From Owenia fusiformis (lineage: Eukaryota > Annelida > Polychaeta > Sabellida > Oweniidae), in NCBI GenBank assembly GCA_903813345.2, contig CAIIXF020000011.1, positions 10,822,842 through 10,886,841 on the forward strand: a DNA stretch of 64,000 bases. Direction: 5' to 3'. Shown here piece after piece: positions 1 to 64,000 of this stretch. Position 1 is the first letter of the stretch, and every line of letters starts with the position of its first letter. The notes beneath the pieces are model-generated. The model did no database searches, was not told the DNA's origin, and was given only the letters and a program-made list of their open reading frames with translations. A program made the translations under genes and the position numbers.

Positions 1-728
1 TTTTTCAATGTGTTATAGGTGGCAGCAAAGACAAAGGCGACTCCAGGTACGTCGGCGGGGTCTAGCAAGACGTCAAGAATGGAGACGCCACCGTCTGCAG
101 ACAATGATCTAGCATCGTTGAAGAGAAAGATAGAAGGATAGAAGAACTGGAGGGCAAGGAGAAGGAGAAAAAGGAGAAGAAGGTGTATGCAGAAGGAAGT
201 TAACAACTCTGAATTGATTTCAAGATTGTACGATCTGACTGAACTGGCAAAGAAGACAAAGCATAAGGACCATGGTCTTTTTAAGGGGGTATCAAAGTAT
301 GCGTCCAAATACTCAGATCGACTGATTTGTTAAAGGCATACCGTTTACTTTGTTAGTTGTATATAGTTATATCTTGAAGTTACTACATGTATAGTCCATG
401 GGACACTGATCCTTAGTGAAATTATTTCACGCGGACTATGTGTGTAGAAATTTCATTATCATTCGAGGGTGAGTGATGTCTGACTAATTTCCTGTAGAGT
501 GATTCAAGTTCGTTTAGCAGAGGATGTGTACCTCAATGGGAGTTAGAGGCTAATTTCCATCCTGGTTTAGTGGATATAAGAAATTCGTCAGAATCAACCA
601 AACTTTCGAATGGTGATGAGATTTCTCCACGCATAGTTCGTGAGCATTTACCATCTGCAGAAAATGTTATAGATGGCTATGTCAGCCAGTTTGATTATAG
701 TAAGTTGCCTATTTGGAATCCTAAATAG
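1..728 (+). pseudogene. DIRS element gag-like leader, broken
   Basis: Several frame-broken coding stretches precede the reverse transcriptase. A Ser/Thr/Lys-rich stretch from about 18 leads into a charged, coiled-coil-like stretch (SLKRKIE, then many Glu/Lys) to about 180. A second stretch from about 200 to 330 reads as a helical segment (ELISRLYDLTELAKKTK). A third, from about 490 to 728, is in the same frame as the downstream reverse transcriptase and ends at a TAG at 726-728 that interrupts the join. By position this matches the gag-like first ORF of DIRS elements. The sequence itself carries no diagnostic motif, so the assignment rests on context. Confidence 0.5.
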
Positions 729-731
729 TTT

Positions 732-1686
732 GTGGCAGGGAGGTTACACAGCTTAGTGTTTAGAAAGAAATGGGAAAATCTCTTTATAGATTATCTGGGG
801 AATGATCCGAATATTATGAACTGGTTGTGTAATGGAGTGGACATTTCAGAATACTTTGTACACTTTAAGGGCTCTTTCAAGGGGAAAGCATATGATAGTG
901 ATACACCCCCAAGAAATTTCTTTAGAAATGCTGAAAGTTGTATACCGTTTGTGGATTTTATTTTTATAGCTAAAACATTGGAAGATAAAATAAAAACGGG
1001 TGCTATTAAACTTCTGGGAAGGCTTTGGGAATGCCAAATGCCACATGTTGTCATGCCTTTGTTAGTAGAACCGTTAAAACCACGTTTATGCCACGATGAC
1101 CGTTATATCAATTTATGGATGAGGGACATGCCTTTTACATTAGAAAGACTTAGGGAGGTGCCAAGAATGGTCGATAGGGGTGCTGTATTGTTTAGCTGTG
1201 ACGATAAAAGTGGATATGACCATGTCCTGCTGTCTGAGAGTTCTCAAATGTATTTTGGGATTGTGTTTGGGGAGTGGGTCATGGTATATAGAACTATCCC
1301 ATCTGGTTGGAAATTGAGTCCGTATGTATATCATCAGTCACTCGGGATGGTGGTTACCTCATACTTGAGATCCCTCCAAATATGCACAATGCAATACGTT
1401 GATGATCGGCCATTTGTGGTCAATAGAAAACCCAGTGAAGTGGAAGAAGAGTTTGAATTCAGGCAAAGATGTACAATCTATGCCATTTTTGAAGATATTG
1501 TCAGATCTTGGTTATACATTAGCTATACGAAAGTGTAATTTTCAGCCTACAATGTGTTTGAGATATCTTGGTTTTTTCATCGAATCCGAGCCAATGTGTT
1601 TTCATCTTCCAACTGATAAGGAGATTTTGTTTGGAATTCATGTCCTATATACTATCAAAGAAAAAGTTGATATCAGGGTCCTGTAA
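732..1686 (+). pseudogene. DIRS reverse transcriptase, frameshifted
   Basis: Frame 3 from 732 to about 1460 carries reverse transcriptase motifs typical of DIRS-like elements. These are KPRLCHDDRYINLW (fingers), FSCDDKSGYDHVLL (first catalytic Asp region), a PSGWKLSP segment and the polymerase box YVDD at 1395-1406. Downstream similarity (LGYTLAIRKCNFQPTMCLRYLGF) continues in frame 1 up to the stop at 1684-1686, so a frameshift lies around 1460-1490. An in-frame stop sits just upstream at 726-728. The catalytic residues are still visible but the gene cannot be translated as one protein. A conventional start codon does not apply, since the domain is part of a longer polyprotein-like frame. Confidence 0.85.
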
Positions 1687-1710
1687 CGCTGGGTATGTTA
1701 ATGCATCTCC

Positions 1711-2722
1711 ATGATACTGGTAGTCCCAGGGACCAAGATGTATACAAAAGTAGCAAATAATTCACTTTCTAAAGCAATGAGAAATAGTAAATTGGTCGAA
1801 ATGTCTGATGACTTATTTAGAGAAATTCAGTACTGGAAGTCTTTGGAAGATTGGGGAAGGGTATGTTCCCTGGAGAAAAGAGTGTCACAAAAATCTGGTT
1901 CTTGCCTCGGACTCTTCACTATATGCGTATGGCCTGGTTCTAGGGGAGTCAATTCCAGGACAAGGAAATCAGGGTGTCATATCTGATTATTGGGAAGGTG
2001 ACGACTCCCGTCCAATCCATCTTAAAGAAGCACATGCTGTTTTAAACAGTGTGAATGCATGAATGCGTGAACTGCAGAATTGTATAGTCAGGATCATGGT
2101 TGATAACCAGTTAGTAGTCCAGTCGTGGAATAATGGTGGCTGTAAATCGTTGGAATTGAATGACATATTGAAATCTTTTTTCATGGTTTGTCTAGAAAAG
2201 AATATTGATCTAAGTCTGTCCAGAATATCTACAACAAACAATCCCGCTGATATGCCTTCAAGAAGGCTTTCAAACATGGACGCAATGTTGCAGTCGGGAA
2301 TTTGGGCGATAATTGAACACAATTTTGGGCCTCATTCAGTTGATCTCATGTCATTAGATTCCAATAGTTTGGTCGATCGTCATTTTACGCCGTCTCCGCT
2401 TCCGAAATCATCGGGGGTAGATGTATTCAGTCAAAAGATAGAGACTGAGGCTAATCCTTATGTCTTTCCTCCTTTCTGTATGGTACTTCCAGTTACAAGA
2501 TATTTGGTTGAGAGAAAGGTTCAAAGATATACTATTGTTGTGGCCGAGAGATTTTCATTAGATCCCTGGTGGCCAGTGTTAAATACGTATCCTGTGTCTA
2601 AAATATTTTTGGCAGGAATCGGCTCAAAGGAGGCACTGTTGTACCCAAGTAAAAGGGGATTTATTAAAGATCAGTATGGCTTGAAATTCAATTTGTGGGC
2701 ATTCAGAGTGTCCATGTCATGA
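1711..2722 (+). pseudogene. DIRS RNase H region, with in-frame stop
   Basis: The connection domain runs in frame 1 from about 1711, then in frame 2 from about 1808. The RNase H core is recognisable by an Asp in ASDSSLYAYGLVLGES, a Glu in HLKEAHAV, an Asp in MVDNQLVVQSWNN, and the later NNPADMPSR motif. The last corresponds to the NxxAD(x)xSR segment at the end of RNase H in DIRS and related elements. A TGA at 2060-2062 breaks the frame between the second and third of these. After RNase H, a region with DLMS and WWPVL motifs runs to 2722; such motifs link RNase H to the recombinase in this group. The segment is non-functional here. Confidence 0.8.
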
Positions 2723-2901
2723 ACAAACGTTTTCCTGTCTTGTATGCTTTCGGGCATGGTTAGATGGCAAACCAATATATCTAAGTGAAATAGATGGTAG
2801 AATTAAGGAAATTGAGAAAAATGCGTCCGAAAAAGGATATGTAAGGAAGTCAACAAAGCTGTTTTAAACATTTCAGACATTTTTGGTTTGTATTAGGTTA
2901 G

Positions 2902-3900
2902 ATGTATCGCGCTCATAGTGTGGGTCCAAATGAAGTGAAGAGATTTTTGGTGTACAAGGATTCGTTTGGAAAGACAAAAGTTTATGAGCCAAGTTGTGCA
3001 TTTTTGGGGGAAAAGCTCAAGGGAGATATACATTATTGTTGCCCTACACGATTAGCATCGGGGACGTTAGAGGGTATGGTACATCAGTTAGCTAGAGAAT
3101 TCTTCCTTATTGGGAGGGGGAATCCTGGAATTGTACTCTCGGTGATGGGAATCCTGCCAGATTACCTTATGTTAAACAGTACGTAAGTAAAGATTTTGAA
3201 AGAGGGTCATGAGAAAGGTCACGTTATTCCTAAACAGGCAAAACCCATATTCAGGTTAAAAATTAGGAAGATCATTGGATTTATTGATCGAGAGCTACAG
3301 GTTATAGATTTGAGCAATACATTGAGATACATTTTGTTGAGAGATCTAGACCAGGCGTTTTTCAAGTTACAGTTTCTAGTGGGTGACAGGGCTGGGGGTT
3401 TATCCCATTTAAAATCTCAGGAAATAACCAAACTGGGCGATGGTTCAGGATTCTGTATTTCTCTAAGCTTTGGTAAAACATTGTGTGGAGGAAGAGCAAC
3501 ATATTTGTCTTGAGAAAATGTGAGGACAAGATTATGTGTCTGGTAAAGGGATTAGAAGATTATGTTAAAGTTATGAAAAGTGAAGGGGTGGATTTATCAG
3601 TTGGGTATCTTTTTTGGCCAATGTCAAATTCGGGTATAATATTGGAGGAACCGTTGAAGTATAATGCTATTCATGATCGTCTGAAATATTATCTAGCAAC
3701 GTTAGGTTTGGATGAAGGGGAGACCCCCCCCCCATAGCTTGAGGGCAGGATGTGCATTAACAATGGTACATGTACTTTCCGGGGCTGCAACATCCTCCTC
3801 GGAGGTGATGCGTCACGTAGGTTGCTTCACAGATGAAAGCGTACAATATTATACATGGGTAGGATTGCTAAAAGATTCTGAGCTAGAGTGTATCCAGTAG
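2902..3900 (+). pseudogene. DIRS tyrosine recombinase, frameshifted
   Basis: Three overlapping frame segments (2902-3186, 3196-3513, 3483-3900) together match a tyrosine recombinase. The N-terminal SAM-like part lies at about 2910-3200. The catalytic part has the first Arg in GDRAGGLSH (about 3380), the His-x-x-Arg box in HSLRAG (about 3735), a further His in RHVGC and a Tyr pair in QYYTW before the end at 3898-3900. This R-H-R-H-Y set is the hallmark of enzymes that integrate DIRS circles without making target duplications. Frame changes near 3190, 3490 and 3715 (within a run of Cs at 3724-3733) inactivate it. Confidence 0.8.
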
Positions 3901-4146
3901 ATTGGCAAAAGCTGTTGTAAATAATGACGAGCCAGAAAATATTTTTAGGCAACATACTAAATCTGTGCCAGCGTTTCAGCCATAAATTGTATAAAGTTTT
4001 TTGTAATAGTGTATGTGATGTATTGTAAAATAAATGTATTAATTATGTCACTATGTTAATTTTGAGTTTGGAATCATAAAGTTATAAATGAGAGTAAAAT
4101 ATTTTCGTTATTTAAGTATTGGGAGGAGAGAAGAGAATAGAAGTTT

Positions 4147-4177
4147 TATGTCACCACCAGAAGTGGTGACATATTGT
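4147..4177. repeat. Hairpin tip GTCACCAC...GTGGTGAC, dispersed repeat end
   Basis: A 21-bp inverted repeat, GTCACCAC / GTGGTGAC, sits right after the DIRS element. Its reverse complement (CAATATGTCACCACTT then a GTGGTGGTGA-like arm) recurs at 34356-34383, so this is probably the end of a dispersed element. The body of that element was not delimited. Confidence 0.5.
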
Positions 4178-4218
4178 ATCATGATGCATGATATATCGAG
4201 TATATGCATACGCAACTG

Positions 4219-4572
4219 ACATTTTGCCCCAAACCTTAATGTGAAGTACTGTTCGAAGTATATATGTCACTGTGGGAAGGGTACTATCCACAGTGACATC
4301 TATATGAAAACCAAGTACAATCAGTATCGAGTAATTTGTGGATTCGTGGAAGGGACTTTGTACCTGCTGGTGGAGGTGTTGTGAGTGTTTGTATATGTTG
4401 ATTAACTCACAGTAGTTAGTAATTGACATATTTTCCCGGCCCACCCACCCATGTTTGGGCATATGAAATAGATGGATGTGATCTAAACTGATCGGTACTT
4501 CACACAACATTTTGCCCCAAACCTTAATGTGAAGTACTGTTCGAAGTATATATGTCACTGTGGGAAGGGTAC
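4219..4572. repeat. 66-bp direct repeat pair plus local hairpin
   Basis: The 66 bases at 4219-4284 recur at 4507-4572, offset by 288 bases and almost identical. The end of the first copy pairs with the bases that follow it (GTCACTGTGG at about 4266 with CCACAGTGAC at about 4290), giving a hairpin that the second copy lacks. Confidence 0.75.
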
Positions 4573-4680
4573 AATATTTTGGAAACTGATTTGAACATAT
4601 CACCCAGCTGTTCACCACCTATAGACACCCATAGTATTTGGAATTGAATGGGAACATAACATCCTAACAAATATCATATC

Positions 4681-6526
4681 TTATCCCATAGTTGAGGTCA
4701 AATCTGTAGAATAACACGTATATATTTTTGATATTTTACAAATGCGTGGAATAAAGCGATATCTGTGGAATACGGAGAATATTCCACAGATATCACTTTT
4801 TCCACGGATTTGAAAACTCCCGCCAATGTGATGTTCATTGTTATATGGTTGCATGTTATATGCTTACATGGTGATTTCATGACTTCACAAATATGGAAAT
4901 GATTAATGTTTTTGCTATTCACCTTTCCCCAAAGTACAAAGTGTACTCATTTGACCGCTGCGCTGATTGGTCGATGAAAATCAATGACGTCAAAGCAGGG
5001 CACATTTCGCGCCAAAACTTCAATTGCTATTAGATCGCCGAGTGAGTGAAATAGATCTCATTATAAAATGATAACAAAACAAAGTGAAATATATTTTTCT
5101 GACTATTTTGCCTTAAGCTGTGTCTTAATACACCATCCGGTAAATCAAACCATAGAAATAAATGTGATACGAGTGCTAGTCTTTTAACAAAGTGAATCCA
5201 ATACAAAGATTGACATTAATTCAAACAATAAGACTGTATTAGGATTAGGAATATACATTAATCAGGATTATTTAATTAAATAGTTCATTATGGTTCTAAT
5301 AAAAATAAAATAAAAAATAAATGATAGGATTAGGAATATACTATGAAAAACAGTTTTAAATGTTAGAGTCAACTTGCATTTTTTCATCGGATTGCCAAAA
5401 TAATTTGCGATTGGTCATGTATTTTTGCAATATTGAAGTAACTAATATTCATCATACTGTAGTAGTTTGCATTTTAATTGCAATTCTAAGCTTAATTACA
5501 GGCCCGTAGCCAAAGGGGGGGGGGGGGGGTGAGCTGAAGGAGCAGCCGCTCTCCCCCCCCGGCCAGAAATTCTTTCAAAATCATGCAGTTTTTCACCATT
5601 CTGAGCACTTTTCGCATGATTTTTTTGCCAAAAGTGTCAAAAAGCTCCCCCTTGGTAAAACCGCCCCCGCAGGAAAATCCTGACAACGAGCTTGAATTGC
5701 CGGAGTATCTCTCTTGTAGGTCTACGTCCAAAAATATCACGAAAGTTCTCTAAAAAGTTCGATATTTAAAAGAACGCCCATGGGCCTTTCAAGAGATAAG
5801 TCTCTTCAAATAGATGATCGTGTGTAAAACAAGCAACTCTGGTACATTGTCTCAAAGCATACATGAACGGCCTTATCATCACTCAAGTAACCATTGTCAA
5901 ATTCTTCGGCAGACATAAAAGTAACATTGTAATATGGGTATAATAGATGGCTGGACGTAAGTGAAAGTAACGCACTGTTGGCCCAGATTTGGGAGTCGAA
6001 TACTTTTGCTTCAAGGTTAAGCTGTACCCCATTCTTCATCCCATCAGAAAATATTACACGAACTTAAGATTACCATGGGATGTTGACATTTTGACAGTCA
6101 AGAACTAAACATGGAGTGTTGTACGGTTGGCTTAATTTGAAAATGTACAGGAAACATTGAACTCTTCACTCTATTCATTTGATTCCCCAGAACAATATAA
6201 AGAAGGAGGAATATAGACGTGAGTATAATCATTAAATTCCATGACATTTATCATTAATATTATAACTACTCAACATAATTTGACAATAAAATTAACCCGT
6301 TTCTGTCACGATTCACATTGACTTCTAATGTGTTAAGATTTTCCCGCGAAAATCTGCCCTACTCCGACGTCAGAGATTTCAGGTTTGCTAATTATAATAT
6401 TCATGAGCTGACTTTGGGGAAAGGTGAATACTGTAGTTCAAATGACAAAATAAAACTAAATGTTGTTTTGAAATTTTGAAATAGTAAGGTGAACTATCGG
6501 ATGATTTGACCTTAACTATGGGATAA
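4681..6526. mobile_element. TIR element with extended inverted arms
   Basis: TTATCCCATAGTTGAGGTCA at 4681 pairs with its near-complement ending at 6526. Further in, ATTCACCTTTCCCCAAAGTA at 4918 pairs with the stretch at 6409-6431, and a GACGTC...CGCG segment near 4985-5015 pairs with 6340-6370. The left arm is about 90 bases longer because it holds a perfect-looking hairpin (4746-4805). No transposase was recognised inside. A repeat end reading GGCCCGTAGCC followed by a run of Gs lies at 5501; a short minus-strand open stretch (5806-6039) has no recognisable product. Confidence 0.6.
4746..4805. repeat. 60-bp hairpin
   Basis: GTGGAATAAAGCGATATCTG at 4746 and its complement ending at 4805 form a stem of about 25 bp around a six-base loop. 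It has only two or three mismatches. It is inserted in the left arm of the surrounding inverted repeat and has no partner in the right arm. Confidence 0.7.
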
Positions 6527-6536
6527 ATAGAACATC

Positions 6537-6830
6537 CTATGATTTTTTCGTGATATCATTTTAATCCACTCATTGATATCAATATCTGCACTCATTCGCA
6601 ACGCTCACTCATCCAGATATTGATATCAACTCGTGGATAAAAATGATATCCCTCAAAATCATAGGATATCCTATACATACTATAGGAATATCCTATGGTC
6701 TTGAAAAAAATATCATTTATATCCATGAGTGGATATTGATATCTTCATGAGTGAGCGCAGCAAATGAGTGAAGATATTTGTATCCATGAGTAGATATAAT
6801 TGATATTTTTGAAAAACCATGGGATTGTCC
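6537..6830. repeat. Two adjacent palindromic foldbacks, GATATC-rich
   Basis: The foldback at 6537-6673 has arms of about 60 bp, rich in GATATC and ATCCACTC words, around a centre reading GCAACGCTCACTC. A second one at 6683-6830 has a centre reading GAGTGAGCGCAGCAAATGAG. A decayed arm of the same kind lies at 8520-8580. Related foldbacks with different stems but a similar tip occur at 29677-29857 and 31400-31594. Confidence 0.7.
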
Positions 6831-6831
6831 G

Positions 6832-7207
6832 TTTATCCCATGGGAAATCATCATTAGTGAAAAAAGTTGAAAAATAAAATTTGAGAAAAATTTTTAAAAA
6901 ATAATTGAAAAAAATTGTGGAAAAATGTTGAAAAATGTTTTTGAAATTTTGAATTTTTGAAAAATATTTTTGAAAATATGTGTAATTAAAAAACGAAAAA
7001 ATTCGAAACCATTGAATATCACTTTTCAAACCATCGAATATCACTTTTCAAACCATCGAATATCACTTTTTAAGACGTGATATTTGAGAGTTTAAAAGTG
7101 ATATTCGATGGTTTGTGAGTTTTTTGCTAAAATATGATATCTTGATCCACATATCAAATATATCTTCGTGTGATATTCGATCTATATCCTTGCAACCATG
7201 GGATAAA
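6832..7207. repeat. AT-rich segment with TTTATCCCATGG inverted ends
   Basis: The segment is bounded by TTTATCCCATGGG near 6832 and ACCATGGGATAAA near 7195. It contains an A/T-rich core and three close copies of ACCATCGAATATCACTTTT between 7010 and 7065, followed by their inverse at about 7100. No coding sequence is seen. The open frame on the minus strand (6745-7044) is a by-product of base composition. Confidence 0.5.
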
Positions 7208-7533
7208 TATTAATATTCATAGGATATCATGTTAAAATAATAAAAATGGTATTTTTGGTATCAGTGGTAAAATTTGATATTTTGGCAAATTTTCACTAAT
7301 TTTAAACCATTAAACATTGTTTTTTTAACTATAGAACACAGCACCGTATCTGGATAATGGATTTTGGCTACTTAACTCAAGGCTGACAGTTATTTTAAAA
7401 AAATGATTTAATTTTAGATGATTCTAAAGAATCTCGTAATAACCAAGCACAATCACAATCTTCGATGAGTATGACTGTTAACTATTTACATTTGACTGAC
7501 CATTCAGTCATTTATCTAGTAAAAATATTTTAT

Positions 7534-7676
7534 TAAGCCCTAGAATCAGTGTAATGTGGAATGACCATTCCTTGGAGTTGTTGATTCCCAAAATTTGCAC
7601 AAAATGCCGCGCATTGAGTGTTAATTTAAGGAAACAATGCCTGAAAGTAATGGTCATTACACAAGTCTTGGGCTTA
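7534..7676. repeat. Foldback palindrome, TAAGCCC family copy 1
   Basis: TAAGCCCTAGAATC at 7534 pairs with GACTTGTGTAATGA-type sequence ending in GGGCTTA at 7676, forming imperfect arms of about 65 bp around a CG-containing centre (ATGCCGCGCATTG). It is followed by TTTTCACACATTGCAA. The same layout and right flank recur at 50955-51104 inside an IBTK intron. Confidence 0.6.
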
Positions 7677-7904
7677 AATTCTTTTCACACATTGCAAAAT
7701 ATTTTCTACAAAATCATCTAAAAGATACGAAATCACTGAAAGAACATATTTTCAATGAAACTTTTTGCAAGGGTCAAGCTGGCAAAGTATCAATTTCAAT
7801 TTGTCATCACCATGACATCCGTTTCACTAGTGACCTTGAGTTTGTTATTGGTTATATAATGAAATGCAGCTACGTGAAATAGCGTGTTCTGATTGGCTGG
7901 AATA

Positions 7905-8365
7905 AATTAGATGCAAGTAGAAATGATTTTGATATACATCATTAGAAATTCAAAATTCAGTCAAAGTGATATCATATATGAAATGTACATGTAAACTACA
8001 TCTAAAAATGTGATTTCAAAAAGTGTTTAAATCAACTTTGAAACTTTACTTTTCTTTGAAAATGTGACTTCTAGGTCAGGGAGATTCCCCATAGACCCCA
8101 TGTTATAAAATCACAAAAAGTGAGATATCTTTTCTTATATTGGACAGATATTTTCTTTTTACTGGACATATTTTAATTTGTATAACGATCAGATTCATAA
8201 GGGTAATATGAAAATGGAACCACTAAAACTGAGGAATATTCAAGTTTAAGGGAATTTTGTAATACCCTGTCATGTTATTTACCCCGAATCAGCCACCTGG
8301 TGGTGAAAATGGTAACTACCTACTCGCATCTGGGTAATTGGACACACTTTGCCTAGCTATGTATG
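7905..8365. repeat. Dispersed repeat, copy 1 of 2 (about 460 bp)
   Basis: The stretch aligns in the same orientation with 22262-22715. Shared landmarks are AATTCAAAATTCA, AATGTACATGTAAA, CCCCATGTTATAAAATCAC, TTACTGGACATATTTTAATT and ACTACCTACTCGCATCT. No coding potential and no terminal repeats were recognised. Confidence 0.75.
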
Positions 8366-10160
8366 AATACCATATTACTGTTTTAATGAAAGCTTTAACA
8401 TGATACAAATAATTGTTATTTATTTCTTGTAGAGATTTTGAGGTGAACACCATGAAAAATACACTTTAACTATGAAATAAAGATAATATCCTAAGCTTTA
8501 ATGATAAAATGGTTTTAATCCACTCGTGTAGATATCAGGTAGCAGATATCATATCCATTCATGGATAAAATTGATATCACTCATAAATCTGTATATACTG
8601 GTTCAATCGAAACCAATGAAATAAGGACATTCAGTGATGTGTGTTGAACTTTTCTTGACCAGCTTCAACATAATCTCTTGGACATGTATCAACATTATCT
8701 TCCAACATAACTGATCATGACTTAACAGGTTCACCCAAAATACATCAAATATTACAAGTTTAATACAGTCTAAGCAATTTAATATCCATATTCCTATTCA
8801 CGATTTCCTTTAAATTCTAATTACAGGACATGATTCCTTTAATGCTGGAGATCATTGTTTTCAAGAACAGGTTAATAGACTAACACCAAAGAATGGTTTG
8901 TGTCAATCTTATATTAGTAGATATAAATGCACACGTGCCAATGAGAAAGTACTAAAATGGTTACAGAACACAGCAAGAAAATGAAAACATCATAAGAAAA
9001 ACAAACCCCAACTATCCCAAATCATAATCTAATTTGAAAAGAAAGAATGCCTAATACTCCCTCCCTGACCATCCAAGTACCAATATCACAATCCAAGACA
9101 ATAACACAAAGGGACATTGAAGAACTGTTTTTGTCAAATTGTATACTTCATAATTAATGTATATATCATAATCAGGATGCAGCCCCAGGTAGTATACTGT
9201 TAATGGTAAAAACCACCTTTGTTGGTTGATCTATTCAAGGCTAAAGACCTACCTGATTACTGGACATGTTGTCAGGTGCAACTCATATGAATTATGCCAT
9301 TTTTGCGGTTTTTGCCAGCTGTCGTCACACATTGCTCATCCCCGAGTCTCTGATCAATTATAGGTGTAAATCTGGAAATGACCGGAAGCAAATTGTGTTT
9401 AGAGTCATTCTTTTTGTATAAAGTAGTAAGTAAATCAAATCTAGAATACCTATATGTTATTACGACCATGTACACCATGCATAATTCCTTTTCTGCCCAA
9501 TTGCTTCAAAGATTTAATGGCTCAGTAACAAACAGTTTTATTGAAGATAAGGCAGGTGCTGTGATAAACAGAAACCAGACTACCAGTTTATATAATCTCA
9601 AATGTCAAACCTACTAAAAGGCCATCATGCGAGATGATCAGACCATGGCCATCTATCAGTGACTTTCTAGATTCGATTGTTAATTGCAAAACTGAATAGC
9701 TAAGTTGCAAAACTAACTAGAAAAAAGGCAACTCCCCTTACATGCAAAATGTCACTACCTGCCATTTGTTACCGATGTGATTTGTAACAGGCACCATTTG
9801 TTTTAAACCCTGAACACCTTCCACAAATATAACCATGTGTCACCACATAACATAACTAGAAAACGGCAACTTCACAGAGTAGCAAATCCCACCATAAAAA
9901 CCTATTTTATCATTCATCCATTACTCATTACCATGGTGAATATGTTTTACAGCAAGTCAGGAGGGTGATTCTTTATATGGGTCATTCTCAAGGGAATTTA
10001 TTGTTCTTTCTATGGACAACAAAAATTCATCTGGATAACAGAGGTAAAAAGCTTTGAAAAGTGAGTAAATCTTCTTTCTTTACATTCACTAAAATATGAA
10101 AATTTAGGAAATTGTAACTTTTTGAAACTCTATTTATTTGAACTGATTTCACTTGTTGGT
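8366..10160. other. No recognised gene
   Basis: AT-rich sequence with no domain-bearing open frame. Only a decayed arm of the GATATC foldback family at about 8520-8580 stands out. Short frames at 9272-9617 overlap on both strands and resemble nothing known to me. Confidence 0.5.
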
Positions 10161-10240
10161 GTATAAAAAACAAGAAAATTCAGTGAAAAACTTTCTGAAA
10201 ATTTTCTGAATTTTTTCACTGAATTTTCTTGTTTTTATAC
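10161..10240. repeat. 80-bp near-perfect palindrome
   Basis: GTATAAAAAACAAGAAAATT at 10161 is mirrored by the complement ending at 10240. The arms are about 38 bp, with a one-base gap and a tiny loop. It would form a strong cruciform or, if transcribed, a long hairpin RNA. Confidence 0.75.
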
Positions 10241-10414
10241 ATTTATCAAAACATTCTTCTCTATATTCTTTTCTAGGTACATTCAAGGTACATTTAAGTG
10301 CACTCGTTGTGCAAAAGTGAGACATGTAGACATTGTGGGGAAGGAGTGATTCTTTGAAAAATAACATGAGACCTATTGAGGATTGCAAAAAATTCCGAAC
10401 ATGCACCCTGACCT

Positions 10415-11372
10415 TAAAGCTACATTCACGCCAACGGCGCTTTGATGGCGCTTAAAGCGGCTTGCAAAGCGGCACCAAAGCGTAACAAAGCTTGATTAAA
10501 GTGTCGGGGTCGTAATAGGTCGTAGAAAAGCTCGGAGTAAAGCGGGATATTCGGCAAGAGCGCCAAAATTGATTAAAGCACCGAGAGCGTATCAAAGCTT
10601 AACAAACCATAACAAAGCTCAGCAAAGCTTAACAGAGCTTGGTTCAAAGCGGGACCCCAGTCTCTTCACGGTCTGTCACTTGACACGCTTCGTTAAGATG
10701 TCTCAAGATTTGCTACGATCTGGCATGAAGATCTGACACGAGGTCAGACGCTTTCATCAATATCTGACACTCTTTGTTACGCTTTCATGAAGGACTCTCA
10801 AGCTTTCCAACAAATTGAGACGCTTTAATCAAGAATTGAAATGCTTTGTTATGCTTGACAAGCTTCATCCAGTCTCTCACGCTCTGTCTTCGTCAGATAG
10901 GTCATGCTCTGGTCCATCTGGAATTTCTGGATCTTGTTATTCTGCCATCGTGTTCTCGAGTCAAAGATGCAATGGTTTTATGGATCTACTCCATCTTTAT
11001 ATAGTCATTGGATCAAAATAGGCATGAAATCGGCGATCTCGACATTTTCCAATGAGTGACAGAGCTTAACCTAGCGTAACAATGCACAACAGAGCTTGGC
11101 AATCGTATCAGAGCCTGATCTAAAGCGTCATAATCGCATCAAAGCGTAATAATGCTTATCAAAGCGTGATTTCAGGTGTAACAAAGCCTGGTTGAAATGG
11201 GATCAAAGCGTGAGGAACCGTAACAAGTCGGGAAATCAGAGCGTATCAGAGCTTATCAAAGCGTAACATTACTAAGAAGATCGTGATATTTTTGGAAAGG
11301 TAAACAAAAATGATGGCGCTTTGCTCGCTGATTTAAAGCGTGGCATTCACCGTTGGTGTGAACGTAGCTTTA
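10415..11372. mobile_element. 958-bp MITE with TA duplication and AAGCTAC ends
   Basis: The left end reads TA-AAGCTACATTCACGCCAA. The right end is its complement, ACCGTTGGTGTGAACGTAGC followed by TTTA, giving terminal inverted repeats of about 25 bp flanked by TA. The interior has no coding capacity. It consists of many degenerate copies of words such as AAAGCGTAACAAAGCTT, in one orientation near both ends and the opposite orientation in the middle. The local GC content is higher than the surroundings. TA target duplication is typical of Tc1/mariner and PIF-type families, but the ends were not matched to a named family. Confidence 0.75.
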
Positions 11373-12035
11373 GAGTTTAATTAGATATTAATTGTACAAC
11401 AACTTTCTTTTTTAAGTAGGTTCAAATAAAGGCACATAATCAGCCATGAATTCCCTTGCAGCAAAGTCTAAATATACAATTTGTAACATATCAATGACAT
11501 CAATCTCAATCTGAATCATTCTAACTTGCAATAGTGAAAAATTACAGCACAGTACCTACTTTTTAGTTTGTTTACTGTTCAGGACTGAAGATTTTCAATG
11601 CAAAATGTTCCTTTTAGATATTTAATACAGAAAAGTTCCAACCAATTTGTACACTCAGTTATTGGATATTTTTGACACTTTCATTTAAAGTATGAAATTA
11701 GCCAATTTAAGAACAAGTTTATTAGTGTAATTCTTCACCTCTTCAAATTGATACAAGAAACATGTACCCTGCTAAATCACCCAGATTGAATGACCAAGCA
11801 AGCAATAAATGATATTATTAAATCAATCCTATTACATTTTAACAAATAAAGTGATTCATCACATTCAGAAATTGCAATGCTAAATTATGTGTTTTTTAAT
11901 TATTATATTTTTCAGTGCTTCTAACTAAAAAGCTGAAAAACATATCCCAAAGTTAAAAAGTTAAAACCATTACTTCTGAATTTTGAATTTACCTTGTCTC
12001 GAAACAGTCCTATGTTAAGCCTACAACTCAGTATA
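11373..12035. other. No recognised gene
   Basis: AT-rich sequence without a supported coding region or obvious repeat structure. Confidence 0.5.
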
Positions 12036-12037
12036 CC

Positions 12038-12347
12038 AATGATTGTTTTATGAGGTGTTCTGGAGCTCGACTAGGGTCTAGTCAGAGCTTGTGTCAGGCT
12101 GGGCAGAGCTTAGACATGGTTGATATGTCGGATCACTGACAGTGGCTGGGTAAAACCAACCTTGTCTTTTGACCTGATACTGCTCGTGTCTGGGATTTGG
12201 GTGTCCACTGGGGAGGGTGATGGGGACACTCTGAACACCAATGATTGTTTTATGAGGTGTTCTGGAGTTTGACTGGGGTCTATTCATAGCTCAGAACACC
12301 AATGATTGTTTAATGAGGTGTTCTGGAACTTGACTTGGATCTAGTCA
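12038..12347. repeat. Three copies of a ~52-bp unit
   Basis: Copies start near 12038, 12235 and 12297. Each reads CAATGATTGTTT(T/A)ATGAGG followed by TGTTCTGGA and a GACT...GGTCTA segment. The first two are separated by about 145 bp of unrelated sequence and the last two are adjacent. Confidence 0.75.
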
Positions 12348-12554
12348 TTGCTCGTGTTCCCGTGTCTGGCTGTTTGGGTGTCCATGGGAAAACTTTGTCC
12401 ATGGGGAAAGGGTGGTTTACAGGGAGAGTCAAATTGGGTAAAGGGGTGGTTTGGGAGAGTTGTCCATGGAAACATGTGACCTATATAGACAACTCTCCAA
12501 AATTACTCCTGTAGCCAATGACCCAAACCCTGTAAGACGCCTTCTTCCCATGGC

Positions 12555-12972
12555 AGGGAAAATTCCTCCCCCTGTCCCTTCCCCCTGTCCTTCTCCCTGT
12601 CCCCCCCTGTCCCTTCCCCTGACCCTCCCTGTCCCCCCCTGTCCCTTCCCCTGACCCTCCCTGTCCCCCCTCTCCCATAAGGAGGGGAGGAACAGGGGGA
12701 GGGTTAGGGGAAGGGATAGGGAAGGAACGGGGGGAGGGACAGGGGGAGGGACAGGGGGAGGGACAGGGGGAGGGACAGGGGGAGGGACAGGGGGGAGGGA
12801 CAGGGGGAGGGACAGGGGGGAGAGACAGGGGGGAGGGAAAGGGGGGAGGGATAGGGGGGAGGGAAAGGGGGGAGGGAAAGGGGGGAGGGACAAGGGGGGG
12901 AGGGACAAGGGGGGGAGGGACAAGGGGGGGAGGGACAAGGGGGGGAGGGACAAGGGGGGGAGGGACAAGGGG
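12555..12972. repeat. C-rich block switching to G-rich minisatellite
   Basis: From 12555 to 12675 the plus strand is made of CCCCTGTCCCTTCCCCTGAC-like units. From about 12683 to 12972 it is made of GGGAGGGACAGGGG-like units of 13 to 17 bases. The two halves are complementary, so the block is an inverted pair of minisatellites. Both halves have regular runs of three or more G or C and could form G-quadruplex or i-motif structures. The long proline-rich open frames across it on the minus strand are composition artefacts. Confidence 0.85.
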
Positions 12973-13964
12973 CCTTCAATGCAAAAAAAGTTTAAAAATT
13001 AGTACCGTGGGTACTGGGCTCACATGGTGTTGCTCAAAAGTGAAAATAAAAAAACGGATATAATTTTTTGCCGATTTTTTGTAACAAAATTATTTCATAC
13101 AGGGCGTTCAATAAGTATTGCTAATTTTGTTATAACTTTTGTTATCTTGCATATTTCTTCATGAAACTCTTACAACATAAGCAACACCACGGGTAATATC
13201 TAAAGCACCGCTATGATTGAAAAATCGCGAGCAAGTCCCCGCTGAAATCGCGAGCATAGTCCTGTTTATTTGTATCACTTTGGAAAATGAACCAAAAGGA
13301 TGAAAATACTTATTACCGTTCTTTGATACTCCAGCAAAACTTTGAAAACAGATATATTTGACAAAAAATGACATGAAAAATGATTATTTTGTACTTGCAT
13401 GAAGGAAACATGCACGTTTGCATAATTTACTGTTCATATATTACCTTTATCGTTAAAATAAAGGCAATAAATACGATTTACATACTCCATAATAAATATC
13501 GGATCAAGATGGTCTGTATTGATAAGTTACTGGACAATGACACCTGCCATTGGGGTCGAAATACATCATTAAAGGTGTTCGAGTGGCCCCGCTGAAAAAA
13601 TGAGGAGGCCCCGCTGAAAACATGAGGAGACCCCGCTGAAAACACAAGCAAATTTCACGACTACCCGCTTCGATCACGAGGAAAGCTTCATCATTATTCC
13701 ATGAATATAGTGAGCTTCTTTATATGAACGTACACGAATGTGCAAATAACGTATTAATGACAATCACTTAACATATCATTCTATGGCAACATCAAAAATA
13801 TTTCTTCTTCAACTTCAGGCAGTCTACTCCATCTGTCAGCGGCATGATCAATTTTTTATATGTAAATAGACTTTGTACATTTCGGAGTTAAATGTACATT
13901 CTACATAATTAACTATTCCAAGGATTATACTTCTGAGGACAAATATATTTCATTGGTTTCTTTG

Positions 13965-14575
13965 TCCGACCATTCATTCGTGCGTGCATTCGACCGACCG
14001 TTCGTTCGTGCGTGCGTTCGTCCGACGGTCCGTTCGTTCATGCGTACGTTCATCCGACAGATTGATCGTTCGTGCGTGCGTGCATCGCCCAATCATGCGT
14101 TCGTGGCAGCGTTCGTCCGACCGTCCATTTGTTCGTTCGTGCGTGCATCCGTGAGATTGTCCGTCCGTTTGTGTGCGCATGCGTTCGTCTGACCGTCCGT
14201 TTGTGCTTGCTTTCGTCTGACTGCCCTTTCGTTCGTGGGTTCGTCCGTCTAGCCGTCCGTTCGTCCGTGCGTGCTTTCGTTCAACCGTCCATTCATGCGT
14301 GCGTTCGTCTGTTCGTTCTTTTTGCGTTCGTTTGTGTGTTCGTTCGTTCGTGCGTTCATTCATGCGTTCGTTTGTAACTACGTTCTTGCGTGCGTGGGTT
14401 CGATCTTTTGTAAATTGTTTTCTTCTATCTTTCCTTCATGCGTTCTTTTGGCCGCCTATCCGTCCGTTTGTTCATTCATTGTTTTTTCGGCTGTTCTTCT
14501 GTCCATCCTTGCGTTCTTTCCTCGTTCGTTTGTTCGTTTGCAGGTTTTCATCAAAATTTGTCTTTCCACTGCCAT
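13965..14575. repeat. Degenerate CGTTCGTGCGTGCGTTCGTC array
   Basis: About 600 bases are made of four-base steps such as TCGT, GCGT, CCGA and CCGT with frequent substitutions. The array is CpG-dense in an otherwise AT-rich window. Open frames on both strands here are artefacts of the four-base periodicity. Confidence 0.85.
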
Positions 14576-14586
14576 ATGAAAGAATG

Positions 14587-16580
14587 TAAATAATCAAGAA
14601 AGCAAGCAAGGATGTGAGGAAGTAAACAAGCAACGAAGTAAGTAATTGAGTTAGCAAGCAAATAAAGAAGGGATGGAGGAAGTAAATCGAAGAAGTGAAG
14701 GTGGGAGTAATATAAGTAAGCAAGGTAGGAAAAAAGGAAGGAAGGAGGGAAGGAAAGAAGCAATGAAGCAATGAAGCAAGGAAGGAAGGAAGAAAGGAAG
14801 GAAGTGAGGAAGAAATTTGTGAAGGAAGCGAGGAAGCAAAGAAGGGGGAAAGAAGGGAGCGAGGAAGGAAAAAAGCAAGGAAGGAAAGAGGGAAACGAGG
14901 AAAGAAGGAAGCGAGGAAGCAAGGTAGGAAGTGAGGAAGGAAAGATTCCGAGGAAGGAAGGACGCAAGGAAGCAAAGAAGGAAGGAAGGAAGCAAGGAAA
15001 TGAGAAAGCGAGGAGGGAAGAAAGTGAGGAAGCAAGGAAGGAAGGAACTGAGGAAGAAAGAAAGGACGGAAGCGAGGGAACAAGGAAGGAACGATGCGAG
15101 GAAGGAAGGAAGGAACTGAGGAAGCAAGGAAGGGAACGAGGAAGAAAGGAAGCCAGGAAGCAAAGAAGGAAGGAAACGATGAATCAAGGAAGGAAGGAAG
15201 CAAGCAAAGACGCAAGAAAGGAAGGAAGGAAAAAAGCAGGGAAGGAAGTAAGTAAGGAAAGAAGGCGAGAAAGCAAGGAGGGAAGGAAGCAAGGAAGGAA
15301 TGAAGCGACAAAAGAACAACGCGAGGAAAGAATGAAGGGAACGAGGAAGCAAGGAAGGAGGAAAGAAGGAAGTGAGGAAGGGAGGAAGCAAGGAATGAAG
15401 GAGGGAAGTGAGGAAGGAAGGAAGCGAGGAAGTAAGGAAGGAAGGAAAGAAGGAAGCGAGGAAGCCAGGAAGAAAGCAAGCGAGGAAGCATGGAAGGAAG
15501 GAATAAAGCAAGGAAGGAAGGAGGAAAGGAAGTGAGGACGAAATTTATGAAGAAAGCGAGGAAACAAAGGAGGAAAGAGGGGAGCGAGGAAGGAAAAAAG
15601 CATGGAAGGAAAGATGCGAGGAAGGAAGGAAGCGAGGAAGGAAGGAAGGAAACGAGGAAGCAAGGTAGGAAGGAAGCGAGGAAGGAAAGATGCGAGGACG
15701 GGAGGAAGCGAGGAAGCAAGGAAGGAAGGAAGCAAGAAAAGAAGGGGCGAGGAAGGAAGGAATGAATGAAGCAAGGAGGGAAGGAAGGAAGGAAGTGATG
15801 AAAGAAAGAGGCGAGGAAGCAAGGAAGGAATGAAGCGAGGGAGGAAGGAAGTGAGGAAGCAAGATGGGAAGCAAGCGAGGAAGGAAAGATGCGAGGAAGG
15901 AAGGAAGCAAAGAAGGAATGAAGCAAAGAAGGAATGAAGCAAGAAAAGAAGAGGCGAGGAAGAAAGGAAGGTAGGAAGCGAGGAAGGAAAGAAGCAAGGA
16001 AGGAAGGAAGTCAGGAAGGAAAGAAGCAAGGAAGCAAGGAGGGAAAGAAGCAAGGAAGGGAGGAAGCAAGGAAAGGAGGAAGCAAGGAAGGAAGGATGCG
16101 AGGAAAGAAGTAAGCGAGGAAGCAATGAAGGAAGGAAGCAAGGAAGGAACGAAGCGAGGAAGGAAGGATGCAAGGAAGCGAAGAAGGAAGGAAGTGAGGA
16201 AGCAAGGAAGGGAGGATGCAAGAAAGGAAGGAAGGAAGCAAGGATGGAAGGAAGGAAGCGAGGAAGGAAGGATGCAAGAATGCGAGGAAGCAAGGAAGGG
16301 AGGAAGTGAGGAAGGAAGCGAGGAGGGAAGCAAGGAAGGAAGCAAGAAATAAAGGAGGGAAGTGAGGAAGGAAGGAAGCAAGGAAGGGAGGAAGCGAAGG
16401 AATGAAGTGAGGAAGCAAGGAAGGAATGAAGCAAGGAAGCAAAGAAGGAAGGAAGCGAGGAAGGAAGGAAGCAAGGATGGAAGGAAGCGAGGAAGGAAGG
16501 ATGTGAGGAAGCGAGGAAGGAAGCAAGGAAGGAAGGAAGCGAAGAAGCAAGGAAGGGAGGAAGCGAGCAAGCAAGTAAAC
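14587..16580. repeat. 2-kb polypurine GGAAGCGAGGAAG array
   Basis: About 2 kb of plus strand is almost pure purine, built from GGAA, GCGA, GCAA and GTGA four-base steps. It has no fixed long unit, so it looks like a decayed tetranucleotide array interrupted by C or T at intervals. Open frames of up to 484 codons, phenylalanine/leucine/serine/proline-rich on the minus strand and lysine/glutamate-rich on the plus strand, are by-products of the repeat. Confidence 0.9.
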
Positions 16581-17786
16581 AACAGGAGATTGATATAGGA
16601 ATAATATTCATAAACATTATTCTGACTAAATCATTTTAGGTTGACCTAAACGCACGCTTATACGTGTATCTTACTGAATATCGACTTGTACTCAAAGATG
16701 GAACAGAGGGGACAGTTGCAATACAGAGAATACAGAATATCTTATATTACTTCAAATTATGAAAATGAGGTTAAATGTTTAACATTTCGTCCGATCTAAT
16801 ACTCATCACATTTCTCAGATGATCTTTCTTATTCTGTAAAATGGCATGGAAATATGATACTGCAGTTTTCCATAACAATGTATCATAATATGAACTATAT
16901 TAAACAGTTGTGTTTGCTGTTATTGAGAATTGTATTGACAAATAATGTATTCATCAAACTGGGTACAATAGTGGATCAAGGTGGGTACGAAAGTGGGAAA
17001 TTTCCAGGGTATAATCGGGATTCACTCCATTTTTGAGAGACACTTGCACCTGTTTTCAGCGGGACCTCCTCATGTTTTCAGCGGGGCCTCCTCCTGATTT
17101 CAGCGGGATCTTTGCTTAATTGCTCCTGCTAGAAGCGGGGCCTTGAGGGATATGATCAAATTTAAATATAAAATGTTCTGTAAAGCTTTAGGAATTTAAA
17201 CTCGGTACATCTTTATTTCATATCACTATCGTTATTTCAACCACAGGACAACATCGTTCTTCACCAATAACGTATAGAAATATATAGATAAAGATTCAAA
17301 AAGATACTTTCTCTCTTCAATTGACAAATAACGAACCACAGAACGACCGCTCGTGATACATTTTTTCCAGCAGTTGCTTTTTTAGTCTCAATACCATGTA
17401 ATCATTGGGAAAAATTAAAAGAAAACGTTTTGTAAATCATACAATTCAAGAACACAAAAAAGAACCCATGACTTATTTTTATTCCTCGCGATTTCAGCGG
17501 GAACTTGCTCGCAATTTTTAAATCATAGCGGGGCTTTAGATACTACCCGTGAACACATAACTGACCTTATTCTATCCAAATTTCTGGACAAGCGACTTAG
17601 TATTGACAAAGTTATGGTTACTATGGTAACCATTGACACGGGTACGCGGGGCACCCTTAAGGGTTTACATGATGAATTATTGTTGTACCAAAATTATTGT
17701 TGTATCAAAAAAAACTTTGATGAATAAAAACTATTGATATGGTCAAATCTTGATGTTGTCAGTTTGAATTATATGTATTATCTAAC

Positions 17787-18245
17787 AGCGGTGAAGAGAT
17801 CTCAGAGGAATATCGCACCAGAATCTCAATCAGCGAACGTCTGCAGTGAACACTGCACATCCCTAGCCACACACTTCAACGTCCCCAAAGAGCAATATCG
17901 ACTCATACGGTCCACCGGAATAACGCCCCTGCTCACAGATCCTCTATTCTCCTAAATACAATAACAGAGCTTGACATCCAAGCATTGCCCCACGCAGCAT
18001 ATTTCCCAGATAATGCCCCACTTGATTTTGTTGTATTCGCCCCAGTGAAAAGGGATCTGAGAGGAATATCGCACCAGAATCTCAATCAGCTGATGTCTGC
18101 AGTGAACACCTCCTGAGCCACACACTTTAAGGGTGGCTTCAAAAATGTGTACCACGAGTGGGTCGCCAGACAGCAACTGTGCATTGACACTAAGGGTGCC
18201 TGTCTTTTTGAGCACCTCATGAAGTTAATATGGATCATGAAGTGA
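17787..18245 (+). pseudogene. Mariner-type transposase relic (C-terminal part)
   Basis: From about 17968 the plus strand encodes LPHAAYFPDNAPLDFVVF, matching the PHxPYSPDLAPxDxxLF block that carries the third catalytic Asp of mariner-type transposases. APVKRDLRGISHQNLNQL follows, then a stop, then a C-terminal tail ending in a CIDTKGACLFEHL-like motif. That tail corresponds to the usual C(V/I)...GEYFE ending of these enzymes. Bases 17787-17880 are an imperfect duplicate of 18043-18135, so the relic was also rearranged internally. The N-terminal DNA-binding domain and the first two Asp residues are missing. It is dead but gives the family identity of element A. Confidence 0.7.
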
Positions 18246-19123
18246 CTCTGGAATGGATTATTTATAACTGCACTGCATATCCCAAGAGTTAAACGGCATT
18301 AAATGATACTGCTTTGAACACTCAAAATGTCGTCCAAAGTGACGTCAGAAATTTGCCCCGCATATCCATGATACTGGTTACCTTAGTAACCATAACTTTA
18401 TTAATACTGATTCGATTGTCTTGAATCTTTCACAGAATAAAGTCAGATATATGTACCTTATGTTGTGAAAGTTTCATGAAGAAAAAGCAAACAGAACAAA
18501 AGTTATAGCAAAATTAGCAATACTTATTGAACACCCTGTACAACTACTCTTTACAGTGAAATGGCTTTTTACAATGCAGGACACCTGAACTTATTTGTAA
18601 AGCTAGGAAATGGGCCAAAAGTGAATTTCGCAAAACAAAAATGGCAGCCATTTTGAAAATAGGCGAGATTTTGACCTATCCTATCGACAGAGGTTTTAAG
18701 GCAAATGGTTCAAAAGTGGATTTCGCGAGACAGATGGTCAAATCAATGTTAACTAAAATGGATGAAAATAAAAAAAATGGCTGACTTTTTGTAAAAAAAT
18801 TATTTCATACAACTACTCTTTACATTGACATGGATATTTACAATTCAGGGCACCTGAAATTATTTGTGAAGCTAGAAAATGGGTCAAAAGTGAATTTCGC
18901 GAGATAAAAATGGTGGCCATTTTGAAAATAGGCGAGCTTTTGAATCAGGAGTCATAGGTAAGTTTTCTGTATTGATGTTGAACAGAAATAACTTAAAACA
19001 GGAACCCTATCAACTGAGGTTTTAAAAAGTGCCACTATTGTTGATGGACGGATGCACAGACAGACAGACAGATAGACAGACAGACGGACAAGTGAGTGAT
19101 TGCAAAAGCTCACCATGTGAGCT

Positions 19124-20415
19124 AAAAAGGTCAAAAAGGTATTTTTCAACTTAATGCTTCAAGTTGACCAATTTTTTTTAAAATCATCTATAAGTTCTCA
19201 GAAGTTCTAATCTGACTTTAGATTTAAGATTTCTTGTTTTTCTGGTTTTCCTGGAATCCCAATGACAAGATTTATCAAAAAATCTTGGAAATGCTGCCAG
19301 AAAACAAGATGGCCACCCAAAAGTTAATCAGCTCTAGAACTTGATATCTCCTATCATATGTGTGAATTTGGAGAAAATCTCATAATTGTTCACATGATCA
19401 CATCCTGCAATTTGATTGGAGATGATACGGGAGATGACGTAATGGGGAATCCCCAATTACGATAGAATATGAAAGAATTGTGGGAGCTACTCACTTCTTC
19501 TGGGCAGTACATGTATAGTAACTGTATCAATATAAATAGGCTCATCTGTTCAGAACTAAATTCTACACTCAAAACTTAAGAGGCTACGCTGGTATCATAT
19601 TAACCCTAGACGTGTACTGAGCGAGTTTTCTCGCTTTGACGTCACATTCCGTATAGATGATCAGCGAGTTTACTCACTTGATAATGTTGAAAGTGTTTGA
19701 AAAAAGTAAGAAATCTTTACCTTAAATAATTTGCCACTATTCTTCTCCAAATGTGATGGTTTTGATAGTTGATGGTGTTTTCAACATTCATACAACATAA
19801 TAGAGGTAAATCTATCATTTAACTCATTTAAATGGTGATGATATTTTGAAATTTTCAGACGAATCTCTGTCATAAACTTTGACTTAAGTCAATGTTTAGG
19901 ATAAGATGATCCGCTCCCCCAGCTCCCCCTCTGGCTACGGGCCTGATATGATGCATGCATATGTATCATACTTCTGTTATGATCAGGTTCTATATACATG
20001 TCTGAAAAAGGGAATCAATCCCCAAACAAGTCAGTCTCCACGGAATGCACTTCCAATACAAATCAGCGCTCTAAGAGTTAAGACGAGAAACCTTATTGCA
20101 AACAAAAATTAAGAAATAAATGTTCTGATGCTGAAAATTGACAAATATAAAACCTATAGATGAGACTCCTCAGTGTATAATTCAATCCCTGTCTGTTTTA
20201 CTCAAGCGTTAGAAAGTTCAGCAATGAGCATTGTTCTTTAATGATGTATCAAATCAATTATGATGGAATCCATTCCCAATAGAGCCACTCGCATCCCAAT
20301 TGCAACAAGATGCCAAATAACACGAATATTCTATTCATGTTCACAAAACATTCAACAATCGTATTGGTGAAAGGCAAGTGTGAAACATTTTCGTTAATCT
20401 GAAACCTCGTAAAGT
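19124..20415. other. No recognised gene; repeat end at 19933
   Basis: AT-rich sequence without a supported coding region. GGCTACGGGCC at 19933-19943, preceded by C-rich CTCCCCCAGCTCCCCCT, is the complement of the repeat end seen at 5501, so both belong to one dispersed family. Confidence 0.55.
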
Positions 20416-20535
20416 TATATATCAGGTCATATAATAATCTATATGTCAGGTCATATAATAATTTATATGTCAGGTCATATAATAATTTATATGTCAGGTC
20501 ATATAATAATTTATATGTCAGGTCATATAATAATC
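20416..20535. repeat. 24-bp tandem repeat, five copies
   Basis: Five nearly identical units of TATATGTCAGGTCATATAAT plus AATT. The unit contains a short self-complementary core. Confidence 0.9.
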
Positions 20536-22261
20536 CAAGAATCTTATTTTAATTCCAAAAGTGGAAACCCTTCATTATTTGATCACTCATGATGGATGTG
20601 GCGAATAAAATAAAATGATTCCACTTCCTCGAAAGTCAATTAAGTGAAGAGCCTGCCTTTAGAAAAATTTTATATGGTCATATTTGCTAACTCCAAAATA
20701 GAAAAAATGATTTAAATTGGCAAGGAACAATGCACACAGAAACGAAGTAAATGTTGGAAATTAAAGAACATTTTTAGAAAATATAGACATTTCTTTCATC
20801 TTTGGAGAAATAAGATGCAATATACATTGACCAGAGTGTGAATTATGTGAGGAGACTCAGATATAAGTAATTGGATTACCTAGGATAATCTCAATTCTAT
20901 TATACCATACCCCAGACTGCAGGCATTGTTATCTTTGCCAGATTATTAAATTGTCCAGACTGCTCTCAGATGAAATATTTCAAATGAAAATGAAAAAATG
21001 TATTTTGAAAATGTAATCATTGTTGATTTGATCTCTATTACTTCATAGGAAGCCATGTGGCAGTAAAACAGAAAGTAGATTTTCTAGATATCGATCAAAG
21101 AAATTCAGATTTTCTCTTACATCAAAAAGATCTTGACAATGATATAGAGAGAATGTTTAGTCCTAAACAGTGCAAGTAATTTGGTGCATAAAATTGAAGT
21201 CATGTTGTAGAGTGAAAAAGAATGATATTTGTAACAAATGAAATAAATAAGCATGACGTAAACATGCTAAATTATATAGAAATACCATAAACTAGTCAGA
21301 TCATAAATATCTCCGAGCGAAAAACATGAAACACTTGAAGCCTGGGTTCAAACAGTTTTTCTAGGTGTTATCACTTCAATACAAGGCTAACTTCAATTTC
21401 ATGCTTTGATGCCAATAGAATAGCAGACAAAATATACATCAATTCCCAAGATTCCTGTCACAGAGTTGCAAATAGATTTTCCATTATTTTCTAAACATAT
21501 AAGGCAATTTTATACTTTGAATCCTGATATCTGATACAATTAAGTTGTTCTGAGCTTTGGATGATTAAGTCTTCACATTACACTTGATGAAAAACTTATG
21601 GCACACTCATGGGATTCTTCGCTTTAACTTTTAAAGATATTCTAGCTTTCAAGGTATTTGGCTTTTATACTATTTGCCTTTTTACTTGAGATTTTAGCTC
21701 AGTATTTTAGGATTTAAGCATTTGACTAACAAAACAATTCATCTTGCACAGAGCTTCGGGGTACATGCATGTATTTGCTTTTAAAGTGTTTTTTTATCAG
21801 GAAATGTCAATAGTTGAAGAAGTTTTCTATATAATTCAAAGTTTCTTCTACATATACTACTGGTTAGGTTCATACTTTACAAATCTTACTCTCTTTTACT
21901 GTATCTTACAATTAAACACATTTCCACCATCATTCTATATGCAGGCAACCTTCTTGTTGGGAATGTTATTAGCAACTAAATACTCCTCACTTCTGAAGTC
22001 AAGTTGTCCACAAGTTAAGGCACGCGTAGAAACCTTTCAGTTCGCTGAAAGCTTAAAATGCAGAATCAATTTGAAATCCAGATTAAAGGTATAGAAATGA
22101 TTGAAGTTGGGCCCAGTTATCCTGAGTGCCACAAAAAGTCCCCTGATCCCCCTCCCTGATCGCATCTGCCAGCCTATTAACAGTCTTTTGAAAGATGCAT
22201 AATTAATTTTCAATGCATATAAACCAGGAAAAACAAAAGGCCCATATAAATAAGCAAGAAT
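20536..22261. other. No recognised gene
   Basis: AT-rich sequence. A 116-codon open frame at 21744-22094 has no recognisable domain and an ordinary AT-driven composition, so it is not called. Confidence 0.5.
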
Positions 22262-22715
22262 AGACTAGATGTGAATAGAAATAATCTTGATTTACGTCAT
22301 TAAATATTCAAAATTCAAAGTGATGTCATATTTGAAATCTACATGTAAAAGTACATCTAGAAAAATGGTTTCGAAACTTGTTTATCAACTTTGAAAATTA
22401 AATTTTTTTCGAAAATAACTTCTAGCTCGGGTTGATTCCTCATGGAACCCATGTTACAAAATCACAAAAAGTGAAATATTTTTTCTTGTACTGGACAGAT
22501 AACATTTTCTTTTACTGGAAATATTTTAATTTGCATAACTATTAGATGCATAAGGGTTATACAAAAATTGAACCACTAAAACAGATGTAATTTAAGTTAA
22601 AGGGAACTTTCTACTATACCCGCCATGTTATCTGACCCGAATGACCCACCTGGTGACGAAACTGGTAACTACTTACTCGCATCTACGTTATTACACCACT
22701 TGCTATATTTCTGAA
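22262..22715. repeat. Dispersed repeat, copy 2 of 2
   Basis: Direct-orientation partner of 7905-8365. It is diverged by scattered substitutions and small gaps but recognisable throughout, including CCCATGTTACAAAATCAC and ACTACTTACTCGCATCT. Confidence 0.75.
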
Positions 22716-22979
22716 TGACAAAAAATTCAGATTTCTGGTTTGGGCTCTGGTTTTGCCAATGTAAGTTACAAATGACACAGTTCTACTAAATCAAGGTCAA
22801 GTCCTCACCTAAATATATTCTTCTCAATAAAGGATTTCAATAGAATTTCTCAAAACAAGCAAAATAAATGAAAACAACAGGCACAATTATTAGAAGTAAT
22901 TATTTCAGCATAGAAACAGATGCAACATTCTTCAAAACAACAGGAGTTTGGTTGAAAAAAAACAAGAAAAAAGTACCTG

Positions 22980-24204
22980 TTGTCACACGCCTAACCATCG
23001 ACAAAGTACAGTGACAAAATATACCATCGTACACTTTAGATGTACATTGCCACTGGTAACCGATTTGAAGCAAAGGCATTAAGGAATACATTAAGGATTT
23101 CATGTTTGATTTTGTGTGTATTTGTTTAGGAAGACTTTTAACTTTCTATTAACGTTAAAAGATTTTTGAACAGTTCAGATTTTTTTGTAGTTAATCTGCC
23201 CATATAATTGGTCGATAGGAAAATGTTGTTTTTTACACATTTCCTTTGATCATCTCCTCCCCTGTCGTCTAAGAGTGTCGAATATTTTCATGAGAATATG
23301 TTTCTTTAAACTACACAATTAAGGTCTGTTGAGATTTAATAAGTATTAACGTTTTGGCTATAATTTAAAAAATCATAAGTATACAGTGTCAACTCGAATG
23401 TACATTGTCCTATTGAACTTACTCAATGTAACTAACAAAACGTAAGGTACAGATGCCAAATAATCAAAGAGGCTGGAAGCAAACTCTGTGGCAGTGCTAG
23501 TCTTCAACATATTCTATTCCAAGACACTGCATGGGAGTTTGGGCTGGAAGCTAACACCAAATGGGCACAAATTAACCACCACCACAACAATACTTTGATA
23601 AAATGAAAAAGCAAAAAAATCACATTTTCCAAGTATCTTTAAAATCATCTGTAGAAGGGTACTTGAACGTGTTCGTTAAAGATCACTTGTTACTCATAAA
23701 AACCTTAATGAATTTTGAAATGAAATCATTACATTGTTTAATATAATATCTCATGAATTTCAATTACAGGGACAATATACATTTGAGTTGACAACGCATA
23801 TTTCTGATTTTTTTTAAATTACAATAAATACTTGAGTATTTATTAATCTCCACCCATCCTAAATTGTGTAGTTTAGAGAAACATATTCTCATAAAAATAT
23901 CCAACACTCTAAGATGACAGGCGAGGAAATGATCAAAGGAAATGTGTAAAAAAACATTTTTCAACCGACCAATTATATGGGTTGATTAACAATGAAAAAA
24001 TTTAGCACTGTCTTCCCAAAAAAAATACACACGAAATCAAACTTGAAATTCTTAATGTATTGCTCAGATAATTTCTTTAAAACCTACACCAAATCTACAT
24101 CATTGTCTTTGATTCAAATCGGTTAATAGTGACACTGTATATATCTAAAGTGTATGACAGTGTGTTTTGTCACTCTACGTTGTCGATGGTTAGGCGTTTG
24201 TCAA
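22980..24204. mobile_element. 1.2-kb element with ~340-bp terminal inverted repeats
   Basis: CACGCCTAACCATCGACAA near 22985 pairs with TTGTCGATGGTTAGGCG at about 24180-24196. The pairing continues inward for roughly 340 bp on each side, past TGATCATCTCCTCCCCTGTC at about 23250 against 23910-23945, with moderate divergence. The inner 530 bp have no coding capacity. No clear target duplication was found at TTGTCAC / TTTGTCAA. The right arm lacks some short segments present in the left. Confidence 0.75.
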
Positions 24205-24776
24205 TAATTGTAAATAAAACATTTCAAGTTTGATCATAACTGAAGATATTTCACTTTCTACTGTATACCAATATTTGTAGACATACTAAGCTTATGTATG
24301 GTATTATTAGCATTTCTGTATGTTCTCCCATATGTTTCCCAAACACTCAACAATGATGATGCCAATTTGCCAATAATATAAAACATGTTTGAAGAATCTA
24401 TTAAGGTTTCAAGACATCACTGCGAGACTGTAGAAGTGAATGATTCAAACAAATCAGTCTATTCCAAGTCAGGAGTTAATCCACAATGGCCTGATTTGGT
24501 TAAAGAAAGCATAAAAGTGATCCAAGCAGACAAAACTGATAGTTGATTTAAACAATCGCTTGACCAGTATTGATCACACACTGTTTCAAAACAATCTGCC
24601 CTTGACCAGAATTGATCGAATTGTAATTGCAAATGCTTAGAAAGCTCAGTCCACTGAGCAATACAAGTTCAAGTAATAACATTTTGAAAACACACTCTAC
24701 CAAACATATAAGTATATCAATCCAGCAAATAGTCTGACTAGGAAGAAGACAATACAAATTCCTGTCTTGACTGAAA
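24205..24776. other. No recognised gene
   Basis: AT-rich sequence without repeat or coding signal that I can support. Confidence 0.5.
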
Positions 24777-24778
24777 TA

Positions 24779-25847
24779 TAGGGTGGTCCAAAAAATCATT
24801 TACACTTTTAACAATGTATCATTTTCTAATGACAGGAAAATTTCTCAATTTATTCATAGACCTGACCAACAGACATGTACGTTTTGTGTGGTGTAAGTTT
24901 TATTTTGATATACCACCATAATGAAAGCATGGACCAATAGTTTGCGATGTGCTCAATTCAAGCTCTTTGGTGCTGATTCACTATACAGTAGTTATTTTCA
25001 CATTTTGTGTGTTTGCAATGACCTTCAACAGATAGAAAATGCACTTTTTGGCTCAGGTTTAGCCTTCTGATCACCAACATCAAATATGCGATGTAGAGAA
25101 GTTGACTGGTGAAAGTTAGCATGATGGTGATACTTGGCCGTACTGGTTTGAGGATGCTTATGGACATTCATTTCCTGTGAACATAGGCTGATACACTAAA
25201 GTTATGAGAAAATTCACCCTTGCACTTGGGCTGAAGCGAGGGGTTGACATGGATACTGTTATCTATCGGCAAGATGAAACAACATTGCACTCCTCCAATT
25301 CTTCACTTGAATATCTCAGTCATTATTTCCCTTAAGTCAGACTCATCTCCCATTGTATGGATCAAAACTGACCTGCACATTCTCAACACATATCCCCTAT
25401 AAAAAATTGTTGGTGTGGATACTTAAGAGGCACATCCTCCGAATGCAGGGTTCCAGACATCATCCACAAAGTTCCTTCCTTCTTCCACGGTGGAAGAAGG
25501 AGGTACGAGTTCTGGAGGCCTGTGTTCAGAGGATGTAGAGGCAGGATCTATGCAAACAATCACCAAACTATTGATGAGCTAAAAAATATTAAAACAGAGA
25601 TCAGGAGAATTCCTTATGACAACATGGACAGGGACATTACAATGTACATGTATGCAAGGAGCTTGGATTGAGAACTTTACAAACTATTGATCTGTGCTCA
25701 CATTATGGTGGTATATGATATTAAAACTTACAGAACACAAACCGTACATATCTGAAGAACAGGTCTATGAAAAAAAATTGGGATATCTTCTTATCGTTAG
25801 AAAATGTAACGCAATCAAACGTGTAAATGATTTTTTGGATCACCCTG
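24779..25847 (+). mobile_element. Mariner/IS630-like element, degenerate
   Basis: The left end GGGTGGTCCAAAAAATCATT (24781) and the right end ending in GATCACCCTG (25847) are complementary over about 27 bp. TA flanks both sides (24777-24778 and 25848-25849). The length, about 1.07 kb, is close to that of an intact small mariner. A transposase relic reading in plus orientation fills the right half. Confidence 0.8.
25197..25672 (+). pseudogene. Mariner-type transposase relic
   Basis: Scattered over more than one frame are the marks of a DDE transposase. RQDETTLHSSNSSLEYLSHY near 25268 corresponds to the QQDGAxxH...SxxxxxYL block with the second catalytic Asp. PAHSQHISPIKNCWCGYL near 25373 corresponds to the PxxSPDLxPxDxxLWGYLK block; the third catalytic Asp is lost. 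FWRPVFRGCRGRIYANNHQT near 25510 leads into the C-terminal helical part (IDELKN, EIRRIPYDNM). In-frame stops and at least one shift make it non-functional. The N-terminal DNA-binding part is not recognisable. Confidence 0.7.
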
Positions 25848-25849
25848 TA

Positions 25850-26269
25850 CATGATGAAATTAGAAATACTTCACTGAAATACATCATCAAATAACTTAAA
25901 TATATTTGTAACATTGTTAAAATTCTAAAATGGAAAATGGATGAAAATTGAGTAGCATTCTTTAGGAATAAATTAGTAAACAATCTATGCTTAGTATGTA
26001 AACACAAATATGAAAAAAAGTTAATTCAAATTCTATGCTGTTAAGGCAGCATATAACCAGAACAACGGCAAAGCCAAAGCGTAGCAAATCCCATCGAACA
26101 GAAATGACTGGCATTTTTACAAATATATAGCAAATATCATAAAATAACACATATAAGAAAGGCCATCATTTTCAAAATGGTTGCTAACTAGCCAAGTTGT
26201 CATCAGAAGAAGTAATGTGCTTTTAAGTAGCCTCATATAAATTTTTCAAAAAATCGCACACACGTACAT
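25850..26269. other. No recognised gene
   Basis: AT-rich sequence. AAAATGG-type words near 26170 may be a decayed extension of the neighbouring tandem repeat. Confidence 0.5.
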
Positions 26270-27165
26270 GTAAATGGTGGCCATTTTTTAAGATGGCCGC
26301 CTTCTACTCAAAATGTCATAAGACAGTGTGCAATGCTTATGAGTATTCACTTATCAATTATGTACAAAATCACTCAATTACTTTTTAATCCTAATACAAA
26401 ATGTAAAATAACACACATAAAAATCACGACAAAATCGCTCCACTACTAACGTAAAATACGTTAAAATGGTGGCCATTTTGAAAAATGGCCACCTTCTACC
26501 AAAAGTGTCATTAGACAGTGTGCCATGCTTATAGTATTTACATACCAAATATGAACAAAATTGCTCCACTACTTTTCGAGTTCTAGTAAAATACGTTACA
26601 ATGGCGGCCATTTTTCAAAATGGCCACCTTCTACCAAAATTCTCATTAGACAGTGTACCATGCTTATAGTATTCACATACCAAATATGAACAAATTCGCT
26701 CTACTATTTTTCGAGTTATAGTAAAATACGTTAAAATGGCCGCTATTTTTAAAATGGCTGCCTTCTACCAAAAGTGTCATTAGACAGTGTGCCATGCTTA
26801 TAGTATTCACATACCAAATGTGAACAAAATCGCTCCACTACTTTTCGAGTTACAGCAAAAATCGTAAAATAACAAGTAGAGGCCGCAATTTTTCAAGATG
26901 GCTGCCATGTGCTTCTTTAATATTTATATTTCTAGCTTTATTAATGTCCTATATAATTTTTTGACATTTAAAACATATTGCTAATACAGTTTTACATATT
27001 GCACCTAAATTACTGTAAAATCGGCACTAAAATGGCCACCATTTTAAAATGAGCAGCCACTTTGAAAATCGGCTTTCGACAGAACTTCTACACCCATAGG
27101 GTATATGTGTACAAAATATGAACAAAATCGGGCCAACGGTATTTGATTTATCACCCGGACGGACA
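26270..27165. repeat. Tandem ~135-bp repeat with GGCCATTTTGAAAAATGGCC palindrome
   Basis: The landmark GACAGTGTGCCATGCTTAT recurs at 26332, 26513, 26649 and 26783, so the unit is about 135 bp with one longer interval of 181. Each unit contains a palindrome close to ATGGCCATTTTTCAAAATGGC. The tail (27080-27165), with AACTTCTACACCCATA and CCCGGACGG, recurs at 33955-34045. Confidence 0.8.
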
Positions 27166-29676
27166 TCTTGTAATATATAGATACACTGTCCCACATGTTT
27201 TGTTAAAGAGCAACTGAAGCATACAATCTTTCCACAAAGATAAATTCAGACCAACATTTGGATATCTACATCATATAGGTAGATTATAATTGATTTTATT
27301 TACTTGTCATATCCAGTATTTAATACATTATAGGTTTAAACCCATATTAATATTGAAGTCATATTTGGTAAGTTAAAATCCAGTATATATTAATTATAGG
27401 AAATACCCATATTAATATTTAAGTCATGATTGGTAAGATAAAAATCCACATTAGATATAAAAGCAGGTTCCTCAGGCTTGTGACTGGGCATAGGTAGACG
27501 GACTTCTTCGATGGGATAATAAGAGACTAATTGAGACAATTTATTAGAATAACTCTATATATTCAATGGTTATGTTGAACAGTTCCCTCTTGTAAATCTT
27601 CACATCCAAATCAACACAAATATGTCTTCCATGCAGAACTAAGAATTAATTAGTGCATTCCCACATTCTATATATTTGCTTTACTGCTGTGGCACTCTAA
27701 ATGCATATTAGACCCATTGGCCCTGCCACTTCAACATAGTGCATAACTTATTACCTAGAATATCTCTCAATTTTCAATCTATTTTTCTATTTCGGAATGA
27801 CTGGTAACCAAATATTCAGGATTTGGGGTGCATGGAAATGTTCAAATTCTCGACTGGCCATATTCATACAATTGTTTTAATAAAGAAACCTAAAGTGGTA
27901 AAAGCAAGGAAAAGGTGAATAGGCATAGTCAACATATTTATTTAATAAAAAGAGGTGCCAGAAAATTTCTTCATTTTAGTGAAATTACTGGAAAAATAAT
28001 GAAAAAGAGTGTCTTGCCAGGGTAATACATTTATGTATGTATATTACTTCCTAGGGAGCTTTAGCAAGGACAGAGTGCGAAACAAGAATATAAAATACAA
28101 ATTGAAGATACACTTTATGTCCTGATGACCCAACTGGGATTAATTCTACATTTACAACTGAATCATCTGGCATCTTGACTCCTGTGAATATATAAGGCAT
28201 GAGGACATTTGGGAGACTCTGCTACAGTACAGCTATGGCATATTACAAGGGGGGGGGGTTATTGAGATATTCAGGTATTAAAACCTCAAAAATATTAATC
28301 AAAATGTTTGAAAAAATAAGGCCAAATATGGTATTAAAACTATTGTTAAAAAAGCGTTCCTCTATTGAAAACTCTATCAAACACTAGAAATTATATCATA
28401 ATGGGAAATAAAGGGGGATATTAAACCAGAATTAATGACATATGTATCTTAATACTTTTACATTACAATGATGCAATCAATAATGTGTGCTCAATTGAAT
28501 ACACAGTTTAAAGATTTTAAATTATTTTAAAGTATCGATTTTATACCAATACCTATTTAGACATTACTGTATATTACATTTAAAGAGCTCAAGTTTTACA
28601 ATTCTCTCATAAGGTCACTATTATTTCTTTTAAACCACTTGTTACTTTAGCAAATATTGAACAAGATCTCTTTATTTACTGAGCTTTACACATTCTATTT
28701 AAAGTAAAGATCAAATTCAATTGATTGAAGCTCCATTCTGAGCATATGGAATTTGCCTTTTTTCCTTCAAATTCCACTAAACAGCCAAATTATGACATTT
28801 CTCTACAATTAAGACTATGACATTTAGTTAGTTGTTTCCCCACATAATTCCCCCCCCCCTTTGTTAGTGTATTATATATTTTAAATTACAAGACCACCAT
28901 CCATGATTGTCACCTTTTGTGATGGTATCATTCATAGATGATTCGTAGTTATGTGTGGGCTTTGGATATTTAAGACATGATTTTTATCCTTCTATTATTT
29001 GCAAAAGGTAATTAAAACACAACTCTGTATCCTTAATCAAATAAGTGTAAACCTTGCATTAAAGTTGAATATAGATGTAAGTATCTCTTGATTCTATTTG
29101 CATGTACCATATGTATTTTACATCTCCAATCTATACTTCGGTGCACCCAGTACTTAGAGCTCAAATTTGCATACTACAGTAATTTTTAAAAATTTCTTAA
29201 AAATGACATTTTGCAACTGCTTTTCTTGCCAATTGTACTTTTTCTGAGATTTTCAATTATAATACAAGACTGTCATTTAATGATCATATCCAAAGTAGAC
29301 TACAGTCCAGGTTTCTGCCATAGTCATCACAGGAAAGTAAAGCTTCATAAATATTTAGGTTTATGTCTTATCATTGATACAAAAATAAAACAAGCTAAAT
29401 AATGCTATAACTGTACCTTTGTATTAAAGTAGTAATTCCTCTTTCTTAGAGCCCCAATAGCTTAGACATAGTGAACATTTGTCAATTTAGAATATTACTA
29501 TTTGACTATTAGCAGCTAGGTCACATTGACACTGTCAATATAGAAGGTTGTTAGAGACTAGAAATTAGAACATGTAACCACTGAATCAGGTATTTCTAGT
29601 TAATTTGAAAATCTCAAAATGACACTTCAATTTCCCAACATCTCTTGATTCTTGAAACTCTGAAGTTAAGACATAG
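27166..29676. other. No recognised gene
   Basis: AT-rich sequence with a near-duplicate pair at about 27345-27370 and 27400-27425 (AAACCCATATTAATATT(T/G)AA then GTCAT) and two homopolymer runs (G at 28247, C at 28850). No coding region is supported. Confidence 0.5.
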
Positions 29677-29857
29677 AGGTTATTTAATGGGAGGGATGGA
29701 ATATCGATTTTATTCCGAGGGAAAATATGATATTGGCCAAGGAAAATATCATATTGACCGAGGGCGATAGCCCGAGTGTCAATATGATATTTTCTGAGGC
29801 CAATATCATATTTTCTCAAGGAATAAATCCATATTCCATCACGACCATCAATAACCT
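29677..29857. repeat. Palindromic foldback, AATAACCT ends
   Basis: Arms of about 80 bp, from GAGGTTATTTAATGGGAGGG at 29677 to AATAACCT at 29857. They are built around a GAGGGCGATAGCCCGAGT tip with stems of AATATGATATTG words. It is the same family as 31400-31594. Confidence 0.75.
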
Positions 29858-30894
29858 ATTTATTTCATAATATTTTTTTTCAATTTTTGTATGTCATCAT
29901 CCAATGATTGTGACATAAAATTATACAATTTATCATATAACATTTTCAACTTTTATTATCAAGTTTTACTTAAAAATATAAATAGTTTATAACAATAAAA
30001 TGGCTCATAATATGGCTGTGGATGTAGAATGGGCCTACATGTATTAGTATGTATCCAACAGACCGAATATAATATTCGGTCTGTTATGATTGATATATTT
30101 CCTGTGGAAATCGCGGTGATATTTTTTGCACATTAATTTCTCGTTTATTATAAGAATGTTCACCTTGAAAATTGGTGAATATGTTGAAGAGATGTTCATC
30201 TTAAACTAGAAGCAAAAATATTTGTATAAGGCGGGTACAAGTTGATATAAAATAATGAAATGTTCAGACTCACCGAAACTTCAGGATGTGTTCATAAGTA
30301 GATCGCGAAATCAATGTCAAGGACGTTTGAGTTCACGAGATCCAAACGAGATATGCAAATTTTGAACTTTGACAAAAAAATGACCACTTGATTACCTCGG
30401 CATTCTTCATGAATATTTCCGCTCTATTTACTATAAATGAAGAAAATTAATCGGGATAATGATAATAAATGACTAGATCTAATAAATTCCCGCACAAATG
30501 GAATTTAGCAATACGCTTCCGTAATGTTGCTCCCGCTCCACGTGTTATTTGTTTACAAATAGACTGACGTCACTGGCTAAATCTCGTTTATCGTGAGAAT
30601 TGGCATTGCCAAAATGGCTTGACCTAATCAATGGCTTCGCTACAAGAAGCGTCTGTACATTTTATGAATATCTTCAGTAAGAGGACAATATACGAAAAAA
30701 TAATATTGTGAGTTCTTTATAAGGTAATCATTCTATCATTAAACAAACTTATTTGTAACATTTATACAACACCACATTTTACAATAGGTGACTTACAGTC
30801 TGAATATTTATTCAGACGAAGGATACAGTCTACTACATGTATGTACTTTTCAAGAATGTCTACATCCATACTGTACATAGGCTATCAGTCATTA
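29858..30894. other. No recognised gene; short palindrome at 30061
   Basis: GACCGAATATAATATTCGGTC at 30061-30081 is a perfect palindrome. A GC-richer patch around 30520-30600 contains TGACGTCA and CACGTG words, which may be regulatory but could be chance. No gene start was found next to it. Confidence 0.4.
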
Positions 30895-31125
30895 CTCTTG
30901 AGAACTACTGTCACTACTACTATATATAATTCTCCTGTACTTTCTGCTCTTTACAGGGGAATCTTCAATTGCATGTGCTCCACTTGCTGACCCAAAATGA
31001 AAATTGAATACACCCCTAGCATTTCCAAAGGAAGTGCTGGGTGCTGGCCCAGAACAAGCTGATGATGCCCTCTTTGTAGACTCTGGAGATTCTGAACGCT
31101 TCCCACTTGACATATTTGTCACAGT
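30895..31125 (-). CDS. Possible orphan exon, Ser-rich C-terminus of unknown protein
   Basis: A 76-codon minus-strand open stretch has an unusually polar composition for this AT-rich window. It has a KRSESPESTKRASSACSGPA segment, a Phe/Gly patch (FNFHFGSASG), a basic patch (KSRKYRR) and a serine run before the stop at about 30895. This looks more like a real C-terminal disordered tail than random translation. An AATAAA motif on the minus strand lies about 85 bases downstream. I recognise no domain. No upstream exon was found, and it sits between two foldbacks, so it could belong to an unknown gene or a transposon. Confidence 0.3.
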
Positions 31126-31261
31126 AATAGACCTTTGTCACAGTAATAGACGTAAACTAGATGATAATAATTTCAATAATTTCAATTTTCCCAAACGATT
31201 TTTTTACTTCCTGTAGAGATGTGCTAGACGAAAAGCGTAAAACTCAAGAGAAATTACCGGG

Positions 31262-31735
31262 AATATTTCTGATACGGGATCTGATACGGAATTTTTGCTG
31301 ATACGGGATCCAATACGGGATCTGATACGGGATTTTGGCTGATACGGGATTTTTCAAATAACACTTTTATTCCCTGTTATTTTCCCAGGGAAAACATGTT
31401 ATTATGGAATAAATATAGGTTATTTACTGGGAGGGATTGAATATGGGTTTTATTCCAAGGAACAATATGATATTGACCGAGGGAGCGCAGCGACCGAGTA
31501 TCAATATGATATTTCCCAAGGTCAATATCATATTTTCCGAGTAATAAAACCCATATTCAATCCCGACCAGAAATAACCTATTTATTCCATAATACATTCC
31601 TCTAAAATGTTACAATACGATTTTTTTTCCCTGGGACAATACGATTTTTTCATGTAATACGCTCCAATACGATTTTTTTCCCAGGGGCAATACGATTTTT
31701 TCATGTAATATGATTCAATACGATTTTTATTCCTT
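31262..31735. repeat. GATACGGGAT / ATACGATTTTTT short-repeat element with inserted foldback
   Basis: The left part (31262-31355) has about six copies of TGATACGGGATC-like units. The right part (31605-31735) has about five copies of CAATACGATTTTTT-like units together with a CCCTGGGACAATACG segment. Between them sits the palindromic foldback at 31400-31594. Confidence 0.65.
31400..31594. repeat. Palindromic foldback, TATTATGGAATAA ends
   Basis: TATTATGGAATAAATATAGG at 31400 is mirrored by the complement ending in TTTATTCCATAATA at 31594. The arms are about 90 bp and nearly perfect, with a centre reading GAGGGAGCGCAGCGACCGAG. This is a MITE-like palindrome with TA-type flanks. Confidence 0.85.
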
Positions 31736-33954
31736 CATATTAAACAGTAGTATTATGGAATAATTAGTTTTATATTATAAATAAAAATGCATGATCTTCA
31801 GTCTCCTGAAAATGCAAGCAGAATTTAAAAAATAGTTTACTTTGGCTAGCTGTATAATCATATGTGTGTTATAATATGAGGAGCAAAATCATGCAAGCAC
31901 TTCAACAGTTATTATCTAGTGAGACAAAACAATCATTTGTTGTTCCTAAAAAATGGAAGGAAAAAACGAATCATCATTGATCCAACATGACCACATAAAT
32001 ACTCATTAACTCTGAGAGAAAACTTATCACTTCTGTGACACTGTGCAAAATTGGACTTTACAGAGGTAATTATATGAGTGTCAATCTGCCCTCCCTAAAA
32101 TAAAATAGAAACCATTTTTAGACACAAAATAGAATCAAAGTTACAAAAATGCAAGTGGCACACTTATGTGATAAAGATTTATATAAACTTAATACATGGT
32201 CCATAGTGAGAACAAGTATGATAAAAATCCAGCAGTTTATTCGAACTGAGATTAACTGCTTGAAACAGTCGCCAACTGACATTATTATTCCGCCACTCAA
32301 CTGAATATTCTAGATGTCTGGGATATAATTGATCCTGGAATGCGAAGGAGTTTAACCAAAAACAAATAAATTAATTATTGGCAATCTATTGAAGAATCTT
32401 TATTTCTCTATGACTTTCTTAATTTAAAGCAAACCTATAGTATACAAGTGGCCACTTCAGTTTTAAATGAACATATTGAATGAAATGTGAACATTTTACA
32501 CTTTTCCGACACTCAATATAATCTCTGAATAAATCACATGTTATTTAAATCTCTAAATATTAACCAATCAATGTGGATTATTTTCAAGGTGTAATATTTA
32601 ACACATGAGTAATTTTTCATGATGATATGGAAACAATTCATTATATGCTTTAGATTGTGATATAATTTGTTCAGAATGTATAGTATAATTCATGAAATAT
32701 AACTTGTCAGATAACAGCAATCATCTATTGTTTTTTTCATTTGGGATTTCCTCCTACGCTATACTGGTTTGACAGTCACAATGTGTTATATTGATCACAA
32801 AATGGCACAATAAATTGTATAATTATACCATAAATAATAAGAATTTAAATTACTAATAAATGTTAAGAAGAATGAGTACAAATTTATATTTTGCAGTTTA
32901 CTTATTTAATTCTTGATTTTCCTCTCATTCACCATCCATAATATTTGACAATTGTTTTTTTTACACAATTGGGCAAAAATCTTTTCAAAGAATGTCACTG
33001 AAATGCATTTCTATTAGAATTCTTACTAAGCTCAAGTTGCAGAGGAAAACCTTAAGGAAATCATATAATAGAATTGCATAGAAAGAGTTACATCAATTTA
33101 TCCTTAATACCTAAATTGATGTAGTAATTCAGTGGTTTTTTATTCACAATGGCTGCATACCCATTCATGAAAATTCACAATGCGATGGTCATGTTTTCAA
33201 ACATAAGCAAAGTCAAACACACTTGAAATTAGCAATATATTGGAATGTAGTCAAATCTCTATATTATATAGACTTATAGAAAACAAGCATCTGTCATTCT
33301 ACCAAAAGGGACAAATTGTATAAAGTAAGCAGAGAAACAAATCAGAGTTCTGGCACTAGTAATTCAAGAGTAACAATTTAGCTAGATTGGATTGTTGATA
33401 CCACTAGATTGCTCTTCGATGAAAAAAGAGAATGAGAATTTTGATGACATAATTATTTCCTGTTGAGGATGTTCCTATCAAATATGTGTAATGCGCTTTA
33501 TATGTAGAAAGCAAGAGAGACATTAAGAAATATGGACAGAAAAATGAGATTGGACAGACGAATAAATAACTCTAATAACTCAGCAAATAGTTTTCTGTTT
33601 GCATTCAGCCTCATTGAAATGTCGATGCATAAAAGTTGTTACAACAAATCAAAAATCTTTAGTTCCATAATAATACACTACAATGCAAATCCCAAATGGC
33701 TTATGAAACTTTTCAATATCAAATGCTTTAACAATTTGAAATGTATAAATATAATAGAATTGTATAGGTATTGGCTTTTTGAATATTTTATTCTCTCATA
33801 GCTAATGATAAAATTTTTAATTAATGTACATGTACTGTAATAGACAAATTAACCTATATACATTCTTAAGCAGTAGTCACTGATAAACAATACATTGAAT
33901 GATGCACAAATATATATGTTTTCAATGGTTTCCACTTTTACAAAATAGCCTTTC
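31736..33954. other. No recognised gene
   Basis: Very AT-rich sequence. No frame carries a domain I recognise, and no strong repeat structure was found. Confidence 0.5.
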
Positions 33955-34045
33955 TAGCAGAACTTCTACACCCATATATAGTGTACAAAATATGAACAAA
34001 ATCAGACTATCAGTATTTGAGTTATTGCCCGGACGGCAAACGAAT
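33955..34045. repeat. Dispersed repeat end with CCCGGACGG
   Basis: AACTTCTACACCCATATATA followed by GTGTACAAAATATGAACAAA and GTTATTGCCCGGACGG. It matches the tail of the tandem repeat at 27080-27165 in the same orientation. Confidence 0.7.
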
Positions 34046-34810
34046 GAACAGAGGTCTAGCATGTTTTGTATTGGTCAATTCTTTATGTTGCTTTTTAAAG
34101 GTGCCTATTTGCTTTAAAGTGCTTCCTTCTTAAAATTGTATCTTTGAAATAAATTGCCACGGGAAAGGTGAACATAAAACATGGTTACGCTATCAGATAT
34201 TATTGATTCTGGAAAGAAAATTCTCAAATACTATAATGAGAGTTACTCCCCAAGATAGACTTACAACAACTTATAATTTATACAATAAATGTCATTTCCT
34301 ACAAGTGCTGACCAAAGAAAAACAATGGCCAAACACCATCCACAAAAAATTGGAGACTTAACAATATGTCACCACTTGTGGTGGTGAAAAACCCCCAAAA
34401 TATGAAAATCATAAAAATCAAAGACATGGAATGGAATGTACAATTCACAATGTCCTAGTGTAGGATCACATTTTCAACTTTTTGGTTAAATCATAAAGAT
34501 ATGGTTCTTAATAAAATGTTTTCATAATAAATATGACTTGGCTCATATCAAGATAATTACTAATAAATCTTTATCATACAGGAGAGAATTAGATTAAGCA
34601 AAGGTTTGCACAAAATGATGCCAAAACCCAATATAATTTATGATATTTCAGCAACGATTAATAGATGAAACATTTCCGATGGGAATCCTAATTATGAATA
34701 AGGTATATTAGATGATTCTTAGGGCCAGTATTGTGGAAGGCGAATAATATTATAGTTGCCACAGGATATGATACCATTTATTCTGAAAATTCTAGTCTAC
34801 CATTGCTGAA
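34046..34810. other. No recognised gene; hairpin tip at 34356
   Basis: AT-rich sequence. CAATATGTCACCACTTGTGG at 34357 is the second copy of the hairpin tip seen at 4147-4177. Confidence 0.5.
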
Positions 34811-35604
34811 CATAATAAGAAGCATATTCTATGCAATATACAGGGTGTTTGATAATAAAAAGCATATTCTATGCAATATACAGGGTGTTTCATAATAAGA
34901 AGCATATTCTATGCAATATACAGGGTGTTTCATAATAAGAAGCATATTCTATGCAATATACAGGGTGTTTGATAATAAGAAGCATATTCTATGCAATATA
35001 CAGGGTGTTTCATAATAAGAAGCATATTCTATGCAATATACAGGGTGTTTCATAATAAGAAGCATGTTCTATGCAATATACAGGGTGTTTCATAATAAGA
35101 AGCATATTCTATGCAATATACAGGGTGTTTGATAATAAGAAGCATATTCTATGCAATATACAGGGTGTTTCATAATAAGAAGCACATTCTATGCAATATA
35201 CAGGGTGTTTCATAATAAGAAGCATATTCTATGCAATATACAGGGTGTTTCATATTAAGAAGCATATTCTATGCAATATACAGGGTGTTTCATAATAAGA
35301 AGCATATTCTATGCAATATACAGGGTGTTTCATAATAAGAAGCATATTCTATGTAATATACAGGGTGTTTGATAACAAGAAGCATATTCTATGTAATATA
35401 CAGGGTGTTTCATAATAAGAAGCATATTCTATGCAACTTACAGGGTGTTCCATAATAAGAAGCATATTCTATGCAATATACAGGGTGTTTCATAATAAGA
35501 AGCATATTCTATGCAATATGCAGGGTGTTTCATAATAAGAAGCATATGCAGTATACAGGGTGTTTCATAATAAGAAGCATATTCTATGCAATGTACAGGG
35601 TGTT
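34811..35604. repeat. 40-bp satellite, about 20 copies
   Basis: The unit is CATAATAAGAAGCATATTCT followed by ATGCAATATACAGGGTGTTT. Copies are more than 95% alike, with a recurrent C/G variant at the first base of the unit and one shortened copy near 35545. The array ends at 35604 and the sequence continues as CAGGGTGTTTCATAAAGACC. Each unit therefore contains a CAGGGTGTTTC word resembling a mariner-type transposon tip. Confidence 0.95.
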
Positions 35605-36374
35605 TCATAAAGACCATCTACCCATCAAAGTCAATCCTAGATGATGTGATTCAATTCTGGATTTCTGTGCCAAATATGAGCATGACTGGGCATTGGTATT
35701 CTGGGCATTCTTGCCGCGAATTTAAAATGGAAGTAAATATTAAGTACGGACTGAATAAATGCATGTTCGTTCATTCGACAATGAATACATTGTATTTCAT
35801 GAATAACCTAATATTTTTTTCTGAATAGGAAAAACTGTGGCGTGTCATGGTTTCAAATCTAAAAATAAACAGTCAAAAAAATTCGAGAGAATCATGATTA
35901 TTTGTAAATATTCAACATGTTGAGCCTTATTTACGATTCAAATAAAGGTGAGAGATCATAATTATTTGTTTTTGTTAGGTATCGTTATAAACACATTGTA
36001 GTATTGACCTAAAAAAAAATTGCGTCCAAAAAACGGAATTTTTTCAATTTTTGCGTCCTCCAAATTATATTTGAGTCCTTAACATGTAAGGGACGCCGTT
36101 AATGCAAGCCCTGCAGTTAGAGACCAAAACTAAGCCACGGATCTCATTATTCATGTTTTAAGGTCACTATTATTCAGCTGTCCAAGTGCGCCGTGGGAAA
36201 GCTGTTATATCAAAATCCACATAGCTTCCGCAGGAAGAAACCTTGGGTCATTATAATATAGACCTTGGTATCTCGCTTATGTACTAATATAACTTAAACT
36301 GAAGCTAGATTAGCCTTCTCTGCATTTCATTTCACAACAAATCATTTTCAACCAACGTCATTGTGGTCCGTGTG
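35605..36374. other. No recognised gene
   Basis: AT-rich sequence. The first 80 bases continue from the satellite's CAGGGTGTTTC word and may be the inner part of a mariner-type end. No transposase remnant was recognised. Confidence 0.45.
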
Positions 36375-36480
36375 ACCATTAGACTATATTCTCTAGTCTG
36401 ATATTTTTGAAATTTGGTTGAAAATATTCAAACCAAATTTACAAGATATTCGGTCTATTGGAAATAGACTAGTGTGACCA
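36375..36480. repeat. Cluster of three short hairpins
   Basis: Stems: AGACTATATTCTCTAGTCT; AAATTTGGTTGAAAATATTC with its AACCAAATTT partner; GTCTATTGGAAATAGAC. An outer GTGACCATTAGACT / AGACTAGTGTGACCA-like bracket encloses them. They lie directly left of element O. Confidence 0.6.
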
Positions 36481-37164
36481 TCACAGACGAGACCCTATCT
36501 GTTGCGAGACTTATGCCTGGCACAACCGTCACCATGGTGTTAAGTGTTTTTAAGTTTCACAAGGATCCTGCCATGACTTTGGTAGTGTTATCATGAAAGC
36601 CTGGTATAACCGTGGCAATGCTATATTACATGTATACTGCAAGGCCTGTCATGACCGTGGTGATGTTAAAGCCTGATATGACCGTGACATTGTTATATTA
36701 TATTGCAAGGCCTGTCATGACCGTGGTAATGTTAAAGCCTGATATAACCGTGACAATGGTTCCAAGGCCTATCATGACCGTGGTTATGTTAAAGCACAAT
36801 ATGACCGTGACAATGGTTATATCAAATTACATTTAGTAGCAATAATTGAGAATACTGTAATGAAAAATTTCTACCTTAAATATGTAAATCTAGATGACTA
36901 CTACTACTACTTTAACTCATAATTCATTTCCACAAACTGTAATTCTAATCTTATTCAAGAACATGAACATTGTCACTGTCATATAAGGCTTTAACATTAC
37001 CACGTCATGACAGGCCTAACAGCCATTGCCACAGTCATATAAGACTTTAAAATTACCACAGTCATGATAGGCCTTACAGCAATTGCCACAGTCATATAAG
37101 ACTTTAACATTACCACGGTCATGATAGGCCTTGCAATATAATATAGCACTGTCACGGTCATATC

Positions 37165-38020
37165 TAACCAAACCCGTCTGGCCCAGTTATCTACTCTAGA
37201 TATCGTAGATCTGGGCCAGACTCGATCCAATGCAAAAAATGGGGTATTTACTCCGGAAAAAACACACTGGTTTTTCAATGTATAATACGTGCTGATAAAT
37301 GAATAAACATCATAAAAATCACTTACGTGTTTGTTCCTTGTATCAAACTTTGTATTTATATTAGGTTTCCATTGCTGGATGACAGCTAATAAATAAGAAC
37401 GAAACGTCTAAACGCAGCAAAAAGAATCTGCAATCTGTTCGTGATCTCGTAGAATATTGAGAAGTCTCGGCTGCTTATTTCGTTCCGTACTACATTCCGT
37501 CAGTTCAACAAATTGAAAAATCGTATTTAATGTCCACCATATTTCTTTCCAGTTTAAATACAACACAGACACGTCTGTTTTATAAAGTAATCTATGTTTT
37601 GATAACAAATCTGCTGAACAAATCGTAATATTTGGAATGTATTGATTCCCGGGAAATGTATTTTCGTTCCATGAAAGTTTAAAAATTATCGCGTCACACT
37701 TGTGTTACGTAACATCAAGTGACTTTATTCGGTGCGGAGAACTGACGAAATATTGACGAAATGTTGCGCCCATTTCAACATCAATATAACAAACAAAACA
37801 CCACATTTACGCGTAAGTTATGTTCTCTTTATTTCAAATAAATACTTGGGTTTACATGGTACCCGATATTTTGGTTGGATGGTTAATAGGGAATGAATAA
37901 TAAGTGATGATTCAGCGACATGTTTTTTCTGGAGTAAATCCCCCCTTTTTAGCATTGGACCTTGTCTGGCCGAGACCTACGACATCAGGAGTAGATAACT
38001 GGGCCAGACGGGTTTGGTTA
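37165..38020. mobile_element. Insertion M1: 856 bp, 9-bp TSD, hairpin ends
   Basis: The element begins TAACCAAACCCGTCTGGCCC and ends with the complement. The inverted repeats are about 105 bp. GGTCATATC is duplicated on both sides (37156-37164 and 38021-38029). Each end carries an internal 46-base hairpin 11 bases from the tip (37176-37221 and 37964-38009) with stems GTCTGGCC...GGCCAGAC. There is no transposase. A 9-bp duplication is characteristic of Mutator-like families, which would make this a non-autonomous member, but the ends were not matched to a known family. Confidence 0.8.
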
Positions 38021-38094
38021 GGTCATATCAGGCTTTAACATTAACAGGTCATGACAGGCCTTGAAATATAATATAGCATTGTCACGGTTATACC

Positions 38095-38944
38095 TAGTTC
38101 AACGTCGTTAAACTCAATAACGGCGTTCTTTACTATTAGGAATTTTCTTGGGGCCGTTATTGAGTTTAACCTCTTTAATATTCTTTCCTTTGATGCAAGT
38201 TCGAGATCCATCGAAACCATTTTGCCGCGATAACATGCAATTGATACTTGACAATAATATAAAAACACATAACATCAATCGATTTAACACAATATTATTG
38301 TGTTAAATGTTCATTTATACGAGTAAAATGAGGCTACACTTACCGATCTCTAAAATGACATTTCCGCATGTCCGTCATTGTGTCTGTTCGTCCGAGGGTC
38401 CCGGATCGTAAAATTGAACTACTAGCGAAACGAAATTGTTGTCAAATAGATTGATAATTATTATCGCGATTACTCGCATTAAAAGATAAATTTTGAGGAT
38501 AACAGGTATCTTTGATTGATTTATATAGCGCGTGTATACACGCAAAATAGTTATTTATTGCAAACCTACTGTTTGTAAATGCAGTGCCGCGATGACGGTT
38601 AATTTCAGATATGATTTGCAATTTCGATGTTACTGAAACTGACCAACATTTTCGTTATATTCCAAACCTGTCTCCAATATTTTCGTAATTATGCATCAAT
38701 AGGGTCTAAGGAGGATACAGGATGGTGTGTATGTATTCATAAGGTATGTATGCATGCTTGAATCACATTCTTTGTGTAATATTACCATGTTTTCAGAGTT
38801 TAATTAGTTCCGCTTGTCGGAACCAGCGGAATGATTAATTAACACATCAAGGGCAAAATGATCATGGAGGTTAGACCTAGCCGGGGCCATAAGACATGTC
38901 AGATAAGAAACGAGGCCCAGGCTAGGTCTAATGTTGTTGGACTA
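38095..38944. mobile_element. Insertion M2: 850 bp, 9-bp TSD, hairpin ends
   Basis: The element runs from TAGTTCAAC to GTTGGACTA, with GGTTATACC duplicated at 38086-38094 and 38945-38953. Twelve bases in from the left tip is a perfect 18-bp stem (GTTAAACTCAATAACGGC, 38107-38170). Thirteen bases in from the right tip is an 18-bp stem of unrelated sequence (TTAGACCTAGCC, 38871-38931). No coding region was recognised. Size, layout and duplication length match M1, though the sequences differ. Confidence 0.8.
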
Positions 38945-39072
38945 GGTTATACCAGGCTTTCACGATAACAATACCACGGTCATAGCAAGATCCTTGCGAA
39001 ACTTAAAAACACTTTATAACATGGTGACGGTTGTGTCAGACATAAGTCTTGCAATAGATAGCATGTGTCACA

Positions 39073-39998
39073 GACTGAAATATCTCTGTAAAAAAAATTA
39101 ATTCGAGCTTCACATTGCACAAGCTGCACAAGCTTATATCATCCCGAAAAATCTGCATTTCTGAATCATTATCGTATAAAAATATGAGATACGATCAGTA
39201 TCAAATCTGTTTAATGCTAATAAGAGAAACCTTACTTACGTTTACAGCAGCCAAGACGATGTTTATCGACCGCAATATTATTTCGCAAAAGTTTACATTG
39301 GATTCAAACTGTCATGACAAACCCCATATGAACAAAATAAACATAAACAATAAATTATGTTAGATCTCATCCACATTTGAAAATAAGATATTAAATAAAT
39401 GCAATGATTCTAATTTTGTATGATTAAAATTATTTCACAAAATAAAAATTATTTACAGTGGACTAATTTATATAAATAAATGTAAATATGAAGTAAGTAT
39501 ATGCTTGTCAGAGCACCTTGACATACTCTCAAAACCCTGTACATTTAGTTTGATTTTCATTGATTATATTGAACGTATATTAAAATGTTACTTATATATA
39601 AAGATTGATTTATAAACCCAATTAATTCAATTGAATATAAATGAATGATGAAGTGCTACAAATACCATACGTAACCCATTTTATGTTGTGTGGCAAAATG
39701 GCTTACGAAAACAATTTTGTCAACATCTTTGGAACTTTTACCGCTGTTCTAGCTCTGAATTTCATATTTTTTGCTAAAATACAAAGTATGGAGTAATCAA
39801 GGGTATGTAGATAAATGTATTATTATACGTTAGGTTATAATGAACGACCAATCGTTACTTTATTCTTACTTCCGGTTAAAATGTAAAACCAGAAGTTCTG
39901 ACCAAAAGTTGAAAAACTATTGCCTGGAAATATTTCTTTTTTTAGTAGTCTAGATCTAGCCTAATTCCATACTGACAGCTCACAGGAACTTGTAGCAC
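39073..39998. other. No recognised gene; region upstream of IBTK
   Basis: AT-rich sequence up to the palindrome at 39999. It should include promoter or 5' UTR sequence of IBTK, but I see no clear TATA, initiator or upstream exon. Confidence 0.4.
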
Positions 39999-40080
39999 TA
40001 TGATATGAGATGCTTATGTCAGATCTGAGTCATTTATATGTATAAATGACTCAGATCTGACAAAAGCATCTCATATCATA
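39999..40080. repeat. 82-bp near-perfect palindrome upstream of IBTK
   Basis: TATGATATGAGATGCTTATG at 39999 mirrors the complement ending at 40080. The arms are 40 bp with one mismatch and a two-base loop (TG, 40039-40040). The centre contains AGATCTGAGTCATTTATA on the left and its complement on the right. It ends 154 bases before the IBTK start codon, so it may be in the promoter or 5' UTR. Confidence 0.9.
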
Positions 40081-40234
40081 TTGAAAGCCCATGGTGACAT
40101 CTGTCAAAAATGACATCTCTTTACATATATTTGTAGCCTCATTTAAGTGTAATGGCTTCTGTTTAGGGCCATCTTATTGGCCTCGTCTTAGACATCTGAT
40201 CTGAATAAGTCTCTACCTGCAAAAACACACACAA

Positions 40235-40907
40235 ATGAGTAATCCACTGCCCCTGCCATTTGCTGATTGCACAAGGAGATGCCACTCCAAAAAACATGGT
40301 GACAACATAACAAGTGTGCTGTCAAAATGTAACTTAAAGCAGTTTCAAGCGTACTTTGGTTTTTGCCACAACACTGCTACACAAGTGGATTGTTATGGCA
40401 GGAATGCGCTGCATGTGGCTTCATCATGTGGGAAATGGGAGATTGTTGCATGGCTCTTAATTGAGAAGGGGGTTGATACTAGCACAAAGGATGCAGAGTC
40501 TCACTGGTCAGCTTTGCATCGATCCTTATTCTATGGTCAACTATCCTGTGCCAGAATTCTCATATCGGTAAGCCAATATTTCAAATAAAATAGTAAAGCT
40601 TGATGGAAAATTGAAAGTATAAATTATAGAACATTTTATACAGCACATCAGTTCAGAGCAATTGTTCCATTTAATATCAGAAAGAAAAAGTAAATAACAC
40701 ATTATAAATCAGGTCCTCTCATGAACTGCTTAGAGTACAGTAACTTTGTATATATCTGTGTAACATTGTCTAGAAAGTATTAAAATCATTAATTCACATT
40801 GTTTTTTCAGCATGGTGCCAGTATTCACAGTCAAGATAGAGAGAAACATACACCTATTGACCAACTAGTCCTAGATAGACCACCTTATGTAGACATATCC
40901 ATCAATG
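40235..40907 (+). CDS. IBTK: IBTK exons 1-2: ankyrin repeats
   Basis: Residues 1-143. After a Cys-containing N-terminus (DCTRRCHSKK), two ankyrin repeats are clear. Repeat 1 is at about 52-84 (GRNALHVASSCGKWEIVAWL) and repeat 2 at about 87-120 (WSALHRSLFYGQLSCARIL, then HGASIHSQDREKHTPIDQL). The intron between exons 1 and 2 is phase 0 and falls inside repeat 2. Exon 2 ends in phase 1 with DISING. These repeats probably mediate protein contact, by analogy with other ankyrin proteins. Confidence 0.93.
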
Positions 40908-43900
40908 GTAAATATTATCCCACCAAATTACTTCTTTAGATGAATGATAAACTGGATAATGTGTCTCATAAAATACCAGAAGTTACATGTATATTTCAAA
41001 TATTGGTTAGTTTGTGAGTAGATGTAACATAACTCCTAAAAGGGAAAGACAAAAGAGCACTACAAAACAACAAAAAAAGATGTACATTAATGTATCTAAG
41101 TGCACAATCAATTATGAAAAAATATTTAGGCTAGATATTTATCCCACGGATTGAAGTTCGAGGGGGATATAGGAAAGCCGTTCGTCCATCCATCTGTTAG
41201 TGTGTTTGGGCAATAACTCAAATACCAGTAGATGAATTTGGTGCCTAGAAAGGAGGGTTGCTCAAGAAGAGATTTTCAAGATGGCTGCTATTAGTAGTAT
41301 AAAGTTATTATAAGAATAAGTTTCCTTCGGTGGGATTTGCTACTCCGTGGAGTTGCTATTTTTCTAGTTTAAGAATGTATTTTTATTCAGCTATGTGTTA
41401 TTATTTCTCAGGCAAAACTGATGTGTATACTTGGGGAGACAACACAAATTTCACACTAGGGCATGGTAATGAGATGAGACATCATACACCAAACCTGGTT
41501 GACACTTTCACCAAGGCAAAGCTATCTGTTGTCCAAGTAAGTCCATACTAATTATAAAAATTTTAATTGAGGAGTTTAAGAACACATATGAGCTGTATAA
41601 AATAAGAAGTGAATTTGTAAAAAGTGTCAGGCTTGTATTGAATTGTTGGTTTTTGATATAAATATCTTTTAGGTTGAGTTACTGAAATTTCACTCAGTGT
41701 TCCGTACGAGTTGCGGTAGAGTGTTCACATGTGGTCATGGGAGAGGAGGCCGCCTGGGCCACATGGATGAGCAGACAAAGCTTGTGCCAAAGGAAGTGCC
41801 ATTGGAAGAGAAGATCTCCTTTGTTGCAGCAGGAAGGGATAACACTGCATTTTTAACAGAGTCAGGGCTTGTGTTTACATGTGGATTGAACACATACCAT
41901 CAACTGGGACTGAATCCTCCTCCAAGTCATAGTTTACTCCCTAAACAGGTGAGCATTCAGATATATGGATATCTACAAGGCTACATTGTATGATGCTCAA
42001 AGCTTCATTAATATAGTATTTTGGTTTTATCTTCTCTTAGTCAAACAAGTTTATTGAGGATAAATACAGGCTGGTACAGAATATTCTACCCCTTCACCCT
42101 AAAGTACAGGATGGTGAAAAAGGCAACCCTGTTGTTATTTTCCTCATATCTTTGTAATCTAGGGAATTACTCCCTGATATATGGCACATTTATACATCAT
42201 TCAATTTCCTACCAGCCCCCTATATTTCATGACCATCAGACAGATAGTCACAATGTATAGCACTTTTCACAACATGCTCCAGTGGCCAATATTGCGGTTT
42301 AGGCAAACCTGCACACGTCATCCAAGATGTCCGTAACTGACTTCTACCTGTGGGGATACACCAAAGATAGATCAAAAGGGAGATCATCTGTGTCATTCAG
42401 GCCATGTGAGCTGAGGAATGCAGTCAATTCATTGGCAACTTGTGCAGGTTTTCATACAGCGTGATGATGGCCACACCTGGGGTATGTTGTTCAAAGTGCT
42501 GTAATATTGTAGGTGGATAGAAAATTGAATGATGTTCAAATGTGTGAAATGTCAGGAAGGTATAGGGAAAATGCAAGGTTGAGATTTTTTGACCACCCTG
42601 TACCTTGTTAAATATTCATATTATAGTAAATAATAGAACAACTGACCTCTCAATAGTTCATAGTCAATATTATAATTATATTCAAACAATAGACTGAGAC
42701 ATCATTCTTTTGATACAGCCATTACAAGCTACTTTAAGTGATTCACGTTAACCTTTCAGGTTGTGTGCAAACTGTGGAAGGGTAAACATATTGAGGGCAT
42801 AGCTGTTGGACGGTTTCATACTGCCGTACACACAAATACATCCGTCTACACATTTGGCTTGAATGCAGGGCAATTAGGTATATCATGTACATAATTTATT
42901 GCTTTTGATTTGGGATCAAGTATATTTTGACCTGGTAGGGTTCAAAATGTTTTGTCAAATTAGGTTCGGGTTGGGTTGAGCCAGTGAGGCCAAATTAGTT
43001 TTAACTCATTGATCCATTATCATGGACTTAAGAATTTTGCTAGGTTGCTGTCTGCTATCATGTGCTATGTTGATGTAAAAGAGTCAGTTTGCTCTGTGGC
43101 GCAAGTGGTAGAGCACTTGACATATCATGTATTCGTGAGATTGATGGTTCAATTCCCACCAGGCCTCTTAGTATAGGATTTGATCATGTGTTTTTAATTA
43201 AACTAAACATTATTTAGTGTTTCATTAACTTGTAAAAATCAACTTATTTCATATCAGGTCATCAGAAAGGAGAGAAGTTGCAGAGTCAGCCGAGGATTGT
43301 CTCTCCACTCAACCACAAAGACATCATGATTTCTAGCATCACTTGTTCAGATGGCGCAACTATAGTTATCACCAAAAAAGGCGAAGTGTTTGTTTTACAT
43401 GAATATCAATGCCGTAAGATCACAACAAGGTGAATGCTTGAAAATTGATTTCTATAAAATTTATTCTATTTCATTTATTCATTTAAGGTCATGAGTAAAG
43501 TCTATATATTATATGTTAAAATACTACAGTAAAACAATAACCCTAGACCACCATTGACCTACATACATGTATATGTCACTGGACCAATGGAAAATTCAAT
43601 ATATATATACTATATAGTGTCATTAACAAAAATTCATATTTGAAAATATACATCAAATACTCTGATGTACATGTATTGCTCTTGTTGATGTATTGCTGTT
43701 GTATATGTTTTGTATTGTATGCTTTCAGGCTACTTGACATAAAGAATGTGTGCTGTACAGGGGGGCACCTAGACCTGAAGTCTGCAGGGGATATACAGGG
43801 GGACACATCCAACAATGAACTCATTATATGTTTCCTCACACATTCAAAGCGGGTAAGGGTTAAAATAAAAAACAGTGTTTTTCCACAAAGTTGGTAATTC

Positions 43901-46900
43901 CTACAAACAAAATATATATTTTCTCAAGTCTTTTCTAATGCACAGGGTGGTCCAAAAAAAATTGGAAAATTTGTAGATGATTGTGTACACAGTAGATTGT
44001 GCCCACACAGTAGTAGCAATAACTACACCCATATCACCCAATCAACTTTTAAATCTTATTTTAGGTTTTTTTGTGGAAGAGCTCTGATCCTACTTTGAGG
44101 AGATGTACCTGGTCCTTGGGTGGCGATCTAGCCATCTGTGACATCAGCCTCACCATATATGGCATGGTGATTGTGACAGACACAGGACAGGCCTATATTG
44201 GTCACAGGTCAACTAAGTTAAAAGTGAAAGAAAGTGCAGTGTCCCCTCAGAAAGGTAAGAGACTGAAAATCTTTATACACAACATGTACTTTCATGAATT
44301 TCATTTAATGTATTCACTTACAGTAATTGCCACTTGATGGCAAAAGGAAATTGTAAGTCCAAATCATATTCATCATGCATTAAGGAATTTTTATGGTCAT
44401 ATACAGGATGATTAGTCTATCTTCAACACAGACTGAAATTTTCAGTTCATTGGAGGAAGATATTGGGAAACTGTAAGTTACTCCCTAGAGCATACATGTG
44501 CCCTGTTGTATAAGACATTATTTGGAAAAGCAATTGCATTCATAGCGGGGTCAGATGTCCTTTTTTTGTTCGGCTTTTTCAGGAAAGCAACAAACTTGGC
44601 ACAGTTGTAGAATCATATGATCTGAGTAAAAAATGACTTCAGGGCAAGTGATTTGGGGTGGTCTTCATGGATTTTTTAGCCTCTGACCCCCCGCCCCTAC
44701 CAGACTGGGAGGGGTATATTGTTAAAATTAAATAAAAATGGTTTTAAAGTATTTTTCTTTAAATGACTTCATTTGGTGATTGCTTTGAGCCTTGAAATTG
44801 TGTAAAACCCAATTAAGAAGTTGTCTGTAGCAAGAAAAACTCATTTTAACCCAATTATCTAAGAATAATTCGTTGTTTAAAGGGCCAAATACGGAACATC
44901 CAGTACTGTATTTCAAGAATGTGATGTCTGATAGTCCTGGAAAAATTCATAGTACTAGAGGTTTAAGTGTTTATCACAGATAGAAAATATACCATGGGTG
45001 GCTCATGTATTTTTTGAGAAAAAAATTCTCGAAATTTCAATTTTTGAGTGCATGCAGCTCAGGGGTAACCTTATTTTACCTCAATAATTTTTAAAATATG
45101 CAATGTATGCATCTCATGTGAGGTCAAAATGATGTATAGAGTATTGTTTTGTAATATTATTCCTAATAAGATGTAAAAATATTATTGGAAATTTTTCAAA
45201 AATCCAAATTTTCATTTTCGCTTCTAAAAGGCCAGGGGTAACCATATTTTACCTTAATAATTTTCAAGATATGTAATATATGCATCTCAAATTAGCTCAA
45301 AATGGTGCATATAGCTTTGTTTTATCAGATTACCCTTGATTAGATGTAGAAAAATGATTTTACATTTCTTAAAAATCTAAATTTTCATTTTAGCTTATAG
45401 CGGCCTATGGGTAGCCATATTTTACCTTAATAATTTTCAAAGTACAAGACGTATGCATCTCAAATGAGCTTTAAAGGGTTTTTTAATCTTCTTTTGTCAT
45501 ATATTATTTCTAGGGAATGTAAAAAATGTTTGGAAACTTGAAAAAATGATGTTTTCATATTAGGCCATAAGAATTAGATTCTCTGTTTTGCGTCCTGGCA
45601 AAATCCGAATCATGCAAGGGTACAAGGAAAACAAACACTAACTCAAAAAAACACAAACTTGTTTGCTGAGAAATGTATACATTTTATGGGCATTAAAAGG
45701 AATGACATACCACTTTGCAGTGATACAAACACAGATCTATACATATATACAATATATTTAAATATAGGTATTATTCAAGGGTAAAAAAAAAAAAATACAC
45801 ATTGTATGCCCAAGTAATCGTCTGATTCTGATTGAATGAAATGCGATGTTACTTTCAGACCCTTTTGGTTGCTATTTGGATGTGTTTGTTTTTTTCTGAT
45901 TTACTCAAAATCATGCAAGCAAGGGGACGCAAAACAAAGAAACTAATTCTTACGGCCTTAGCTTTTGATGCCATTTTACCGTAATAATTTAAATAAAGAT
46001 ATATCACACTTGTTACTCAAACGAGCTCAAAATGTTGATTATAGTCAAGTTTTGCCATTTATTCCTTCTGAAATAAGAAATAATGATTAAAAAAATTATA
46101 AAAAATCTCAACATCCATTTATTTATTTATATAAAGAATCACAACATCCATTTATTCCTTTTTAGTACCAGTAGCTCAATACTGTAGTCCTGTACTACAG
46201 TTTTATCGAGCACTTTTCTAAGATTTGAAAATGTTTGACAGTCCAGTTTATACTGAGTAGTAGCATTGTTAAGATTCTGTGTATAATCATTTGAAAATAT
46301 AATCCAAATCCATAAAACATAATCAAAACAGGTCAGGATTTATAGATTCTGACAGTCTCCCCTACGGCTACATAGCCCAGAGCAAATGAGATATGATTTC
46401 AAACATTTGCATATGTTCCCTCAACACTCCTTAAACATCAAACAAGCTTTTTGCATGCCTCGGATGCAACATCTTTTGTTATTATACAGATATCCGCCTC
46501 ATAGGACCTACATTTTCATATGTTGTGGCCTCAGTATCAGCAGTGGGAGTAGTCCAACCACATTCATTCACATTAGAATGCATCAGAATAACAAATAACT
46601 GCAATGTTTCTAAAAAAAGATTCAAAGTTTAAAAACAACTGCAATAGCTCTGGGTATACATCTTCCATTCCTTCAAATCAGATGATTTAGAGAAGTAGTA
46701 GAATGCAAAGGTGACATATCAAATCCAGTGATTGCATGAAAAATTGGGAGGGCTAAACTTTGGTCATGGCCAAGTGGTCTTGTAATATTGTTATGCAATC
46801 CAAATTGACATTTTCAGTTTTTCAGCACAAGTTGCCACCAGTATAAACCACATCAAAATCAACTGTTAGGCAATGATTGAAGCAGGGTCTCGTATGGAGA

Positions 46901-49900
46901 AATATCCTTGATGGGACCTAAGACATTGCATTACTTGGTCACTATCATCTTGCCATGTTCTTGAGGGTTTCAGTGTTGATGCCTGGAAGGAGGACAGCTC
47001 CCTCTTGTTCCCACTACATCTTGGATTGCATTTGGTAAAAGAAAATCCATTCAATAACTATCTGTGCATGATATTGCAAGATCAATTGGCCATGACCAAA
47101 GTTTAGTCCTCCCCATTTTTCATTCAATCATTCTATGCGATTTCACATCTGCATTTAACTACTACTCTAAATCATCTGATTTGGAGGAATGGAAGGTGTA
47201 CCCAGAGGTGATGCAAGTGTTCTTAAACCTTACATCTTTATATAATACTTCATTGATTTATCATTTTATATCTCAGTATGAATATATGAACATATGAATA
47301 TGACAAAATGCCATTTTGAGCTTATTTGAGTTGCAAATGTGACATATCTTGAAAATTATTATGGTAAAATGAGGCCACCTATAACCAGTCAAAACAAGAT
47401 TATATACACCATTTCAAGCTCATTTGAGATGCATATATGTAACATACATTGAAAATTATTATCTTAAGTATGGTTACCCCTGGGCTGTCAAAACATCAAA
47501 TATAAAATTTAGATTTTTAGATATTTAGAAATGTCAAATTATGTTTTTATATATTATTAGAGGAAATATGATAACAAGACTTCTGGTATATGAACCACTT
47601 TGAGCTCATTTTAGATGCATATGTAATACATTGCAAATTATTATGTTAAAAATATGGTCAAATAGAAAATTCAGATTTTTAAGAAATGTCCAGTAATTTT
47701 CTACATCTTATTTGGGGTATGATAAAACAAGACTATATGCACCATTTTGAGCTCATTTGAGATGCATATATTACATATCTTGAAAATTATTATGCTAAAA
47801 TATGGTTACCCCTGGACCGTCTGAAGCTTAAATGAAAATTTAGAGTTTTAAGAATGATCAATCATTTTTCTACATCTTATTAGGGTTAATATGATAAAGA
47901 AAGACTAGATGCACCATATTGAGCTCATTTGAGATGGATATACTACATATTTTAAAAATGATTAAGGTACAATATGGTTACCCCTGGCCATTCAGAAGCG
48001 AAAATGAAAATTAAATTTAAAAAAAATTCCAATCTTTTTTTTACTTCTAATTAGCAATAGTATGACTAATATTAGTATGCACCATTTTGAGCTCATTTGA
48101 GATGGATATATTACATATTTTGAAAATTATTAAGGTACAATATAGTTACCCCTGCCCATTCAGAATCGAAAATGAAAATTTGAATTTTTTTTTAATTCCA
48201 ATCTTTTTTGTACATCTAATTAGCAATAATATGACAAAACAAGACTAGAAGCACCATTCTGAGCTCATATGAGATGCATACATTGGCTATCTTAAAAATT
48301 ATTGAGGTAAGATAAGGTTACCCCTGAGCCAAATGCACCAAAAAATTGAAATTTCGATAATTTTTTTCTCTGAGAATACTTCAGCTACCAAAACAATATT
48401 TTGTATCTGCAATAAACACTTATACTTCTATTACTGTGAATTTTTTTAAGACTATTAGTCATCACATTCTTGAAATACAGTAATGGACGTCCCATATTTG
48501 GCCCTTTAAGATAATGAATTTTTCCTGGATAATTGGGTTAAAATGTATTTTCCTCACTAATTACCACTTCTAAAATGAGTTTTACATCATTTCAAGGCTC
48601 AAAGCAATCACCAAATGAAGTCATTTAAACAAAAATACTTTAAAACCATTTTTATTTATTTTTTATAATTTACCCCTCCCCACCTGATAGGGGTGGGGGT
48701 CAGAGGTAAAAAACTCCATGAAGACCACCCCCAACCACTTGCCCTGAAATCATTTTCCACTCAAATCATATGTTTCTACAAATGTGCCAAGTTTGTTGCT
48801 TTCCTGAAAAAGCCGAACAAAAAAGGGGTTATATCTGGACATCTGACCCCGCTATCATGAATGTTTACATCCTTAGAACATTTTACTGTTTATCAGTTAT
48901 TGAACATTTTTTGGTATTTTATGACATTATATCCAAGTGAATAAGTGGTAAACAGTGTTATTTTATTCTTCACCTTTCCTCCAACTCAATTAACTAGTGT
49001 AAAACAGTGTTGCCATTATATATTTATATGCTCTTCATTATTCCCATATAGATGGCATTCAGGTGTTGAGTTCCATTGGTTCTATGGTTGACTGGCAGTT
49101 GGAGGCAGACGATGCAGAACTTGTCAATCTTCAACGGGTGCTCTATGTACACAGGGCAGTGGCTGTCACTGCTGATAAGAAAGGAAGAAATTTTGCAGTA
49201 GTACAATCCCATCATTCCTCTAGGTAAGAAACAAACTAAAATCATTGACTATAAATATGAAATATTTGTGTGCCCATACTTATTTGTACTGTATAATTTA
49301 AATGAGCTGCCTAATGTACCAAACTAATTATATATATGGCTTGTTCTCATTTTCCTACATGTATCAGTTGAAGATAATTCCGTATTATGATTTTTTTTTT
49401 CAGTCTCACTGAGCTTCCTAACGTGTCTTCATCTGAGATTTCTCAGCATTTCAAAACTCTGATGTCAGAGGCTGATTCCTATGATGTCATACATGATGTC
49501 ACCATCCAGGTACTTTGCATAAACTGATTGAATGATAATGCGTAACTTTAGAAATACAGTTGAAATTAGACATTGAAAAATTTGTCACTCCAAATGAAAC
49601 ATATCTACTATCTTTGGAGTATAAAAGTTTTATTTTCATTTCAGGTGGAAAATGAAACTATTTTTGCTCACAAGTTCATCCTTGCATCAAGGAGTGAATA
49701 TTTTAAGAAGCTTTTTACCTCCAAAACTGAAGAGTTCTTGACAGATGCAAAAACAGCATTAACATTAGAAAACACAAGCTTAGATATATTTTTACAATTG
49801 TTGACATTTTTATACACAGATAATTGTGATTTGTTGACACCTGGTGCCATAGTAACAATAGCAAAACAAACTCATAGCAATGAAAAAAGCAACAAGGCAC

Positions 49901-52900
49901 AGCCAGTGGAAGATATACCAAGGAGTAAAAATGGCAAACCAATATCAGCTCATCAATATAACCAGAAATTAAAGAAATTCTCTCAAAAAGATGGAAAAGT
50001 GGAAGAAATAAATAAGTCAAAGAGCTCAAATCCAACAAAATTATTGCAAGAAATGGCAAAAAGATTTGGAGTGAAAAGCTTAGTGAAAAGGTATTGTTTC
50101 ATATAGTTGACATTAACTTGTATTCTGTTTCTACATTCACCTCATGTATCATCCTCGCCATCTGAAAATGGGGCAACACACAATAATTTAGACTATTTTT
50201 CACTCATACACATGAGTATACATTTTACAGAAAAAAGTATTTTACCATGTTATCCGATCTGGGTGATTGGTGAACATTTTGTGATTTTTGTGTGTCTAAG
50301 TTTAAATTCATATTTGGAAGTACTCTGGCAAAATAATTCCAGATAAAATGGAAGATAATTTTTTCATTATTAATCATTCATTGTAATTTATTACCTATGG
50401 CCCACTGCTTCAATACAGTATACTGTACTAAGCTTAATATTGTTTCTTTCATGTTATATTAGGTTAGATGCTGTTTGTTGGAATGATGGAACTGTTACCT
50501 TGGGGACCAATAAACATCTGACTCCGCCATCCTTGAGACTGGACAGAACTAAATTGTAAGTACCTGGTAGTTCTTGCAGTTGAATATTAAAATACATATG
50601 TATACAAGATGTCATAGTTTATCATACATGCACTTGTTAAACAATTAATAATAAAACAACACAATTTCTGATCAAGGGGCACTATAGGGGTTCAAGGGGT
50701 ACTTTACGAGAAGGGGAACAGATCAGAATAGTGATTTTTACCAGTCTGGGTTTTTTCATTTTTCTCTAACCTCAAGCTAAACTCAATATTTTAAAATTGT
50801 ATTTTCTATTTTAGGCGCAGCTTGTATGATGTAGAGATCAAGTCTGAGGATGGGTTGACAATTAAGTGCCACAAGTGTGTCTTAGTGGCTAGACTAGAGT
50901 ACTTCCATAGTATGTTGGCCACTGGCTGGGTAGAGGTGGGTTCATTAAAGGACTTAAGCCCAAGACTAAATGCATTGTTTGCTGAATCATACCATGAAGG
51001 TGTCGTTTCCAAACCTTTGCATGAACGCGCAACGGGAATGCAAAGTTTAGGAAACAACACCTGAGTGGTATGAAGCTGCTACAATGCATTGAGTCTTGGG
51101 CTTAAATTATTTTCACACATTGCAATGCAATTAATGTAGACACCTTTTAGACTTAGAATTAAGTTATTTGCATGACTCATCACAATGCTTTGAGAGCTCA
51201 TAAGAGAAGTCAGATTGATATTTCAACCTTTCGTTTACATAATATCAAACATTTGGTCAGGTAAATTTGATTGGTTGAACATTGTTACTGAGAACAGAAT
51301 GTCACCTGTACACATCAATTTTTTCTTTTGGAGTCCACTCCCATTGTTTACATATCTGTGATTCAGGTGAGCTGTGCGCAGAGCTCCCCTCTGCCTAGTA
51401 CATGTACAGTATAGACTATATTACAGTTTAGCAGCCCACCCCAAAGATTGGTGTCTGTGACAGCCTGGGTAGTAAATCATTTCAAATCTACCACACTGAC
51501 CCTTTCAACCAGTCAGTGAAGTGGAAGGAATACATGCTCATTAACTATGCAGTGATGCAGACGAAATGACCATATAGAAAGTCACCCATATTTCAACTAC
51601 GAACTCTGATTGGCTTGGTGAGATCAGAGATTTATTGTAAACTGAAAGAGTGAAGACAAAGCTCTCTTTTAAGAAGTGAAGGTCGAACAAATGCAAAGGG
51701 TAGCTGTTATCAGGGATTGGCATGGTTGCTGCCTTGGATTGGCATGATTTCTGCCATGGATTGGCATGGTTGCTGCCTTGGATTGGCATGATTTCTGCCA
51801 TGGGTTGGCATGATTGCTGCCATGGATTGGCATGATTGCTGCCATTTGCTTCCAATGGTCTTTGCTCTCAGTCATTGGGGCAGAAGACAGTCAAACATGA
51901 ATTTGTATTTGTTTTGTTAATTGCAGACATCATCTTCAGAGGCCCTGAGTTTGCCTGTCCCTGGGGACATACTCACTGTCATCTTAGACTTCCTCTATAC
52001 TGATGACTCAGCATTTGTCAGAAGTAAGTTTTACATATTCTTCACAAAAAGTCTTAACATGCATACAATGTATGTTCTATTGATTTTAAGGTAAAATAGT
52101 ATATGGAAAATACTATTTGTATCCCACTAACATCAAAATTAATTCAACAAATACATGATTTAACAATGTTTTTTAATCATTTTCAATAATATTTTGGCAC
52201 TTATAGATTTAAGTCTTCGGACTAGATTTATTACACGGAAATACTCATTTATATACTATGAGTCATTTGTTATTGAGTTTTTATGCAAAAATTAGCAATT
52301 TGAAAGACTGCTCTAAACCATTAAAAGCCACACCTACCATACTTAGTACTATTATTGTCTATATATTTGCAGAATGTGAAGATGCTGAATTAATATGCAA
52401 CATTCTAGTTGTTGCTGATCAACTTCTTATTGGTCGATTGAAAGATATCTGTGAGATGGTCCTGTCACAACTCAGTAAGTGCATGTTTTAGAAATATCCA
52501 ATGTGGACTGTTTATTTGTTCTCATTGAGAACATTATCCAAACTATGTAATTTTGTTGATTTTAGAAAAATAAGTTTTATATTTAAAAATGGAGCCTCTG
52601 ATGAAAAAATCATTGTAAATAATTACCATGGTATGGTAACTGGTACATGCCTTGCTTGGAGGGATTTACTAAATCTCATGATTATTTTGTTGTAGTAACA
52701 TTGAAGAATGCCACTGAGTTACTTGAGTTTGCCTCAGTGTACAACTCTCAGCAACTTAAATCAACCTGTCAGCAATACATCTGCTTGAATTTACCCACAA
52801 TTCTTGAGATGAGAGTCCTAGAGGTTCTCAGCGATGATGTCATAGATGAACTGACAACATATTACAGAAATATGGTATGCATCTATTATGCACCATCCTT

Positions 52901-55900
52901 ACATCTATCAACATAATTTGGTGGTTCAAATTCAAAATCCTATTTGTATTATGTCAAATTCTCTTTCCTCATTTATTATTCCTCACTAATGTCATTGTCA
53001 TTACCAAGTTTTCTACAGTTCTATAAATTGTCAATTTTGACATCAAAATTCACATTTTGTAAATATATCTGATAATATGCTGTATAAAACTCACAGTGTG
53101 AGCATAGGGTCCATTGGTCATTTATTTGTAGAAAACTCATTGTTAAAATTATATCTATGATGTTAGGATTGATTGAGGCCTGAAACTTAGTTATATTCTT
53201 GTTCTCACTCATGATTGGTTCTCATTAAATCTTGTTTTTCATGATGAGCATGTTTCTTTAGGTCCCTGAGATGTGTCGCAGAATAATCACTCCATTCGAC
53301 GCACCTCCTGATATCTGCTACCTTGAATCAATCGAAAAAGATCTACTCTTTGACATTGATAACATAAGTTCAGATTCCAAATCTGATCAATTAAAGCGAA
53401 GTAAATCCAGGAAGAGGCGAGGTAGGACAAAAAGTCAGGGGGAGGCAGGAAAACAAGGGGATCAGAGATCAGAGGGTTATGGATCCAGATCTGTTGGTCG
53501 CCAGATGTCAATCAGTTCAGAAACATCTGATATTTTGGAGGATGTTGATGAAATCTTGGATGATGAGACTATTCCACTGAAGTCCCCTTTGGTAAGGAAA
53601 TGAAAATAAATTCATGTAGCATGTAACACATTTTTCTCTTAATACAAATTTCAGATGTACATATACATGGATATTTATATGGAAAAATAAAAAGATCATT
53701 ATTAAAGACAAACCTTTATTCTTAGGTTAACAGTAAAATGATCAAATTCTTTTGTCAATTGACAAGCTTATCTTTTAATTCTATACGTATTCTATTCTAC
53801 ATAGGTACCTATGAGCTGTTTCCAAATTAACTTCTTAGTAGGCTAAAGGACTTGATTATGATGTAGGCAGTATGAGCTGAGAATATACAAGCATGATTGT
53901 CTGTTAAATATTTGCATTATACTAAGTACATATTTTCTATTTAAGGAAATTCAACCACATATTGTGATCCCTAGTCGAAACTTCAATTCTGTGTGGTCTC
54001 AAAAGTCACCTAGGCAGCAACAAAGCCAAAGTTCTCCCACAATGCACCTGTCTCCTGTGTCACCACTGGCCACAACTGGTTACCAAGGTGATGGCGATGT
54101 GACAGGAACATCTCCTCCAGTTCATATGTATGGATTACGTGATATCATGTTAGAAGAGGCGATCAAAAAGGCTGAGATTGAAAGAAATGAAAAAACCAAG
54201 CTTGTTAGGTAATAAATTTATTATACATGTACAATCCTTCCTTGAGTTTGATTTCAACTTAATTTAGGTTGAGCTAGGAGCTTCAAAAATACCAATTGCT
54301 ATTTGAAGCTTGTTCTCCCTCCAGTCCAAAAATGCAAGGCATAACATTTGCACTTAGACAACTACATGTACTCAAGAGGGCGGAGGGTGCATCCTGCATG
54401 TCTCAAGACAAATATTATTTCGGTTTTGTGGTGTAAAGGTTAGCACTCTGGTCTTCTGATGCCAAGGTCATGGGTTCAAGCCCAGCTTGCAGTGGCAGGA
54501 GCCAGCTTATTCTAACTAGTACACCAGAGAGTTGATTACTAAAGTGATACTAACCCGTTATGTCCGCCATTTGTGAAACGGTATCTGACTTTACCATTGT
54601 CAAGCTATTCTGGTGTGATGTCAGTAACTTTAATCAGCTCTAACCTTCCCCCTAGGGGTTAGAGTCCCAATTTTTTCATTAAAATATCCCTAATTCAGTT
54701 TTTAGAAAAACCAGTAAGTTTCAGGTCAAAAGACAAACAACGAAAAACAATAAAAAAAATACCTTACCTTACCTTCATTTTCAAAACTGAATATATTTTG
54801 AATCACTTCACTTTTGGGTATCCTTCATAATATGTAACTTATCATATACACACACCGAGAATTAAATGAAGACAATTTTGAAATAAAATGTATGTTTTAC
54901 TCTATAACATTTTTTATTTTCTATTTTTTATTAATGTTTTCAGTAGTGTTCCAAGGTTTGCTAAATTGTCCCAGAAAGAACGCAAGAAACTTCAGCATAA
55001 AAGAGTTGAGCAGGAGAAGCAAGACCAGCATAAACAGATTGCTCCTGCCTCAGCATGGTATGTTATTATTAAACATATCCTTAACACAGAGCAGTTCGAT
55101 TCCAAAGTGCCAAATAGACATGTACATGTATTTTTTATTGTAACATATTACACCAGTGTCTATTTTAAAATAATTTATTTGTTTCAATTTTATGTACAAC
55201 TTGAAGGCTGTAGGCAGTAGCAGATTTAATGGCATAGTATTAAATAGATTCTATTTTGTTTCAGGGGTAATGTCAACACTGTAGTGCAATCCTTCAAAGA
55301 CCTTATGGTAGGAGAGGATAATAAACAAACAAAGCAGATCTCCAAGGCAACCACTCCGACATCTGTTCCCATAGTGACAGTTGCCGCAACATCTCCAAAA
55401 ACAAGTGTCATTCCACCAAAGTCTGCACACATTTCTCCCAGTAAACCAATCGGAAGTAAATCAACTTTATTCAGGTACATTGAGCATTTATTTCTCATCA
55501 GCATGCATAATCACCTATAATTCTACTTTCCAATTTTAGTAGCACACAATTTTTCCATCTATTGATCTTTCTAACTGGAAAAATAATTGAATTGAGAAGG
55601 AGCACTATGCAACTGTGCTTGTGAGTTCAAATAGCCCATCATTTCTTTACCATCAAATGAATCTTTACAAGCATTGAATAAAGACCCCAAGACTCCAAAT
55701 CCTTTAATTTCATGCCTTCAGTTATTTTTATAGGGAAAGGTTACAACAGTCAATACAAAATACATAATGATACCAACGTTCCTTTACTATATCAATTTTT
55801 CTTTGCTTGCAATTTTCAGTTTTGATTTGAATGGAAACAAATAATTCAAGTTCACTATAAAATAATTGACAACAAATTTCCGAAATCTTAACAGAGTTTG

Positions 55901-57239
55901 ATCATAAATGATTTAGGTATTTACCTTATTTACCTCCTGTCAATACCCTTAAGATTACTCTTGGGGAGGGTCAGGATATTGTAAGATCTATAAGGGCAAT
56001 ATTGAGGACCAAACTATATGTATACTTCCCCATGCAACCCCAAGTTATCTTCTATATTCTATTGAAAATACAACTTTTAGAAATGTGCTTTATGAATGTG
56101 CTTTTACGGAACACTGACATGCATTTCTCCATAAACTCTAAAAACAAAAGCAACCAGTCTGAGAAAACTGAAAACATTTTAATTACAGTTGGGGATTGCC
56201 TACCAGTTCTGTCCAGTCACAGAAAGATTCCAATGAAAATGAAGTTGCCATTCCCACATCACCCCCTGAGAACCCATGGCAGAGACCACTGGCGAATGTA
56301 GCTGCAACTAAAAAATCTTTAAGTTTCTCAGATATTGTTCATGATGAAATGATCCAGAAACAAACACACGACAGGACAACCAATAAACCTCTACATTTAA
56401 TACAGGTACATGTAAATCAAGCTATTTATGTTTAATATTGATCAATAGAATTAACACTCCCTCTACTAGTTTACCATGAGTTCTGCAATCTGTCTGAGCT
56501 CCACGAAAATGGAATTCTAGGGGTAGTGAATTGACTGCATGATGAATACATACTCCTTGGCAGAGACACTGGCTTAAACCAAATCTGAATAGGAATTATA
56601 GCCTTATATGGTGCTTAACTCTTACATTCCAAAAAGAAATAATTCTTAAAACTTGGATGATGAAACATTCCATTGTGAGATATGTAAGATTTGGCAAAGT
56701 GTATGAAAATTGAAATATTTGGAATTAAAATTGAATTTTGGTGAATTATTGTATTTTGATCATTAAATAAAAAAAGAATATTTTTATGAACTGGATGTAC
56801 AGGTACATGTGTATACACATTTCTCAAATAAATGAAAATTCATGATGTCACTTATTATTGGTATTATGTCACTTAACATTCACTTAATATTTTCATGTCA
56901 TTTAACACTATGATGTCACTTAACATTATTATGTCACTACCAAGTACTGATGATATATTGTTCAATATTTTTGTGAAAGGAATTTAATTTTATTATTCAG
57001 ACTGTTAACATTTGTTACAAATGATTATACTTTGTTTATGTCTTGTTTTCTCTAGTATGTGAGATAATTTATGAATGTCTGTTTTGTCGTTTACATTTCA
57101 GATAGAGGAACAGGCAATACTAGAACTACTGGAACAATACAAACAGGCTGAAAACTTTGATGAAAGAATCTCAATACAGAGAGTAGCTGTTTCCATGGCA
57201 GCACCCACATGGGCAGCCCATACCAAACAGAACATTTAA
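40235..57239 (+). CDS. IBTK: IBTK, inhibitor of Bruton tyrosine kinase (22 coding exons)
   Basis: The 22 exons join in frame to 1340 codons, close to the 1353 residues of human IBTK. Exons: 40235-40567, 40811-40907, 41412-41536, 41673-41948, 42760-42877, 43258-43429, 43729-43852, 44065-44254, 49052-49223, 49404-49509, 49645-50090, 50463-50555, 50815-50935, 51927-52023, 52373-52474, 52696-52874, 53262-53591, 53946-54208, 54944-55057, 55265-55474, 56189-56405, 57102-57239. All junctions are GT-AG and the phases agree. Domain order is ankyrin, RCC1, BTB1, BTB2, tail. The start is the first ATG, giving an N-terminus aligned with the DC(T)xxC start of known IBTK. In vertebrates IBTK binds BTK and serves as a CUL3 adaptor. 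Whether BTK binding holds here is unknown; the ligase role is the likelier ancestral one. Confidence 0.95.
41412..44254 (+). CDS. IBTK: IBTK exons 3-8: RCC1 repeats
   Basis: Residues 144-478. RCC1-type blades are marked by VYTWGDNTNFTLGHG (exon 3), VFTCGHGRGGRLGHMDEQT and VFTCGLNTYHQLGLNPPP (exon 4), and GRFHTAVHTNTSVYTFGLNA followed by GQLG (exon 5). Exons 6-8 hold degenerate blades (SDGATIVITKKGEVFVL; LTHSKRVFLWKSS; ICDISL with TDTGQAYIGH), matching the weakly conserved second half of the vertebrate propeller. Exon 4 joins directly to 42760. The open frame at 42021-42260 in between is part of a transposon relic, not an exon. Confidence 0.92.
42041..42602 (+). pseudogene. Mariner-type transposase relic in IBTK intron 4
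   Basis: DFYLWGYTKDRSKGRSS (from 42339) matches the DFxLWGYLKDxVY block after the third catalytic Asp of mariner-type transposases. ELRNAVNS follows, as in the normal C-terminal helices. The stretch ends in GACCACCCTGTA (42591-42602), a mariner-type right end with its TA. Stops interrupt every frame, and no matching left end was found, so the copy is 5' truncated or its left end has decayed. Confidence 0.55.
43091..43164 (+). repeat. tRNA-derived SINE head or tRNA relic (IBTK intron 5)
   Basis: TGGCGCAAGTGG (43097-43108) fits the RNA polymerase III A box and GGTTCAATTCC (43146-43156) fits the B box, at the spacing usual in a tRNA. The acceptor and T stems do not pair well, so it is not a functional tRNA. 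An intronic SINE head is the simplest reading. Confidence 0.5.
44537..48863. mobile_element. 4.3-kb foldback element in IBTK intron 8
   Basis: CATTCATAGCGGGGTCAGAT at 44537 is mirrored by ATCTGACCCCGCTATCATGA ending at 48863, and pairing continues inward on both sides to a loop near 46790-47060. Each outer arm contains a run of ~175-bp subrepeats marked by AGGGGTAACCATATTTTACC (near 45061, 45236, 45410) or its inverse GGTTACCCCTGG (near 47470, 47805, 47970, 48140, 48315). The inner arms (46620-46790 and 47065-47215) pair through CTAAACTTTGGTCATGGCCA. It makes up most of the 4.8-kb intron. No protein-coding domain was recognised. Confidence 0.8.
45561..45960. mobile_element. 400-bp MITE nested in the foldback
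   Basis: TAGGCCATAAGAATTAGATT at 45561 pairs with the complement ending TTACGGCCTTA at 45960, including a GTTTTGCGTCC / GGACGCAAAAC inner part. The matching position of the right foldback arm has no such insert, so it arrived after the foldback formed. Confidence 0.7.
49052..50090 (+). CDS. IBTK: IBTK exons 9-11: first BTB domain
   Basis: Residues 479-719. Exon 9 has the conserved VHRAVAVTADKKGRNFAVVQ segment and exon 10 leads to the HDVTIQV start of the BTB fold. Exon 11 carries FAHKFILASRSEYFKKLF and LLTFLYTDNCDLLTPG, the core BTB helices (about residues 566-640). A long Lys/Ser-rich insert (about 640-700) follows, as in vertebrate IBTK. The exon ends with LLQEMAKRFGVKSLVKR, the helical segment after BTB1. 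BTB domains pair with each other and dock CUL3. Confidence 0.93.
50463..52874 (+). CDS. IBTK: IBTK exons 12-16: second BTB domain and BACK-like region
   Basis: Residues 720-917. Exon 12 is a poorly conserved linker. Exon 13 has SLYDVEIKSEDGLTIKCHKC followed by VLVARLEYFHSMLATGW, the most conserved block of the protein. Exon 14 has ILTVILDFLYTDDSAFVR and exon 15 NILVVADQLLIGRLKDICE. Exon 16 (LKNATELLEFASVYNSQQL; RVLEVLSDDVIDELTTYYRN) resembles the helical region that follows a BTB domain. Intron 13 (991 bp) contains a foldback palindrome and a 22-bp tandem array. Confidence 0.94.
50955..51104. repeat. Foldback palindrome, TAAGCCC family copy 2 (IBTK intron 13)
   Basis: TAAGCCCAAGACTAAATGCA at 50955 mirrors the complement ending GTCTTGGGCTTA at 51104. 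Arms of about 70 bp surround a GAACGCGCAACGGGA centre. It lies only 19 bases after the exon 13 donor site, so the nascent RNA would fold next to the splice site. The right flank (TTATTTTCACACATTGCAA) matches that of copy 1 at 7534-7676. Confidence 0.8.
51715..51846. repeat. 22-bp tandem repeat, six copies (IBTK intron 13)
   Basis: Units read GGATTGGCATGATTTCTGCC plus AT, with alternation between GGTTGCTGCCTT and GATTTCTGCCAT versions. The alternation suggests an original 44-bp doublet. Confidence 0.9.
53262..57239 (+). CDS. IBTK: IBTK exons 17-22: disordered region and conserved C-terminus
   Basis: Residues 918-1340. Exon 17 begins with RRIITPFDAPPDICYLES, conserved with vertebrates. A strongly basic patch, KRSKSRKRRGRTK (about 962-974), follows and could be a nuclear localisation signal. 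Exons 18-20 are Ser/Pro/Thr/Gln-rich, with short conserved islands (LRDIMLEEAIKKAEIERNEK; FAKLSQKERKKLQ; SAWGNVN). Exon 21 has LSFSDIVHDEMIQKQ and LHLIQ. Exon 22 has IEEQAILELLEQYKQ and ends with PTWAAHTKQNI at a TAA (57237-57239). The ending matches the vertebrate pattern of a charged helix followed by a short tail. Confidence 0.93.
54422..54495 (+). repeat. tRNA-derived SINE head (IBTK intron 18)
   Basis: TGGTGTAAAGGTTAGCACTC (54429) looks like the D arm of a Gln- or Glu-type tRNA and contains an A box. GGGTTCAAGCCC (54472-54483) is a B box with a perfect T-stem. The anticodon stem is degenerate. Downstream sequence reaches a short (CCTTA)n-like tail at about 54762-54775, which could be the SINE's 3' end. 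Confidence 0.6.
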
Positions 57240-57376
57240 TATGATAACCAAACATTGTGGTTAATAACATGTGATGCCTTCAAAACAGAAGTTAGAATGA
57301 TTTAACCATGGTCAGATAGGTCAATGGTAGCATGACTTGGCCATGGTCAGATACATGTAGATCAAGGGTACACAGG
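57240..57376 (+). other. IBTK: IBTK 3' UTR start
   Basis: Sequence after the stop has no further coding signal. The first AATAAA on this strand is at 57585-57590, inside the repeat that follows, and could serve as the polyadenylation signal. If so, the UTR end is borrowed from a transposon. Confidence 0.35.
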
Positions 57377-58715
57377 CAAATTACATCAGACCCGTACAAG
57401 CCCTTACGGAGCTTGTAGAGTCAACAGGCCCTTTACAACCTTGTACAGGCCTCCTTACGAGGCTCGTAATTGCTTGTAATTGCCGAGCCTCGTAAGAGCT
57501 TGTGATTACAAAGCTTGTAATAGCTCGTGATTTTCGATCCCCTATCCCCGTACTTGACCGTACTGTGCCCGTAATGAGCCCCGTAATAAATCGTTATTTC
57601 CAATCCCCATACTTGCGCGTACAATGCATGTAAGGGGCCCCGCAATAGCTTGTAATTTTTGAGCCTTGTACTTGCCTGTACAATGCCCGTATCAAGGCCT
57701 GTATGTAATAAGTCGTATTTTTCGAGCACTATACTTCCCAGTATGGGGCTCGTAATACACCCTATGCTTAGTGAGCGGACCTAATTTCAAGGGTGATGGT
57801 AAGACGAGGCATGGCGCCCAAAAACCAAAGAATATTAGTACCATAATCTTTTAAGTCGTATTATTGCAGCATTAGGTGATGATATTGTGATATTTTATGC
57901 TGTTTTAGAAGTGAAAGATGTTAAACTATGCATACTGTTTGTTTTACATCCAATAAAACGAATAGTTAAGATGAAACAGTCGTTTAAAGATACAATTTGA
58001 ATTTACCGCAAGAAATTACAACCTAATATTGTCAATATGTCAATAATTCCTGATCGATGTCACATATAAAGAAATATGTACCTAGATATGTTTTATTTTT
58101 TCATATATGCGAAATAAGGCGGTCTCTAGTTATGTACATCCAATACAAAATGAATGTTTACTATTCGGCGATCAGAATTTCGATGACGAGCGATGGCGAT
58201 GTAATTTGCGAAGAAAGCATCAGTGCACCTAGTTACAGGCCAGGTTTGGGCGCCATGCATCGTCTTTACCATCACCCTTGAAATTAGGTCCGCTCACTAA
58301 GCATAGGGTGTAATAAGGCTCGTAATTGCTGCTTATTTTGATGAACACCATTTGATCGATGAAATAAAATACAATATACGAGAAATACTTGAGAAATAAC
58401 ATTTCAGTTATATCTAATTATGAATTAGTATGTCTCCAACAATTTCTAAATATTCGCATGTCTGTATCAATATGATAAACAGTATAAAAGTGTATACAAG
58501 TGTGTATCCATATATAAACATTTGCGTGTGATACTGGAATAAGTTGAAATGTGATGTAGATAAATATTGGTACCAAATGTATGAAAAATGTTTCAAATGA
58601 CGTAGTTAGCATATGTAACAGACAAACATGTGAATGATGTATGCCATTAATTTATTTTTGGTGCTGTAAGAGTGCGATTAGCTGGCCTCGTACGAGCTCG
58701 TACGGGCCTCTAAAA
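57377..58715. repeat. CTCGTAATAGCTTGTAAT-rich element, split by element E
   Basis: The outer repeat starts near AGACCCGTACAAGCCC (57391) and ends near TCGTACGGGCCTCTAAAAC (58715). Those ends are weakly inverted. The interior is made of degenerate GTAATAGCTCGTAATT and CCCGTAC words. This plan resembles the MITE at 10415-11372: a TIR element filled with short self-similar words. Confidence 0.6.
57758..58310. mobile_element. Element E: 553 bp, ~68-bp TIRs, TAATA TSD
   Basis: CACCCTATGCTTAGTGAGCG at 57758 pairs with CGCTCACTAAGCATAGGGTG ending at 58310. The inverted repeats are about 68 bp and nearly identical. TAATA is duplicated at 57753-57757 and 58311-58315. There is no coding region. Like element B it starts with CAC and makes a 5-bp duplication. 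It is inserted into the surrounding CTCGTAAT-rich repeat. Confidence 0.85.
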
Positions 58716-59126
58716 CTTCTTTATGTTTTGAGTCTGAAATGATGATCTAATTTGAATCATGGAAAATTGTGGTGGCACTAATGATAATATTGTAATTTAT
58801 TACTGATTGATTTTAGCATTAAAAGGATCAAGGACAATGAGGATAACAATTCAACCTTCCACTTAATCTCCTTATTGCAGTGCATAATGTTATATATATG
58901 TACATAATGTCTGTATAGAAAGTTAATATATGCATTAAGGCAAACATTTTATTTGTTAATATATATTCACTTCACATGTCATGTTTGCTTTATATTTAAT
59001 GACCATTTAAAAAAACATTCAATCACAATTGGAGGAAATGTATATTTATTATCTGACAAGCTCATACATTTGTAATGTCAAATGAACTCCAAAGCCATTA
59101 CAAGTTAATTGTCTAATAAGGCGCTT
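58716..59126. other. No recognised gene
   Basis: AT-rich spacer, convergent between IBTK and the lectin-kringle gene. It should contain the 3' UTR of the latter. Confidence 0.45.
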
Positions 59127-59227
59127 TCAAATTAATTGTCCAATTATCACTCTGTCATTGCCATACAAGTTATCCTCATGATCTTTCATGATCCAGCAGG
59201 TCAATGGTTTTCTTTCCAGCCTCACGC
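59127..59227 (-). CDS. Candidate terminal exon of the lectin-kringle gene
   Basis: After the last lectin exon (phase 1 donor at 60477), the first plausible acceptor with the right phase is CATTCAG at 59228-59234. It opens 101 bases reading GVRLERKPLTCWIMKDHEDN and ending at a TGA. No domain can be recognised. The choice rests only on the splice site, the phase and the presence of a stop, so the end of the protein may differ. Confidence 0.3.
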
Positions 59228-60477
59228 CTGAATGAAAAGAAAACATTTTCAGATCACTGGTCTTTATTTCATTTTGATGCTTTTAAAGTACAATTTAGGA
59301 TGATTTCAAAATATAATAATATAACTTGATATTGTAAACTTGATATTGACAAATATTTAAAGTTAACACATGAATCAACAACTTAGAGGGTTACGATAAG
59401 CTTCTCATATAAAAACAATATGGAGACTCCAGGCGAGTCTACTTGATCAGTCTATTTTTAAGAAATTAGAGGTTTGTGAATTTCAGTTTTTGAAATCGTC
59501 TTGAAGATAAAATAATTCATTTACAATGATTCTGTAAACATTGAGAGAGTGAATTATCCAAAGAATGCATTAGCATCAGTAATATAAATCCTTGTACAAA
59601 TCCAATCCGTCTTATTTCATTTACACGTCATTTTCATGAGACCAAGCTTTGTGCAAATATGTGATGGGTAAGTCTAGCTTTTAAATCTAGAATTTAAATC
59701 CAATTTTTTACTATTAAACACGAACAGAACATCCTGAAACTTCACCCATAAAATGTGAAATTGATTTGTCAAAATATGAATCTCCCTTTTATATAAATGT
59801 GTGACGATCTTTTCTATTCCTACATAAGCAGGCAGAAGTGTTTACCCAGTGACTTCGACCTATGTACCCTTGCGTATTATTCCGGGAGAGCGCATTTTAT
59901 ACTAAATGGTGAGAAACACCAAAAACAAGCATTCGATTTGCTAAACGATATGTGTTACCCTTTAAAGGAGACACCATCAGTACTTCAATGGTAGTGATAT
60001 TTCCTAGCACATTTTCAATTTGAACATAGCTGTGTTATTGAAATGTTAAAATTAACCAAATTTTACTATTTTGATGAAAAACAACATAATAATCTTACTT
60101 AGTTTAGTTTATTATTGTTCATTCACTTGGTTATAGGGCTTCTGCTCTACCAGGCGCTCTGCTTTACAGATTCCCACCATAGCAAGAGAAAAAAGCATGA
60201 GAATCCAGGATTAAAGTGGGAATATATAAAGAAAACATTCACACATAATTAGACATGCATTACAACATTTTCACCAATGCATTGTTCCATTTCATTACTA
60301 AATTATTTAAATCCAGTGAAACCTTTGTGAAGTATTCTTGTTTGAAATTTTGAAAGAAGGCTTTAAAGCCAAAATTGAAATTTTCCCCCGACCATTACTT
60401 ATGAAAAAAGCATAAGTATCTGAATATTTGCCTGGCTTAAATGAAAGTTTGTTTGATACTTTTCTATTACAACTCAC
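59228..60477. other. Presumed last intron of the lectin-kringle gene
   Basis: AT-rich sequence. A short open frame at 59797-59994 on the plus strand has no recognisable domain and is not called. Confidence 0.4.
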
Positions 60478-62478
60478 CTTTGAAGGGTCTCTCACAAATC
60501 ACTGGTATTGGAGTATTGCACGTGATGTCATTCCAAAGTGACCCACTGCCATACTCTGATGGAGTTACATAGGTACAATCCTCCCAGTCGCCTGTGAACC
60601 GATTTGGTTCTCCTAACGCCCAATCTAAAGTGAATATCATGTATTTTATGTCTCAACTAATAAGTTTGCATTAATATTTCAACTATAAATACTATATAAG
60701 GATCAATTCCAATGTGAAGAAACCCTGAGAAACGCTGATTAAAGTTAAATCACTATGGAATCAACAATATGTACTTGTATACTGCGGTGTCGTTCCATCC
60801 TCATTTCTCCATTTCCCTTCGTGTTTTAAATCATTTATTCCCATAACAACCCAAGTGTATCCTCTCTCTCGCATCTGTTTTTCGATCCAAGACTCTTCTT
60901 CTGAACCCCCCAGCTCGAGCAATGATGCATACTTCGTCTTGCAGTAAGCCTTAGCGGTGTGGTATGTCATCTGAGTCTCCGGTGATACAAAGATATATTC
61001 CTTTCCGAAATTTATCGCAGAAGTAGTTTCTGAAAAATAGATTACTATATTACTATAGGAAAGAGGATGGATAGATGCGCGTCTAAAAAGAAAGAAAAAA
61101 CAACAACATCGATTCTTTGCTGGAACAGTCTTTTGATTATTATGAGGAAATTGTACGATTCATCCCTGATGTGGTAAACGGCCGATGTCAACTGACAGTC
61201 GTCGTCAACTAAACATTGTATCTTTAAATGAGTTGAAACCAAACCGCTGGCATGGATCTATTTTTATTTTAAATGTTTGAATAATATTCTATTCAAATTC
61301 TACATTGTTAAACTATACATCGTATCTGCTTTAATGGACTTATTACAGGTAGCCTTTTGATTATTGACAAAGGCATGTACCAAGTTTTGTATCTTCCTCG
61401 GTGCACATTGGTATTGTGCAAAGTTCTTTCTCTATTTCGTTTTCGTATGGTTTAGGCTTGAACACGTAGCACCATGGCCCTAACAAACTAGCATCAGGAT
61501 TTCGACAATAATTCTTAGCTACCCGGTGCCTGTGAATTGCAGTGCCATTTGGAACCATGGGAAATTTGTCATTTGGAGGCATCGATTGTGCCCACGACGT
61601 TGTCCACGAGAGTAAATTTAATTTGTCCTCCCAACTGAAAATATAGTCAAATCCACATTTCAAACACATGGTTGCATACCTATATCTTCTGGTATAAGGT
61701 TGGCAATAGCCCAATTGTAGAGAATTCTCGGGAGGTATCTGATCGCTACTTATCACTACTTACTTGATGCAATTTCTCTTTGACTGAGACTGAGACACGC
61801 GTCCAAGGTATTCAACTCCAAGGTTAGATACTTTGCATTCAAGCTGCTTTTCCTCTTCAGTTTCTGGCAGAGGAAATTCACTTGCTACATGCAGAGAAAG
61901 AAATGAAATGTTAAGAAAAGCAAAAAGATTGTTTGAAATTATTGTTTACTTCTTTTTTGCATTGATTATGATGACGTGGTCGATAAATAATTAGATTAAA
62001 AATGAAGAATCAATCGTATGGGCGAAATAAAATGTTATTAAACACAGTGTTAAAGACAGAGATTGTTTGTCAAGATAAATAAATGATATAAAAAGGAAAA
62101 CTTATCGGATGAGCGATGTGATTAATTCATTGTGCTGCAAATATCATGGGATATAATACCCTGGGACGGACTCTTCCCTCGGCTTACGACACGGAATGAT
62201 TATGTTAACATCATAAAAATACTATCTAATAAGTAACTCCCAGACTAACAATTAAAAATATCACTTGGAACTCTGGTGATCCTTGATTGTTAATGACACA
62301 TTGTCATTTTCCTATGTAGAAGGCCTACCTTCCCTTTCACAGACAAACGGCATGGTTGCATAACAGGGAGTGTCATTCCAGTCAAATAAACCGTCGCTTC
62401 GTCGACTATTTCCCCCAAGATAAGCACAGTTTTCGTCTCGTCCAAGCTTCCCATTACTCGGTTCTCCATATCGCCAAT
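60478..62478 (-). CDS. Secreted C-type lectin / kringle / C-type lectin protein, 5' partial
   Basis: Five minus-strand exons join in frame with GT-AG sites: 62478-62329, 61884-61764, 61634-61381, 61029-60775, 60624-60478. Exon 1 is the C-terminal half of a C-type lectin domain: WRYGEPSNGK, ENCAYLG, FDWNDTPC. Exons 2-3 make a kringle with all six cysteines (ECKVSN, RNCIN, NYCRNPD, GPWCYVF, ELCTIPMC). Exons 4-5 make a full second lectin domain: KAYCKTKYASLLELGGSEEE, GINDLKHEGKWRNEDG, NWALGEPNRF, LWNDITC, VICERPF. EPN with WND is the calcium and mannose-type sugar signature, so sugar binding is likely for the second domain. The first has EPS. The N-terminal half of the first domain and the signal peptide must lie beyond 64000. 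The kringle probably adds a protein-binding function. Confidence 0.88.
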
Positions 62479-62897
62479 CTGAAATGTGAAAGGGACATCA
62501 GAATCAGGGATAATGAAGAAAAACAAAGCACCGACGCGAAAGATGTAGCCTAATCACCTGGTGAACACTTGCAGATTAAAAAGTGAAAGAATTACAGACG
62601 CACAATTCACCAAGAATCATATGATTATTTAGAACCATTCTGCAAGTCAAAAGAGAACAAGCCAAAAAGCCCACAACACAAATCCTTTGATAAATCTCTC
62701 AAAAGAGCAACACAGTTGAAGGTAATCAAAAATCGAGAATATCTAATAAGTTAATCGTTTATTCTCTTCTCAAAGTCTCCCGAATGATACCCTTTGCATT
62801 CGTTTGACTTCACTTCTTAAAAGAGAGCTTCGTCTTCAGTTTAACTAGTTTAACTAGACTCTGCACGCAGGGTACCCGAATGAGATACATTTGGACC
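62479..62897. other. Intron sequence, no exon seen
   Basis: The acceptor for the first visible lectin exon is at 62479-62481. I looked for the N-terminal lectin half upstream on the minus strand and found no matching exon before the satellite begins. Confidence 0.5.
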
Positions 62898-64000
62898 CGC
62901 TACCAAGCATTACACACTGACTGCCATACTTGTCAGTGGGTAGCGAGCATTACACACTGACTGCCTTAATTGTATATGTCAGCGGGTAGCGAGCATTACA
63001 GACTGACTGCCTATTATGTCAGTGGGTAGCGAGCATTACACACTGACTGCCTTACTTGTCAGTGGGTAGCGAGCATTACACACTGACTGCCTTAATTGTA
63101 TATGTCAGTGGGTAGCGAGCATTACACACTGACTGCCTTACTTGTCAGTGGGTAGCGAGCATTACACACTGACTGCCTTAATTGTATATGTCAGTGGGTA
63201 GCGAGCATTACACACTGACTGTCTTAATTGTATGTCAGTGGGTAGCGAGCATTACACACTGACTGCCTTACTTGTATATGTCAGTGGGTAGCGAGCATTA
63301 CACACCGACTGCCTTAATTGTATATGTCAGTGGGTAGCGAGCATTACACACTGACTGCCTTACTTGTATATGTCAGTGGGTAGCGAGCATTACACACCGA
63401 CTGCCTTAATTGTATATGTCAGTGGGTAGCGAGCATTACACACCGACTGCCTTAATTGTATATGTCAGTGGGTAGCGAGCATTACACACCGACTGCCTTA
63501 ATTGTATATGTCAGTGGGTAGCGAGCATTACACACCGACTGCCTTAATTGTATATGTCAGTGGGTAGCGAGCATTACACACTGACTGTCTTAATTGTATG
63601 TCAGCGGGTAGCGAGCATTACACACTGACTGTCTTAATTGTATGTCGGCGGGTAGCGAGCATTACACACTGACTGTCTTAATTGTATGTCAGCGGGTAGC
63701 GAGCATTACACACTGACTGTCTTAATTGTATGTCAGCGGGTAGCGAGCATTACACACTGACTGTCTTAATTGTATGTCAGCGGGTAGCGAGCATTACACA
63801 CTGACTGCCTTACTTGTATATGTCAGTGGGTAGCGAGCATTACACACTGACTGCCTTAATTGTATATGTCAGTGGGTAGCGAGCATTACACACTGACTGC
63901 CTTAATTGTATATGTCAGTGGGTAGCGAGCATTACACACTGACTGCCTTAATTGTATATGTCAGTGGGTAGCGAGCATTACACACTGACTGCCTTACTTG
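62898..64000. repeat. Satellite of 40/44/46-bp variants, about 25 copies, runs off the window
   Basis: The common core is GTGGGTAGCGAGCATTACAC followed by ACTGACTG. Units end in TTACTTG (40 bp), TTAATTGTATG (44 bp) or TTAATTGTATATG (46 bp). Variants are clustered: 44-bp units with TGTCTTAATTG dominate 63560-63790, and 46-bp units with CACCGACTGCC cluster at 63300-63560. GTCAGTG and CACTGAC within the unit are complementary. The array lies in the intron or upstream region of the lectin-kringle gene. Confidence 0.95.

Follow-up and report, generated by a model that had tools for sequence, protein, structure and literature searches.

The analysed stretch of the Owenia fusiformis genome, 64,000 nucleotides long and here called the window, raises the question of why two repeats without common sequence stand at equivalent positions of a third repeat. 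This third repeat, O, is a foldback-type inverted-repeat element located on the + strand at 36489..39067, with internal repeat units of about 57-66 bp. Its ends are GAGACCCTATC... and, as reverse complement, CACATGCTATC..., and it is flanked by the two copies of an 8-bp target duplication, TCACAGAC, at 36481..36488 and 39068..39075 (both +). The right arm of O contains two non-autonomous elements, both on the + strand. M1 (856 bp, 37165..38020) carries terminal inverted repeats of 100 bp with 88% identity (37165-37264 / 37921-38020) and lies between copies of the duplication GGTCATATC at 37156..37164 and 38021..38029 (+), while M2 (850 bp, 38095..38944) has the imperfect ends TAGTTCAACGTCG / TAGTCCAACAACA and subterminal hairpins at 38107-38170 and 38871-38931, and lies between copies of GGTTATACC at 38086..38094 and 38945..38953 (+). 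Both duplications are perfect over 9 bp.

The arms of O are inverted repeats of each other (I1 85% and I2 88% complementary), and the left arm carries the corresponding 9-bp words uncut on the - strand: GGTATAACC at 36603..36611, the counterpart of the M2 site, and GATATGACC at 36675..36683, the counterpart of the M1 site, with scores of 7.24 and 7.26 under the target matrix described below. Two additional uncut equivalents were found in the same arm, GATATAACC at 36741..36749 (-, score 7.5) and AATATGACC at 36798..36806 (-, score 8.81). These coordinates bear out the original prediction that M1 and M2 sit between 9-bp duplications in the right arm and that the matching left-arm sites are uninterrupted. 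Its claim of equal spacing held for the left arm, where the sites are 72 bases apart, but not for the right arm, where the distance is 65 (38021 to 38086) and not 'about 74'. In L079, a related O copy in which both right-arm words are uninterrupted, the words are spaced by 66 in either arm. Comparison of M1 with M2 revealed no significant similarity, only chance-level pieces (best E 0.31), as had been predicted. Between 35500 and 35610 of the window, a 36-base unit containing CAGGGTGTTTCATAA stands three times in tandem; this array may begin before 35500, where the search started.

A search of the genome (498 Mb) was used to collect further copies, and the best 40 of 326 M1 and the best 40 of 956 M2 first-look candidates were scored. 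All long matches listed were cut at their ends, giving 81 copies including the two of the window; 12 copies without one end were excluded (the first copy in L003, L013, L023, L027, L036, L038, L062, L066, L074 and L076-L078), which left 69 full-length copies, 35 of M1 and 34 of M2. Duplications of 9 bp with no more than one mismatch were present in 31/35 M1 and 30/34 M2 copies, that is in 61/69, in agreement with the predicted duplication length, and three further full-length M2 copies showed a 10-bp duplication. L003 carries an M1 pair arranged head to tail with 4 bases in between. Four of the 69 full-length copies are located in O (window M1, window M2, L018 and L072), so that 57 good 9-bp duplications outside O remained, and 56 once L034, which occupies the same site as L035, was removed for the motif set.

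The duplications outside O were distinct in 28/29 cases for M1, the single repetition being one duplicated locus, and in 28/28 cases for M2. It had been proposed that both elements recognise one fixed target word, GGTYATAYC, and this is refuted because the duplications outside O vary: the word fits 0/57 of the usable duplications outside O on either strand, and inspection by eye did not reveal it among the 17 duplications of later M1-end loci. A strictly site-selective family recognising this 9-bp word is therefore hardly credible, even though four of the seven complete insertions in O that are listed below have exactly GGTCATATC or GGTTATACC.

Alignment of the sites outside O revealed instead a weak palindrome around the duplication, approximately KCWN-[R N7 Y]-NWGM, alike in M1 and M2 and strongest at C(-3) and G(+3). 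C(-3) was found at 15/29 and G(+3) at 17/29 of the M1 sites, and at 22/28 and 21/28 of the M2 sites, respectively. The symmetrised logo of the 56 sites showed G/T at -4 in 77%, C at -3 in 66%, A/T at -2 in 90% and a purine as first duplicated base in 66%. The selectivity thus resides mostly in the bases outside the duplication, and the motif is a degenerate palindrome. What had been taken for a new site-selective kind of element turns out to have a target preference of a form usual for DNA transposons (as described in PMC3276498).

The motif could be transferred from one family to the other. The matrix built from 28 M1 sites distinguished 28 M2 sites from 4704 positions in their neighbourhood with an AUC of 0.947, and in the reverse test the M2-trained matrix recovered the M1 sites with an AUC of 0.899. 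On a held-out set of 16 further M1-ended insertions the AUC was 0.956, while for 500 null matrices, trained on displaced positions, the mean was 0.49 and the maximum 0.874, none of the 500 reaching 0.956. L144 was left out of the held-out set since its site is also that of the training copies L034/L035, and the later M1-end loci L128, L133 and L141 showed no clean duplication. Scores were weak at 4 of the 17 later sites, L131, L136, L138 and L139, where, of about 170-180 positions, 55, 16, 20 and 23, respectively, scored better. The M1/M2 matrix does not recognise transposon insertion sites in general in this genome, since the insertion sites of O itself (15 sites, some possibly belonging to a single composite present in either orientation) gave an AUC of 0.50. 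The sharing of the motif is measured; a relationship of M1 and M2 as families we infer.

The context TGTCAC-GGTYATAYC-AGGCTTT occurs roughly once in each repeat unit of O. Two 28-base word contexts matched 905 (the O outer context) and 1116 places of the genome with at most three mismatches, and reversed control contexts gave 0 genome matches at the same threshold. When the matrix was trained without any O insertion, the M2 word ranked 1st among the 783 positions of L079 and the M1 word 4th under the combined matrix, 5th-6th under the M2 matrix and only 15th under the M1 matrix itself. The share of remaining window positions that score as well was 0.07% for the window M1 site and 0.007% for the window M2 site, and 0.002% for L018. 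Across five O copies the words make up 0.9% of positions and receive about 48% of the insertions predicted by the matrix. O is struck repeatedly at the words most likely because its units carry the motif preferred by M1 and M2.

Seven complete insertions in O were identified. Six of them occupy the same unit position: window M1 (GGTCATATC), window M2 (GGTTATACC), the M1 copy of L018 (GGCATAAGC) and the M2 copies of L072 (GGTCATATC), L119 (GGTTATACC) and L147 (GATATGACA); the M2 copy of L120 (GCTTTAACA) lies elsewhere in O. The presence of GGCATAAGC and GATATGACA at the word position also speaks against recognition of one fixed word. The one-ended insertions L074, L121 and L148 were excluded from this count, L074 and L121 being apparently off the word. 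By position alone, two insertions at one repeat position are far from chance, and 6/7 has a P of about 3e-12. This fraction is biased upward, because L119, L120 and L147 came from queries containing a word junction; in the lists made without junction queries, 4/4 complete insertions in O were at the word, two of them being those of the window.

Measured against the share of 48% predicted by the matrix, 6/7 has a P of about 0.05, and the motif may not wholly explain the pile-up at the O words. Some additional attraction of O, by open chromatin, by its foldback structure or by a higher survival of copies that insert into such a harmless repeat, would account for this slight excess and for the frequency of full-length copies in O (4/69, or 2/67 without the window) when O makes up about 0.1% of the genome, a hand estimate and a lower bound. 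However, the window was picked for its two insertions, the numbers are tiny, the genome share of O is a rough guess, and matrices with independent columns may understate strong sites; we consider such attraction possible but doubtful. The further proposal that O serves, beyond what the motif predicts, as a dispersed landing platform or safe haven for two unrelated families with one integration enzyme appears improbable.

We then asked whether the insertions in O might descend from one another. If one old insertion per family had spread together with its O unit, the coincidence would be a single event, and O is indeed abundant, with some copies seemingly amplified as composites (L093, L097-L106). 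In addition, M2 occupies one and the same O position in the window and in L119, and the left O flanks of the two agree at 95.0% of 40 aligned bases. On the other hand, the right flanks agree at 86.1% of 101 bases, less than the two M2 copies themselves (92.9%). Since the two sides disagree, the flanks alone would not decide on independence, and the relatives of the M2 copies do so. When a panel of 41 M2 and 39 M1 copies was compared, the nearest relatives proved to lie outside O for every one of the seven copies in O (7/7). Window M2 was 96.8% identical to L041, a copy outside O, and its identity to the other four M2 copies in O compared did not exceed 93.6%; its best relative in O ranked only 37th of 40. 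The M2 copy of L119 was 98.0% identical to L070/L071, both outside O. The best relative in O ranked 6th for L072, 7th for L119, 11th for L120 and 10th for L147, and for M1 16th for the window copy and 21st for L018.

The relationships within this panel show the window M1 and M2 insertions to be, as far as sequence relatives can tell, independent events, and copying of one old insertion along with its O unit, which the original prediction had named as its own rival, is very improbable. Its core, that two separate elements had chosen one target, stands in so far as the families and the events are separate and the choice of site is real, and falls with respect to GGTYATAYC as the target word. Placement of the inserts by local gene conversion or template switching between the arms of O, which as inverted repeats could exchange sequence, can practically be set aside, given that the ends of M1 and M2 are intact, that their 9-bp duplications are perfect and that the same structure recurs at dozens of unrelated loci.

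Concerning the nature of the elements, M1 and M2 are likely non-autonomous Mutator-like elements, judging from their structure. Both fit this group by their 9-bp duplications and inverted ends, the target duplications of Mutator-like elements (MULEs) being given as 8-11 bp in PMC6446971. The end criterion is weaker for M2, whose ends are short and imperfect, than for M1, whose ends are long (100 bp, 88%). The outermost bases of M1 and M2 are loosely alike (TAACCAAACC and TAGTYCAACR). The MULE transposase profile PF10551 had eight matches in the genome, and M1 or M2 sequence was absent from the five of these loci that were fetched (L122-L126). Neither these five of eight loci nor the larger M1-ended elements yielded an element that combines a transposase with M1 or M2 ends. 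In the latter (L127, L128, L129 and L145) M1 ends stand 1.7-2.1 kb apart around other sequence, with no stop-to-stop frame longer than 116 aa. Six open-frame fragments from M1, M2, L127 and L129 gave no Pfam hit with an E value of 1 or below. Further M1 ends were observed between the outer M1 ends of L129.

The MULE transposase loci L122-L125 have open frames of 420-617 aa, and their inverted ends match in several registers, like tandem repeats. A FLYWCH domain was detected in two of the three MULE loci scanned (L123 and L124), L123 having also a sub-threshold PHD match, and L123 and L124 are both flanked by 9-bp duplications. These two loci are reminiscent of Rehavkus as described in PMC6446971, with a MULE transposase, 9-bp duplications, repeat-filled ends and, in L123, the sub-threshold PHD match. 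These Rehavkus-like loci contain no M1 or M2 sequence.

O is probably a different kind of element from M1 and M2. Among the O loci with both ends, 24/27 showed an 8-bp duplication with at most one mismatch, about half of them being copies of one composite. Foldback elements of the P superfamily (Galileo-like) have long, repeat-filled inverted ends and a duplication of 7-8 bp. O resembles them in its structural features, namely the 8-bp duplication and the arms built of tandem units, and differs from M1, M2 and the MULE loci L123 and L124 in having an 8-bp instead of a 9-bp duplication, a length that still fits some MULEs. Nesting of these elements goes both ways, since an O copy (bases 150-952 of L079) sits in an M2-like element with the 8-bp duplication CTCGTTTT/CTTGTTTT. 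What seem by eye to be O copies within O, with the duplication TTTTTATG, were noted in L083, L093, L097-L102, L104-L106, L113 and L114, and such an O-in-O composite was seen, its flanks included, at many places, as if it had been amplified as a unit.

We favour, with a probability of roughly 85%, the reading that M1 and M2 hit matching places of O through a weak palindromic preference shared by the same or related transposases, probably Mutator-like. M1 and M2 would be two short cut-and-paste DNA transposon families without a recognisable gene, mobilised by one transposase or by closely related ones, and both the single or related enzyme and its superfamily are what we infer. The enzyme would cut its target with a 9-base stagger and prefer the two-fold symmetric motif, which reaches 3-4 bases past the stagger. 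O, presumably an older foldback repeat, would supply this motif about once per unit and thus about two thousand good sites, and the window would hold one O copy that was struck twice. Against this reading weigh the lack of M1 or M2 sequence at the five transposase loci fetched and of any Pfam hit for the six fragments, the loose agreement of the ends, the rank of the M1 word under the M1 matrix, the four weakly scoring later sites, the P of about 0.05 for the pile-up and the position of L120 elsewhere in O. The coincidence in the window is real and recurs independently, and on this reading it is an ordinary transposon target preference combined with a repeat carrying good sites, seen unusually clearly.

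Comparison with known systems indicated both likenesses and differences. In PMC3276498, palindromic target motifs are described as the rule for the Drosophila elements with terminal inverted repeats studied there (among them P element, hobo and hopper); these motifs extend beyond the duplication by up to 3 bp, and families of one clade have them in common. M1 and M2 are like these DNA transposons in having a two-fold symmetric motif that extends past the duplication and is common to families, and also in that the middle of a duplication of odd length is where the motif is weakest (PMC3276498). Unlike the Drosophila elements, M1 and M2 have their strongest bases outside the duplication, and none of the Drosophila families in the table rows considered has a 9-bp duplication (PMC3276498). 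For maize Mu the insertion consensus is SW::SWNNNNNWS::WS (PMC2774946). M1 and M2 share with Mu the 9-bp duplication and a weak symmetric motif across its edge, and Mu, as proposed for M1 and M2, has several non-autonomous families depending on one enzyme; the positions differ, with C/G at -3/+3 and A/T at -2/+2 in M1 and M2 and a strong base at -2 and a weak one at -1 in Mu (PMC2774946).

The animal MULEs Muta1 (PMC5225508) and Tm1 (PMC3169594) resemble M1 and M2 in their duplications of 8-10 bp, inverted-repeat ends and many non-autonomous copies; in contrast to M1 and M2, they are reported to have little preference for a target sequence, or none that is clear. MuTAnT and SaTar are plant MULEs that land in microsatellites (PMC4486113, PMC5907723). 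Like M1 and M2, they are non-autonomous and accumulate in a particular kind of repeat that may serve as a safe haven, but their target is a simple repeat that holds most copies of most families (PMC4486113, PMC5907723), whereas only 4/69 full-length M1 and M2 copies lie in O, a dispersed element. A non-exhaustive literature search by titles and abstract openings revealed no published description of M1, M2 or O.

The most useful result is the motif common to two unrelated families, which points to a common transposase of M1 and M2 despite their unrelated sequences. With it, an explicit target motif is available for elements that make 9-bp duplications, where the Muta1 and Tm1 reports give no clear preference (PMC5225508, PMC3169594). 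Such a motif can be derived from old copies in the genome and checked on held-out data, and it can explain a coincidence that resembles strict site specificity.

Elements of only 75-87 bp, consisting of two M1 ends back to back and nothing else, were also observed. Six such end pairs were fetched; the sixth, L141 (94 bp), was without a 9-bp duplication, and the other five, L136-L140, had perfect 9-bp duplications and are located at G000 C1:2566400, C3:19029290, C3:20016130, C5:26728250 and C5:33630460. About 40 bp of an M1 end may suffice for mobilisation.
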